NCBI GenBank assembly: GCA_022321325.1 | Contig: JAKOEO010000005.1 | Location: 38,122 to 85,551, forward strand | Source: Candidatus Magnetominusculus sp. LBB02 | Lineage (GTDB): Bacteria; Nitrospirota; Thermodesulfovibrionia; Thermodesulfovibrionales; Magnetobacteriaceae | Direction: 5' to 3' | DNA length: 47,430 nucleotides | Shown: positions 1 through 47,430 of the stretch, piece after piece | Layout: each line of letters opens with the position of its first letter | Position numbering within the stretch: position 1 is the stretch's first letter | Translations under genes and position numbers: made by a program | The notes under the pieces: model-generated | Told to the model about the DNA's origin: nothing | The model's input: the letters and a program-made list of their open reading frames with translations, nothing else | The model's database searches: none

Positions 1-857
1 ATAATAATAGATATGCGGGGACTGCCGTTTATGCCGTATATGATGTTAAACATGCCGGGCGGTCGCTCTTCAATATTGGCAGCTATGGCGCAGTCTGCCA
101 GATGGGCTGCAAGGGTCTCTGCGGCAAAGTTGTCTTGCCTGGCGCTGCCAACATTGTGGAAGAGCACTTTAGGGATATGGATTACCGTGCGTTTGTCTTT
201 GAAATATTTAAGCGCAAGGGCGTACCTGTTTTCTATCGCCGCCATTGGATCTGAGACGTAAAGAGACCTCTTTACAACCAAAAGCGGCCCGATATAGTTA
301 AAACTCATCAGCATATCCGGCGAGCAGTCTGGCTTAAAATGGGGGGCAACCCGCCTGCCTTTTAAGAGTGTGTCCTCATCCGAATAAAATAACTCTCCTG
401 CCGCGTTGGCGTTTATTGACGCGGCTATTTCATATAGCGCAAAGGGGCAAAGCGCCGTATTCTTCCCTACTGACACAATGAAATCGCCGTCAAGCATGGC
501 GGCAATCTCGGCAGGCGGCAATGAATTGTCTATCAGCGCAATGTCTGTTTCATGTTCTAAGGCGTCCTTATCAACATCGCAAATGAGGTATAGCCGCCAC
601 CTGCCGTAAGTCTGCTCGCCAAGCGATGCAATAAGCAGGGACGTTTGTTGGATAGTACCGGCGCATACCACCGCGAAACATGGCCCAACCTTGCACACGC
701 GCTCAGATGAGAGTGCATTGGAGTCAGGCTCGTTAGCAAGTATCCACTTACGGTAAGCTATCTTCTCTGAACGGGCTGCCCTTAGAGGGTTGAGCACCCG
801 TTTCAAGAGCCCCGCCACTAAGCGTTTAAACATGTTTAATATGTTCACAAGAGCCAT
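1..857 (-). CDS. Family 2 glycosyltransferase, two-domain type (3' end cut by window start)
   Basis: This reading frame stays open on the minus strand from an ATG at 857 to the window edge, about 285 codons, so the protein continues outside the window. The N-terminal part has the YRKWI motif (residues about 31-35), then a GT-A-like region with FYSDEDTLLKGRR and HFKPDCSPDMLMSFNYI, which is the signature of the first module of bifunctional rhamnosyl/polysaccharide GT2 enzymes. The last visible residues, SPRISIII, look like the beginning of the second GT2 domain. Such enzymes transfer sugars from nucleotide donors to O-antigen, capsule or glycoprotein glycans at the cytoplasmic face. Two starts are possible: ATG at 857 or an in-frame ATG at 833; neither has a good ribosome binding site. 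It is divergent from the next glycosyltransferase, so both probably belong to a surface-polysaccharide locus lying mainly to the left. Family is clear; substrate is unknown. Confidence 0.82.
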   Translation of the reverse strand, partial: MALVNILNMFKRLVAGLLKRVLNPLRAARSEKIAYRKWILANEPDSNALSSERVCKVGPCFAVVCAGTIQQTSLLIASLGEQTYGRWRLYLICDVDKDALEHETDIALIDNSLPPAEIAAMLDGDFIVSVGKNTALCPFALYEIAASINANAAGELFYSDEDTLLKGRRVAPHFKPDCSPDMLMSFNYIGPLLVVKRSLYVSDPMAAIENRYALALKYFKDKRTVIHIPKVLFHNVGSARQDNFAAETLAAHLADCAIAANIEERPPGMFNIIYGINGSPRISII

Positions 858-883
858 TATAGATCTTTGATGTATAAAATGTC

Positions 884-912
884 TTGACAAAACGGGCATT
901 CTTTTCTATAAT
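884..912 (+). promoter_or_regulatory. Sigma70 promoter, full consensus
   Basis: TTGACA at 884-889 and TATAAT at 907-912 are separated by exactly 17 bases. Both hexamers match the housekeeping consensus perfectly. It points at the glycosyltransferase starting at 1025 and leaves a leader of about 105 bases. Confidence 0.85.
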
Positions 913-971
913 CCACCTTCTACTTCGTTAAAGGCAGATGAATGAGATTATATCAGAAAGACAGCATAAAA

Positions 972-1016
972 TGCCGGAATGGGCATGCCCACCTCTCAAA
1001 AGAGATGCGCACGGCA
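972..1016 (+). other. Possible structured 5' leader of the glycosyltransferase mRNA
   Basis: TGCCG (972-976) can pair with CGGCA (1012-1016), enclosing GGGCATGCCC (981-990, three base pairs around CATG) and CTCTCAAAAGAG (993-1004, four base pairs around a four-base loop). The helices are short, so the fold is only suggestive. There is no Shine-Dalgarno sequence between this structure and the ATG at 1025. Confidence 0.3.
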
Positions 1017-1024
1017 AAAAATAG

Positions 1025-1960
1025 ATGACAACGTCGGCGTCAACCCCAGAGATAACCGTCGTAATGCCGGCTTATAACCATGAACTCTTCGTGGGCGAGG
1101 CCATTGAGAGCGTTCTGAATCAAACATTTACGGATTTTGAGTTCATAATAATAAACGACGGCTCGACGGACAAGACCGAGGAAGTCATAAAGCGATACAA
1201 AGACCCGAGGATAAAATACTATTGCCAGGACAACAACGGCTCGCACGCTACAATTAACCGCGGCGTTTCAATGGCGTCTGGCAATTACATTTCTATAATA
1301 AATTCCGACGACGCATATCACGTAAAACGGCTTGAAAGGATGTTGAGTACCGCAAAAGAAGGCGGTTATTGCTTTCAGGTATCGGATTTAACGCTGATTG
1401 ACGGCCAGTCAAACCCCGTCGAGGACCCTGAGCACTATTGGCTCAAATGGCATAACAGATTAAAGGATATATATCGCAATGCCCAATCCCCGTTAAAGGC
1501 AATAATGGGTGGAAATTATACTGTAAGTACCTCAAATTTCTTTTTTAATGCCTCATTGACAAGAGAAATCGGCCAGTTTAATAACCTGAAATATATACTT
1601 GACTACGATTTCGCGGTCAGGGCAATGAAATTTAACGAAAAAGGATGCAATTTCTTGATAGGAGAAAAACTGCTGTCATACCGGATGCACGGCAATAATA
1701 CGATACTCAACGACCCTATCAGCGCTCATATGGAGTGCTATGAACTTATTGCAGATACTATGAAATATATTTACGGCCCTGACATTTACCCGGCCATTGA
1801 CCACCTTAAAGATATGACATGGGCTGTAAAGGCCATATACGACCACAATATTGCGGCTGCCCACATCCCCTCAGGGGCCAAAATGTTCCTCAAGAGATAC
1901 ATCAAAGAGGGTACTATTACACACAAAATGGCAAAGGCCGTGCTCAATCTGATACGCTAA
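1025..1960 (+). CDS. Family 2 glycosyltransferase
   Basis: A 311-residue GT2 enzyme of the WcaA/spore-coat SpsA type. The N-terminus has the GT-A nucleotide-binding start ITVVMPAYNHE (residues 9-19), then SVLNQTFTDFEFIIINDGST with the conserved Asp, and the metal-binding acidic motif as NSDDA near residue 95. The C-terminal 200 residues are acceptor-side and carry no membrane segments, so a soluble or membrane-associated cytoplasmic enzyme is likely. It should transfer a sugar from a nucleotide donor to a glycan. The start is fixed because a stop codon (TAG at 1022-1024) directly precedes the ATG. There is no Shine-Dalgarno sequence; translation may depend on the leader. A full-consensus promoter lies 112 bases upstream of the stop-start junction. 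No terminator is evident after the gene. Donor and acceptor cannot be told from sequence. Confidence 0.9.
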   Translation: MTTSASTPEITVVMPAYNHELFVGEAIESVLNQTFTDFEFIIINDGSTDKTEEVIKRYKDPRIKYYCQDNNGSHATINRGVSMASGNYISIINSDDAYHVKRLERMLSTAKEGGYCFQVSDLTLIDGQSNPVEDPEHYWLKWHNRLKDIYRNAQSPLKAIMGGNYTVSTSNFFFNASLTREIGQFNNLKYILDYDFAVRAMKFNEKGCNFLIGEKLLSYRMHGNNTILNDPISAHMECYELIADTMKYIYGPDIYPAIDHLKDMTWAVKAIYDHNIAAAHIPSGAKMFLKRYIKEGTITHKMAKAVLNLIR

Positions 1961-1985
1961 ACAAAATTATAAAACACCCCCTGTG

Positions 1986-2015
1986 TTGACAGTCAAACCC
2001 GTCTTCTGTTAATGT
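1986..2015 (+). promoter_or_regulatory. Weak promoter candidate for the pilZ-mot operon
   Basis: A perfect -35 TTGACA (1986-1991) is followed after 18 bases by TAATGT (2010-2015), which matches only three of six -10 positions. I see no sigma28-type flagellar promoter in this gap, so this is the best but weak candidate. Confidence 0.3.
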
Positions 2016-2044
2016 ATCTAAGCTGAGAATAAGGAGGAGGGTAT

Positions 2045-2851
2045 ATGCTGGCAAAAGGCGAAGTCATAACATGTAAGTTAATCCCAAAGCCAGAACATTA
2101 TGAGACCTCCGTATTTGCGGTCGAGGACGATGGCATAGTAATAAAGGTCGGGGCTGAGGTAGCGGAGCATTTCAGAAAAGGGCTGCATCTTGTGATTTCC
2201 ACTGAGATGATAGATTATTATACTGAAGTCTCTTTTGTGGACGGTCAATATGTGCACTTGCGGATGCTTGGCACTGAACATCGCGATTTCTTCCGCGTAG
2301 ACGATTGTCTGTCTATAGTTATAAAGAAAATAAATAGTGTGAGCGCTCATAAGAAATCAAAGATTATCTCGGAGTTTGGAAAAGAGATGTCTGACCTCAG
2401 AAGCTATGCTGTGGACATACCTGACGAGAACGTAAGCCCGGTGCTTTGGAAGATGCTGCTTGATATTGATATGAAGCTGGGATTGATTTTAGACAAACTC
2501 TCGCTTGAAAAAGAGGGACTGGCCGATGCCGAGGAGAGGGAGGTCAATATCAGCGCCTCCGGCGTTCGTCTGGCATATCCACACAAGTTTGATGAAGGGG
2601 ATTTGGTCGAGGTGAAGATGCTTCTGCCGTCGTCGCCTCCTGTAGGTCTTATTGTTTATGGGAAGGTTGTCATGGTGGCCTGTATGGAGCAAAGCGACTG
2701 CGAGCTGTCCATTAATTTTATCAACATTGAAGAAGACGTAAGGGATGAGATAATACGATATACGCTGAACAGGCAGAGGGAGATACTTAGAAAACAACGC
2801 GATCATCTCTACAAGGATGTAAGTGTGGACAATGAAAAAAGAAAGCAATAA
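2045..2851 (+). CDS. PilZ-domain c-di-GMP effector
   Basis: A 268-residue protein with a YcgR-like N-terminal barrel (residues about 1-80) and a PilZ domain. The c-di-GMP-binding residues are visible: RDFFR (residues 80-84, the RxxxR element) and NISASG (168-173, the NxSxxG element). The two are usually about 25-35 residues apart; here roughly 85 residues intervene, largely helical (for example EFGKEMSDLRS and LDIDMKLGLILDKLSLEKE), so this is an expanded PilZ, recalling PilZ proteins that oligomerise through long inserted helices. A good ribosome binding site (AAGGAGGAGG) precedes the ATG. The gene is 19 bases upstream of motA, which suggests that it is a c-di-GMP-dependent brake or regulator of the adjacent flagellar stator, as YcgR is in enterobacteria. 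That role is inference from context. Confidence 0.85.
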   Translation: MLAKGEVITCKLIPKPEHYETSVFAVEDDGIVIKVGAEVAEHFRKGLHLVISTEMIDYYTEVSFVDGQYVHLRMLGTEHRDFFRVDDCLSIVIKKINSVSAHKKSKIISEFGKEMSDLRSYAVDIPDENVSPVLWKMLLDIDMKLGLILDKLSLEKEGLADAEEREVNISASGVRLAYPHKFDEGDLVEVKMLLPSSPPVGLIVYGKVVMVACMEQSDCELSINFINIEEDVRDEIIRYTLNRQREILRKQRDHLYKDVSVDNEKRKQ

Positions 2852-2870
2852 AATAACGGCGGTATAGAAT

Positions 2871-3719
2871 ATGACAGTAATCATAGGCATGGTAATGGTG
2901 ATAGGGGCAATACTTGGGGGCTATTTGATTGAGCATGGCAATGTTGCGCTCCTGCTTAATCCTCCCGAACTTCTGATAATATTCGGGGCGGCAATCGGTT
3001 CTTTGGTTGTTGCAACTCCAATGAAGGTTATTAAGGGATTAATTTCGGGACTCAAATCTATAATGAAAGAGGCCGGTTACACGAAACAGCAATACTTAGA
3101 GATGTTGTCGCTGCTTTTTATTGTGTTTTCCAAGGTGAGAAAGGAGGGACTGATATCCATTGAGCAGGATGTGGAAGATCCAGAGAAAAGCCCAATGTTT
3201 TCAAAGTACCAGAGCGTTATACACAATCATCACGCGCTGCGGTTTATTTGCGATAATTTAAAGGTAATCATAACGACAAATATGCCGCCGCATGAGCTTG
3301 CTGACTTGCTCGACATAGATATCGAGGTCAATGCCCATGAGGAGGCGATGCCGGCTCAGGCGCTTCAGAAGATGGGCGACGCCCTTCCCGGCTTTGGAAT
3401 CGTGGCGGCGGTGCTTGGCGTTGTGTTGACGATGGAGAAGATTGCCGAGCCGCCCACCGTGCTTGGACACTGCATAGGGTCGGCCCTTGTCGGAACGTTT
3501 TTGGGCATATTATTGTGTTATGGATTTGTAGGGCCTATGGCGTCAAACCTTGAGACGAAGGCAAAGGAAGGGGAAATTATGTTTTACGTGATAAAGACGG
3601 CCCTGGTTGCCTTTGTGGGCGGGGCGGCGCCGCAGATAGCGGTAGAATCGGGAAGGAGGGCAATTCCCGGCGGTGACAGGCCGACATTTTCTGAGCTTGA
3701 GCAGGCAGTGAGGAAGTAG
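2871..3719 (+). CDS. motA: Flagellar motor stator protein MotA
   Basis: A 282-residue MotA, the usual length for the family. It has four hydrophobic segments: near residues 3-22 and 31-51, and two in the C-terminal half. The hallmark MotA stretch DALPGFGIVAAVLGVV is followed by the fourth membrane region containing GTFLGILLCYGFVGP. A large cytoplasmic loop between segments 2 and 3 holds charged residues expected to touch the rotor protein FliG. MotA forms with MotB the inner-membrane channel whose ion flow turns the flagellum. It follows the PilZ gene by 19 bases and its stop codon is directly abutted by the ATG of motB, so the two are translated from one mRNA. The ribosome binding site is weak (GGCGG), consistent with coupled translation. 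Confidence 0.95.
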   Translation: MTVIIGMVMVIGAILGGYLIEHGNVALLLNPPELLIIFGAAIGSLVVATPMKVIKGLISGLKSIMKEAGYTKQQYLEMLSLLFIVFSKVRKEGLISIEQDVEDPEKSPMFSKYQSVIHNHHALRFICDNLKVIITTNMPPHELADLLDIDIEVNAHEEAMPAQALQKMGDALPGFGIVAAVLGVVLTMEKIAEPPTVLGHCIGSALVGTFLGILLCYGFVGPMASNLETKAKEGEIMFYVIKTALVAFVGGAAPQIAVESGRRAIPGGDRPTFSELEQAVRK

Positions 3720-4985
3720 ATGAAGGGCCAAAACATCATCATAAAGAGGAAGAAGAAGGGCGGGCATGGCGGCGCTCACGGCGGCTCGTGGAAGGTAGCC
3801 TATGCCGACTTTGTTACTGCCATGATGGCCTTTTTCCTCCTGATGTGGCTCCTGAATATGACCTCAGCCTCCAAGAAGCTCCAGCTTTCGACATACTTTA
3901 AGAATTTGAGCATGTTCTCTGCGATATCAATGTACTTTATAGGCCATGGAAAAGACATCGTGGAATCAAACGTTACCTCATCCCCGCGTGAGGTAAATGA
4001 AACTGTTGAAAACGCGTCTCCTCAAGACGATACTGATGTAGAAAAACTCAAAGAACTGCTTGAAGAGCTGAAGAAACAGATGAAGGCCACTGAAGAGAAG
4101 CTCAAGGCCGCCGCAAACGCAGAGGAGTTGAAGAAGCTTGAGCAGATAAAGGAAAATCTCAAAAAAGAGATGGGAAACGTGGAGGAAAAGATAAAAGACG
4201 CCACATCGCCAAATGGTCCTGCCATAGAGGCTGAAAAATTCAAGGAAAAACTGAAACGCGACATAGGCGAGCTGCTTAAAAAAGAAATTGGGGAAAAAGG
4301 TGCCGGCATAAAAGACCAGGTATTGATAGATGTCATAGAGGGCGGTATAAGAATCCAGATTATTGACAAGACCGGCGAGCCGATGTTTGCCCTTGGAAGC
4401 CCTGAGCTTACGACCAACGCAAAGAGGATTATGAAGGTAATAGCAAAGGATGTTCTTATACTGCGCGATATAAAGATCTCTATTGAGGGCCATACAGACG
4501 CGCTGGGTTATTCGTCCACTAAGTACACAAACTGGGAACTCTCCACCGACAGGGCGTCGGCTGCAAGGAGAGAGTTGGAGCAAAACGGCATTGATCCGGG
4601 GACTTTGTCAAGAGTAGCGGGGTTTGCCTCAACCGAGCCTCTTATAAAAAATAATCCTGACGATCCAAGAAACCGCAGAATAACTCTGATGATATATTCG
4701 ACGAACGCGGCCAATTTACAGTCCGATGTGGTAAAAAAGAATGTGAAGGCCGCACCTGCGAAGGGCGATAATGCCAGCGCACAGGCCGAACTGCTCAGGA
4801 AGATTAAGGCCGCCGCTACAGGCGCCAACGCGGCCAACAGCACTTCTAATGCCCAGGGCGACCAGCTTGAAAAAAGTGTTAAAGCGGCGGTTGGCAATAA
4901 TGAACATGCCAATATAAAAGTCGAGCCAGTGGATCTGCTTAAAGGTAAATCTGCGGGCAGCGGTAACAAGGAGGGAAAGCAATGA
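3720..4985 (+). CDS. motB: Flagellar motor protein MotB with extended coiled coil and tail
   Basis: MotB anchors the stator to peptidoglycan and carries the ion-binding Asp. Here a basic N-terminal tail (residues 1-13) leads to the single transmembrane helix YADFVTAMMAFFLLMWLL, with D30 as the likely ion-binding residue. An OmpA/MotB peptidoglycan-binding domain follows, with IEGHTDALG, LSTDRASAARREL and DDPRNRRITLMI. At 421 residues it is longer than typical MotB (about 260-310). The extra length is a Lys/Glu-rich coiled coil (residues about 100-165) between plug and OmpA domain and a low-complexity Ala/Lys/Asn-rich C-terminal tail of about 80 residues. The start directly follows the motA stop and its stop overlaps the next ATG (ATGA), so the operon is tightly coupled. 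Confidence 0.95.
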   Translation: MKGQNIIIKRKKKGGHGGAHGGSWKVAYADFVTAMMAFFLLMWLLNMTSASKKLQLSTYFKNLSMFSAISMYFIGHGKDIVESNVTSSPREVNETVENASPQDDTDVEKLKELLEELKKQMKATEEKLKAAANAEELKKLEQIKENLKKEMGNVEEKIKDATSPNGPAIEAEKFKEKLKRDIGELLKKEIGEKGAGIKDQVLIDVIEGGIRIQIIDKTGEPMFALGSPELTTNAKRIMKVIAKDVLILRDIKISIEGHTDALGYSSTKYTNWELSTDRASAARRELEQNGIDPGTLSRVAGFASTEPLIKNNPDDPRNRRITLMIYSTNAANLQSDVVKKNVKAAPAKGDNASAQAELLRKIKAAATGANAANSTSNAQGDQLEKSVKAAVGNNEHANIKVEPVDLLKGKSAGSGNKEGKQ

Positions 4986-5335
4986 AAGGTCTTGCGGAGG
5001 TTTCGCTTCAGGATGGGATAATCATAGCGGTATATACAGGCGAGATGAGCATGGAGATAGTAAAGCAGGCGGCCGAGGATATTGAAGACCTTATTATCAA
5101 AGCCCAGAGCGCAAAAATCCTCTATAATACGTTAGAAATGGAGTCCCCCTCTATGAAACTGGCTATGGAGATGAAGGCGTTTGACGCCAAAATAAGGGAT
5201 AAGATACAAAAAAGCGCTACGTTGGTGCCGGGTGCAGCAACCGCGTTTTTTGCCTCGATAGCATTCATATTGTCGAAAAACCACAAGATATTCCATAAAG
5301 ACCTCGATGCGGCGCTTGCATGGCTTAAGTCCTGA
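4982..5335 (+). CDS. SpoIIAA-like STAS-fold protein
   Basis: A 117-residue protein of the SpoIIAA-like/STAS_2 type. Features seen are the alternating beta-strand start (GIIIAVYTGEMSMEIV), a helix-rich middle, and the typical C-terminal ending DLDAALAWLKS. It has no membrane segment or signal peptide, so it should be cytosolic. Members of this family are found as small stand-alone proteins of unknown role; related STAS domains bind nucleotides or partner kinases. Its ATG overlaps the stop of motB by four bases, so it is the fourth gene of the pilZ-motA-motB unit and may modulate stator activity or its placement. I know of no established stator partner of this fold, so that is inference only. 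The HAD gene on the other strand ends 10 bases downstream; no terminator is visible. Confidence 0.7.
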   Translation: MKGLAEVSLQDGIIIAVYTGEMSMEIVKQAAEDIEDLIIKAQSAKILYNTLEMESPSMKLAMEMKAFDAKIRDKIQKSATLVPGAATAFFASIAFILSKNHKIFHKDLDAALAWLKS

Positions 5336-5344
5336 GCGTATTGG

Positions 5345-5992
5345 TTATTTCAATCTCTCGATGGCGTCGCAAAGTTCGGTCAGGTCGGTAATCTTAATGC
5401 AGTTGACATCGTTAAATATCTTATTATCGGCGCTTGCTCTGGCAATGAACGGGACCTGATTTACCGCTGCTGCATTATAGTCGCTCATGGCGTCGCCGAC
5501 ATAGACGGCGTTTTCATAACTTATGCTATAAGTGGCGAGGATTTCCTTTACAATTTCGGCCTTCTTTTTTGGAGCGCCGTGGACTGCTTTAAAATACGTC
5601 TCCATATTTCTGCGTCTTATTATCTGTTCTATCTCATCCTGCGGCGTGGCGGTTGAGACGAAACAGGTATAAGTTTGTGCGGCGAAGTTATCCAAAAACT
5701 CCTTTGCCCCTTTCACATATGGCGCCTCCGCAACCTCATCCACAACGAGCGCGGCAAAGTGCCGGCAAAGCTCATTGAATTGAGCATCGGTAAGCGGTCT
5801 TTTTAATATTGTTTTATAAATATAGCGAAACTTATCGAATCTCGATACCCCCGTGTTATTCAGGTGAAATTCAACGACGCTGTCCATAACATCCTTGCCT
5901 TCCTGCTCAAAAACCCTTGCAAATGCCCGCGTCTTTATATCTACCGATTCGACAAGTACGCCGTCAAAATCAAAAATAATCGTATTAATCAT
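5345..5992 (-). CDS. HAD-superfamily phosphatase
   Basis: A 215-residue HAD hydrolase of the phosphoglycolate phosphatase/beta-phosphoglucomutase type. Motif I is FDFDGVLVES with nucleophile D8 and acid/base D10, motif II Ser/Thr lies in FVSTATP, motif III Lys in the KKK run, and motif IV is YVGDAMSDYNAA. A helical cap domain separates motifs I and II. The frame stays open upstream to an ATG at 6037, but I choose the ATG at 5992: it puts motif I at the N-terminus, has GGGAG six bases before it, and overlaps the upstream cyclase stop (ATGATTAA). The neighbours (cyclase, epimerase) suggest that it removes phosphate from a sugar or sugar-derived intermediate, but the substrate is not readable from sequence. 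Confidence 0.85.
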   Translation of the reverse strand: MINTIIFDFDGVLVESVDIKTRAFARVFEQEGKDVMDSVVEFHLNNTGVSRFDKFRYIYKTILKRPLTDAQFNELCRHFAALVVDEVAEAPYVKGAKEFLDNFAAQTYTCFVSTATPQDEIEQIIRRRNMETYFKAVHGAPKKKAEIVKEILATYSISYENAVYVGDAMSDYNAAAVNQVPFIARASADNKIFNDVNCIKITDLTELCDAIERLK

Positions 5993-6644
5993 CAAACACT
6001 CCCACAACGGTGCATGGAGCGCTGTCAAGCGCTTCAATACGCAGCGGCATCACAACCACTTCCCTTAATGAGGCAAGCCCCATTGTCAGGTTCATATCCT
6101 CGATCAGCAAAATTGGGGAGTTCTGCCCGTTCGGATCTAAAAAAGCCTTATGCGAAAGTCGGCCCAGCGTTCGGTCTGCGAAAGGAGAGACAGAAATCCA
6201 GTCAATGCCAACCGCACGCAGCCGCGGGTATCTGCTCCTTAATTGAAAGCCGACATCTGGGTCAATGCCTGGATTTTCCCTAACATACGCCTCAGCATGT
6301 CTGAGTTTGCACCAGTTTGACTGTATGAGCAGGAGGTCTGCCTCAGGCATTATCTCTATAGACATATTCAGCGCTTCTGAAGGGCGCAGGAAAACCTGCA
6401 GGACACAAGGACTCTTAAAAAACCAGTATTGCGGCGGGTACTCAGAGACCCTCATGCCGTTGTCAAAAAAGTGGTTTGGGGCGTCCACATGCGTACCCCA
6501 GTGGTTTTCCATTTGAAATGAAGATACATTTGCAGAGTCCCCTCTGGCAATTGATTTACACCTGTGAATCCCGATAGATCCATAGCCGCCGTAAACGGGA
6601 TTCGATCCCTCTGCCGACATGTGAGACAGGTATTCGTATCTCAT
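5985..6644 (-). CDS. Cyclase-family (KynB-like) metal-dependent hydrolase
   Basis: A 219-residue member of the cyclase/kynurenine formamidase family. The defining metal motif is present as NHWGTHVDAPNHF, giving H48, H52, D54 and H58, followed downstream by AVGIDWISVSPF and a SHKAFL element that corresponds to the conserved HxxLL region. The family hydrolyses N-formylkynurenine, isatin and other amides or lactones with a Zn or Mn centre. No kynurenine pathway genes are nearby; instead it lies between an epimerase and a HAD phosphatase, so a role in modifying a sugar or small amide is more likely than tryptophan catabolism. The ATG is two bases after the epimerase stop and has no clear ribosome binding site, indicating translational coupling. 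Cytosolic. Confidence 0.82.
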   Translation of the reverse strand: MRYEYLSHMSAEGSNPVYGGYGSIGIHRCKSIARGDSANVSSFQMENHWGTHVDAPNHFFDNGMRVSEYPPQYWFFKSPCVLQVFLRPSEALNMSIEIMPEADLLLIQSNWCKLRHAEAYVRENPGIDPDVGFQLRSRYPRLRAVGIDWISVSPFADRTLGRLSHKAFLDPNGQNSPILLIEDMNLTMGLASLREVVVMPLRIEALDSAPCTVVGVFDD

Positions 6645-6646
6645 TG

Positions 6647-7558
6647 TCAGGACTTGTCTTTGCCCGCCGACATTTGACGCTGTGTTTCATTATACAGGTT
6701 GTGGATGGTCTCAAGGATGCCCTGCCCCAGATCAATGTAGGTGTGTGAAGTCAAACGTCTGCCCGTTTTTGGGGCAAAGGTATATGGGGTTATCTCATAG
6801 TGCAGGTTAGTGTCAGATGGAAGGAATTCAAGTTCGATTTTGTTTTCAAACATCTCCTTAACCATGTAGAGCAAGTCCTTTATTCTCATCCTTTGATTTC
6901 CTGTGATGATTATGTGCTGATTTGCAAACTCCTCATCGAGTATCTCCACGCTTCCACTTGCCGCGTCATGAATATGAATATACTCACGGAGTTCTTCGCC
7001 GTCGCCGTATCTGGTTATCTTTCCTTCTTTCAATGCCTGTGTCAGCATGGTATAGATGATGTTTCTGTTGTCTGCCCGCGGACCATAGAGAGAGCCGAAG
7101 CGAAGTATCGTATAAGGAAGACCAAACAGTTCCCGGTAGTTCTCGATTAACAGCTCACAAGCCTGTTTCGTGCTTCTGTATATAGAGCCTGCCTTGCTGT
7201 ATACATAGAGTGAACTGGCAAAAACAAATCTCTTTACCTTTGCCTTTCTGCAAGCCTCCAGTATAATTGCGTTGCCAAGTATATTGCACCGGACTCCTTC
7301 AAGCGGGTCTTCGCTTGCCTGTCCTATATCTGCTATACCGGCAAAATTATAGACATAATCGCACCCATTGACAACATTCTCAACAGTCTTTTGGTCTAAA
7401 ATATCGCCGACAACCATTTTTTGGCCCGCACTCAGGTATTGGGATTGTCTAATGTCATAGATAATCACCTCGTAACCGGATGCGTCAAGGACATCGGCCA
7501 CATGCGAACCCATGAAACCCGCACCCCCGAATACTGTAACCCTTCCCTGCTTAGACAT
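6647..7558 (-). CDS. NAD-dependent epimerase/dehydratase (extended SDR)
   Basis: A 303-residue extended short-chain dehydrogenase. The Rossmann glycine motif GGAGFMGSH is at residues 11-19, the NAG-like element is NFAG (71-74), and the catalytic residues are in FVFASSLYVYSKAGSIYRSTK: Ser115 or 116, Tyr127 and Lys131. The RFGSLYGPRADNRN stretch is typical of nucleotide-sugar 4-epimerases and 4,6-dehydratases. It probably oxidises and re-reduces a nucleotide-linked sugar using NAD. It is the first gene of the three-gene minus-strand unit with the cyclase and the HAD phosphatase, spaced 2 bases from the cyclase. Exact sugar unknown. The ribosome binding site is poor and no convincing promoter is seen in the 289 bases separating it from the divergent actin-like gene. 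Confidence 0.88.
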   Translation of the reverse strand: MSKQGRVTVFGGAGFMGSHVADVLDASGYEVIIYDIRQSQYLSAGQKMVVGDILDQKTVENVVNGCDYVYNFAGIADIGQASEDPLEGVRCNILGNAIILEACRKAKVKRFVFASSLYVYSKAGSIYRSTKQACELLIENYRELFGLPYTILRFGSLYGPRADNRNIIYTMLTQALKEGKITRYGDGEELREYIHIHDAASGSVEILDEEFANQHIIITGNQRMRIKDLLYMVKEMFENKIELEFLPSDTNLHYEITPYTFAPKTGRRLTSHTYIDLGQGILETIHNLYNETQRQMSAGKDKS

Positions 7559-7734
7559 TTCTTTGAAGGACCTTTGACAATTGCTTATAGTTCTTGCAGG
7601 GCAGTGTTGCGGCTATTGATATCTTTGCATTTTTCAAATTAATGTCACTTATGAATTGAGGCCAAACCATCGTCTATACTATCATAACCTCTTTAGAAAT
7701 ATCTACGTTTGCCCTGGGGTTGTGACATTGGACA

Positions 7735-7764
7735 TTGACAATTCAATTTGCAATTTGATAGACT
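7735..7764 (+). promoter_or_regulatory. Promoter candidate for the actin-like/PBP operon
   Basis: TTGACA (7735-7740), 18 bases, TAGACT (7759-7764; four of six -10 matches). It would give a leader of about 75 bases to the ATG at 7848, which has a good AGGAGG ribosome binding site. Confidence 0.45.
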
Positions 7765-7847
7765 GCCAAGAGGCTGATGACAGGCCGGAGCGCCGGGACC
7801 GTTTGAGCGGCAACGTTGAGAATAATTGAAATACAGGAGGTAGTGGC

Positions 7848-8912
7848 ATGAGTGACAAAAACGATGACGCAAAGGCGGCTGTAAATCAAAAAGGACCTGA
7901 AAAGGCTAAAGAGATTGAGCACTTTGGCGGGCCGATTGGCCTCGATATAGGTACGACGAACATTGTCTCAGCCCGTACCAGAGGCTCAAGCGTTCATATA
8001 ACTAAGCAGTTAAACGCGTTTTTCACAGTCCCTGCGTCAAAGATTACCGGCATGACGCTGCTCAAAAACGATGTCCTGTATTTTTCGCAGGGCGGCAGCT
8101 ATTACATAATCGGCAATGCGGCTGATACGTTTGCCAATACATTTAACACAGACACGAGGCGTCCGGTAGAGAGCGGCCTGTTAAGCGCAAAAGAGGACGA
8201 GGCTCTGAATGTGATTCAGTCTATAATCAAAACGCTTGTCCCGCCTCCAAAGAATCAGGGAGACCTCGTATGCTATAGTATTCCCGGCGACCCCATTGAT
8301 ACCAAGATATCTGTTTTACATCATGACACCATTCTCAAGCGTACGCTTCAGGACATGGGATACACCGCAATTGCAATAAACGAAGGCTTTGCCGTAATAA
8401 TGTCCGAACTTGCCGATGAGAGTTATACCGGCATAGGGATAAGCATGGGCGGCGGGATGTGCAACGTGTGCTTTTCATATCTGTCCGTGCCGGTGTTTTC
8501 ATACAGCATTCAAAAGGGCGGCGACTATGTCGATGCAATGGTAGGGGCGGCTGTAGGCGAATCGCAGACAAGAATTAAACTGATCAAAGAAAAAGAGCTT
8601 AATCTCTTGAAAGACCCTAAGAATAAGATTGAGACTTCGCTGTCAATATATTATGAGGACCTTCTTGAGACTCTGATTCTCAGCATACAACGCGTCGTAA
8701 CTACATCGGAGAGCGTACCGAGGCTGACAAAACCTATATCGGTTGTCCTAAGCGGCGGCACCGCGATGCCTGTCGGCGTACGTGAGAAATTTGAAAAGCT
8801 GCTCAAGGCAAACCGTCTGCCTCTTCAGTTCTCATCGGTGAGAATGGCTGAAGACCCCTTGAATACTACAGCAAAGGGCGCTCTGCAGCTTGCCATCGCA
8901 GAGGAGAAATAG
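7848..8912 (+). CDS. Actin-fold (MreB/FtsA/MamK-like) protein
   Basis: A 354-residue ASKHA-fold protein. After a charged 25-residue tail comes the phosphate-1 motif GLDIGTTN (31-38, D33), a variable subdomain, the region RRPVESGLLS (105-113) typical of bacterial actins, the connecting helix NEGFAVIMSEL (178-188), the phosphate-2 loop ISMGGGMCN (198-206) and the adenosine motif VLSGGTAMP (300-308). In MreB, ParM and MamK the phosphate-2 loop reads DxGGGT with a conserved Asp; here that position is Ser199, so ATP hydrolysis may be slow or absent. There is no FtsA 1C domain or HSP70 tail. The PBP1A fusion gene starts 7 bases later, so I infer that this protein is a cytoskeletal or scaffold element guiding that synthase. 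It is not close enough to call mreB or mamK. Confidence 0.78.
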   Translation: MSDKNDDAKAAVNQKGPEKAKEIEHFGGPIGLDIGTTNIVSARTRGSSVHITKQLNAFFTVPASKITGMTLLKNDVLYFSQGGSYYIIGNAADTFANTFNTDTRRPVESGLLSAKEDEALNVIQSIIKTLVPPPKNQGDLVCYSIPGDPIDTKISVLHHDTILKRTLQDMGYTAIAINEGFAVIMSELADESYTGIGISMGGGMCNVCFSYLSVPVFSYSIQKGGDYVDAMVGAAVGESQTRIKLIKEKELNLLKDPKNKIETSLSIYYEDLLETLILSIQRVVTTSESVPRLTKPISVVLSGGTAMPVGVREKFEKLLKANRLPLQFSSVRMAEDPLNTTAKGALQLAIAEEK

Positions 8913-8919
8913 AGCTTGA

Positions 8920-11145
8920 ATGGCCATTCCCATACTGGTCTTCTCTACCGATAAGACAAGGGGCAAGTTATTCTCAAGGATAATTGAAAGCAATGGCTTT
9001 AATGCGAAGCTTTATAACAACAGCGCCGACCTCGATTATGCTGTCAGGACGCGAAGGCCGCACATAATTGTCTTTGACGCAAGACATTGTCAGCCAAGGG
9101 AGTTTCAGTTAGTAGAGTCGTTTCCCGGCAGATTTCCCGATGCCGAGATTATCCTGATTACCTCTGCCGCGGAGTTACCCTCATTTATCTCCGCGGGTTT
9201 CAAAGGTGAAAACTGCTTCTCAGACCCCATCAATCCAGAAGAGATTTCTCTGAAGGTCAAAGAGATTTATTTTATAAAAAATAAGGCGTTTCTGAGGATT
9301 AAGACATATTTTGTTTTATTAGGCGTCTTGCTTAAGGGCATTTTCTCGGGAGACCGCGACAATCCATACATAGTATTTACGAAGAAGATTATTCTGGCAG
9401 GGGCGGCGGCCTTGTCTGTCATGGTTGGGATAGCTGGAGGTTTTATATTTTATAGTATGTCAGATCTTCCAAAAGTACAGCTTCTGGAGAGCTATGCCCC
9501 GTTTGAGTCATCATTTCTGTATGCCGCAGATGGAACGGAGTTGGCAGAGTTTTATCTGGAGAGGCGTAAGTTCGTGCCGTTTTATAAGATACCAAAACAT
9601 GTAAAACAGGCATTTATCGCCGTTGAGGACGCGCGATTTTATGAACATCACGGGATAGATTTTATCAGGACTTTCGGGGCATTTGTTAATAATCTCAGGG
9701 CTGGAGACACTGTCCAGGGCGGCAGCACCATCACTCAACAGCTTGCCAAGATGCTGTTTTTGACCCCTGAGAAAAGCCTCTCCAGAAAGATAAAAGAGGC
9801 CGCTATCTCAATGCAGATTGAGAGCCGGTACAAGAAAGACGAAATACTGGGCTTTTACCTGAATCAGGCGTATTTCGGCGCTCGCGCCTATGGCATAGAG
9901 GCGGCGTCGCAGACATATTTCGGGAAAAAGACCGAAGACCTGGGCGTTGCCGACGCAGCCATGCTTGCCGCCCTTCCCAAGGCGCCCTCTGTATATTCTC
10001 CATTTACGAACCCTAAGAAGGCGTTGATAAGGAGAAATCTTTCCCTGAAATCTATGCTTGACAGGGGATTCATAGACAGGCAGGCCTATGCGGCGGCTGT
10101 CAAAGAACCTGTGCCTGAGTATGTCAACAGAAAGAAATACACGGCGCCATATTTTGTCGAATACATTCGCAGCGCGATGGAACAAAAATTTGGCGACCGC
10201 CTTTACACCGCCGGCTTTAAGATATACACCACGCTTGACCTTCCGTTACAGAAAAAGGCCGAGAAAGCCACAGCCGATGGGAGGGCGGCGTTTGCTAAGG
10301 CGGGGCTTGGCGATGTTGAGGCCGCCCTAATAGCCGTAGATTTAAAGACCGGGGCTATTAAGGCAATGGTTGGAGGTTCGAACTATCAGAAGTCGCAGTT
10401 TAACAAGGCAACGCAGGCTGCAAGGCAGACAGGTTCTGTGTTTAAGCCGATTGTGTATCTGACAGCGTTTAAAAACGGCTACAGTCCTGACGATATGATT
10501 GACGATATGGAGGTGACGTACTCATCCAGCGATGGCAGGCAGCAGTGGACGCCGCACAATTATACAAGAAAATACTATGGAAGAGTAACCTTAAGGACAG
10601 CGCTGTCGCACTCTTTGAATGCGGCAACCGTAGCACTGGCAAACATAGTCGGTATGGACAAGGTAATTTCAACCGCCAGGACAATAGGCATAACAAGCAA
10701 TATATATCCACATCTGCCTGCCGCCATCGGGGTCTCGGAGATGACGCTGCTTGAATTGACTTACGCCTACACGACCTTTGCAAATGGGAAGTCGTTTATC
10801 CCGATGGTTTACGAAAAGATAACTGACAGATACAATATAAAGGTCGAGGACAATGCCCCTAAGGGCGTTCAAACCATTGACCCTGCCAATATAGCGAAGA
10901 TGCACGATGTGCTTGGCGCAGTTGTCACAGAGGGTACGTCGGTTGCGGCGAAGTCTCTGAACAGGACGGTATATGGCAAGACCGGCACGACAAACGATTA
11001 CAAGGACGCGTGGTTTATTGGTTTTGACGATAACATGACCGTAGGCGTATGGGTAGGCAGGGACAATAACCGCCCGATAGGCGAAGGCATGTCAGGGTCG
11101 CGCGCCGCCCTTCCGATTTGGATTAATTTTATGAAGGAAGACTGA
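8920..11145 (+). CDS. Class A penicillin-binding protein with N-terminal receiver-like domain
   Basis: A bifunctional peptidoglycan synthase (741 residues) with an unexpected cytoplasmic head. Residues 1-118 have the alternating pattern of a CheY receiver: strand ILVFSTD, strand HIIVFDAR with D53 at the phosphorylation position, IILITS with T81. The usual second acidic residue is Thr10 and the conserved Lys of the KP motif is Asp102, so it is a degenerate receiver. A membrane helix follows (about 156-178). The GT51 domain has EDARFYEHHGID (catalytic E236), QGGSTITQQLAK and KEAAISMQIE. The transpeptidase has SVFK (S506-K509), SLN (565-567) and KTGT (687-690), so both activities look intact. 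It polymerises and cross-links glycan strands outside the inner membrane. It is spaced 7 bases after the actin-like gene. Ordinary PBP1A proteins have only a short cytoplasmic tail; the fusion suggests regulation from the cytoplasm. Confidence 0.93.
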   Translation: MAIPILVFSTDKTRGKLFSRIIESNGFNAKLYNNSADLDYAVRTRRPHIIVFDARHCQPREFQLVESFPGRFPDAEIILITSAAELPSFISAGFKGENCFSDPINPEEISLKVKEIYFIKNKAFLRIKTYFVLLGVLLKGIFSGDRDNPYIVFTKKIILAGAAALSVMVGIAGGFIFYSMSDLPKVQLLESYAPFESSFLYAADGTELAEFYLERRKFVPFYKIPKHVKQAFIAVEDARFYEHHGIDFIRTFGAFVNNLRAGDTVQGGSTITQQLAKMLFLTPEKSLSRKIKEAAISMQIESRYKKDEILGFYLNQAYFGARAYGIEAASQTYFGKKTEDLGVADAAMLAALPKAPSVYSPFTNPKKALIRRNLSLKSMLDRGFIDRQAYAAAVKEPVPEYVNRKKYTAPYFVEYIRSAMEQKFGDRLYTAGFKIYTTLDLPLQKKAEKATADGRAAFAKAGLGDVEAALIAVDLKTGAIKAMVGGSNYQKSQFNKATQAARQTGSVFKPIVYLTAFKNGYSPDDMIDDMEVTYSSSDGRQQWTPHNYTRKYYGRVTLRTALSHSLNAATVALANIVGMDKVISTARTIGITSNIYPHLPAAIGVSEMTLLELTYAYTTFANGKSFIPMVYEKITDRYNIKVEDNAPKGVQTIDPANIAKMHDVLGAVVTEGTSVAAKSLNRTVYGKTGTTNDYKDAWFIGFDDNMTVGVWVGRDNNRPIGEGMSGSRAALPIWINFMKED

Positions 11146-11147
11146 TG

Positions 11148-11330
11148 TTACAGACGAGTAATAGGGCTAAACATCATCGCTTTGTCCTGGTCAAAATAGA
11201 CAAAATGGTTTATTGAAATGTTTTGTTCCAAATTATGCATAAATATATGGCTTTCCCTGATGTGGTCAACAACAAAGCCTTTACGCCTCAATGCTTTGAC
11301 GATATCGTTTCCAGAGAATGTTTTGCTCAA
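11148..11330 (-). CDS. HicA-like toxin, short C-terminus
   Basis: A 60-residue protein whose first two thirds match HicA mRNA interferases: [17 protein letters not shown] followed by the catalytic-His region ESHIFMH. HicA proteins usually read GSHxIFxH there and end with a GTLRSILKQAGI-like helix. This one has Glu instead of Gly and a short, divergent ending ([11 protein letters not shown]), so it may be a degraded or variant toxin. HicA folds as a double-stranded RNA-binding-like domain and cuts mRNA in the cytoplasm when unbound by HicB. Its ATG overlaps the stop of the upstream hicB-like gene (ATGA). Its stop lies two bases from the convergent PBP stop. Activity is uncertain. Confidence 0.68.
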
Positions 11331-11542
11331 AGCGCCATATCCACTTCTTTCAAAATGACATCGGGTCTTGATTTTATCTGATTCAGTTTTTCAAACCCTT
11401 CTATATAAGTATGTATGGCTTCTTTGGCATTTTCAACGGCCTGTTCTTCGGTATCGCCTTGTGAAAAACAGCCGTCCAATGCAGGGACTGTCACGTTGAA
11501 ACCACCGTCATCGTCAGGCTCAAGGATTATATTGAATTTCAT
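11327..11542 (-). CDS. HicB-like antitoxin
   Basis: A 71-residue protein matching the N-terminal RNase H-like half of HicB antitoxins: [20 protein letters not shown], then [19 protein letters not shown] and the following helix [11 protein letters not shown]. It lacks the C-terminal helix-turn-helix or ribbon-helix-helix DNA-binding domain found in longer HicB proteins, so self-repression would need another factor. A strong AGGAGA ribosome binding site precedes the ATG. It is the first gene of the pair, which is the hicB-hicA order seen in many genomes. It should neutralise the neighbouring HicA by blocking its active site. A perfect 9-base inverted repeat lies 36 bases upstream. Confidence 0.78.
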
Positions 11543-11577
11543 AATAAAAATCTCCTCTTAATTTATTTTCATATTTG

Positions 11578-11614
11578 CTGATAGCCGGCATATCGTTAAG
11601 TTGGTGGCTATCAG
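11578..11614. repeat. Perfect inverted repeat upstream of the hicBA-like pair
   Basis: CTGATAGCC (11578-11586) and GGCTATCAG (11606-11614) are perfect inverted copies with 19 bases between them. On the minus strand the element lies after the radical SAM gene (26 bases past its stop) and before hicB. It may be an operator for the toxin-antitoxin pair or a terminator stem for the radical SAM gene; no T-tract follows, which favours the operator reading. Confidence 0.6.
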
Positions 11615-11639
11615 GGACACATGCAATTGCTGTTCTTCA

Positions 11640-13022
11640 TTACCCAGCTGATTTCAAATTGCAGAGGCCGTCAACACAGGCGTCTGCGTTTTTAATCGCC
11701 CTGCCTATGACGCTGCGGCTGTATATGCCGAATGCCCCGTAAAATAAATCCAGTCTGCTCATGCGCCGCAGTATATAGTCCACCGAGTAGAACCCTCTCA
11801 TCGCCTTGAGCGTCTCAAAGTGCAAATCATTGGCCGTTATTGCCACAGGCTTATACACCACATGGTGGATGTCGTATTTTGACCAATCGGTGTGCAGGAG
11901 CCTGTTTTCGGCTATAAAGTCGTCATAGACCTTCGTGCCCGGCAGCGGCGTTAAAATCATATACTGCACAGAATCTATCCCCAGCGATGTCGCAAACTCC
12001 GTGGTTTTGTGAATCGTCTCCACCGTGTCAGTGTCGCTTCCAAAGACAAACATGCCGTGGATTTTTATCCCGTGCGCCTTAATCTTCTTTATACTTGTGA
12101 TGTTATCCTCAAGCGTCTGCTTCTTTTCGTAAGCCTTGAGCGCCTCAGGGTTGATGGACTCAAAACCAATGCATACGGTTGGCTTGCCAGTCTTAGCAAT
12201 TACCCTCAGCAGCTCCTCGTCTTTTGCAATATCGGGGCGCACCATCGCCGACCATCGCGGCTTCAGGCCAATTTCGGTCATCCCCTGAAGGATTAGCTTT
12301 GTCCTTTTTTTATTAGCGGCAAAGTTATCGTCAACAAAGAATATAGGGGATTGAGATACCTTCACACGCTTTCTAAGCTCTCCCATGACAGACTCAACCG
12401 ACCTGAACCGGTATGCCCGGCCAAACATTGGCGACACAAGGCAAAATCGGCAGTCAAACGCACAACCACGCGATGTGGCAATGGGAAGTATATTGGAGTT
12501 CTTCCACTTATGCACAAGGCCGAAGTTAGGAAGCGGCAGCGTGTCGAGGTCTTTGACAAACTCCCCCTGCGGGTTATGCACTATATCGCCGACAGTGTTT
12601 CTGTAGGTCAGGCCGCCTATGGTCTCAATTGACGGCCTGCCGACCTCAATATAATCTACAAGGGCGGGCAGCGATATATCCCCCTCGCCGCGAATAACAA
12701 AATCCACATGTCCCATCGCCTCCTCAGGCATAAACGTCGTGTGAGCGCCCCCGATTACGACAATAATGCCAAGCTTCCTAAGCCTGTCCGCAATGGCATA
12801 GGCAAAGTGCACGGTCGAGGTGATAGTGGATATGCAGACGATGTCGGATTTCTCTATGAACCGCCAGTCCGGCCTTGCAATGTCCTCGATAAACACCCTG
12901 ACATTATGGCCGCGGTCTGCCAGTATTGTTGACAGCAGCACCGCCCCGACGCGCGGAATAGGAAAACGCCTGAATATGTTGGACTCTGGCGAGCGAATCT
13001 CTATAAACGAAATATTTTTCAT
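11640..13022 (-). CDS. B12-binding-fold radical SAM enzyme
   Basis: A 460-residue radical SAM protein. Residues 1-140 have the Rossmann-like cobalamin-binding fold (PRVGAVLLSTILADRGH, VVIGGAHTTFMPEEAM, RGEGD), but the DxHxxG motif for base-off B12 binding is not visible, so the cofactor may be absent or bound differently. The radical SAM core has TSRGCAFDCRFC with the cluster ligands C187, C191 and C194, then FFVDDNFAAN and IGFESINPEAL. A C-terminal stretch of about 100 residues after LTPLPGTKVYDDF is of the DUF4070 type. Family members perform methylations, cyclisations or rearrangements on lipids, tetrapyrroles or antibiotics; this one cannot be assigned. GGAG lies nine bases before the ATG. 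The gene is divergent from dnaJ. A lipid or cofactor modification is my best guess. Confidence 0.87.
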   Translation of the reverse strand: MKNISFIEIRSPESNIFRRFPIPRVGAVLLSTILADRGHNVRVFIEDIARPDWRFIEKSDIVCISTITSTVHFAYAIADRLRKLGIIVVIGGAHTTFMPEEAMGHVDFVIRGEGDISLPALVDYIEVGRPSIETIGGLTYRNTVGDIVHNPQGEFVKDLDTLPLPNFGLVHKWKNSNILPIATSRGCAFDCRFCLVSPMFGRAYRFRSVESVMGELRKRVKVSQSPIFFVDDNFAANKKRTKLILQGMTEIGLKPRWSAMVRPDIAKDEELLRVIAKTGKPTVCIGFESINPEALKAYEKKQTLEDNITSIKKIKAHGIKIHGMFVFGSDTDTVETIHKTTEFATSLGIDSVQYMILTPLPGTKVYDDFIAENRLLHTDWSKYDIHHVVYKPVAITANDLHFETLKAMRGFYSVDYILRRMSRLDLFYGAFGIYSRSVIGRAIKNADACVDGLCNLKSAG

Positions 13023-13077
13023 CTGATAATCTCCATTGCTTCAATTTAATAAACGGCGGCGGCAGACACTGCATATA

Positions 13078-13107
13078 AGAATACCACTGATTGTTAAACT
13101 TTGTCCA
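13078..13107 (-). promoter_or_regulatory. Promoter candidate for the radical SAM gene
   Basis: Read on the minus strand, TGGACA (13107-13102), 18 bases, then TATTCT (13083-13078). Five of six and four of six consensus matches. The leader to the ATG at 13022 would be about 50 bases. Confidence 0.4.
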
Positions 13108-13148
13108 TAGACGCTTTAAAGATAGCAGCGAAAGACAGAATGGATGCG

Positions 13149-13209
13149 CAAGTATAATTGTAAAGCAGCACATAACAATACTTGATTATTATTATTAAAT
13201 ATTACTTGA
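13149..13209. promoter_or_regulatory. Possible HspR operator region
   Basis: CAAGTAT (13149-13155) and ATACTTG (13178-13184) form a perfect inverted repeat, and the half site TACTTGA recurs 24 bases later (13179-13185 and 13203-13209), the second copy overlapping the dnaJ -35 box. HspR is known to bind HAIR elements of the form CTTGAGT-N7-ACTCAAG. The CTTGA core is shared but spacing differs, so assignment is tentative. Confidence 0.35.
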
Positions 13210-13234
13210 CAAACAGATTATCATGTGTTATACT
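13206..13234 (+). promoter_or_regulatory. Sigma70 promoter of dnaJ-hspR-clpB
   Basis: TTGACA (13206-13211), 17 bases, TATACT (13229-13234). The expected leader is about 54 bases and includes a small hairpin AGCCG/CGGCT (13250-13266). Confidence 0.83.
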
Positions 13235-13294
13235 TAAGCAGTGAAGATTAGCCGCCGTGTACGGCTTAATAAATGAGAGAACAATGAGGGCGAT

Positions 13295-14311
13295 ATGTCA
13301 GCATCGGAGATGAAAGATCATTACGCAACGCTGGGCGTTGCCAAGGCCGCCAGTCATGACGAGATTAAAAAGGCGTACAGGAAGCTGGCGAGGAAGTGCC
13401 ATCCTGACCTGAATCCGGGAAGCAAGGAATGCGAGGTGAAATCCAGAGAGATAAACGAGGCATATGACATACTGGGAGACGAGAAGAAGCGCAAAGAATA
13501 CGACCAGGCAAGGCTCAATCCCTTTGGCACAGGCGGCAGGACGTTTAGCGCAAGGAATTTTGGGGGCAAGCGGAATGAGGCAGATTATGATTTCGGAGGA
13601 TTTGGAGACATATTCTCGGATGTGTTCAGATTCAACGCCAGAACTGACAGACATACTGCATCCCATGCGGCTGAAAGGGGCGGCGATGTGGCTTCTGAAA
13701 TGACGCTGACACTGAAAGAGGCATATACGGGCGTGACAAAGTCGCTCAACATAAGGCGCGACGAGGTCTGCGGGAGCTGCGGCGGAGGCATACAAAGCTG
13801 GACTTGCAGCGTATGCGGCGGTACAGGCGCTGTTTCCTCATCTAGTACGATGAAAGTCAAAATCCCGGCGGGCGTTGACACCGGCAGCAAGGTAAGGCTG
13901 CGTGGCAAGGGCGGCGTCTCAGGCGGTTTTGCCGGGGATGTAGTCATTGAAATCAAGGTCTTGCCACATCCTTTATTCAAAAGAAAGGACAATGATCTTT
14001 ATATAGATCTGCCGGTAACATTTGCTGAGGCCGCTTTAGGGGCAAAGATAGAGGTGCCGTCGCTTGACGGCGCCGCTGTGATGACCCTTCCCGAGGCAGC
14101 GCAAAGCGGCAAGGTATTCAAACTAAAAGGCAAGGGAATGCCGCTTCCTAAGGGTGGCGGATATGGCGATTTATATGTTGAGGTGCAGGTTGCCGTCCCA
14201 AAGAAGCTGACGAAGAGACAGAGGGATCTGATAAAGGGCCTTGATGAGTTATACGAGGAAAACGTCAGAGATGGCCTTGAGAATCTGTCCAAGGGGGAGA
14301 AAGATGAGTAA
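13295..14311 (+). CDS. dnaJ: DnaJ-family co-chaperone with a half zinc finger
   Basis: A 338-residue Hsp40. The J-domain covers residues 8-72 with HPD at 36-38, the motif that stimulates ATP hydrolysis by DnaK. A Gly/Phe-rich linker (about 77-115) follows, then a client-binding region. Standard DnaJ has four CxxCxGxG motifs holding two zinc ions; this protein has only two CxxC pairs, C159/C162 and C171/C174, so at most one zinc site. The two C-terminal beta domains (from about 186, KVKIPAGVDTGSKVRLRGKG) are intact. It therefore sits between DnaJ and CbpA. It delivers unfolded proteins to DnaK and, given the operon, probably to ClpB for disaggregation. A GAGGG ribosome binding site precedes the ATG. 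The hspR ATG overlaps its stop by eight bases. Being one of possibly several DnaJ paralogues, the symbol denotes family. Confidence 0.88.
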   Translation: MSASEMKDHYATLGVAKAASHDEIKKAYRKLARKCHPDLNPGSKECEVKSREINEAYDILGDEKKRKEYDQARLNPFGTGGRTFSARNFGGKRNEADYDFGGFGDIFSDVFRFNARTDRHTASHAAERGGDVASEMTLTLKEAYTGVTKSLNIRRDEVCGSCGGGIQSWTCSVCGGTGAVSSSSTMKVKIPAGVDTGSKVRLRGKGGVSGGFAGDVVIEIKVLPHPLFKRKDNDLYIDLPVTFAEAALGAKIEVPSLDGAAVMTLPEAAQSGKVFKLKGKGMPLPKGGGYGDLYVEVQVAVPKKLTKRQRDLIKGLDELYEENVRDGLENLSKGEKDE

Positions 14312-14660
14312 GAGGGATGATAGCAGCCGTCCGCTTTATGTAATCAGCGTAGTGGCGGAGATGTTTGACCTCCACCCCCAAACGCTGCGGCTCTATGAAC
14401 GGGAGGGGTTTATCGCTCCGGCGAGGCAGAATAACCAGCGCAAGTACTCGGACGAAGACTTAAAGCAGCTTGAGTTTATAGTTGACCTGACAAGAAAGCT
14501 GGGCGTAAACAAGGCCGGGCTTGAGATAATCATGGACATGCGCGGCAGACTTGACGCGATGCGTAAGGAGATGGAGGGGATTATGGATTATCTTGAGGAA
14601 GACACAAAGAGGCATTTCCAGAACAGACTGCAAGAGATATTTTATGGTGATCGCAGATGA
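14304..14660 (+). CDS. hspR: HspR-like MerR-family heat-shock repressor
   Basis: A 118-residue MerR-type regulator. The N-terminal winged helix is [20 protein letters not shown] followed by [10 protein letters not shown] and a [12 protein letters not shown] helix; the C-terminal half (ALGV-like [17 protein letters not shown], then a Lys/Glu-rich helix) forms the dimerising coiled coil. HspR proteins repress dnaK/dnaJ/clpB operons and sense heat shock through DnaK. The location between dnaJ and clpB is the classical arrangement in actinobacteria and in several other phyla. The frame is open upstream to 14241, but I choose ATG 14304 because GGGGGAGA lies just before it and MSKRDD is a natural start. 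It overlaps dnaJ by eight bases and its stop overlaps the clpB ATG. Confidence 0.9.
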
Positions 14661-17275
14661 TGGACAAGCTGACGATAAAAAGCCGCGAGGCCCTCAGAGA
14701 CGCCCAGTCAATTGCCGGTGGCAAGGGCAATCAGGAGCTTCAGCCTGAGCACCTGCTCTTTGCCCTGACAGCGGACAAAGAGGGCACGCCGACGCTGATT
14801 CTTGCAAAGGCGGGCGCAAACACTGATAGATTAAGGGCAGAGCTTGATGAGGCAATAGACAGATTTCCAAAGGTATCGGGGGCGCAGCCCATGGGACACC
14901 TATACCTGTCTACAAAGCTGAGGGATGTCTTTGACGAGGCAGAGGCAAGGGCTGCGCACATGGGCGACGAATATGTCAGCGTTGAACACCTGCTATTGGG
15001 CTTATGTCATAAGGGTGGCAGCGCTTCTGAACTCCTGCTTGCCCACGGCGTCAATAATGATACGCTTCTTGCCGCTATGATGGTATTCAGAGGGACGCAG
15101 CGCGTGACGGACGAAAGCCCTGAAGAGAAATATCAGGCGCTGAAGAAATATGGACGAGACCTCAGCGCCCTTGCCGCCAAAGGGAAGCTTGACCCGGTCA
15201 TAGGCAGAGACGAGGAAATCAGGAGGGTAATACAGGTACTTGCCCGAAGGACAAAGAACAATCCTGTGATAATAGGAGAGCCTGGCGTTGGCAAGACGGC
15301 CATAGCAGAGGGGCTGGCCGGGCGCATAGTGGCAGGGGATGTGCCGCAGACGCTGAAAGACAGAACTGTCGTGGCGCTTGATTTGGGGGCGCTTGTTGCG
15401 GGTGCAAAGTACAGGGGGGAGTTTGAGGACAGGCTCAAGGCGGTAATAAAAGAGGTTGAAGGCTCCTCGGGCAAGATTATCCTGTTTATAGACGAGCTGC
15501 ATACGCTTGTCGGGGCTGGGGCCTCAGAGGGCGCAATGGATGCCGGCAATATGCTTAAGCCGGCCTTGGCGCGTGGCGGGCTTAGGTGTATCGGGGCTAC
15601 GACGCTCGATGAGTACAGGAAATATATAGAGAAGGACTCGGCCTTAGAGAGGCGTTTTCAGCCGGTTTATATCAAAGAGCCTACGGTTGCCGATACTATA
15701 TCAATCCTGAGGGGACTTAAAGAACGCTATGAGATTCACCACGGGATTAAATTTAAGGACTCCGCCCTGATAGCCGCCGCAGTCCTGTCAAACCGCTACA
15801 TTGCGGACAGATTTCTGCCGGACAAGGCAATTGACCTGATAGACGAGGCTGCCTCGAAGCTGCGCATGGAGATGGACAGTATGCCTGCAGAGCTTGATGA
15901 GTTGCACAGACGCGTGCGGCAGCTTGAGATTGAACGCGAGGCGATGAGGCGGGAAGACTCTGATGAGGCGGCCCGGCAGCTTGAGAAATTAGAAAGCGCT
16001 ATCGTTGAACTTATTGACAAGCGCGACGAACTTCACAGCCGCTGGGCAGCGGAGAAAGAAATTCTCTCCACAATCAGAAAGATAAAAGAGCAGATTGAAG
16101 ATGCAAGGACAGAGGCGGATGCAGCAGAACGCGAGGGCAGCCTCACCCGTGCCGCGGAGTTGAAATATGGCCGCCTCATTGAGCTTTCCAAGTCACTGGA
16201 AGAGGAAAACCGCCGACTTCAGAGCTGGCAGTCTAACAGCAGGATGCTCACAGATGTAGTAACCGAGGAAGACATCGCCTGGGTAGTGTCCAAGTGGACG
16301 GGCATTCCCATGCTGAGGATGCTTGAGGCGGAGGTGGACAAACTAATCCACATGGAAGACCGGCTGCGTCTGCGCGTAGTCGGCCAGCCCGACGCGGTGC
16401 AGATGGTATCAAACGCGGTAAGACGGGCAAGGGCGGGGATTCAGGACCCAAACCGCCCAATAGGTTCGTTTATATTCTTAGGGCCAACCGGCGTAGGCAA
16501 GACCGAGCTTGCGAGGGCGCTTTCAGAGTTTCTCTTTGACGATGAGAATGCCTTAAGGCGCATAGACATGTCCGAGTATCAGGAAAAACATTCGGTATCT
16601 CGCCTGATTGGCGCCCCTCCGGGCTATGTAGGCTATGACGAGGGCGGGCAGCTTACGGAGGCAGTAAGGAGGCGGCCATACAGTGTTGTCTTGTTTGATG
16701 AGATAGAAAAGGCGCATCCAGAAGTGTTTAACGTACTGTTGCAGCTGCTTGACGACGGCAGGCTCACTGACGGGCACGGCAGGACAGTGGACTTTAGAAA
16801 CACCGTTGTTATAATGACCTCAAACATAGGAGGTTCATATATCCAGGAGCATTTGCAAAACCCCGATTTACGCCATGATGAGAGCGGCGTCAGGACAAAG
16901 GTCATGGCAGAGCTGCGGGCGATTTTCAGGCCGGAGTTTCTCAACAGGGTGGACGAGATAATAATCTTCAACCCGCTGACTAAAGACCTGATAAAGCGCA
17001 TAGTGGATATTCAGCTTTATAGAATGAGACGGTATCTGAAAGACAAGCACATAGACATAATGCTTTCAGAAAGGGCAAAAGAGGCAATTGCAGAGGCTGG
17101 TTATGACCCCGTCTACGGGGCAAGGCCGTTAAAAAGGGCGCTTCAAACGGAGATACTAAACCCATTGGCGCTGAAGATAATCGAAAAGTCAGTAAACGAA
17201 GGCGATAAGATACAGGTTGACTACGTCTACGGCAAGATGGTATTCTCATTAGTAGAAGTGGCGGGGTTGGAGTAG
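14657..17275 (+). CDS. clpB: ClpB protein disaggregase
   Basis: An 872-residue Hsp100 chaperone, full length. The Clp N-domain spans residues 1-145 ([13 protein letters not shown]). NBD1 has Walker A GEPGVGKT (207-214) and Walker [15 protein letters not shown]. The ClpB-specific middle domain, a long coiled coil rich in Glu/Arg, lies between about 410 and 525. NBD2 has Walker A GPTGVGKT (609-616), Walker [12 protein letters not shown] and the sensor-2 region [13 protein letters not shown]. No ClpP-docking IGF loop is evident, as expected for ClpB. Together with DnaK/DnaJ it threads aggregated proteins through its hexameric pore. It starts at ATG 14657, overlapping the hspR stop; the ATG at 14660 is an equally possible start. 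It is the last gene of the heat-shock operon, unless the following PAS gene is co-transcribed. Confidence 0.97.
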
Positions 17276-17294
17276 AAAAAAAGGGGGGCGGTTC

Positions 17295-17921
17295 ATGGCA
17301 GAAGGGAAATTATTCTATAATCGCTTATATGACAGACTGACGGATGTTTTTTTTCAAACAGACACAGATGGCAGGGTGATGTTTATATCTGATTCCATCG
17401 GGAGATTGACAGGTTTCAGTCTCGATGAGATAAAATTAAGAGGAATGTTTAGGGAATTATTTGCAGACCCAGGCCAGGCGGCGGGGTTTATTGATTCTCT
17501 AAATGAAAAGGAAAGCGCAGAGGATGTTGAGCTGCTTATGAAAACACACAGTGGTGTCCCGCTATGGGTGTCGGTAAGTGCATATTATTTCAGGGACAAT
17601 GGCTCGCCGACTATCGGCGGCACGGCAAGGGACATAACAAAATATAAAGAATGCCGGGATGACTACGAACTGCTTAGACAAAGATGCCAGAAGACGGCAG
17701 GGCTTGCGCATGAATTAAATAACCAGCTGACAGCCGCCTCTCTGAATATACAAATAATATCTCAGAGACTGGACTCATCTTCAAGGTCGGAGGCCATTAC
17801 GCAAAAACTCGAAACTCTGCAGAGAAACATTGACAATGCCGTCTCAATGGCAAAACAGATGTTAGCGATTCCGGTGGCCGACCCCGCAGGGGTAAGTTTC
17901 GCAGGCAGGTATATCGGATGA
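17295..17921 (+). CDS. PAS domain protein with histidine H-box but no ATPase domain
   Basis: A 208-residue protein. Residues 10-118 form a PAS domain (DVFFQTDTDGRVMFISDSI, then GGTARDITKYKE). Residues 125-200 form a HisKA-like helical hairpin with AGLAHELNNQL, placing the phospho-acceptor at H139. A normal sensor kinase would continue with a HATPase domain carrying N, G1, F and G2 boxes; here the frame stops at 208 after LAIPVADPAGVSF and none follows in the 46 bases before the next gene. It cannot phosphorylate itself, so it may be a phosphotransfer partner, a dimerising inhibitor of another kinase, or a truncated kinase. GGGGGG precedes the ATG and clpB ends 19 bases upstream. The next gene is a response regulator, its probable partner. 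Confidence 0.8.
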   Translation: MAEGKLFYNRLYDRLTDVFFQTDTDGRVMFISDSIGRLTGFSLDEIKLRGMFRELFADPGQAAGFIDSLNEKESAEDVELLMKTHSGVPLWVSVSAYYFRDNGSPTIGGTARDITKYKECRDDYELLRQRCQKTAGLAHELNNQLTAASLNIQIISQRLDSSSRSEAITQKLETLQRNIDNAVSMAKQMLAIPVADPAGVSFAGRYIG

Positions 17922-17967
17922 GAAAAATCCAACTAACAAGTTTGTCAGGATAAAGGAGAGTGAAATA

Positions 17968-18624
17968 GTGAAAAAAGTTCTCATCGCAGACGACAACGCC
18001 GAACTAAGAGAGACCATAGCCGAGGTGCTGAAAGAAGCGGGGTATTATACAGAATTTGCAGTTAACGGCAAAGAGGCTGCTGCAAAGGCTGCAGAAACTG
18101 ATTTCGACGTCGTGCTATTAGACATGCTTATGCCGGTTATGAAGGGGGCAGAGGCGCTATCGGAAATAAAAAAGACAAGGCCATCAACCAGGGTAATCGC
18201 AATGACCGCGTTTTCAACAATGGAAAACGCAGTTGAGACAATAAAAAGAGGGGCGTCTGACTATATCTCAAAACCTTTTAAAATTGAGCAGCTGCTTATG
18301 GTGGTGCGCCGCGAGATAGAAGAGCTTGGATTTGAAAGCGATACTGTTAACATTGATCTTGACCGCACTATGAACTGCCTTGCCAACCCGATCAGGCGCA
18401 ATATCATTAAACTCCTTCACCGTAACAAAGAGATGCGTTTTATGGAACTCAACAGGGAACTCGCCATGGATGACCACACAAAGCTAGTCTTTCATTTAAA
18501 AATCCTTAGAGAAGCCGACATTTCCACTCAGGACAAAAACAAGAACTACATGCTGACCCAAGAGGGATTGCGGGTGTTTCAGTGCCTTATGCTTATTGAG
18601 AACTATCTTTCGCCTCGCCAATAA
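17968..18624 (+). CDS. Response regulator with ArsR-like winged-helix output
   Basis: A 218-residue response regulator. Residues 1-118 are a complete receiver: D8, D9, phospho-acceptor D52 (VVLLDMLMP), T80 and K102 (SKPF). Residues about 123-218 form a winged-helix domain resembling ArsR/archaeal-type regulators: CLANPIRRNIIKLLHRN, then the recognition helix region MDDHTKLVFHLKILREADI and the wing NKNYMLTQEGLRVF. That output domain is uncommon in bacterial response regulators, which usually carry OmpR, NarL or NtrC types. The start is GTG at 17968 with AAGGAGAG before it. It probably acts with the ATPase-less PAS/H-box protein upstream. The target genes are unknown; the adjacent stress operon is a candidate by position only. 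Confidence 0.85.
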   Translation: MKKVLIADDNAELRETIAEVLKEAGYYTEFAVNGKEAAAKAAETDFDVVLLDMLMPVMKGAEALSEIKKTRPSTRVIAMTAFSTMENAVETIKRGASDYISKPFKIEQLLMVVRREIEELGFESDTVNIDLDRTMNCLANPIRRNIIKLLHRNKEMRFMELNRELAMDDHTKLVFHLKILREADISTQDKNKNYMLTQEGLRVFQCLMLIENYLSPRQ

Positions 18625-18634
18625 CGCCGCTTCG

Positions 18635-18666
18635 CGCCGCACGTGAATTATTATTCACATGCGGCG
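18635..18666 (+). terminator. Strong hairpin after the response regulator gene
   Basis: CGCCGCA (18635-18641) pairs with TGCGGCG (18660-18666), and GTGAA (18643-18647) with TTCAC (18654-18658), around a TTATTA loop, with one C/A mismatch. It begins ten bases after the stop codon. No T-tract follows, so it may be a weak terminator or an mRNA 3' end stabiliser. Confidence 0.55.
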
Positions 18667-18718
18667 TTCATTGGACAACAAGATTTATCTTGCATTGTGC
18701 CTTTATTTTCAATTAATG

Positions 18719-18960
18719 TATAAACAGGATATGGTGATGGAGAGACAAAGAATAGATAGAGTGATTACAAGAAAGGGGGCAGTTTATTTTCTTCCTTCCC
18801 TAAAAAAGCGCCTATGTACATTTGTATGGTGGTTTGCCTTAGAAACTTCCTCCCCTGTTTCGATAGGGGCGAGCCGCCACCCGTAAACTGCCCTCTCCCC
18901 CCCAAAAAAACGGAGGTCTGTCTTATCTCGGGAGGTAAGACAGACCTTTTTAATTTTTTT
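18719..18960 (+). ncRNA. Candidate structured non-coding RNA upstream of lexA
   Basis: No convincing protein is encoded between 18625 and 19006. Instead there is a 13-base-pair helix, AGGGGGCAGTTTA (18774-18786) with TAAACTGCCCTCT (18884-18896), one G-U pair. Inside are GGTGG/CCACC (18828-18832/18877-18881) and a seven-pair hairpin CCCCTGT-TTCG-ATAGGGG (18852-18869) closed by a UUCG tetraloop. The stretch ends in a textbook terminator (18914-18960). A -10 TATAAA at 18719-18724 with a weak -35 (TTGTGC, 18 bases upstream) would start the RNA near 18731, giving about 215 bases. Length and overall long-hairpin shape recall 6S RNA, but I cannot align it to that or another family, so its identity is open. 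Confidence 0.5.
18914..18960 (+). terminator. Rho-independent terminator before lexA
   Basis: AGGTCTGTCTTA (18914-18925) and TAAGACAGACCT (18936-18947) form a perfect 12-pair stem with a 10-base loop, followed by TTTT, AA and a run of T. It insulates lexA from upstream transcription. On the minus strand the stem is followed by CCG and seven T, so it could act in both directions. Confidence 0.93.
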
Positions 18961-18971
18961 TTCTGGGGTAC

Positions 18972-19000
18972 TTGACAAAAGGTGAACGTGTGTATACAAT
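18972..19000 (+). promoter_or_regulatory. lexA promoter
   Basis: TTGACA (18972-18977), 17 bases, TACAAT (18995-19000). The predicted first transcribed base falls at 19007, which is the A of the lexA ATG, so the mRNA would be leaderless. Confidence 0.85.
18983..18996. promoter_or_regulatory. Degenerate LexA (DinR-type) box in the lexA promoter
   Basis: TGAACGTGTGTATA lies in the spacer of the lexA promoter and matches 11 of 14 positions of the Gram-positive-type SOS box CGAACRNRYGTTYC. The position is right for autorepression. No CTGT-N8-ACAG box of the E. coli type is present. Confidence 0.45.
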
Positions 19001-19006
19001 AGAGGT

Positions 19007-19657
19007 ATGAAGAGAATAGAGAAGCAGTTAAAAGCCTCTGGCAAGCAGCCAAAAATGACGGAAAAGCAAGCGAAAGTGCTTGAATTTATTAAAGATCACT
19101 TGTCGCTCAAGGGCTATCCTCCCACAATCAGGGAGATTTGTAAGGGATTTGGGTACTCAAGTCCTCTGTCGGCCAAGCAGCATGTGGACACGCTGATACG
19201 CAAGGGTTATCTGAAAAAAGACGCATCCAAGCAGCGCGCCATTGAGGTTACAGGCATAATACGGCCAAACACTGTGAGATTGCCAGTGGTTGGGCGTGTG
19301 AGGGCAGGCGAGCCGACGCTTGCGGTTGAGGATATAGAAGATTATGTCGCGGTTGATAAAGGTTTTTTAAACATCGAGAAAGGCTTTGCCCTACGCGTAA
19401 CAGGGCAGAGTATGATTGAGGCCGGAATCGGCGAGGGCGACATAGTATTTGTGGACTCAGACCGTACCGTCAGAGACGGCGACATAGCAATTGTTCTTGT
19501 GCGGGATGACGAGGCTACGATAAAGAGGTTTTATCATGAAGGCGACACGGTGAAGCTCGTTCCTGAGAACAAGGACATGCAGCCCATAATGCTCAATGCC
19601 GCGGATGTGCGCGTATTAGGGCGCGTAGCCGGTCTGATGAGAAGATTTCAGGGCTGA
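19007..19657 (+). CDS. lexA: LexA SOS-response repressor
   Basis: A 216-residue LexA. The winged-helix DNA-binding domain covers residues 17-80 (MTEKQAKVLEFIKDHLS, PPTIREICKGFGYSS). The self-cleavage site is RAGEP with the Ala100-Gly101 bond, the catalytic serine is S135 in TGQSMIEAG and the general-base lysine is K173 in ATIKRFY. It represses DNA-damage genes and cuts itself when RecA filaments form. Two starts are possible: ATG 19007, at the predicted first transcribed base, or ATG 19055 (M17), which matches the usual LexA N-terminus; neither has a Shine-Dalgarno sequence. I keep 19007 because the promoter would make it leaderless. The likely own operator lies in its promoter. recN, a usual SOS gene, follows after 329 bases. 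Confidence 0.96.
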   Translation: MKRIEKQLKASGKQPKMTEKQAKVLEFIKDHLSLKGYPPTIREICKGFGYSSPLSAKQHVDTLIRKGYLKKDASKQRAIEVTGIIRPNTVRLPVVGRVRAGEPTLAVEDIEDYVAVDKGFLNIEKGFALRVTGQSMIEAGIGEGDIVFVDSDRTVRDGDIAIVLVRDDEATIKRFYHEGDTVKLVPENKDMQPIMLNAADVRVLGRVAGLMRRFQG

Positions 19658-19810
19658 CCAAGCGCTGCTCTTCCTTGCATCAGCTTAATCTGCCATCAAT
19701 TAACTTGCGCGTTGTTTGCCGTTAGCTCTATCGCGCTGGATGTACCCGGTCCGCCAGCATCGCTTACTAGTATAAGTAATTCTAAGTTGCAGTCATATGA
19801 GCTATTTTAT

Positions 19811-19890
19811 CATTCCAGCAAAAGCAGCAATCCAGTCTTTTATAAGACGTCATAAGGACTGGATTGCCGATAGTATTCGGCAATGACAGA
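19811..19890. repeat. Dispersed palindromic repeat (REP/MITE-like)
   Basis: In the 329-base gap between lexA and recN, GCAATCCAGTC (19827-19837) and GACTGGATTGC (19857-19867) are perfect 11-base inverted copies, followed by ATTGCCGA (19863-19870) and TCGGCAAT (19877-19884). The flanks begin TCATTCC and end AATGACA. This is the layout of the widespread repeat whose consensus has TCATTCC...GGAATCCAGTC and GACTGGATTCC...GGAATGACA, here partly degraded. The rest of the gap holds the recN promoter and no gene that I can see. Confidence 0.72.
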
Positions 19891-19942
19891 CGAGAAGATA
19901 TCGTATTACTTTTATGTACGCAACTTGGTATAACGTTTTACT

Positions 19943-19971
19943 TTGATACCGCGTTTAGGTTATGCTATAGC
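19943..19971 (+). promoter_or_regulatory. Promoter candidate for recN
   Basis: TTGATA (19943-19948), 17 bases, TATAGC (19966-19971). The leader would be about nine bases and has no Shine-Dalgarno sequence. No clear copy of the lexA promoter box is seen here. Confidence 0.5.
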
Positions 19972-19986
19972 AGATTCGCGCGTTGA

Positions 19987-21663
19987 ATGAATATGCTTAG
20001 GGAATTATTCATAAGAAAATTCGCAGTGATAGACGAGCTAAGGATGGAACTCCATGAGGGTCTTAATGTATTAACCGGAGAGACCGGTGCGGGGAAATCC
20101 ATAATCGTTGACGCCTTAGGGCTTGTCTTAGGACAGCGCGGGCAGGCTGACTTTATTAAAACCGGCGCGAAGGAGACAACGGTTGAGGCCATATTCGACC
20201 CTGCCCAACACGGGGCGGCTGAAGCGCTGGGAATTGACGTCTCAAATGGGTTGGTCATGCGGCGCGTGGTGTCGTCAGCCGGAAAGAATCGCTCATTTAT
20301 AAATGATTCCTCTGTGGGAATTGCCTCCCTTGCTGAGGTGGGCGCGGCCCTTGTTGATATTCACAGCCAGCATGAAAACCAGAGCCTGATGTCAAAGGCC
20401 AGGCAGATGCGTCTGCTTGATTCATTTGGAAAGATAGAAGACGCCGTAAAGGAATACTCAACGCTGCTTGCCAAATACCGCACGATGCTGGATGACAAAA
20501 CGGCCCTTGAGGAAAACGTCAAAGACAGGGGCAGGCGTATGGAAAACCTCAGATTTCAAATAGATGAGATAGACGCTGCCGCACTGGATATCAAAGAGGC
20601 CGAGGCGCTGTCAAAAGAGCGGGTTGTGCTTGCCAATCTTACTACGCTTAAAGAGCTAAGCGAGAGCGCCTATGAGATACTTTATAAAAGGGACGGGGCA
20701 ATTGAAGACCAGTCGGCGGTTGTCGTGGACAGCCTTGAGAAGCTGGCGAAGATAGACGAAAGCGCCGCGGAGATTGCCGCAATGGCAAAGGAGGCGCAGT
20801 CTTACATAAAAGAGTTGGCTGTGATGCTTCGCCGTTATAAGGACAGCATAGACTTTGTGCCGGGACGGCTTGACTCCATTGAGACGCGCATGGAGACAAT
20901 AAGAAAAATGGAGAGGAAATATGGCGGGACAATTGAGGATGTTTTAAACTTCAGAGACCGCGCCGCCTCAGACCTTGACGCACTGGCATTGGTGAACGAT
21001 AAGCTCGATTTAATCGAAGGGGAAATAACAGCGGCAAAGAGCAGTCTTGAAGCAGCGGCAGAGCAAATTTCAATAAAGAGGGCAGAGACGGCAGTACGCC
21101 TTGAGACAGAGATATCAGAAACTCTGAAAGATTTGGCCCTGCCTAAGGCGCGTTTTGAGATATGCCTTACCGTTAACAGAAACGAGGACGGCTCGGTAAT
21201 ATTATTAAATGACGGGGCGGACTCATTGGAATTTCTATTCACTGCCAATCCCGGGCAACCTCTGAAGCCTCTTCAAAAGATAGCCTCAGGCGGCGAACTC
21301 TCAAGGGTGATGCTTGCCTTAAAGAGCGCCTTTGCAGAGTATGATGATATACCGGTGCTTGTATTTGATGAGGTTGACGCCGGTATTGGGGGCGAGACGG
21401 CAGAACGTGTTGCGGACAAACTCAAAGAATTGTCAAAAAGCCGCCAGGTCTTATGCGTAACGCACCTTCCACAGATTGCATCGAAGGCGGATAACCATCT
21501 GATGATTAGCAAACATGTGGCTGAACATGCAGTAGAAATAACCGTAGAGAACTTGCAGGGGCAGGACAGGCAGGTAGAGCTGGCGCGGATGTTAAGCGGC
21601 AGCATAACTGAAATATCGCTGGAGCACGCCCGTGAACTTCTGAGAAAAGGTGGAAAAGACTGA
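19987..21663 (+). CDS. recN: DNA repair protein RecN
   Basis: A 558-residue SMC-like ATPase of double-strand-break repair. The N-terminal ATPase half has LFIRKFAVIDELRMELHEG and Walker A GETGAGKS (31-38). Two long coiled-coil arms span roughly residues 150-370 with a central turn. The C-terminal half has the ABC signature IASGGELSRVMLALK and Walker B PVLVFDEVDAGIGG, then VTHLPQIAS. RecN dimers gather broken DNA ends and help RecA. ATG 19987 and ATG 19993 are both possible; the second gives the MLRELFIRKF start more typical of the family. It is downstream of lexA, in keeping with SOS control in many bacteria. Its stop overlaps the ATG of a ferredoxin gene (TGATG). Confidence 0.96.
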   Translation: MNMLRELFIRKFAVIDELRMELHEGLNVLTGETGAGKSIIVDALGLVLGQRGQADFIKTGAKETTVEAIFDPAQHGAAEALGIDVSNGLVMRRVVSSAGKNRSFINDSSVGIASLAEVGAALVDIHSQHENQSLMSKARQMRLLDSFGKIEDAVKEYSTLLAKYRTMLDDKTALEENVKDRGRRMENLRFQIDEIDAAALDIKEAEALSKERVVLANLTTLKELSESAYEILYKRDGAIEDQSAVVVDSLEKLAKIDESAAEIAAMAKEAQSYIKELAVMLRRYKDSIDFVPGRLDSIETRMETIRKMERKYGGTIEDVLNFRDRAASDLDALALVNDKLDLIEGEITAAKSSLEAAAEQISIKRAETAVRLETEISETLKDLALPKARFEICLTVNRNEDGSVILLNDGADSLEFLFTANPGQPLKPLQKIASGGELSRVMLALKSAFAEYDDIPVLVFDEVDAGIGGETAERVADKLKELSKSRQVLCVTHLPQIASKADNHLMISKHVAEHAVEITVENLQGQDRQVELARMLSGSITEISLEHARELLRKGGKD

Positions 21664-21875
21664 TGAAAGGAAAGATAACGATAAGCAAGGAACTGTGCAA
21701 GGGGTGTACTTTTTGCGTAACGGCGTGTCCTAAGAAGATACTCCGGCTAAGCAAAGAGTTCAACAGCTCAGGGTACTTTCCCGCAATTGTAGACAATATG
21801 GAGCTGTGCACAGGCTGCGCAATGTGTGCCGAGATGTGCCCTGAAATAGCCATAGAGGTGTGGCGGGAACAATAG
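21663..21875 (+). CDS. Small 2[4Fe-4S] ferredoxin, KorD/VorD-like
   Basis: A 70-residue protein with two cluster motifs: CKGCTFCVTACP (near residues 12-23) and CTGCAMCAEMCP (near 49-60), each CxxCxxCxxxCP. The sequence, ending EIAIEVW, resembles the delta subunit of 2-oxoacid:ferredoxin oxidoreductases. The catalytic alpha, beta and gamma subunits that normally follow are not here: the next gene is on the other strand. Its ATG overlaps the recN stop by one base, so it is translationally coupled to recN. It could serve as a free electron carrier or as the delta subunit for subunits encoded elsewhere. A weak stem GTGCG/CGCAC (21877-21881/21895-21899) lies after the stop. Confidence 0.85.
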   Translation: MKGKITISKELCKGCTFCVTACPKKILRLSKEFNSSGYFPAIVDNMELCTGCAMCAEMCPEIAIEVWREQ

Positions 21876-21890
21876 AGTGCGGTTGCAGTT

Positions 21891-22652
21891 TTATCGCACC
21901 AAATAAATAGCCGCCACAATTACGCCGACAGCTATAACAGCACGGCGTAGTATTAACGGCTTTATCCAGCCGGACAGTCGGCCTCCTATAAATCCACCCA
22001 AAAGTGCGCAAACAGCCATAACAATGGCGGCAGACCAGACAACCTTCCCTGTGAATACAAAAAAGGCAGCGGCGGCTATATTAATGCTGAATGATACAGC
22101 CTGCTTCAGTGCATTCAGATGCGTAAATGACTCCTCGATGGAAAGTCCAAGCACTGCAAGGACGATAATACTGACGCCGGCACCAAAATAGCCTCCATAA
22201 ACTGCGGCAGGAATTAGCGGCAATACTTGCCAGGCCTTGGCAATGGCGGCACTCTGGCGGCCCTGGCTGCGTTTCATAACCCATGCACGAGTCCTGTCCT
22301 GAAATGCCAGTAAACCCACGGCCATAAGGATAAGGTAGGGCACAATGCCCCGAAACACACTGTCATTGGTATGCAAAAGCAAAATGCCGCCGCCCACGCC
22401 GCCTAAGAGGCTTACCGGAAGCAGCACATATAACAAAGACCATCGGCCCTTCAGTTCCTTCATCTGAGCAAATGTAGCGCCAAGGTAACCCGGGCACAGG
22501 GCAACAGTGTTAGTTATATTTGCAGTGACAACAGGCACGCCGACGGCAGTCAGCATTGGAAATGTGATAAGCGTTCCTCCTCCTGCAAGGGCATTGACAG
22601 CGCCTCCTAATATTGCCGCCAATCCTACTAAAAGCAAATCAGCCGCGCTCAT
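21891..22652 (-). CDS. TauE/SafE-family membrane permease
   Basis: A 253-residue polytopic inner-membrane protein with about seven to eight hydrophobic helices. It has the two family repeats, each starting with a Gly-rich segment: GGAVNALAGGGTLITFPML near the N-terminus and GGYFGAGVSIIVLAVLG in the middle. The family exports sulfite, sulfoacetate or other organosulfur anions, and many members (YfcA type) have no known substrate. No sulfur-metabolism genes are nearby, so I leave the substrate open. It lies 67 bases downstream of glycogen phosphorylase on the same strand and may be co-transcribed. It is convergent with the ferredoxin gene (15 bases between stops). Confidence 0.85.
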   Translation of the reverse strand: MSAADLLLVGLAAILGGAVNALAGGGTLITFPMLTAVGVPVVTANITNTVALCPGYLGATFAQMKELKGRWSLLYVLLPVSLLGGVGGGILLLHTNDSVFRGIVPYLILMAVGLLAFQDRTRAWVMKRSQGRQSAAIAKAWQVLPLIPAAVYGGYFGAGVSIIVLAVLGLSIEESFTHLNALKQAVSFSINIAAAAFFVFTGKVVWSAAIVMAVCALLGGFIGGRLSGWIKPLILRRAVIAVGVIVAAIYLVR

Positions 22653-22719
22653 TGTCGAACTCTCATCTCAATATTTCAGGAAGATATAACATGGCCTTGA
22701 TAGCAGCCTGCCTGTTGGC

Positions 22720-25230
22720 TTATATATCAGTTTCTACGGGTTTAACAGACCAGATATCGTCGGCATACTCTTTAATTGTCCTGTCGCTTGAGAAAAAGCC
22801 TATGTTTGCTACGTTTAGTATGGACATCTTAGTCCATGCCGTCTGGTCTTTATAAACTTGCGCGACATGTTCCTGGCACCTGGCATATGACTCAAAGTCA
22901 GCCATCACCATATACTGGTCGCCCTGGCTAAGAAGAGACTCTATGATAGGTTTGAAGATGTTTGCATCGTTTCCAGAGAAAAAGCCATTGCTAATCATGT
23001 CAACGGCCTGCTTAAGCTCGGCGTTTCGTTCATAATACTCATAAGGATTATAGCCGCATTGTTTTAACTCAGCCACTTTGTCCGCCGTCAGACCAAAGAT
23101 GAAGATATTTTCTTCCCCTATGTGTTCTTTTAGCTCGATATTGGCGCCGTCAAGCGTCCCTATGGTCAGGGCACCATTGAGGGCAAACTTCATATTGCCG
23201 GTTCCTGAGGCCTCCGTGCCGGCCGTTGAAATCTGCTCTGACAGCTCAGCCGCCGGAAGTATCATCTCCGAGATTGAGACCGAGTAGTTCTCCATAAAAA
23301 ACACCGTCAGCAAATGATTTGCCTCAGGGTCGTTATTAATCACACTGGCAATGGAGTTAATAAGCTTGATAATCAGTTTTGCCATAAAATATCCTGGGGC
23401 GGCCTTGCCTCCGAATATCACCGTTCTTGGTACAATGTTCTTTAATGCGGCGGCGTTGCCGCTTTTGACGGCGGCCTTTATCCGATTATAGAGAACTACG
23501 GCATGAATGGCGTTAAGCAGTTGACGCTTGTATTCGTGCTTACGCTTAAAATGGCAGTCAAATATAGAGTCGGTATTGAGCGATATCCCCTTTTTTTCTT
23601 TGAGGCAATGTGCCAGCAATCCCTTGTTTTCCTGCTTTATAGTGCGCCACTTTTTCTGAAACTCAATATTGTCGGCAAGCGGTATAAGCTTTTTAAGCTC
23701 GCTTAGCTCGTATACCCACGCATCTCCGATATGCTCGGTTATCAGCTCTGAAAGGGCAGGATTACAGAGCCTGAGCCACCTGCGCTGAGTGATTCCATTG
23801 GTCTTATTGTTGAATTTATTCGGCCAGTATTCATAGAAATCTCTGAACAATTCGTTTTTAATTATTTCTGAATGAAGTGCACTGACGCCGTTTACCGAAT
23901 GACTTCCTACGATTGAAAGGTTGGCCATGCGTACTTTTTTCTCATCGCCCTCCTCAATAATGGACATGCGGCTCAGTTTACCGTTGTCGCCGGGGTATCT
24001 TTCCTCAACTCCTTTGAGGAACCGATAATTAATCTCGTATATAATCTCCAGATGCCGCGGCAGCACGCGCTCAAACAGCGGCACTGACCATCTCTCAAGC
24101 GCCTCCGGCAAAATTGTATGGTTGGTGTAGCCAAATGTCTCAGTGGTAATCTCCCATGCGGTATCCCAGTCCAACCCTTCTATGTCAATAAATATCCTCA
24201 TCAGCTCTGCAATGGCAATTGACGGGTGCGTATCATTTAATTGAATAGCCGCTTTGTCCGAAAACTCCTTGAATGGTATGGGCCGCGGCCTGTTCTTCTT
24301 AAAACGCCTCAAGATGTCCTGAAGAGTGGCCGAGACGAAGAAATACTCCTGCTTCAGGCGCAGCTCCTTGCCTTCAAACACATTGTCGTTGGGATAGAGC
24401 ACCTTTGAGATAGTCTCGGTAAGCACCTTGTCCTCAACAGCCCTTTCATAGTTGCCATGATGGAAATAGCTGAGGTCAAAGTCACGGGAGGACTTAGCCG
24501 CCCACAGGCGCATCGTATTGACCGTATTATTGTGATAGCCGGGAATGGCGGTGTCATATCCCAGGGCAATAACATCCTGAGTCTCTACCCAGTTACAGAT
24601 TAATTTCCCCGTTTTGTCGGTGTATTTGTTGACCCTGCCATAGAATTTCACTACAAAAAGATATTCCGGCCTCTCAATCTCCCACGGGTTGCCAAAGCGA
24701 AGCCAGTTATCAGGTGTCTCTATCTGATGGCCGTTACGTATCTTCTGAAAAAATATGCCGTATTCATAGCGGATTCCATATCCATAGGCCGGTATTCTAA
24801 GCGTTGCAAGCGAATCCAGAAAACATGCGGCAAGCCTTCCCAGTCCGCCATTGCCAAGACCGGGGTCCCACTCAAGTTCTCTGAGGTCTTCAAGCTCAAT
24901 TCCTATATCCTGAAGTTCCCTCTGAACCTCTTGATAAAGCCCCAGATTTACAAGGACATTGCCTAATGACCTGCCGATGAGAAACTCCAGAGACAGGTAA
25001 TAAACCCGCTTTGAGTCCTTATTGTAGTATGTCTGCTGGGTTTTAATCCATTTCTCGACAAGCCTGTCGCGAACGGCAAGGGCAAGGGCCTTGTACTTGT
25101 CCCTCTGTGTGGCGGTGTATTCGTCCTTTGCCAGCGTGTACTTCAGGTGGCGCAGAAACGAGTCCTTAACCGTATCCCCCTCAGCAGTAGTCGTCACCTT
25201 TACAGGCGTACCTCTTTTATTCGCCGCCAT
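22720..25230 (-). CDS. glgP: Glycogen/starch phosphorylase
   Basis: An 836-residue GT35 enzyme that phosphorolyses alpha-1,4-glucans to glucose-1-phosphate. Typical features are YYLSLEFLIGRSLGN, ELEWDPGLGNGGLGRLAACF, and the pyridoxal-phosphate loop EASGTGNMKFALNG with the Schiff-base lysine at residue 681 from this start. Cytosolic. The frame extends to an ATG at 25248, but that ATG is followed at once by TATAAT (25245-25240), which is the -10 box of a full-consensus promoter, so the start must be the ATG at 25230 (MAANKRGTP). The leader would then be only about three bases. Together with the GH13 branching enzyme at 35722 and Pgi at 30300 it forms a glycogen-to-glycolysis route, although the genes are not clustered. 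Confidence 0.95.
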   Translation of the reverse strand: MAANKRGTPVKVTTTAEGDTVKDSFLRHLKYTLAKDEYTATQRDKYKALALAVRDRLVEKWIKTQQTYYNKDSKRVYYLSLEFLIGRSLGNVLVNLGLYQEVQRELQDIGIELEDLRELEWDPGLGNGGLGRLAACFLDSLATLRIPAYGYGIRYEYGIFFQKIRNGHQIETPDNWLRFGNPWEIERPEYLFVVKFYGRVNKYTDKTGKLICNWVETQDVIALGYDTAIPGYHNNTVNTMRLWAAKSSRDFDLSYFHHGNYERAVEDKVLTETISKVLYPNDNVFEGKELRLKQEYFFVSATLQDILRRFKKNRPRPIPFKEFSDKAAIQLNDTHPSIAIAELMRIFIDIEGLDWDTAWEITTETFGYTNHTILPEALERWSVPLFERVLPRHLEIIYEINYRFLKGVEERYPGDNGKLSRMSIIEEGDEKKVRMANLSIVGSHSVNGVSALHSEIIKNELFRDFYEYWPNKFNNKTNGITQRRWLRLCNPALSELITEHIGDAWVYELSELKKLIPLADNIEFQKKWRTIKQENKGLLAHCLKEKKGISLNTDSIFDCHFKRKHEYKRQLLNAIHAVVLYNRIKAAVKSGNAAALKNIVPRTVIFGGKAAPGYFMAKLIIKLINSIASVINNDPEANHLLTVFFMENYSVSISEMILPAAELSEQISTAGTEASGTGNMKFALNGALTIGTLDGANIELKEHIGEENIFIFGLTADKVAELKQCGYNPYEYYERNAELKQAVDMISNGFFSGNDANIFKPIIESLLSQGDQYMVMADFESYARCQEHVAQVYKDQTAWTKMSILNVANIGFFSSDRTIKEYADDIWSVKPVETDI

Positions 25231-25239
25231 AGCACTAAC

Positions 25240-25268
25240 ATTATACATAACATAATATTATTTGTCAA
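25240..25268 (-). promoter_or_regulatory. Sigma70 promoter of glgP, full consensus
   Basis: Read on the minus strand: TTGACA (25268-25263), 17 bases, TATAAT (25245-25240). Both hexamers are perfect. The start codon at 25230 is ten bases from the -10 box, so the mRNA is nearly leaderless. Confidence 0.88.
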
Positions 25269-25438
25269 GTAAATAAATATTTTCATCGGCTATTATCCAA
25301 TACTCAAAATAGTTTACCCAAATCGTTTCTTTATTCCCATTCAGCGGGACTTTATTTATCCATTCATACACATGACTACGGCCTTAAGGAGCTTGCACAG
25401 ATGTTGGATGCAAATTATACTTTCCAGCCGCGAGTGCA

Positions 25439-25468
25439 TAGACAAAACCGTAAGTCTATCAATATAAT
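25439..25468 (+). promoter_or_regulatory. Promoter candidate for the DUF486 gene
   Basis: TAGACA (25439-25444), 18 bases, TATAAT (25463-25468), giving a leader of about 26 bases. The region between this and the glgP promoter holds nothing else that I recognise. Confidence 0.6.
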
Positions 25469-25500
25469 AGAATTGTCTCTTGGTCTGGTTTTTATAAAGA

Positions 25501-25830
25501 ATGAAGACTATTATATTGTTGACAATATCCAATGTGTTTATGACCTTTGCGTGGTATGGACACTTGAAATTCAAGGACTCCCCGCTGTTTGTGGTGATTG
25601 TTATAAGCTGGGCTATTGCGTTTTTTGAGTATTGTTTTCAGGTTCCGGCCAATCGTTGGGGGCATGAGAGGTTCACAGCAGCAGAGCTCAAGACTATTCA
25701 GGAGATAATCACGCTGGTCGTATTTTGTGTCTTTTCAGTCGTTTATCTGAAGGAAGAGCTGAGGTGGAACTATGTCGTGGGATTTTTATTGATAGCGGCA
25801 GCAGGTTTTTTCATCTTCAAACAATGGTAG
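25501..25830 (+). CDS. DMT-like small membrane protein (DUF486)
   Basis: A 109-residue inner-membrane protein with four hydrophobic helices, matching the DUF486 family: SNVFMTFAWYGHLKF, SWAIAFFEYCFQVPANR and the conserved LKTIQEIITLVVF followed by YLKEELRWNYVVGF. The family belongs to the drug/metabolite transporter clan at half the EamA length, and its members have no established substrate. They probably work as dimers, as small multidrug resistance proteins do. The ribosome binding site is weak. Its last 61 bases overlap the 3' end of the convergent GT-C gene, which is unusually long for a convergent overlap in this window. Confidence 0.83.
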   Translation: MKTIILLTISNVFMTFAWYGHLKFKDSPLFVVIVISWAIAFFEYCFQVPANRWGHERFTAAELKTIQEIITLVVFCVFSVVYLKEELRWNYVVGFLLIAAAGFFIFKQW

Positions 25831-27473
25831 CGCAATATGGGAAACAGGGCAACCGGCAGATAATAACCAATCTCAGTCGGATAGCTGTAACGTACATTGG
25901 CGGTTGTCACCGCAGTTGTAACAATAGCGCTTATCAATGGACATGCTAAAAACGCTGCAACAATAAACGCCTCCCTGTCCATAAACCTCCGTCTGAATAA
26001 CGCCGCAGCCACATACGCCATCATTATAAGATAAACAGCCGTCCACCAGATATTTCTGAATATAAGCCTATGGCAGCGCTGATATATTATGCTTGCCGCC
26101 ATTAGAGGCGTCCTTATTTCAACCACAGCTACGGACGATGAGTTGTCGTCCGCAGCAGCATGAAACATTAATGCGTTTTTCATTTCAGGCGGATATGGAC
26201 TTAGGTATTCGTTTAACGTCCATGCGATGACCGCCCTGTCAGAAAGCGGCAGGGCGTCTTTTGATTCTCGAATCGTGTTTTGGTAGGCGGCCACGGCGTA
26301 GGCCGAGTAGGGAATAATTTTATTGTATATATATGTGCCTCCGTTGATGTCGGCCTCTTCAAGCCTGATGTTGGTAAGATAATACGCAAACATCACGCCT
26401 ACAAATTTCAGGTATATCAGAGGATGGCCCTTAATCTCTGCCATTGCTATCTCGTTTAAGACCGGATACAAGCCCATCAACGGTGTGGCAGGGTTAGGCG
26501 TGGGCGGCTTTATTGATTTGAGAAGCTCAAACGTAATGGCTAAGTTATATGCGTATGTCGTTCGGAATGTCTCGTTTAGCGCTTGAATATCCCATGAACT
26601 CATCACCGTGCGTCGTTGGTCCTCTGAGACCCTTTTGACTACACTTTCGGCGATTGCCTTATTGACATCGTCGGGGAATGTCTTGTCTGGCTTCATAAAA
26701 GGTATCGTAAGGCTGAACAGATTGTGCGGCCCAAATGGCGATACTGTGAATGAACCCAGAGTATAACGATTATAGCACGCAAGGATGACAAGCATAACGG
26801 CGCAAGGAATCGTAAATGCGGCTGTTGCCTTCCACGGGTAGCGGTTTCTCATCTGATATGCCACAGTTGCAGCCGCTACTAATAAGATGAATATCCCTGC
26901 CGGCCTTATCCAAATCATATAACCCATCAAACAAGAGGCCACCGCCCATGTCAACGCCCTTTTACTGTGAAAGGCGTTGATAAAAAATGAAAAGAACAAC
27001 ATCAGAAAACTTACATAAAGGCTCTCCGACATATAGTTTGACTCATACCAGAGAAAGGTTACAGATGTCGAATATGCCGCAATAGCACTAGCCGCATAGA
27101 GCGCCGCATCAGGATATTTCTTATATATCACATAGACCAGAAAAAGCAGCGAGGCAATGCTCAGGACAGTCTGCGTTATGACTATAGTTAAATTTGAGGG
27201 ATTTCCAAAGAGTTTAAACAACAGAACTATAAACAGTGGATAGCCGGGCGTGCGATGGTCAAAGTACGGCAGGGTGCCGTTTAACATCCAATAAGCCGGT
27301 TTTGCGTATGTCCAACTGTCAGGCGTAAGCGTTACAATAGGATAGTATAGATAAAAAGGCAGCCGCGTCAACAAAAATGGCACTATGACTATCAAAAAGG
27401 CAAGTACGCCCCTGAACCTGTCAAAACGCGTGGAGACAGAGCAATTGCCGAGCGCCTTAAGCATTGCTGTCAC
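25770..27473 (-). CDS. GT-C family membrane glycosyltransferase
   Basis: A 567-residue polytopic membrane protein of the dolichyl/undecaprenyl-phosphate-sugar type (GT39/GT83/PMT_2-like). The first periplasmic loop has TLTPDSWTYAKPA with the acidic residue D52, the expected catalytic/metal position, followed by DHRTPGYPLF, a motif of these enzymes. About ten hydrophobic helices follow, and a soluble loop of some 150 residues lies in the C-terminal half. Such enzymes transfer a sugar from a lipid-linked donor to lipid A, protein or another glycan on the periplasmic side. The start is GTG 27473 or ATG 27464. It lies four bases after the nagA-like gene, the last gene of a three-gene operon. Its 3' end overlaps the convergent DUF486 gene by 61 bases. 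The acceptor is unknown. Confidence 0.8.
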   Translation of the reverse strand: MTAMLKALGNCSVSTRFDRFRGVLAFLIVIVPFLLTRLPFYLYYPIVTLTPDSWTYAKPAYWMLNGTLPYFDHRTPGYPLFIVLLFKLFGNPSNLTIVITQTVLSIASLLFLVYVIYKKYPDAALYAASAIAAYSTSVTFLWYESNYMSESLYVSFLMLFFSFFINAFHSKRALTWAVASCLMGYMIWIRPAGIFILLVAAATVAYQMRNRYPWKATAAFTIPCAVMLVILACYNRYTLGSFTVSPFGPHNLFSLTIPFMKPDKTFPDDVNKAIAESVVKRVSEDQRRTVMSSWDIQALNETFRTTYAYNLAITFELLKSIKPPTPNPATPLMGLYPVLNEIAMAEIKGHPLIYLKFVGVMFAYYLTNIRLEEADINGGTYIYNKIIPYSAYAVAAYQNTIRESKDALPLSDRAVIAWTLNEYLSPYPPEMKNALMFHAAADDNSSSVAVVEIRTPLMAASIIYQRCHRLIFRNIWWTAVYLIMMAYVAAALFRRRFMDREAFIVAAFLACPLISAIVTTAVTTANVRYSYPTEIGYYLPVALFPILRYHCLKMKKPAAAINKNPTT

Positions 27474-27477
27474 AGCG

Positions 27478-28338
27478 TCAACTCGGCGGCGACAAGTAGC
27501 GCGCGGGATTTTCTGTAATGCACTTCATTATTTTGTCTTCGCCAAAGCCAAGCCGTATCAGCCGGGCTGCCGACTCTGTTATGGTAGAGGCGCCGCCCTG
27601 CAGGGTATTATTTGCATCGGTAATGCCTGTGCCCGCCGCTTCCCCAGTTTCTCTGACCGAGTCAGAGACTATGATTATCCTGTCTGCCGGTTTGGCGGCA
27701 AATATCAACTCAATCGCACCGTTATGAAGGTGATAGGGGTCGGCTATAACCTCAACGTAAATATCCCTGTTTGTAAGGCCAAAGCCGACAAGGCCAGGCT
27801 CTCTGTGGTGAAACGCAGAGGCAGCGTTAAACAAGTGAGTAATGCCGCGGGCGCCGGCCTGAAAGCCGGCCTCTGCCTCGGCATATTTCGCGGTTGAGTG
27901 TCCCATGCTAACAACGATTCCCCGTCTTGCAATCAGCCGTATCAGTTCAAGGGCGCCGTCAAGTTCAGGGGCCACTGTGATTATCTTTACAATGTCTTCA
28001 AAGCCTTCGATAAGTTTTGCAAGGGCATACTCAGATGGTTTGATGAATGCGGTACCTTTGAGGGCGCCGCACCTGAAGGCATTTAGAAAAGGCCCCTCCA
28101 GATGTACGCCGATGATAGCCGCCTGGCCGGTTACGCCGCCCTGCTGAAGCGTCATCGCCTCCTTTATAGCCTCCATGTGAAGGCGCATTGTTTGAATATC
28201 GTCCGCATAGACAGTGGGAAGAATTGCGTCAACGCCGGATCTCATCTGTATTTCGGCGATTTTCAGTATCTGTGCGGCTGACGATGTCCTTGTATCGAGG
28301 CCGGCTATCCCGTGTATGTGAATATCAATCTTTTTCAT
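27478..28338 (-). CDS. NagA-like N-acetylglucosamine-6-phosphate deacetylase
   Basis: A 286-residue amidohydrolase-fold enzyme related to NagA, which converts GlcNAc-6-phosphate to glucosamine-6-phosphate and acetate. Metal and active-site elements are present: IHIHG (H7, H9), GVHLEGPF (E81), MGHS (H147), THLFNA (H168) and IVSDS (D226). Standard NagA is about 380 residues with a small beta domain built from both ends; this protein starts directly at the barrel and is about 95 residues shorter. The short form may have a different substrate. Its ATG overlaps the stop of the sodium symporter gene by four bases (ATGA), which suggests that the sugar taken up by that transporter is the substrate or its precursor. 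No nagB or sugar kinase is adjacent. Confidence 0.8.
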   Translation of the reverse strand: MKKIDIHIHGIAGLDTRTSSAAQILKIAEIQMRSGVDAILPTVYADDIQTMRLHMEAIKEAMTLQQGGVTGQAAIIGVHLEGPFLNAFRCGALKGTAFIKPSEYALAKLIEGFEDIVKIITVAPELDGALELIRLIARRGIVVSMGHSTAKYAEAEAGFQAGARGITHLFNAASAFHHREPGLVGFGLTNRDIYVEVIADPYHLHNGAIELIFAAKPADRIIIVSDSVRETGEAAGTGITDANNTLQGGASTITESAARLIRLGFGEDKIMKCITENPARYLSPPS

Positions 28339-30056
28339 TGTGAAACATCCCCCTTGCGAAGCCCCTTATAGAGCAAAATCCCCGCAGCCAGGCCAACTAC
28401 GGCGAAGACTATGCCCTCTGTCAATCTCTGAAGCAGCGCCATTCCCACGCTAAGCGTAAAGGCATAGACAAAGACCGTGCCCGTCAGCCATTCCCATATA
28501 GGGGAGCGATAGTCGGCCGCCCTGACGTTTGAGGCCGGAAGTTTCTTCTCTATCGCCCGCCAGCCAATGCCTCCGGCGTAGACGCGCTTGTAGAATTCGA
28601 TAAGTTTCCCCTCGTCTGACGGCCTGCTCAGAAGCGTAACCGCGACCCACACCGCCGTTGAGAGGAATATTATAAGAAATAGTTTTTCAAAATACGGCAG
28701 CTGCGGCAAATAGATGAAAATAACGGCAGAGACAACCGTCGAGGTCAGCATGGCGGATATTTCGCTCCACGGATTGACGCGCCACCAGTACCATCTCATC
28801 AGGAATACCAGCCCTGTGCCGCTTCCAAAGGCCACAAGAAACTTAAACGTCCCCACAATGGACTCAGAAAAATAAGTAACAATGGCAGTAAGAACGCTAA
28901 GACCTAAAATTGACAGCCGCGTTGCCACAATATAATGCCTTTCTGTGGCATTAGTGACAATAAAGCGCATGTAAAAGTCTTTTATAAAATATGCCGATGA
29001 TAGATTCAAATATGTTGCGATTGATGACATAAAGGCGGCAAAAAAAGATGCGAACATCAGGCCCCGCAGCCCGTTTGGAAGCAGTTGCACGGCCATAGTG
29101 GGGTAGACGGCCTCGTTGTCATTGGCCTGTGGATAGAGTATCAGCGAGGCCAGGGCGGCCAGTATCCAGGGCCATGACCTCAGGGCGTAGTTTGCGATGT
29201 TGAAAAACAGGGTTGCCCCGATGGCGTCCTTTTCGCTCTTACATGAGGCCATGCGCTGTACCACCACGCCGCCGCCGTCTGAGGAGTATTTTGCCCACCA
29301 GCTAAGCCCCATATATGCGAAAAAGGTAAGGACTGGGATGCCCATAAGGCCGGTCTCAAACGACGGGAAGAAATCCAGATAGTGGCTGCCGCCGCCAATG
29401 GCCGCAACCTTCTCTGTCAAGGCGGCAAGGCCGCCAACTTTTTGTACAGATATGACGGCAAGTATTATGGAGCCAGTCATGGCCAGTATGAACTGAAAGA
29501 AATCTGTTATGATAACGCCCCAGTAACCGGCAGACAGGGAGTAGACGATAGTAACGCTGCTTGAGATAAGTATTGCCGTCCACTTGCCCCACCCCAGTCC
29601 GACATCGAGTATTTTTACCATCGCCAGTATTATCTGCGCCTTGATAATCGTATGGAGGAACATGGAAAAGTATATTGCCTTAAGCCCCCTGAGAAACGAG
29701 GCCGATTTCCCTGAGTAGCGCATCTCTGTCAGCTCTACGTCGGTCATCACTCCCGCGCGTTTCCAGAGTTTTGCAAATACGGTGACAGAGAGCATTCCTG
29801 TCATCAGAAAGCACCACCACTGCCAGTTTTCATAGATACCGTTTGAGCGAATCAGGGCGGTGATATAAAGAGGCGTGTCGGAGGAAAACGTAGTGGCAAC
29901 CATTGACGTACCGGCAAGCCACCAGGGAAGCCGTCTGCCGGAGAGAAAAAACTCCTCGGTTGAGCTTGACGCCCTCTTTGTGAAATAAAGCCCCAGCGCC
30001 AGGGACGCCGCGAAGTAACCCACAATAATTACTATATCTGTCTGCGACAGGTGCAT
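28335..30056 (-). CDS. Sodium/solute symporter (SSS family)
   Basis: A 573-residue transporter with 13 to 14 hydrophobic helices. It shows SSS-family features: FFLSGRRLPWWLAGTSMVATTFSSDTP in the first two helices, SAGYWGVIITDFFQFILA, RGLMFASFFAAFMSSIATYLNLSSAY with the sodium-binding Ser/Thr region, and the late helix LVAFGSGTGLVFLMRWYWWRVNPWSEI. Family members import sugars, sialic acid, amino acids or organic acids with sodium; RYWWRxN-like endings are common in the sugar group. The frame is open to a TTG at 30074, but the ATG at 30056 starts the natural MHLSQTDIVI N-terminus. There is no Shine-Dalgarno sequence, and an extended -10 box ends five bases upstream. First gene of the operon with the nagA-like and GT-C genes, so a carbohydrate substrate is likely. 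Confidence 0.88.
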   Translation of the reverse strand: MHLSQTDIVIIVGYFAASLALGLYFTKRASSSTEEFFLSGRRLPWWLAGTSMVATTFSSDTPLYITALIRSNGIYENWQWWCFLMTGMLSVTVFAKLWKRAGVMTDVELTEMRYSGKSASFLRGLKAIYFSMFLHTIIKAQIILAMVKILDVGLGWGKWTAILISSSVTIVYSLSAGYWGVIITDFFQFILAMTGSIILAVISVQKVGGLAALTEKVAAIGGGSHYLDFFPSFETGLMGIPVLTFFAYMGLSWWAKYSSDGGGVVVQRMASCKSEKDAIGATLFFNIANYALRSWPWILAALASLILYPQANDNEAVYPTMAVQLLPNGLRGLMFASFFAAFMSSIATYLNLSSAYFIKDFYMRFIVTNATERHYIVATRLSILGLSVLTAIVTYFSESIVGTFKFLVAFGSGTGLVFLMRWYWWRVNPWSEISAMLTSTVVSAVIFIYLPQLPYFEKLFLIIFLSTAVWVAVTLLSRPSDEGKLIEFYKRVYAGGIGWRAIEKKLPASNVRAADYRSPIWEWLTGTVFVYAFTLSVGMALLQRLTEGIVFAVVGLAAGILLYKGLRKGDVSQ

Positions 30057-30061
30057 GGGGT

Positions 30062-30070
30062 ATAATACCA
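30062..30070 (-). promoter_or_regulatory. Extended -10 promoter of the symporter operon
   Basis: On the minus strand TGGTATTAT (30070-30062) is a TGn extended -10 box. The ATG at 30056 lies six bases after it, so transcription would start at or next to the A of ATG. The -35 region has only a poor match, as is allowed for extended -10 promoters. Confidence 0.55.
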
Positions 30071-30215
30071 GCAACCATATACCTAAAGTCTATGTCTGAC
30101 GGATGGCGTACTTACTTTTCCATCCATGAATAACGATGACATCTGTTTCCTGTCCAAACATCAACGCCAACAATGACTACGAGGTCATTTGGCTTAACTG
30201 GCTGATTTTCGTCCA

Positions 30216-30245
30216 TTGCCATTTTCAGGCTGGATCTGATAGACT
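30216..30245 (+). promoter_or_regulatory. Promoter candidate for pgi
   Basis: TTGCCA (30216-30221), 18 bases, TAGACT (30240-30245). The -10 hexamer is the same as in the actin-like gene promoter candidate. A small inverted repeat GGATGG/CCATCC (30101-30106/30120-30125) is also in this gap. Confidence 0.35.
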
Positions 30246-30299
30246 AAGCAGTAAGAATGGTTGACATGTTTTTAACGATTTCAGGGGGTGTCTGCCCGT

Positions 30300-31640
30300 A
30301 TGCTTGAAATGCACTTTGGAAATATGCTTGAAGAGGTTATCAAGGAAAAGGGCCTTTCTTTAGTTGAAATAGAGGAGATTCGCGATAAGACTGCCGTTGC
30401 GCACAACCAGATATGCGGTAGAAAATGGGATGAGCTTGCCTTTATTGACCTTGTCAGCCAGGATACATCCGCTATCAAGGAAATTGCCGCTAAGATAGTA
30501 GAAAACTCAGACCTCTTTCTCCTTCTGGGCATTGGCGGCTCTGCCATGGGTCCGCGCGCTATTTTGGAGGCGCTCTCTCCCATGCACAACTTCAGACACA
30601 GCCCAAAGATCTTCATCTACGACAACATTGACCCGCGCTCCCTCGAGGCAATCATCGAGGTCATTGACACTCGGAAGACTACCGTTAATGTAGTCTCAAA
30701 ATCGGGGAATACTGCCGAGACCGTCGCATCGTTTATGATCTTCTGGGCGCACATGGTAAAGGCTCTCGGCAGTGACGCGGCAAAGAGATTTATCATCACG
30801 ACTAATCCGGAGGGTGGGATTCTCAGGCAAATCGTCAAAGAAAACGACCTGATGAGTCTGCCCATTCATCCCTCGATTGTCGGGCGATACTCGGTACTAA
30901 GCGCGGCTGGGCTGCTCTTGTCTGAAATTGCCGGAATTAACTCCGACGAGCTGCTTCTAGGCGCTAAGGACATATTAACCAAGTGCTCAAACGCCGAGCT
31001 GTGGGAAAACCCGGCATACATGTTCTCGGTTTTATTATATCTGATGTGCGTTAAGGAAAAGAGGACGGTAAATGTTATGATGCCCTATGCAGACGGCCTG
31101 AAGTCTCTGTCGGAGTGGTTCTGTCAGCTTTGGGCTGAGAGCCTCGGCAAACTTGGCCTGGGCATTACTCCATATCCTGCCGTCGGCACTACCGACCAGC
31201 ATTCACAGCTTCAGCTCTGGATGGAAGGCCCGGAGGACAAGGTTGTCATTTTCATACGCATAGACGACTACGGCTCCAATATTCGCATCCCCGTAGTTTT
31301 CGACAAAATTGAGGAGTTCAAGCTGCTGTCAGGGCAATGCCTCAACGACCTTATCAATGCCGCTGCCAAATCCACCGAGCTGGCACTGTCAAACGCCTCT
31401 AAGCCCAATATGACTATCACCATCCCCGCGCTTGACGCCTACCATGTAGGCCAACTTTTCATGTTCTTTGAGATTTCCACTACGTTTATGGGCTTTCTCT
31501 TTGGGGTAAATCCGTTTAACCAGCCATGGATTGAAGCGGGAAAACACAATACCTTTGGCCTGCTTGGCAAGTCTGGATTCCAGAAACAAAGAGAGGATAT
31601 TGAGCGCATGGCCAAAGACAGCGTCTGCTGGAAGTTATAG
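30300..31640 (+). CDS. pgi: Glucose-6-phosphate isomerase
   Basis: A 446-residue phosphoglucose isomerase, the length of the shorter bacterial/archaeal-type PGI enzymes. It interconverts glucose-6-phosphate and fructose-6-phosphate in the cytosol. Features seen are the sugar-phosphate-binding LLLGIGGSAMGPRAI, NVVSKSGNTAETV, and the active-site regions EWFCQLWAESLGK and GTTDQHSQLQLW (catalytic Glu and His). A C-terminal Lys lies in AGKHNTFGLLGKSGFQ. The frame extends to a GTG at 30288, but the GGGGG that could serve as a ribosome binding site abuts that codon, so I place the start at ATG 30300. Aconitase follows after 52 bases, so the two may be co-transcribed. It connects glycogen breakdown to glycolysis. 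Confidence 0.95.
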   Translation: MLEMHFGNMLEEVIKEKGLSLVEIEEIRDKTAVAHNQICGRKWDELAFIDLVSQDTSAIKEIAAKIVENSDLFLLLGIGGSAMGPRAILEALSPMHNFRHSPKIFIYDNIDPRSLEAIIEVIDTRKTTVNVVSKSGNTAETVASFMIFWAHMVKALGSDAAKRFIITTNPEGGILRQIVKENDLMSLPIHPSIVGRYSVLSAAGLLLSEIAGINSDELLLGAKDILTKCSNAELWENPAYMFSVLLYLMCVKEKRTVNVMMPYADGLKSLSEWFCQLWAESLGKLGLGITPYPAVGTTDQHSQLQLWMEGPEDKVVIFIRIDDYGSNIRIPVVFDKIEEFKLLSGQCLNDLINAAAKSTELALSNASKPNMTITIPALDAYHVGQLFMFFEISTTFMGFLFGVNPFNQPWIEAGKHNTFGLLGKSGFQKQREDIERMAKDSVCWKL

Positions 31641-31692
31641 ATTTTGCCGTCGCTAGCTAATAGAGATTAGAAAATATTGTTGGAGGTGCAGA

Positions 31693-33630
31693 TTGCCGTT
31701 AAATATTGTTGAAAAGATTATTCAGTCGCATCTTGTCTCAGGACAGATGACAACCGGCACACCGGTAGGACTAAAGGTTGACGAGGTCTATACGCAGGAC
31801 GCAACCGGGACAATGGCCTGGCTGCAGTTTGAGGCAATCGGCATAGAGCGGGTAAAAGTTCCCGTTGCCGTGTCCTATGTTGACCATAACATGGTTCAGT
31901 CAAACTATATGAATCCAGATGACCACGCCTTTTTACAGAGCGCTGCGAGGCGTTTTGGCGCGTACTTTTCAAGGCCGGGAAACGGTATCTGCCATCAGGT
32001 AAACCTGGAGCGCTTTGCCGCACCGGGCAAAACTGCCCTGGGGACGGACAGCCACACGCCTACAAACGGCGGGGCCGGCATGTTGGCCATTGGCGTTGGC
32101 GGGCTTGACGCCGCTGTGGCAATGGGCGGGGCGCCTTTTGAGCTTAATATGCCTATGGTTACGCTGATAAAACTGTCCGGGCAGCTTCGCCGTCCCTATG
32201 TTACCGCTATGGATGTTATCCTTGAAATCCTGAGGCGTCTTACCGTAAAAGGCGGCGTAGGGCGAATATTTGAATACGGCGGCGAGGGAGTCTCATCCTT
32301 AGACGTGACAGAGCGGGCGACTATAACCAATATGGGGGCGGAGCTTGGGGCTACTACCTCAATTTTCCCAAGCGACGACAGAACGCTCAAATTCCTGAAG
32401 GCACAGGGCAGAGAGGCCGACTGGATAAAATTAAAGGCCGACGAGGGCGCCCAGTATGCAGAGACAATAAACATTGACCTCAGCGCCGTAGAGCCGATGG
32501 CCGCAAGGCCGCACAGCCCCGACAATGTGGCCAAAGTCAGCGAATTGGGCGGGATGACGGTCAGCCAGGTCTGCATTGGCGGCTGTACGAACTCCTCATA
32601 TCAGTCAATGCGCGCCGTGGCGGCTATACTCAAAGGCAGGACAGTGAACGAGCGGGTGAATCTGTTGATAAATCCCGGCTCACGCCAGGTCTATGATATG
32701 ATACTTAGAGACGGCAGCCTTGCAGCACTGGTTGCCGCCGGTGCGCGGGTGCTTGAGGCGTCATGCGGCCCATGTATTGGCATGGGCGGGGCGCCGGGAA
32801 GCGGACAGGTCTCTCTGAGGACATATAACAGGAATTTCGAAGGGCGCTCCGGCACAAAAGACGCCTCCGTGTACCTGGCAAGCCCCATCACATGCGCCGT
32901 GGCTGCCATAACGGGCGAGTTTACAGATGTCTTAACAAGCTCAATTGATATCCCAGCGCTTGAGGAAACTGATAAGTATCCCGTCTGCGACAATATGATA
33001 ATCCCACCGTCAGAAGACAAGGGGCAAATTGTAAAAGGCCCGAACATTAGGGAAGTGCCGGTGAAGCCGCCGCTTGAAGATGAGATAAACGCCGAGGCGC
33101 TGATAGTCTGCGGCGATAACATCACCACTGACGACATAATGCCGGCAGGGGCTAAGGTGCTGCCGTTTCGGTCGAATATACCTGCGATTTCAGACTTTGT
33201 CTTTTCTAACATAGACGGCGGCTTTGTAAAACGCGCCCACGAGGCCAAGCCAAAAGGAGGCGGCATTATTATTGGAGGAGAGAACTACGGGCAAGGCTCA
33301 TCAAGAGAACACGCCGCCCTTGCGCCAATGTATCTTGGGGTGCAGGCGGTTATCGTCAAGTCCTTTGCCCGCATTCACAGGTCTAATCTGATAAATTTCG
33401 GCATATTGCCCCTTACGTTTGAAGACGGCGGCATTGTAGGCAAATTAAAAGTTGGGGACAGATTGATTATAAAAGGGCTGAAAGACGCACTCACAAGCGG
33501 TCAGGCATGCACCGTTGAAAACGCCACAGCCGGTTTTAAGTTTACCTGTGTCTCCAACTTAAATGACCGCGAGCGGGAGTTAATCCTTGCCGGAGGGCTG
33601 CTGCCATATACAAAGGCAAAGACGCCATAG
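31693..33630 (+). CDS. Aconitate hydratase
   Basis: A 645-residue aconitase of the short prokaryotic type related to AcnA and homoaconitase. It isomerises citrate and isocitrate with a [4Fe-4S] cluster in the tricarboxylic acid cycle. The cluster ligands are visible: C298 in CIGGCTNSS, and C358 and C361 in SCGPCIGMGG. Other active-site elements are GTDSHTPTNGGAGM in domain 1 and NYGQGSSREHAAL with the catalytic Ser in the swivelling domain 4, joined by a linker around residue 460. Start is TTG at 31693, with GGAGG six bases before it; no ATG with a suitable site lies nearby. The gene follows pgi and is convergent with a response regulator-kinase gene (9 bases between the stops). Confidence 0.95.
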   Translation: MPLNIVEKIIQSHLVSGQMTTGTPVGLKVDEVYTQDATGTMAWLQFEAIGIERVKVPVAVSYVDHNMVQSNYMNPDDHAFLQSAARRFGAYFSRPGNGICHQVNLERFAAPGKTALGTDSHTPTNGGAGMLAIGVGGLDAAVAMGGAPFELNMPMVTLIKLSGQLRRPYVTAMDVILEILRRLTVKGGVGRIFEYGGEGVSSLDVTERATITNMGAELGATTSIFPSDDRTLKFLKAQGREADWIKLKADEGAQYAETINIDLSAVEPMAARPHSPDNVAKVSELGGMTVSQVCIGGCTNSSYQSMRAVAAILKGRTVNERVNLLINPGSRQVYDMILRDGSLAALVAAGARVLEASCGPCIGMGGAPGSGQVSLRTYNRNFEGRSGTKDASVYLASPITCAVAAITGEFTDVLTSSIDIPALEETDKYPVCDNMIIPPSEDKGQIVKGPNIREVPVKPPLEDEINAEALIVCGDNITTDDIMPAGAKVLPFRSNIPAISDFVFSNIDGGFVKRAHEAKPKGGGIIIGGENYGQGSSREHAALAPMYLGVQAVIVKSFARIHRSNLINFGILPLTFEDGGIVGKLKVGDRLIIKGLKDALTSGQACTVENATAGFKFTCVSNLNDRERELILAGGLLPYTKAKTP

Positions 33631-33638
33631 GGAGCAGG

Positions 33639-34796
33639 CTACACCTGGTTGTGGTATCTGCCGCTGACTTCTTTGAAAGTTATCGTAACGGTTGTCCCAT
33701 TACCTGAGTTTATCTCTGTGCGGCCTTTTAGTTTGCTTGCGACAAGGTCTTTGACGATTTGAAGGCCGCCGTATGTGCCTGTGGCTGATGGGCCGCCATC
33801 AGTAAAGCCGGTGCCGTTGTCGCTTACTATCAGGCTAAACTGTCCGATCTCATCTTTGTTAAATGTAATCGCAATCTTACCCTGTTGGCCGTTTGTGAAG
33901 GCGTGTCTTATTGAGTTGGACAGAAGCTCGTTTAGAATTTGGCCGCATGAGATCATCAGATTTATACCGAGTGAGTCCATATTTGAGACTACATCCAGAA
34001 CGGGCGAAAGTCTTGCTTCAAACAGAGACACAAGTTCGCCGAACAGATAATTTATGAACTCCTCAATATTTACTGATGAGAAGTCTGCACTCTGGTCGAG
34101 CTGTTCATGTATGACAGCCATTACCCTTACCCTGGAGTAACTGCTTTTAAATAAAGCCGCGCACTCTGGATTGGTTACGCTGCTAAAGCTAAGATTAAGC
34201 ATGCTTGCAATGATTTGCAGGTTGTTTCGTACCCTATGGTGAACCTCTTTCAGCAGGATGTCCTTTTCTTTGTTTTTTGCTGTGAGCTGCTTATTCGCAT
34301 TGTCAAGCTCCAGCGTCCTGGCTCTGACCTTGTCTTCCAGTTTGTCATTATATGTGGCAAGGAGCTGGTTAACCTCAATCAGTTGAGCGTTCTTTTCATC
34401 CAGTGATTTCTGAAGCCGGTATATTCCCAGATGGCTTTCCACGCGGGAGAGAACCTCTTCCTTCTGAAACGGTTTAGTGATGTAATCCACCCCGCCGTTT
34501 GTAAAGGCGTTGACCTTGTCAGAGACATTTGTTAGGGCGCTGATAAAAATAACGGGAATGCCGGCAGTAGCAGGGTCGGCCTTCAATTTGCGGCAAGTCT
34601 CAAGGCCGTCCATTCCGGGCATCATCATATCAAGTAGAATAATATCGGGGGTGGCATGGCATACAACTTCCAGCGCCTCATCGCCGGTATATGCCATCAG
34701 CACTTCAAAGCCATGGCGCATCAGAATAGTATTGAGCAGCTTTACATTAAGCGCTTGATCGTCTACTACCAGCACACAGCCCTTAGAGGAGGACAT
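33639..34796 (-). CDS. Response regulator fused to HisKA_2 histidine kinase
   Basis: A 385-residue signalling protein. Residues 1-125 are an intact receiver: DD at 12-13, phospho-acceptor D56 (IILLDMMMP), and K108 (TKPF). A coiled coil (about 130-180) leads to a HisKA_2 dimerisation domain with EVHHRVRNNLQIIASML, phospho-acceptor H187, then a HATPase domain with NELLSNSIRHAF (N box) and VSDNGTGF (G1), and a C-terminal GLQIVKDLVASKL helix. This receiver-kinase layout without a sensor domain is typical of relay components that take their input by phosphotransfer. Cytosolic. The frame extends to 34853, but ATG 34796 has GGAGGG five bases before it and puts the receiver at the N-terminus. Its input kinase and output are not evident nearby. 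Confidence 0.9.
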   Translation of the reverse strand: MSSSKGCVLVVDDQALNVKLLNTILMRHGFEVLMAYTGDEALEVVCHATPDIILLDMMMPGMDGLETCRKLKADPATAGIPVIFISALTNVSDKVNAFTNGGVDYITKPFQKEEVLSRVESHLGIYRLQKSLDEKNAQLIEVNQLLATYNDKLEDKVRARTLELDNANKQLTAKNKEKDILLKEVHHRVRNNLQIIASMLNLSFSSVTNPECAALFKSSYSRVRVMAVIHEQLDQSADFSSVNIEEFINYLFGELVSLFEARLSPVLDVVSNMDSLGINLMISCGQILNELLSNSIRHAFTNGQQGKIAITFNKDEIGQFSLIVSDNGTGFTDGGPSATGTYGGLQIVKDLVASKLKGRTEINSGNGTTVTITFKEVSGRYHNQV

Positions 34797-34898
34797 ATGC
34801 CCTCCGAGAAACAGTGGCCAACGGACGCAAGGTGCGCGCTGCGACATGTTCAATCATATATCCCGCCCTGCATTGTGCCCCAGCCTCCATCAAGCAAA

Positions 34899-34924
34899 CG
34901 GACTCCCGAGAGAGCGGGAATCCG
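34899..34924. terminator. Hairpin after the Pro-rich protein gene
   Basis: CGGACTCCCG (34899-34908) and CGGGAATCCG (34915-34924) pair around AGAGAG, with one mismatch. On the minus strand it lies 49 bases after the Pro-rich gene and is followed by TTTGCTTG, so it may be a weak terminator. It resembles a fragment of the palindromic repeat between lexA and recN. Confidence 0.45.
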
Positions 34925-34972
34925 CTGCCAAAACAATTCCAAATGCCTTACTCCGCCATGCTATTAGAGAGG

Positions 34973-35305
34973 CTACCTGTAATGCCTGTGGGGGTGGTGG
35001 CGGTGATGGCCTATTGAAACCCAGTACACGGGCGCCGGTACAGGCCAATAAAAGACATCCCATAGTGGCACAGGCGGCGGTGGCGGCGGCCAGAAAGCAA
35101 CATCCACATACGCAGGGGCTGGCGGTGGCGGCGGCCAGTGATATGTCTGCCAGTACGGCGGCGGCGGTGGCGGCGGCGCTACGAAAACTACAGGCGGCGG
35201 AACAACAACAGGCACAGGCCCACCAAATGGCGGTGGAAAGGCCTCCGTGGCTGCCGGTATTATCAGCAAGCACGCTACGGTTAACAACAACATTTTCGCT
35301 CTCAT
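34973..35305 (-). CDS. Secreted Pro/Trp/Tyr-rich protein with His-rich tail
   Basis: A 110-residue protein of unknown function. Residues 1-22 form a signal peptide: MRAKM, a hydrophobic core LLLTVACLLIIPAA and a TEA/F cleavage region. The mature part is dominated by proline runs broken by aromatic residues: FVAPPPPPPPYW, HWPPPPPAP, FWPPPPPPVP, VFYWPVPAPVYW, about four irregular repeats of roughly 18 residues. The last eleven residues are HHRHHPHRHYR. No cysteine is present in the mature part. It should be periplasmic, outer-membrane-associated or secreted, and extended rather than globular; the His tail may bind metal ions. The frame is open to 35344, but ATG 35305 has GGAGG seven bases before it. 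Its role is unknown. Confidence 0.75.
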   Translation of the reverse strand: MRAKMLLLTVACLLIIPAATEAFPPPFGGPVPVVVPPPVVFVAPPPPPPPYWQTYHWPPPPPAPAYVDVAFWPPPPPPVPLWDVFYWPVPAPVYWVSIGHHRHHPHRHYR

Positions 35306-35356
35306 TACTACACCTCCTTGTACTATCATATCCCCACTCACCATCCCAACTACACT

Positions 35357-35386
35357 AGACTAAAACTAATGCCCATCTATTGTCAA
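35357..35386 (-). promoter_or_regulatory. Promoter candidate for the Pro-rich protein gene
   Basis: On the minus strand TTGACA (35386-35381), 18 bases, TAGTCT (35362-35357). The -35 is perfect, the -10 matches three of six positions. Confidence 0.35.
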
Positions 35387-35634
35387 GCAGGAAAAATAGC
35401 ATGTTGCACCAAAATCTCACTCCGCGACAAAATAATTGTCTACACCAGTCTGACGACAAGTCAAGGCAGGTGGAGACGGGGTTTTGGCTGTGAGTAATAA
35501 TCTACTTGTATGATTGCAAATTGGTATAACTATTCCTTAAAAAAATATTCGCCTCCTCATTGCTTATGTTTCCGAATAGGTAATTTACCGGTTATTATCT
35601 AAATAATCCTATATAAAATAGATTATTCTACCGA
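35387..35634. other. Gene-free AT-rich stretch upstream of the branching-enzyme gene
   Basis: I see no gene here. The right half (from about 35570) is very AT-rich with several short dyads: for example GGTTATT at 35590-35596 can pair with AATAACC at 35661-35667. It is probably upstream regulatory DNA for the GH13 gene. Confidence 0.5.
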
Positions 35635-35673
35635 TTGTTTCAATATATTATTTAATTTAGAATAACCAATCGG
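35623..35673. promoter_or_regulatory. Interleaved dyads over the branching-enzyme promoter
   Basis: TTATTCTA (35623-35630) and TAGAATAA (35658-35665) are perfect inverted copies, and so are CCGATTG (35631-35637) and CAATCGG (35667-35673), in the order A-B-A'-B'. The best promoter, TTGTTT (35635-35640), 17 bases, TAGAAT (35658-35663), lies within them, so the B copies flank the -35 box and the start point. Operator sites or alternative RNA/DNA hairpins are both possible. Confidence 0.5.
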
Positions 35674-35721
35674 GCTATGCTTTAAACAAGCAGTTATTTC
35701 TAAGAATATAGGAGAGAAAAG

Positions 35722-37557
35722 ATGGCAAAGAAAACTGATGTAGAGGAAAAAACAAACGCTGCTGTGACTCAGCCTGGCATGGGCGCCATCCCTCACGCAA
35801 AAGGGGTAACATTTCGGGTATGGGCGCCCCACGCGGAAAAAGTTTATGTAATCGGAAGTTTTAATGATTGGAACGAAACCTCAACGCCTCTGTTGAGTGA
35901 GGATGGCGGTAAATGGTCAGTTGAAGTACCGGGCGCAAAAGTGGGCGATGAGTACAGATACATAATTCACACCCCTGCCGATTGGAATCTTGCCCCATTA
36001 TCCCGCATAGACCCTTATGCCAGAAAAGTGACGAATTCAGTGGGTAATGGCGTCATATACGACACTAAAGCATTTAGTTGGGGCAGCGATGAGTTTAAAA
36101 TAGCCTCATGGAATGAGCTTGTCATTTACGAAATGCACATCGGCACTTTTAACGTCAAAGAAAAGGGGCATTCCGGCACATTTGACAGCGCCGCCGAAAA
36201 ACTTCCGTACCTTAAAAAACTGGGTATTAATGCCATTGAAGTGATGCCGATAATGGAGTTTCCCGGCGATTTTTCGTGGGGTTACAACCCGTGCCATCCT
36301 TTTGCCGTGCAAAGTCTTTACGGTGGACCGGATGCCTTAAAGAGCTTCATTAAAGCGGCACACGAGCATGACATTGCCGTAATCGTGGATATCGTTTACA
36401 ACCACTTTGGTCCGAGCGACCTTGACCTTTGGCAGTTTGACGGCTGGAGCGAAGATGGCAAAGGCGGGATTTATTTTTACAATGACCGCCGCAGCAGCAC
36501 ACCTTGGGGTGAAACGCGTCCAGATTTTGGACGAGGCGAAGTGCGCCAGTACCTGCGCGATAATGCCGTAATGTGGTTGGAGGATTTCCATGCCGACGGC
36601 ATACGCATGGACTCCATAGTGTATATGAATAGCATTGACGGTATCAGCAATGACATTCCCAATGGCTGGAGCTTGATGCAGTGGATAAATGAGGAAATCA
36701 AAAAACTGTTTCCCGGCAAGATATGTATCGCCGAGGATATGCATAATAATGAATGGGTCACAAAAGACATTGGAGGCGGCGGTGCGGGCTTCGATGCACA
36801 ATGGGATGCCGGATTTGTGCACTTTATTCGACAGGCCGTTATTGTTCTTGACGATGCCTCACGCGACCTCAGCGCTGTCGTCAGGTCTATAGAGCATCGT
36901 TTTGCTTCAGATGCCTTTAAGCGGGTCATCTATACTGAATCGCATGACGAAATTGCCAATGGCAAGGAACGTGTACCAGAAGAGATATGGCCTGGAAAAG
37001 TAGACAGTTGGTTTTCCAAGAAACGCTCTACATTGGGTGGTGCCATTGTGTTGACCGCACCCGGTATTCCGATGATCTTTGAGGGGCAGGAGTTACTTGA
37101 GGACCGCTGGTTTCAGGATAATGTTCCGATTGACTGGTCACGTGCCAAGGACGAACGCGGCATTCTCGCAATGTACCGGGACATGATCGCCCTTAGGCGC
37201 AACATGTCAGGTGTGACACGGGGGTTGTGCGGGCAAAATCTTCATCTCTTTCATTTTGACGATGGGGCCAAACTCATCGCCTTCCACCGATGGGACAAAC
37301 AAGGCCCGACTGACAGTGTCGTTGTGGTAGTGAATATGAGAAATCAAAGCAGGGATGATTATGTCATTGGTTTTCCGCAGGCCGGCTTGTGGAAAACGCG
37401 GTTTAATAGTGACTCAAGCAGCTACGATCAGGATTTTTCCAATCATACATCTGCCGATGTAGATGCTTATGAGGGAGAAATGGACGGTCTGCCCTGCTCT
37501 GGTAAAATAAGCATCGGCCCATACACCGTGGTGATATATTCACAGGATAACAATTGA
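35722..37557 (+). CDS. GH13 alpha-glucan branching enzyme-like protein with CBM48
   Basis: A 611-residue GH13 enzyme. Residues about 25-115 form a CBM48 domain (GVTFRVWAPHAEKVYVIGSFNDW). The catalytic barrel has VDIVYNHFG, ADGIRMDS with nucleophile D297, CIAEDMH with acid E338, and YTESHDE with H408 and D409; a C-terminal beta domain ends the protein. The sequence looks like short GlgB/trehalohydrolase-type enzymes (EMHIGTF, GINAIEVMPIMEFPG, WGYNP), so it probably makes alpha-1,6 branches in glycogen, but maltooligosyltrehalose trehalohydrolase activity cannot be ruled out. No treY-like synthase is present, which favours the branching role. AGGAGAG precedes the ATG. Cytosolic. No other glycogen genes adjoin, only a small membrane protein downstream. 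Confidence 0.87.
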   Translation: MAKKTDVEEKTNAAVTQPGMGAIPHAKGVTFRVWAPHAEKVYVIGSFNDWNETSTPLLSEDGGKWSVEVPGAKVGDEYRYIIHTPADWNLAPLSRIDPYARKVTNSVGNGVIYDTKAFSWGSDEFKIASWNELVIYEMHIGTFNVKEKGHSGTFDSAAEKLPYLKKLGINAIEVMPIMEFPGDFSWGYNPCHPFAVQSLYGGPDALKSFIKAAHEHDIAVIVDIVYNHFGPSDLDLWQFDGWSEDGKGGIYFYNDRRSSTPWGETRPDFGRGEVRQYLRDNAVMWLEDFHADGIRMDSIVYMNSIDGISNDIPNGWSLMQWINEEIKKLFPGKICIAEDMHNNEWVTKDIGGGGAGFDAQWDAGFVHFIRQAVIVLDDASRDLSAVVRSIEHRFASDAFKRVIYTESHDEIANGKERVPEEIWPGKVDSWFSKKRSTLGGAIVLTAPGIPMIFEGQELLEDRWFQDNVPIDWSRAKDERGILAMYRDMIALRRNMSGVTRGLCGQNLHLFHFDDGAKLIAFHRWDKQGPTDSVVVVVNMRNQSRDDYVIGFPQAGLWKTRFNSDSSSYDQDFSNHTSADVDAYEGEMDGLPCSGKISIGPYTVVIYSQDNN

Positions 37558-37613
37558 AGCATAGTTGCTAAATAGGCTGTCGGTGTGAAAATCAACCGTG
37601 TGGAGGACTAATT

Positions 37614-37850
37614 ATGAATACGAAGGCAATAGTGATAATGTGGCTTATAGCTGTGGGGTTGGCTTTTACTATCGTACCTTTTAAAGCCTATAACGTTAAT
37701 TTATTTGGCATTGAAATATCTTCAGCTCAGAGGTATGGCTTTGTTTTTAACCTCCCGTTTGAGAATATTTCTTTTTCAATAATCTGTATCGAGGTGGTCT
37801 TGATTAGTATAGTTGCAGCTATTTTGCAATTATCCATTAACCGGAAATAA
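37614..37850 (+). CDS. Small membrane protein of unknown function
   Basis: A 78-residue protein with two hydrophobic helices, at about residues 5-24 (IVIMWLIAVGLAFTIVPF) and 52-72 (ISFSIICIEVVLISIVAAIL), joined by a loop of about 28 residues with GIEISSAQRYGF. Both ends are short and polar, which suggests a hairpin in the inner membrane. GGAGG lies eight bases before the ATG. It follows the GH13 gene by 56 bases on the same strand and may be co-transcribed. I recognise no family. Confidence 0.65.
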   Translation: MNTKAIVIMWLIAVGLAFTIVPFKAYNVNLFGIEISSAQRYGFVFNLPFENISFSIICIEVVLISIVAAILQLSINRK

Positions 37851-37858
37851 GTTGCTAT

Positions 37859-37895
37859 ACATTGGCTTCAAAATGCCAATGTGTTTGTACAAACA
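37859..37895. terminator. Tandem palindromes after the small membrane protein gene
   Basis: ACATTGGC (37859-37866) and GCCAATGT (37875-37882) form an 8-pair stem with an 8-base loop. Next to it is a 14-base perfect palindrome TGTTTGTACAAACA (37882-37895), with CTTTTT 9 bases later. They start nine bases after the stop codon and may end the GH13 transcript. Confidence 0.45.
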
Positions 37896-38000
37896 TGTGT
37901 CAACTTTTTATAGCTTACATCAAAGAGGAGAGAAGGCGAATTCTGCTGACTGGCCTTATTTGAGGAAATGATCAAAAAATGAGCAAAGGGCAAAGGATGA

Positions 38001-38495
38001 ACTGAAGATGTTTCATACGACGTGACTGCTCAATTAGGCGGCTGCACGAGTCTCGGTGGTGGAGCGGTTTCTCTGGCCGCGCTAAATATTGGCAGTGGCG
38101 TCGGGGTCTTCCCTCCCGGTTGTTATACAAGCGGCGGCGCAGTGAGTACCGGCGTAGGTACAACAGTTCACCTGCGTGGCTCCGGCGTTTTCATCTTCAG
38201 GCCAACGGGGGCGCTTAATACAGGCGCCAATTCCGCTATTTTGTCCTGGAAAATAGCTCTTGCGCCAGCCAATATTGACGATGCTGGTATTACGATGGTA
38301 GCCGGCGTAACCTTGAAAGGAAGAGCCCTTGCAACTGGGCAGACAGTCACTACAGATACGGATGCAATTACCGTTCCTAGTGGGGCCAACGATTGCTCGG
38401 CACCTACCCCTGTACCGGTAATGATGGGTTTGGGGCAGTTCATATTTGCTTTTTATTCCTCTACATGCTCCACGTCAGGCAGTATTACGGGATAG
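38001..38495 (+). pseudogene. Remnant of a DUF3494 ice-binding-type adhesin
   Basis: An open stretch of about 165 codons after a stop at 37998-38000 matches the DUF3494 beta-helix of ice-binding/adhesin proteins: PPGCYTSGGAVSTGVGTTVHLRGSG, FIFRPTGALNTGANSAI, and TMVAGVTLKGRALATGQTV. The N-terminal half of the domain and any signal peptide are missing, and between GANSAI and GITMVAG the usual segment (ANIFWxVGG...) is reduced to WKIALAPANIDDA, which suggests an internal deletion. No ribosome binding site precedes the GTG at 38022. I therefore call it a pseudogene. Intact relatives are secreted, bind ice or act in surface attachment. The 3' end overlaps the decayed glycosyltransferase on the other strand by 43 bases. 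Confidence 0.65.
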
Positions 38496-39378
38496 TCCTC
38501 ACCAAACAGTTTATTATAAGCCGATAGCCAGAAACCGCCCTCCGGCATTGGCGAAAGTGCCGAACCCTTGCAGATGATATACCGATTGCCTCTCCAGTTA
38601 ATGCTGGTACTGAAAATCGGGACAAACCAAATCAATCCTATGATTAAATCCTTAAACGGGGCAAGCAGATAGAGAAATGAACTGACGCGGGTGCCAAGTT
38701 TTGCGCCGATATATATATCATGGGAAATTTTAAGCAGACTGGCCACAGCGGCAAACACTACAGAGGCACTTGAAAATGCCGTTACCAGCATAGCAATAAA
38801 GGCCATAAACACGACATTAGTAAACAGCTCGCAGGTATTTAGCGCCCCCAATTTGCCATCTCAGCCCCCAAAGACCTGCCGCTAACGCCGCGTATAATAT
38901 TGCTTACAAGCCCAACCGAAGGGTCGTCCATATGGTGGGAAACCGCCGTCAGATAGTCCCGCTCAACGCGCACATTACTGTCGCTGATAAGAATAAGGTC
39001 ATATTTGGCATGTTTATATGCCGGTATCAGATTGTTGACCTTTGGGTTTAATCCCGCGTTGCAAGGTTCGACGATAATGGAAATATCCTTAGAGCAGTGG
39101 TATTTATCCTGTATCTTCTTTACTACTTTATATGCGGGATCGTTTTTGTCCTGAAGCGTAAAGATTACCTCATATACAGGATAGTCCAGATTGCAGAAGC
39201 TCTCAAGATTGTCATGCAGGCAATCCTCAAGGCCCTTAAGCGGTTTAAGGATTGATATGCCCGGGCGGGGCTTGTTGGTGTCGGCCTCCGGCATTGGGGC
39301 GGTAGTATATGACCTTACGGCAAGCACTTCAAGCAGATACAGGACGGCCACAAATATTATCAACACAGCGATGTACAT
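38453..39378 (-). pseudogene. Decayed HpnI/ceramide-glucosyltransferase-like GT21 gene
   Basis: The ATG at 39378 has a strong GGAGG site and opens a frame of 179 codons that stops at 38839. It reads as the N-terminal half of a GT21/HpnI-type glycosyltransferase: a membrane anchor (residues 1-20), ISILKPLKGLEDCLHDNLESF, and the DxD-like LISDSNVRVERDYL. After GVSGRSLGAEMANWG the frame ends. The C-terminal membrane half continues in another frame from about 38860 (LFTNVVFMAFIAML, PFKDLIIGLIWF, WRGNRYII). The central part with the third conserved Asp and the QxxRW motif is missing, about 80-110 residues. So both an internal deletion and a frame shift are present, and the protein cannot be active. 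Intact relatives glycosylate lipids such as hopanoids or ceramide. The PHP-domain gene upstream on the same strand is intact. Confidence 0.75.
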
Positions 39379-39387
39379 TTATACCTC

Positions 39388-40080
39388 CTAATTCCTGAAT
39401 AGCGTCATAGCGACGCCCTTGTTATGCCTGATACATTGTTTTATGGAATCTATGTCGTTGACGCAGTTTAACAGGGTTTTCCATGAGAAGAGATGCTTGG
39501 GCTTGTGAAAGTCACTGTTTGCCAGATGCGGGTATTTCTCAAGGCCGACAACATTGAATATATCGTCTCTGTTGGCAATCTCCCATGCGTCAATATAACG
39601 GGCGTATTTCTCTCTGTTCTTCCAAAGATAAAGCGTATCCCTGTCCATTGTCCTTGTCATATAGTGCGGGTGGCAGGCTACAATTAGGGCGTCCTGGCGC
39701 TTTGCCCTCAGAAATATTTCTTCATAATTCAGACATGCAGGGATAAACTCCTTGATATCGAGAATCAGTATATGAGCAGAGTCATCAATAGAATAATGGT
39801 TTTTTGTTATTTCGATGCCGGAGATAACGAGCATACCGTATTTGTCATAAGCCCTTTTGGCCTCTTCCTTTATATGGCACATATATTGGTTAAAGTTGTC
39901 CGATGTTACGGAGTACTTGAAGCGGTGGGCAAGCTTGCCGAGGGGATTGTCGCCGTTTACCACGTGGTCGGTAATTGCAATTACATCAAAGCCGGCCTGT
40001 CCGAAAATATCTACTGTTTTGCTCAATTGCACTGAGCCGTCGGAGTATGTTGTGTGAATGTGAAAGTCACACAGCAGCAT
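39388..40080 (-). CDS. PHP-domain metal-dependent phosphoesterase
   Basis: A 230-residue PHP-superfamily protein. Metal ligands are spread as usual: DFHIHTTYSDG (His-x-His), IAITDHVV, SGIEIT, CHPHYM and ANSDFHKP near the C-terminus. It resembles stand-alone PHP phosphoesterases (RNase AM/YciV-like and related) that hydrolyse small phosphoesters with two or three metal ions; no polymerase domain is attached. Cytosolic. A -10-like TATAAT (40120-40115 on the minus strand) lies upstream, with no clear -35 and no ribosome binding site. The decayed glycosyltransferase gene starts nine bases after its stop, so before decay the two were an operon and probably shared a pathway, perhaps lipid glycosylation. 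Substrate unknown. Confidence 0.82.
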   Translation of the reverse strand: MLLCDFHIHTTYSDGSVQLSKTVDIFGQAGFDVIAITDHVVNGDNPLGKLAHRFKYSVTSDNFNQYMCHIKEEAKRAYDKYGMLVISGIEITKNHYSIDDSAHILILDIKEFIPACLNYEEIFLRAKRQDALIVACHPHYMTRTMDRDTLYLWKNREKYARYIDAWEIANRDDIFNVVGLEKYPHLANSDFHKPKHLFSWKTLLNCVNDIDSIKQCIRHNKGVAMTLFRN

Positions 40081-40148
40081 GTCAATGTTGATAACTTCTT
40101 ATCATCTTATAACTATTATAGCTGGGGAATTATTACAGTTTTATGAAG

Positions 40149-40163
40149 CAACTGTTACAGTTG
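40149..40163. repeat. Short palindrome between PHP and GH1 genes
   Basis: CAACTG-TTA-CAGTTG is a perfect inverted repeat, and TTACAGTT occurs twice here (40132-40139 and 40156 onward). It may be an operator for the PHP gene or the end of the GH1 transcript. Confidence 0.35.
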
Positions 40164-40206
40164 ATGACGGCAGCATTACAATATGGTTAAATCTTCAGAG
40201 GAAGCA

Positions 40207-41454
40207 CTAGAATTTTCTGTTTTTTATGATATAAGAATAATATGTGGCCGCGCTTGTCGGGGTGCGCTCAAGTGTCTCGAAATTTACCTTATACAGCCCG
40301 AATCTGGCGTCGAGGCCATTGAGCCACTCATAGTTGTCAATAAGCGACCAGTAGAAATAACCCCGGATGTCTAAGCCATGTTTTATTTTACAGTGCTCAA
40401 CAAGGTCAATATGTCTTTTGATGAACTGAATCTTTGTGTGGCTGTCCTTTGTGGCTATCCCGTTTTCAGTTATTATCAGAGGGACATTCAGGGTTGACGC
40501 AAATTTCAGCATCTTTTGAAGCCCGCGCGGGTATATCTCCCAGCCCATGTCGGTAAGTCCGTGGCCGTCTATGTCGAGATGTCTCATCTCAACGCCCATC
40601 TTTTTGAACGGGTTGAATCTCATATGTATCCTTGTATAATAATTCACGCCAAAGAAATCGAGTTTTCCTTTTATGGGAACTGAAAATCTCATCTGCTCTT
40701 TAAATGGGAGTTTAAGTCTCAATTGTCCGGTGGCGAAGGCGTCAATCAGGGATTGATTGTAGAAGTGCCTGGCAAAACGGGCAAGGAGATTATCCAGAGG
40801 ATTCCATTTACTCCACGGGGCAAGGGCGGCCATATTATGGGCTACGCTCACTTTTGCGTTTGGACATGCGGCATGGATGATGTCATATGCCGCCGCGTGC
40901 GCCTTTAAGATATTGACAAGGGCCTTTACCCCTAGCTGCGTACTACAGGTTGCCGGCGGGATGCAGCCTTCAAAGTAGCCTGCAATTATCAGCACATATG
41001 GTTCGTTAAAGGTTATCCAGTATTGAACATCCTTCACTACCGCAACAATTTTCTTTACATATGCAAGGAATATGTCTACCGACGCGTCCTCGTGCCAGGG
41101 ATATTTCTTTGCAAACCAGAGCGGATTGGTGAAGTGATGAAGGGTAAGCATAGGCGTAATACCAGACTTAACAAGAGTCTCGATTATTTCTACATAATGG
41201 GCAATCGCCGTCTCATCCCATGTGCGTTCGTGCGGTTGTATTCGCGACCATTCAAGCGAGAATCGGTATGCGTTTACTCCAAGGTCGTTAAGCAGGAGGA
41301 GGTCTTTCCTATACAGCTCATAATGGTTTGTTATTTCAGGTTTTTCGCTAAGTATTGTGTCCCACGAAGACCAATCGGCATGAGGAGACCCCTCAAGCTG
41401 AAAGGCGGATGTGGCAACCCCCCAGAGAAACTTGTCTTCAGTGTATTTGTCCAT
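40207..41454 (-). CDS. GH1 family beta-glycosidase
   Basis: A 415-residue family 1 glycoside hydrolase, a little shorter than the usual 440-480. The catalytic pair is clear: acid/base E151 in WITFNEP and nucleophile E330 in LIITENG. The substrate-binding start FLWGVATSAFQLEG, the RFSLEWSRIQP motif and the DNYEWLNGLDARFGL aglycone region are also present. It has no signal peptide, so it acts in the cytosol, releasing sugars from beta-glucosides, beta-galactosides or their phosphates; the specificity cannot be decided. The ATG lies six bases after a TATAAT box and has no Shine-Dalgarno sequence, so its mRNA is probably leaderless. It is divergent from the first TMTC-like gene. Confidence 0.93.
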   Translation of the reverse strand: MDKYTEDKFLWGVATSAFQLEGSPHADWSSWDTILSEKPEITNHYELYRKDLLLLNDLGVNAYRFSLEWSRIQPHERTWDETAIAHYVEIIETLVKSGITPMLTLHHFTNPLWFAKKYPWHEDASVDIFLAYVKKIVAVVKDVQYWITFNEPYVLIIAGYFEGCIPPATCSTQLGVKALVNILKAHAAAYDIIHAACPNAKVSVAHNMAALAPWSKWNPLDNLLARFARHFYNQSLIDAFATGQLRLKLPFKEQMRFSVPIKGKLDFFGVNYYTRIHMRFNPFKKMGVEMRHLDIDGHGLTDMGWEIYPRGLQKMLKFASTLNVPLIITENGIATKDSHTKIQFIKRHIDLVEHCKIKHGLDIRGYFYWSLIDNYEWLNGLDARFGLYKVNFETLERTPTSAATYYSYIIKNRKF

Positions 41455-41459
41455 CGTTG

Positions 41460-41489
41460 ATTATACGTAATTGCGCCGCGTTTGGACAA
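41460..41489 (-). promoter_or_regulatory. Promoter of the GH1 gene
   Basis: On the minus strand TTGTCC (41489-41484), 18 bases, TATAAT (41465-41460). The ATG at 41454 is the predicted first or second transcribed base, so the mRNA is leaderless. Confidence 0.65.
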
Positions 41490-41502
41490 GCCCGACCGCT
41501 CA

Positions 41503-41532
41503 TTGATTATTTGCGGCGTTTTGATGTAGTAT
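41503..41532 (+). promoter_or_regulatory. Promoter candidate for the first TMTC-like gene
   Basis: TTGATT (41503-41508), 18 bases, TAGTAT (41527-41532), giving a leader of about 20 bases. Confidence 0.4.
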
Positions 41533-41559
41533 TCTCGTGGGTTTACCCGGCTATGAACG

Positions 41560-43353
41560 ATGTGTGACGCATGTAAGAATTCAACCCCGCCGTGGCTTTA
41601 CGCGGCTGTTATAGCGCTTGCCGCAACCGCCTCCTACATCCCCGTTTGGAATAATGATTTCGTCAGTTATGACGACTATAAATACATCTCTGAAAACCCA
41701 TTCATCAAAGGCGGACTTAGTATAGCGTCTGTAAAATGGGCGTTTAGCTCGTTTTATTTTTCTAATTGGCATCCGATTACGTGGCTTTCCTACCTGTCAG
41801 ACGTCTCGTTATATGGATTTAGCGCAAGGGGCTATCACGTTACAAGCCTGTTAATTCACGTACTAAACGCGGTTGTCCTGTTTTTCGCGCTATGTGCGAT
41901 AACCTCTAAAGACAGAACCTTAGAGTGCGCCATTGTGGCGGCGCTATTTGCCGTCCACCCGCTGAACGTTGAGTCGGTCGCATGGGTCTCTGAAAGAAAG
42001 AATTGCCTCTGCGCGTTTTTCTGGTTTATTACGCTGGCTGCCTATGGCCGCTATGTCAATAGACAGACGCTTCTGAGATATTTAACCACATTGTCGGCCT
42101 TTTCCCTGGCGCTGATGTCAAAACCTATGGCGGTAACGCTGCCCTTTACGCTTTTGCTTATTGACTACTGGCCCTGCGGGCGCTTCAAGGCGGGGCAGAC
42201 TGTCATTGGCAAATATCCCATTGCTGGATTAATTGCCGAGAAAATCCCTTTTTTCCTGCTTTCGTTTGTATCGTCAGTGATTACTGTTTATGCACAGAGG
42301 CAGGAGGGGGCGATTATTACTTTTAATCAATTGGCGTTGTCTTTTCGCATTATAAACGCCGTAATGTCGTATGCCGGTTATATAGGGAAAACATTCGTCC
42401 CGTCGCATTTGGCTGTATTTTATCCATATTTAGAGGAGAAATCGTCCATGGTTATCGCAGCCGCCGCAATAATGCTCATTGCGGTAACCGTCCTTGTCTT
42501 TATCAGAAGGAAAACCGCCCCGTATCTTCTTGTGGGATGGCTATGGTATCTGGGGACGCTTGTGCCGTCCATTCAAATCGTGGCGGTGGGGACGGCCTCG
42601 ATGGCGGACAGGTATATGTACATCCCGGAGATTGGGATATTTATTATAATTGCATGGGGCGCTGCACCGCTTCTGAGGCAGCACGGGAAAGTTTTAGTGC
42701 CGGCAGCGGCAATTGTGGCGCTGACGGCCGTCACGTATTTTCAGTCGCGGTATTGGAGAGACTCGGCCACTCTTTATAAACACGCCATCGAGGTTACAGA
42801 GGGCAACTACCTCGCACACAATAACTACGGCCAACTGCTTATGAAACAGGGCAAATTTGACGAGGCAGTTGAACAATTTAAAAAAGGTCTCGATATAATG
42901 CCGACAAACGAAGAGCTTAACTACAACATGTGGCAGGGCCTTGCGGCTAAGGGTACTCCAGATGACAAATATCTTATCAATGCCTCCTCGATATGGTTTA
43001 GCGGCGACGCTGCCGCCCTGTATAAAAAGACAGGCATCAGCTATTTCAATAGCAAAAAGTATAACGACGCCGTGGGGTTTTTCCTTAAATCCCTGATGGT
43101 TAACAAAAAAGACGCAGAGGGCTTCAATTATCTTGGACTGGCCCTGCAGGAAACCGGCCAACTCAAAGAGGCCGCTATGGCATTTAACAAGGCCGTAGAG
43201 CTTAGTCCCTCAACGGCTGTATTTCACTTTAACAAGGCGGCGGCACTGATAAAGACCGGCGACAATAAAACGGCTGCCGCCGCACTAAGACAATCCCTGC
43301 AGCTTGACCCGGAAAACGCCGCCGCCCGGCAAGCGCTCAAAGAAATCGAATAA
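41560..43353 (+). CDS. TMTC-like membrane protein with TPR repeats (first copy)
   Basis: A 597-residue protein with two parts. Residues 1-400 are a polytopic membrane domain of about ten helices; the first periplasmic loop has DFVSYDDYKYI with the paired acidic residues D38-D39, followed by SNWHPITWLSYL, ALFAVHPLNVESVAWVSERKN, and the DUF1736 signature GWLWYLGTLVPSIQI. Residues 414-597 form about five tetratricopeptide repeats (for example GKFDEAVEQFKKGLDIMP). This is the layout of eukaryotic TMTC1-4, GT-C O-mannosyltransferases, and of many unstudied bacterial homologues. It probably transfers a lipid-linked sugar to a protein, with the TPR part on the far side of the membrane. The start has no strong ribosome binding site. 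A paralogue follows 57 bases downstream. Confidence 0.82.
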   Translation: MCDACKNSTPPWLYAAVIALAATASYIPVWNNDFVSYDDYKYISENPFIKGGLSIASVKWAFSSFYFSNWHPITWLSYLSDVSLYGFSARGYHVTSLLIHVLNAVVLFFALCAITSKDRTLECAIVAALFAVHPLNVESVAWVSERKNCLCAFFWFITLAAYGRYVNRQTLLRYLTTLSAFSLALMSKPMAVTLPFTLLLIDYWPCGRFKAGQTVIGKYPIAGLIAEKIPFFLLSFVSSVITVYAQRQEGAIITFNQLALSFRIINAVMSYAGYIGKTFVPSHLAVFYPYLEEKSSMVIAAAAIMLIAVTVLVFIRRKTAPYLLVGWLWYLGTLVPSIQIVAVGTASMADRYMYIPEIGIFIIIAWGAAPLLRQHGKVLVPAAAIVALTAVTYFQSRYWRDSATLYKHAIEVTEGNYLAHNNYGQLLMKQGKFDEAVEQFKKGLDIMPTNEELNYNMWQGLAAKGTPDDKYLINASSIWFSGDAAALYKKTGISYFNSKKYNDAVGFFLKSLMVNKKDAEGFNYLGLALQETGQLKEAAMAFNKAVELSPSTAVFHFNKAAALIKTGDNKTAAAALRQSLQLDPENAAARQALKEIE

Positions 43354-43370
43354 GCCAATTCGCCAAATCG

Positions 43371-43399
43371 TTGCCCCAAACATGCTAAATTGGTATAAT
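43371..43399 (+). promoter_or_regulatory. Promoter of the second TMTC-like gene
   Basis: TTGCCC (43371-43376), 17 bases, TATAAT (43394-43399), with TGG before it as an extended -10. The leader to ATG 43411 would be about five bases and has no Shine-Dalgarno sequence. Confidence 0.7.
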
Positions 43400-43410
43400 A
43401 TCCTCACACT

Positions 43411-45153
43411 ATGGACAGGCAGCGCAGACTTATTTATTTAATTATTCTAATGCTCACCGCGGCCACGTTCGTCTGCTATCTCCCGCTGCGATATAACGAA
43501 TTTGTTACATATGACGACTACGACTACATCCTCAAAAACACGCAAATACACAGCGGCCTCAACGTGGAAAATATTAAGTGGGCGCTTACGTCATCATATT
43601 TTTCCTATTGGCACCCGCTTACGTGGATTTCCCACATGATAGACATTGAGCTGTTTGGCCTGAATCCTAAGGGGCATCATATGATTAGCTTGTTCTTTCA
43701 TATAGCCAATACGGTGCTGTTGTTTGCAGCGCTCAGGCTTATGACCGGCAGGCTATGGCAGAGCGCTTTTGTGGCCGCCTTGTTCGCGCTTCACCCGATG
43801 GCTGTTGATTCTGTGGCATGGGCTGCTGAGAGGAAGAATGTACTGTCAACGTTTTTTTGGTTTTTACTCTTTATTTTTTATTACTATTACGCGCGGCGTC
43901 CTGCGTTATGGAGATACCTGGCCGTGTTTGGCACCCTTGCGCTTGGGCTTATGTCAAAGCCTATGCTGGTTACTGTGCCGTTTTTATTGCTGCTTCTGGA
44001 CTACTGGCCCTTGGGGCGATTGAAGGCTGGCAAGCATATTGGCCTGATTATCGAGAAAGTTCCGCTTATGCTGCTTAGCGTCCTATCCCTTTTATTAACC
44101 ACTATCCCCAGGTTGAGAGTTGGGAAGATAATTCCCCATGACTCAGTATCTGTAGGGGCATGGACAGGCAGGGCAGTAAATTCCTATACTGGTTATTTAA
44201 TACATATGATAAGCCCGGCGAAGTTGACCGTGCTGTATCCATTCATATGGGAATGGCCGTGGTGGCAGACTGCGCTATCGGCGGCCTTTTTGTTGTCTGT
44301 TAGTGTGGCCGCCGTGGCTGCGTTTAAGAAATACCCGTATTTGTTTGTGGGCTGGTTCTGGTATTTAGGGACGATGGTGCCGGTTATACAGGTCTTTCTG
44401 GTTAATATATCCCCTATGGCTGACCGCTTTACCTATGTGCCGCTTATTGGGATGTTCATTATAACTGCGTGGGGGATGGGGGATATGTCAAAGAAGACCT
44501 CCAGTGCAAATGCCGTCTATCTGACCGCCGCCTTATCAATACTGGCCGTTTTAGGGGGCTTTACGTGGAGGCAGGTTGGATATTGGAGAGACTCCGGCAC
44601 GCTGTATAGACACGCAATTGACGTAACGCAGGGCAACTACATGGCATATAATAATTACGGCGGCTATCTGGAGTCAAACGGCAAATTGGACGAGGCAATG
44701 GTTCAATTTGAGAAGGGCCTTCAGATCACCCCGGATAATGAAGAGTTAAGCTACAACAAGGGTCATTTGCTCATCCTGATGGGTAAGGGGAAGGAGGCAG
44801 AGGGATATATTCTGCGCTCTGCCCGCATATGGTATAAGGGCGACAGCGCTAACTTTTATAAACGTCTCTCTGCCTCATTACTATCAGAGGGGAAATATGC
44901 CGAGTCCCTCGAATATATAACAAAGCTCCTTCTTATCAACCCAAAGGACACGGACGACCACAAACTATTGTCAGAGGCGTTGACTGGTCTGAAGAGATAT
45001 ACAGAGGCCCTTGCAGCGATAGAAAAGGGGATTAGCCTTTCGCCAAAAGACGCAGATTTATATTACAGAAAGGGTATGATTCTTATGAAAATGGGACAAA
45101 CTGAGGCGGCAGAGGCGGCATTTAGGCAGTCTTCGGCCTTAAAACATCCTTAG
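43411..45153 (+). CDS. TMTC-like membrane protein with TPR repeats (second copy)
   Basis: A 580-residue paralogue of the preceding protein with the same order of parts. The paired acidic motif is EFVTYDDYDYI (D35-D36), then SYWHPLTWISHM, ALFALHPMAVDSVAWAAERKN and the DUF1736 signature GWFWYLGTMVPVIQV. The TPR region starts near residue 407 (GKLDEAMVQFEKGLQITP) and runs to the end. Identity to the first copy is clear by eye over the whole length, including the RYWRDS/GYWRDS-xTLY-RHAI element at the membrane/TPR boundary, so a tandem duplication is likely. The divergence is large enough that the two probably have different acceptors or donors. It has its own promoter, although readthrough from the first copy is possible. 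Confidence 0.82.
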   Translation: MDRQRRLIYLIILMLTAATFVCYLPLRYNEFVTYDDYDYILKNTQIHSGLNVENIKWALTSSYFSYWHPLTWISHMIDIELFGLNPKGHHMISLFFHIANTVLLFAALRLMTGRLWQSAFVAALFALHPMAVDSVAWAAERKNVLSTFFWFLLFIFYYYYARRPALWRYLAVFGTLALGLMSKPMLVTVPFLLLLLDYWPLGRLKAGKHIGLIIEKVPLMLLSVLSLLLTTIPRLRVGKIIPHDSVSVGAWTGRAVNSYTGYLIHMISPAKLTVLYPFIWEWPWWQTALSAAFLLSVSVAAVAAFKKYPYLFVGWFWYLGTMVPVIQVFLVNISPMADRFTYVPLIGMFIITAWGMGDMSKKTSSANAVYLTAALSILAVLGGFTWRQVGYWRDSGTLYRHAIDVTQGNYMAYNNYGGYLESNGKLDEAMVQFEKGLQITPDNEELSYNKGHLLILMGKGKEAEGYILRSARIWYKGDSANFYKRLSASLLSEGKYAESLEYITKLLLINPKDTDDHKLLSEALTGLKRYTEALAAIEKGISLSPKDADLYYRKGMILMKMGQTEAAEAAFRQSSALKHP

Positions 45154-45190
45154 TCAGTTTCATTTTCCCATTAAAATGTTATTATAATAA

Positions 45191-47430
45191 ATGATTACCC
45201 GTGTATTGTTCTTGATAGCTCGGCGCATGTGCGTTGCTGCTGTGATTGTTCTGTCATGTATAGGCATATGTTATGCCGGGCAGGCTTCACATGTTATTTT
45301 AGTCGGCAGCGGAATGGACTTCCCGCCCTATGCCATTGTTGACAAGAATGGCAAACCCAGCGGCTTTTCAGTAGAGTTAATTGAATCCGTTGCCGAGGTG
45401 ATGGGGCTGTCAATTGAGATTGTCCCCGGCGTTTGGGCAAGCGTACTGAAGGATTTCAAGGACGGGCGGCTGGACTTGCTGCCGTTGGTTGCAATGTCGG
45501 CGGAGCGGGCTGATATGGCAACTTATAGCGAACCTCACACGATGGCATATGACAGTTTTTTTGTGCGCCGCGGCAGTCCTAAAATTAAATCGCTGGCCGA
45601 CGCTAAGGGTAAAGACATTATCGTTATGTCCAGTGACGCCGCACATGAAAGATTATTAGCGTCAAAGATTCCTGTTCATATTATTGAGATGCACACAATC
45701 CCGGAGGCTATGCGGCTATTGGCACAAGGACGCCATGACGCCGTACTTGTGCCAAAGCTGCTTGGGGCTTTGGTGTTGAAGGAACTAAAACTACAGAGCG
45801 CTGTTGTCTCAGGCCCTCCTATTGACGACTACCACAGGACTTTTGCATTTGCCGTCCAACGTGGCAATACAGGGCTTGCCGACAAACTTAACCAGGGAAT
45901 TGCCATCGTGCGCGCCACTGGCCGCTATGATGAGCTATATGATAAGTGGTTTAGCGGAATTGAGCCGCGAAATAAGGTGCCAGACTGGAAAACGATAAAA
46001 TGGGCTATAGCCATAATATCATCAGTTCTTGCGATTTCTCTGATATTGGTCTTAATGCTGCGGCGGCAAGTTGTGAAGCGCACCGCAGAGCTGGCCTTCG
46101 CAAATAAACAGCTTACAGATGAGTTAGATGAGCGCAAAAAGATAGAGGACGAGTTGAGGACATATAAAGAGCACCTTGAGAATATGGTCGAAAGCCGCAC
46201 TGCGGAGTTGGCAGAGATAAATGACCGCTTCCACACTGCCTTTGACTCTAGCACCGTTGGTGCGGCAATAACGTCGCCGGAGAAAGGATGGATAGAGGTA
46301 AACAATATATTATGCGAAATGCTTGGATATTCCAGCGAAGAGTTAACAAGCATGACATGGGCCGAAATAACCCATCCAGATGACCTTGAGCCTGATGTTG
46401 TACAGTTTAACCGCGTGCTTGCCGGTGAAATAAACGGTTATAATTTGGAAAAACGCTTTATGCGCAAAGACGGCGCAATTGTCCATATGATGCTGCTTCT
46501 TAATTGCAAGCGCAAGGCAGACGGCAGCGTTGATCACTTTGTAGCCATGCTTGAGGACATCAGCGAACGTAAACGTATGGAGGATGCCCTGCGCGTCGAA
46601 ATCGAACAGGTCAAAAATAAAGAGAGTGAAATAAGGATTTTACAGGAGAGATTAGCCTTAGCGATAGAAGGCAGCGAACTAGGCGCATGGGATTGGAATG
46701 TTCAAACCGGCGATGTAATTATGTCTAAGTACTGGAAAATAATGCTTGGATATGACGTTCATGAGTTGGACAATAATATAAATACTGTGATGATGTTAAT
46801 GCATTATGAAGATAGGGAAAATGTTGGACAGTTATTGGAAAAGCATTTTGCCGGAGAGACGGACAAATTTGTCTCGGAGATAAGATACAGACACAAAGAC
46901 GGCTCATACAGATGGATTATTGCACGAGGAAAAGTATTTGAATGGACTAATGATGGAAAACCTTTAAGAATGATGGGTACTAACTCTGACGTAACACACC
47001 TCAAACAAATGGAAGATGATCTAAGGAGTTTCAATGTTGACCTGCAAGCGATGGTGGCCGCAGAAACAGAAAAAAGAAGACTGCAAGAGCAAATGCTAAT
47101 CCAACAATCAAAGATGGCGGCAATGGGTGAGATGATTGGGCTAATCGGCCACCAATGGAGACAGCCTCTTAACGCCATCGGCATGATAGTTCAGGACATA
47201 AAGGAGGAATACGCCTATGGAGAGCTTAACGAGGCATCTATAAATAATACGATTGAGACAACCATGAATCAAGTAAGCTTTATGTCAAAGACTATAGATG
47301 ATTTTAAGAACTTCTTCAAGCCGTCAAAGGAAATGGTCAGATTCAATGTAAAGGCAGCCATAGAAGAGCTGCTCTCGATGTTTGGGGTGATGTTTAAAAA
47401 AAGCGATGTAGATATTTCTATAAGAGCCGA
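45191..47430 (+). CDS. Sensor histidine kinase with periplasmic solute-binding domain (3' end cut by window end)
   Basis: An open frame of 746 codons that runs past the window edge. Residues 1-30 form a signal peptide (RRMCVAAVIVLSCIGICYA). A family 3 solute-binding domain follows (about 32-260; SGMDFPPYAIVDKNGKPSGF, DLLPLVAMSAERADMATYSEP, YDELYDKWF), then a membrane helix (about 271-290), a coiled coil, two PAS domains (the first near 338-465, the second a PAS_3 type near 490-615) and a HisKA-type helix with GHQWRQPLNAIG, phospho-acceptor H654. The HATPase domain must lie beyond the window. It should bind a small molecule, perhaps an amino acid, in the periplasm and signal inward. ATG 45191 is two bases after a TATAAT; if that is the -10 box, the start would have to be the ATG at 45227. 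No partner regulator is within the window. Confidence 0.88.
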   Translation, partial: MITRVLFLIARRMCVAAVIVLSCIGICYAGQASHVILVGSGMDFPPYAIVDKNGKPSGFSVELIESVAEVMGLSIEIVPGVWASVLKDFKDGRLDLLPLVAMSAERADMATYSEPHTMAYDSFFVRRGSPKIKSLADAKGKDIIVMSSDAAHERLLASKIPVHIIEMHTIPEAMRLLAQGRHDAVLVPKLLGALVLKELKLQSAVVSGPPIDDYHRTFAFAVQRGNTGLADKLNQGIAIVRATGRYDELYDKWFSGIEPRNKVPDWKTIKWAIAIISSVLAISLILVLMLRRQVVKRTAELAFANKQLTDELDERKKIEDELRTYKEHLENMVESRTAELAEINDRFHTAFDSSTVGAAITSPEKGWIEVNNILCEMLGYSSEELTSMTWAEITHPDDLEPDVVQFNRVLAGEINGYNLEKRFMRKDGAIVHMMLLLNCKRKADGSVDHFVAMLEDISERKRMEDALRVEIEQVKNKESEIRILQERLALAIEGSELGAWDWNVQTGDVIMSKYWKIMLGYDVHELDNNINTVMMLMHYEDRENVGQLLEKHFAGETDKFVSEIRYRHKDGSYRWIIARGKVFEWTNDGKPLRMMGTNSDVTHLKQMEDDLRSFNVDLQAMVAAETEKRRLQEQMLIQQSKMAAMGEMIGLIGHQWRQPLNAIGMIVQDIKEEYAYGELNEASINNTIETTMNQVSFMSKTIDDFKNFFKPSKEMVRFNVKAAIEELLSMFGVMFKKSDVDISIRA

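Follow-up and report, generated by a model that had tools for sequence, protein, structure and literature searches.

The cognate histidine kinase of a response regulator found in every genus of one family of magnetotactic Nitrospirota has been dismantled more than once within that family while the regulator persists, and in Candidatus Magnetominusculus and related genera comparative sequence analysis identifies a previously unlisted family of structured RNA associated with this regulator. The window, which is the whole 47,430-nt stretch of DNA analysed, comes from a 3.47-Mb draft genome of the genus Candidatus Magnetominusculus (Nitrospirota). Among its closest relatives are Candidatus Magnetominusculus xianensis HCH-1 (G007), MYbin6 (G001), nDJH8bin6 (G006) and nDJH5bin4 (G003), all Nitrospirota. 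Comparisons covered eight genomes of the window genus (g1) and, at family level, 20 genomes from seven genera. We consider it probable, though well short of certain, that the locus was formerly a classical two-component pair, in which a stub deleted for its ATPase domain would now serve as a kinase-dead partner and the regulator would control the RNA encoded downstream. More tentatively, and with somewhat less than even confidence, the regulator and an RNA with an anti-Shine-Dalgarno loop may form a conserved unit that outlives its kinase, the latter having been taken apart repeatedly and surviving in one genus only as a dead, PAS-gated phosphatase or docking partner.

Origin and retention of the kinase stub

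The stub (17295..17921, + strand) encodes 208 aa, in which domain searches, alignment and AlphaFold delimit a PAS domain (aa ~7–116), and a DHp domain (aa ~128–191, with His139), followed by a frame-shifted tail that closes with RYIG*. PAS_9 was matched at aa 18–116 (E=1.3e-11) and HisKA at aa 134–190 (E=6.8e-5), the latter just below the Pfam cut-off (23.3 against 26.9 bits). The chain stops 17 residues past the DHp domain, the next gene is only 46 nt away and no HATPase_c or CA domain was found in the ORF, hence the stub is not classed as a histidine kinase; nor was a relocated or split-off close copy of the ATPase domain found across the window's genome. The AlphaFold model shows a PAS fold, a two-helix hairpin (115–161, 165–191) and a disordered tail, with no degenerate CA-like fold of the Spo0B/ChpT type following the hairpin. 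Assignment to DHp rests on the HisKA match, on this hairpin and on the alignment of H139 (codon 17709..17711, + strand, within the H-box AHELNN) in five species, where H139, E140, N142 and N143 are invariant across stubs and full kinase. Both ORFs of the pair lie exactly where the sequence-only reading had placed them, and the first is, as stated there, a PAS protein with an intact H-box and no HATPase domain. A search for the pair in relatives, which that reading had proposed, recovered it in five of eight genus genomes, and the orthologues in four other species rule out chance as its source.

At the same locus MYbin6 carries a full 349-aa PAS-HisKA-HATPase kinase (HATPase_c E=6.8e-28), which makes the stub a truncated kinase rather than a member of a separate ATPase-less family. 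Stubs of 197–217 aa, ending shortly past the DHp domain, occur in the window, nDJH8bin6, HCH-1 and nDJH5bin4, and all but nDJH8bin6 have the RYIG* junction in common. In the window a 15-nt fossil of the ATP lid (17908..17922, + strand; nt 856–870 of the MYbin6 CDS; shuffle P=0.006) lies out of its original frame and is the source of the new stop. Longer fossils of 45–46 nt are present in HCH-1 (MYbin6 CDS nt 846–890) and nDJH5bin4 (859–904), both with shuffle P<0.0005. The shared junction and frame-shifted fossil show that a single, old internal deletion of ~230 bp, with a change of frame, produced the stub in the ancestor of most Magnetominusculus species; in nDJH8bin6 either the fossil was subsequently lost as well or the domain was lost separately. 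MYbin6 forms the deepest branch of the genus in both the regulator tree and the concatenation tree, and both alternative placements tested were rejected (AU <1e-7). The earlier suggestion that a full-length kinase in a close relative would mark a recent truncation therefore holds for truncation and fails for its recency, as the shortened form is common to at least four species and has been retained. In three further genomes nested inside the genus (G002, G004 and G005), dnaJ, merR and clpB are present and both stub and regulator are missing after clpB; searches of these incomplete genomes for the regulator found none.

Purifying selection has retained the stub, as judged from codon comparisons. 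In two sister pairs that split after the deletion, omega was 0.21 (0.10–0.35) and 0.39 (0.26–0.57), clearly below 1 in PAS and DHp alike. The frame has stayed open across dS of ~1 or more in four lineages, where a neutral frame of 192 codons would escape a stop with a probability of ~0.001–0.04 per lineage, varying with divergence. Constraint on the stub is weaker than on the regulator (pN/pS 0.40–0.66 against 0.05–0.22) and the PAS domain of the nDJH5bin4 stub is not recognisable in Pfam, hence slow decay is possible. It would mean that the regulator is independent of a kinase and that the stub is simply disappearing, as the kinase fossils of a related genus (g2, below) already are. This fits the independent erosion of kinases elsewhere in the family (G016 and G014 with fossils, genus g3 with a regulator that has no kinase beside it, and G002, G004 and G005 with both genes lost), the faster evolution of the stub and the loss of the H-box proline at residue 144, which is Pro in the full-length kinase only and Gln or Leu in each stub. 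We nevertheless regard it as rather unlikely, given the open frames, the omega values and the invariant H, E, N and N; moreover, true fossils lose these residues together with one pocket Asp of their regulator, and the stubs and their regulators do not.

A role as kinase-dead phosphatase or docking partner is plausible by analogy, given the H-box Asn and Glu that are kept and the precedents for phosphatase activity in isolated DHp domains. The Asn or Thr at H+4 that characterises EnvZ-type DHp phosphatases is represented by N143, invariant in five species, from which the activity is predicted. In CrdS, kinase activity alone depends on the H+1 Glu, and phosphatase activity alone on the H+4 Asn (PMC3510030), and for EnvZ and NtrB the DHp domain alone is sufficient for phosphatase activity, as that paper relates from earlier work (PMC3510030, its refs 16, 17). 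The stub shares the HExxN motif with the DHp domains of EnvZ, NtrB and CrdS; it differs in that the EnvZ and NtrB fragments were engineered, whereas its own ATPase domain was lost naturally and its H-box proline replaced. This replacement (P144 to Q or L in every stub) counts against the model we prefer, since the equivalent change in CrdS, P376A, reduced both kinase and phosphatase activities (PMC3510030). Under that model the internal deletion in the ancestor of most Magnetominusculus species cost the kinase its ATP-binding domain and left a PAS-DHp stub under selection, which would still dimerise and dock on the regulator and would be unable to autophosphorylate. It would most likely act on the regulator as a phosphatase or phosphate sink gated by PAS, the regulator being charged by another kinase or by acetyl phosphate.

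Alternatively, the stub could be a phosphotransfer relay, in which the ATPase domain of another kinase phosphorylates His139 in trans, as a heterodimer or phosphorelay, and the phosphate passes to Asp52 of the regulator. Both His139 and Glu140, which phosphorylation requires, are invariant across stubs, and about 100 kinase-like matches in the genome offer possible donors. Spo0B and ChpT are kinase-derived phosphotransferases without kinase activity, as the stub would be. Yet they keep a degenerate CA-like domain that the stub lacks, and no close paralogue of the kinase occurs in the genome (next best 31–37% identity), making a relay distinctly improbable.

The response regulator and the erosion of its kinase

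The downstream gene (17968..18624, + strand) encodes, from domain and profile searches, a response regulator with a receiver (aa 4–113, Asp52) and a winged helix (aa ~134–205). Response_reg was matched with E=1e-29, and D8, D9, D52, T80 and K102 are all there, as in every copy from the window genus. The output domain passes the DUF7347 cut-off (38.1 against 27.6 bits) and lies just under the curated cut-offs of HTH_20 (26.7 against 27) and ArsR HTH_5 (19.9 against 22), so that by curated score the window regulator falls outside ArsR/SmtB, while some sister copies fall within it. By profile its nearest solved structure is 2p4w of the ArsR family (E=7.7e-5), which we take to be the archaeal heat-shock regulator Phr; a fold search with the whole model, whose receiver part is poor, returned generic response regulators only. 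These results agree with the earlier description of a complete receiver joined to a winged helix of ArsR or archaeal type, the ArsR cut-offs being narrowly missed. The output domain resembles those of ArsR/HTH_20 and DUF7347 winged-helix proteins and of archaeal REC-wHTH regulators, and departs from the ArsR family in being fused behind a receiver and in scoring under that family's own cut-off.

Each of the seven genera of the family has regulators of this type; across the order they were detected at a strict threshold in 15 of 85 genera, and they are thinly spread in the phylum. Many distant orthologues across the order adjoin a complete kinase, about 480 aa long, that carries the motif AHEINNPLT. 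Within the family, genus g3 has the regulator without an adjacent kinase, and genus g2 has kinases without PAS in two species and kinase fossils in two others (G016 and G014; 101 aa and 81 aa), in which the His has become Thr or Arg. The regulators of these two fossil-bearing species have each lost one pocket Asp (D8T, D9N), whereas the pocket is intact in the window genus, hence the two routes offered by the sequence-only reading, phosphate from a separate source and phosphorylation-independent action, may both exist in the family. Full kinase, ATPase-less stub, DHp fossil with a lost His, orphan regulator and complete loss form a natural series, which allows one to ask what a regulator does once its kinase dies.

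A predicted structured RNA and its candidate control

Past the regulator gene by 146 nt begins a block of ~130 nt, absent from the sequence-only reading, whose conservation far exceeds that of the genes surrounding it on the 3' side of the regulator. Conservation and covariation point to a structured small RNA (18770..18898, + strand) with a 12-bp closing stem, an unpaired conserved core CCUUCCCUAAAAAAGCGCCUAUGUAC and an inner hairpin with a C-rich loop. An intrinsic terminator predicted from sequence, a 17-bp hairpin and a T run, follows at 18912..18949 (+ strand), and a terminator follows the RNA in g1. The block is also present in MYbin6, where the next gene is not lexA, and it lies directly after the regulator in genera g3 (94% identity over 33 nt) and g4, where the flanking genes differ. 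The core reads CCU[U/A]CCCUAAAAAAGCGCCUAUGUAC in g1 and g3, and the loop of the inner hairpin always includes CUCC (UUCCUCCCCU in g1, UACCUCCAU or GACCUCCAU in g3, AAUCUCCCC in g4 and UUUCUCCUUC in g2). Members of the family, found with a conserved promoter palindrome, are the window (18770–18949) and loci L140, L141, L142, L143, L139, L241, L242 and L243.

The alignments used were model-based. A covariance model built from g3 alone matched g1 (E~1e-7) and g4 (1e-5) and no other regulator locus in 407 kb. Among 12 sequences, 24 of 33 pairs showed compensated changes and 96% of cells were paired, against 44–50% when the structure was slid, in an alignment fitted to the structure and hence biased towards it. 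The z-scores ranged from -2.8 to -4.3, and the secondary structure is thus conserved with compensatory changes, as expected of a structured non-coding RNA. Searches of the window and of locus L143 returned no Rfam 15 family above its gathering score. Weak model matches beyond the family and in G013, G012, G002 and G004 (E about 0.009–0.8 per genome) were rejected as chance, since they lacked the full structure or the operator where checked.

A putative promoter for the RNA was read from the sequence at 18690..18718 (+ strand; -35 TTGCAT, 17 nt, -10 TTAATG). It is weak in the window and shows a good consensus in G001, G014 and G018 (TTGTTT-17-TATAGT or TACAAT). Sequence comparison places a palindromic element AAGATTTATCTTG, a candidate operator for the regulator, at 18680..18692, overlapping the -35 element. 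Its form AA[GC]ATTT[AC]TCTTG, again overlapping a -35-like element, lies 5' of 12 of 13 RNA copies, and among 242 loci the 13-mer was confined to RNA promoters, bar an additional copy in G014 and a single unrelated match. The additional copy (L241:3902-3914) is a second operator-promoter unit, which precedes the RNA by ~1 kb and is followed by no RNA of its own. In G016, whose regulator has a damaged pocket, the operator at the RNA is degraded. A further palindrome, GTGAATTATTATTCAC (18643..18658), follows the regulator gene; a near-palindrome is kept there in g1 and g4, and similar palindromes stand after the regulator in distant orthologues. Palindromes like TGTGAATTGTTCTTCACA also lie between distant, RNA-less regulator orthologues and the next gene (L197, L201 and L202), and possibly represent an ancestral autoregulatory site.

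Of the 14 family genomes with this regulator clade, whole-genome searches recovered the RNA in 13, and they found it in none of the six without the clade (Fisher P=1.8e-4, uncorrected for kinship). The regulator is more faithfully tracked by the RNA than by the kinase across family genomes. From linkage, co-occurrence and the shared candidate operator we infer that the regulator controls the RNA. It would bind the palindrome AAGATTTATCTT at a promoter just 3' of its own gene and thereby control the ~130-nt RNA, which would expose its C-rich, anti-Shine-Dalgarno-like loop and probably act in trans on the translation of target mRNAs. Two observations count against this model: no RNA was found in the genome of G008, which has both regulator and kinase, and in g2 the RNA and its promoter are located away from the regulator gene, which also indicates that the RNA is a stand-alone gene. 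The g2 arrangement would suit an alternative in which regulator and RNA are merely neighbours by descent, both belonging to the circuit of another regulator. We judge this unlikely, because the two co-occur so closely and were lost jointly in G002, G004 and G005, because they adjoin each other in three genera whose flanks otherwise differ, and because the palindrome is conserved at the RNA promoter even when unlinked to the regulator.

Response regulators that control small RNAs are known, such as OmpR with MicF and GacA with RsmZ. The window regulator resembles these in being a DNA-binding response regulator with a site, here a candidate, at the promoter of a stand-alone small RNA. The RNA itself differs, as it matches no family of Rfam 15 and has a C-rich loop instead of GGA motifs. 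It adds an unlisted structured family to the magnetotactic Nitrospirota, and its candidate promoter, operator and regulator lend themselves to tests with a few DNA fragments. It is highly improbable that the block is instead a small protein gene (LKKRLCTFV motif), since, despite an ORF in frame in g1 and g3, the variable codons of its only long frame are all nonsynonymous (nine in g1 and ten in g3, 19 against 0 synonymous), a pattern that rules out this reading, third positions are conserved in the core, the g4 frame lacks a start codon and compensatory pairing is strong.

Genomic setting of the locus

Upstream of the pair lie, in order, a dnaJ-like gene (13295..14311, + strand; Pfam DnaJ and DnaJ_C), first in a probable operon, a MerR-family regulator that is hspR-like by position (14241..14660, + strand; MerR_1 E=6e-14) and clpB (14657..17275, + strand), of which 19 of the 20 family genomes have an orthologue and which ends 20 nt 5' of the stub. 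This order is orthologous in all eight genus genomes showing the locus (in part in MYbin6). The pair does sit after heat-shock genes, as had been noted. The stress-related control once read from that location is weakly founded, the position after clpB being specific to Magnetominusculus and no HspR (HAIR) inverted repeat being found within the window.

Several other features were observed around these genes. Two additional ORFs, one with a PIN domain, separate clpB from the stub in nDJH5bin4 (L184:5034-6304) and HCH-1 (L183:7605-8866) and look like a toxin-antitoxin-type pair. In nDJH5bin4, clpB is present as two overlapping frames (L184:2308-4949), possibly through a frameshift or sequencing error. 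Another regulator and kinase-like pair lies close to clpB in G005 (L181:4373-6306), a species that has lost the window-type regulator. Elsewhere in the window's genome, five REC matches with identical scores are spaced 1262 bp apart (G000:C142:62296-67691) and four kinase matches, likewise identical in score, 1093 bp apart, with truncated REC pieces (G000:C93:8481-12413); these arrays are either tandem duplications or assembly repeats.
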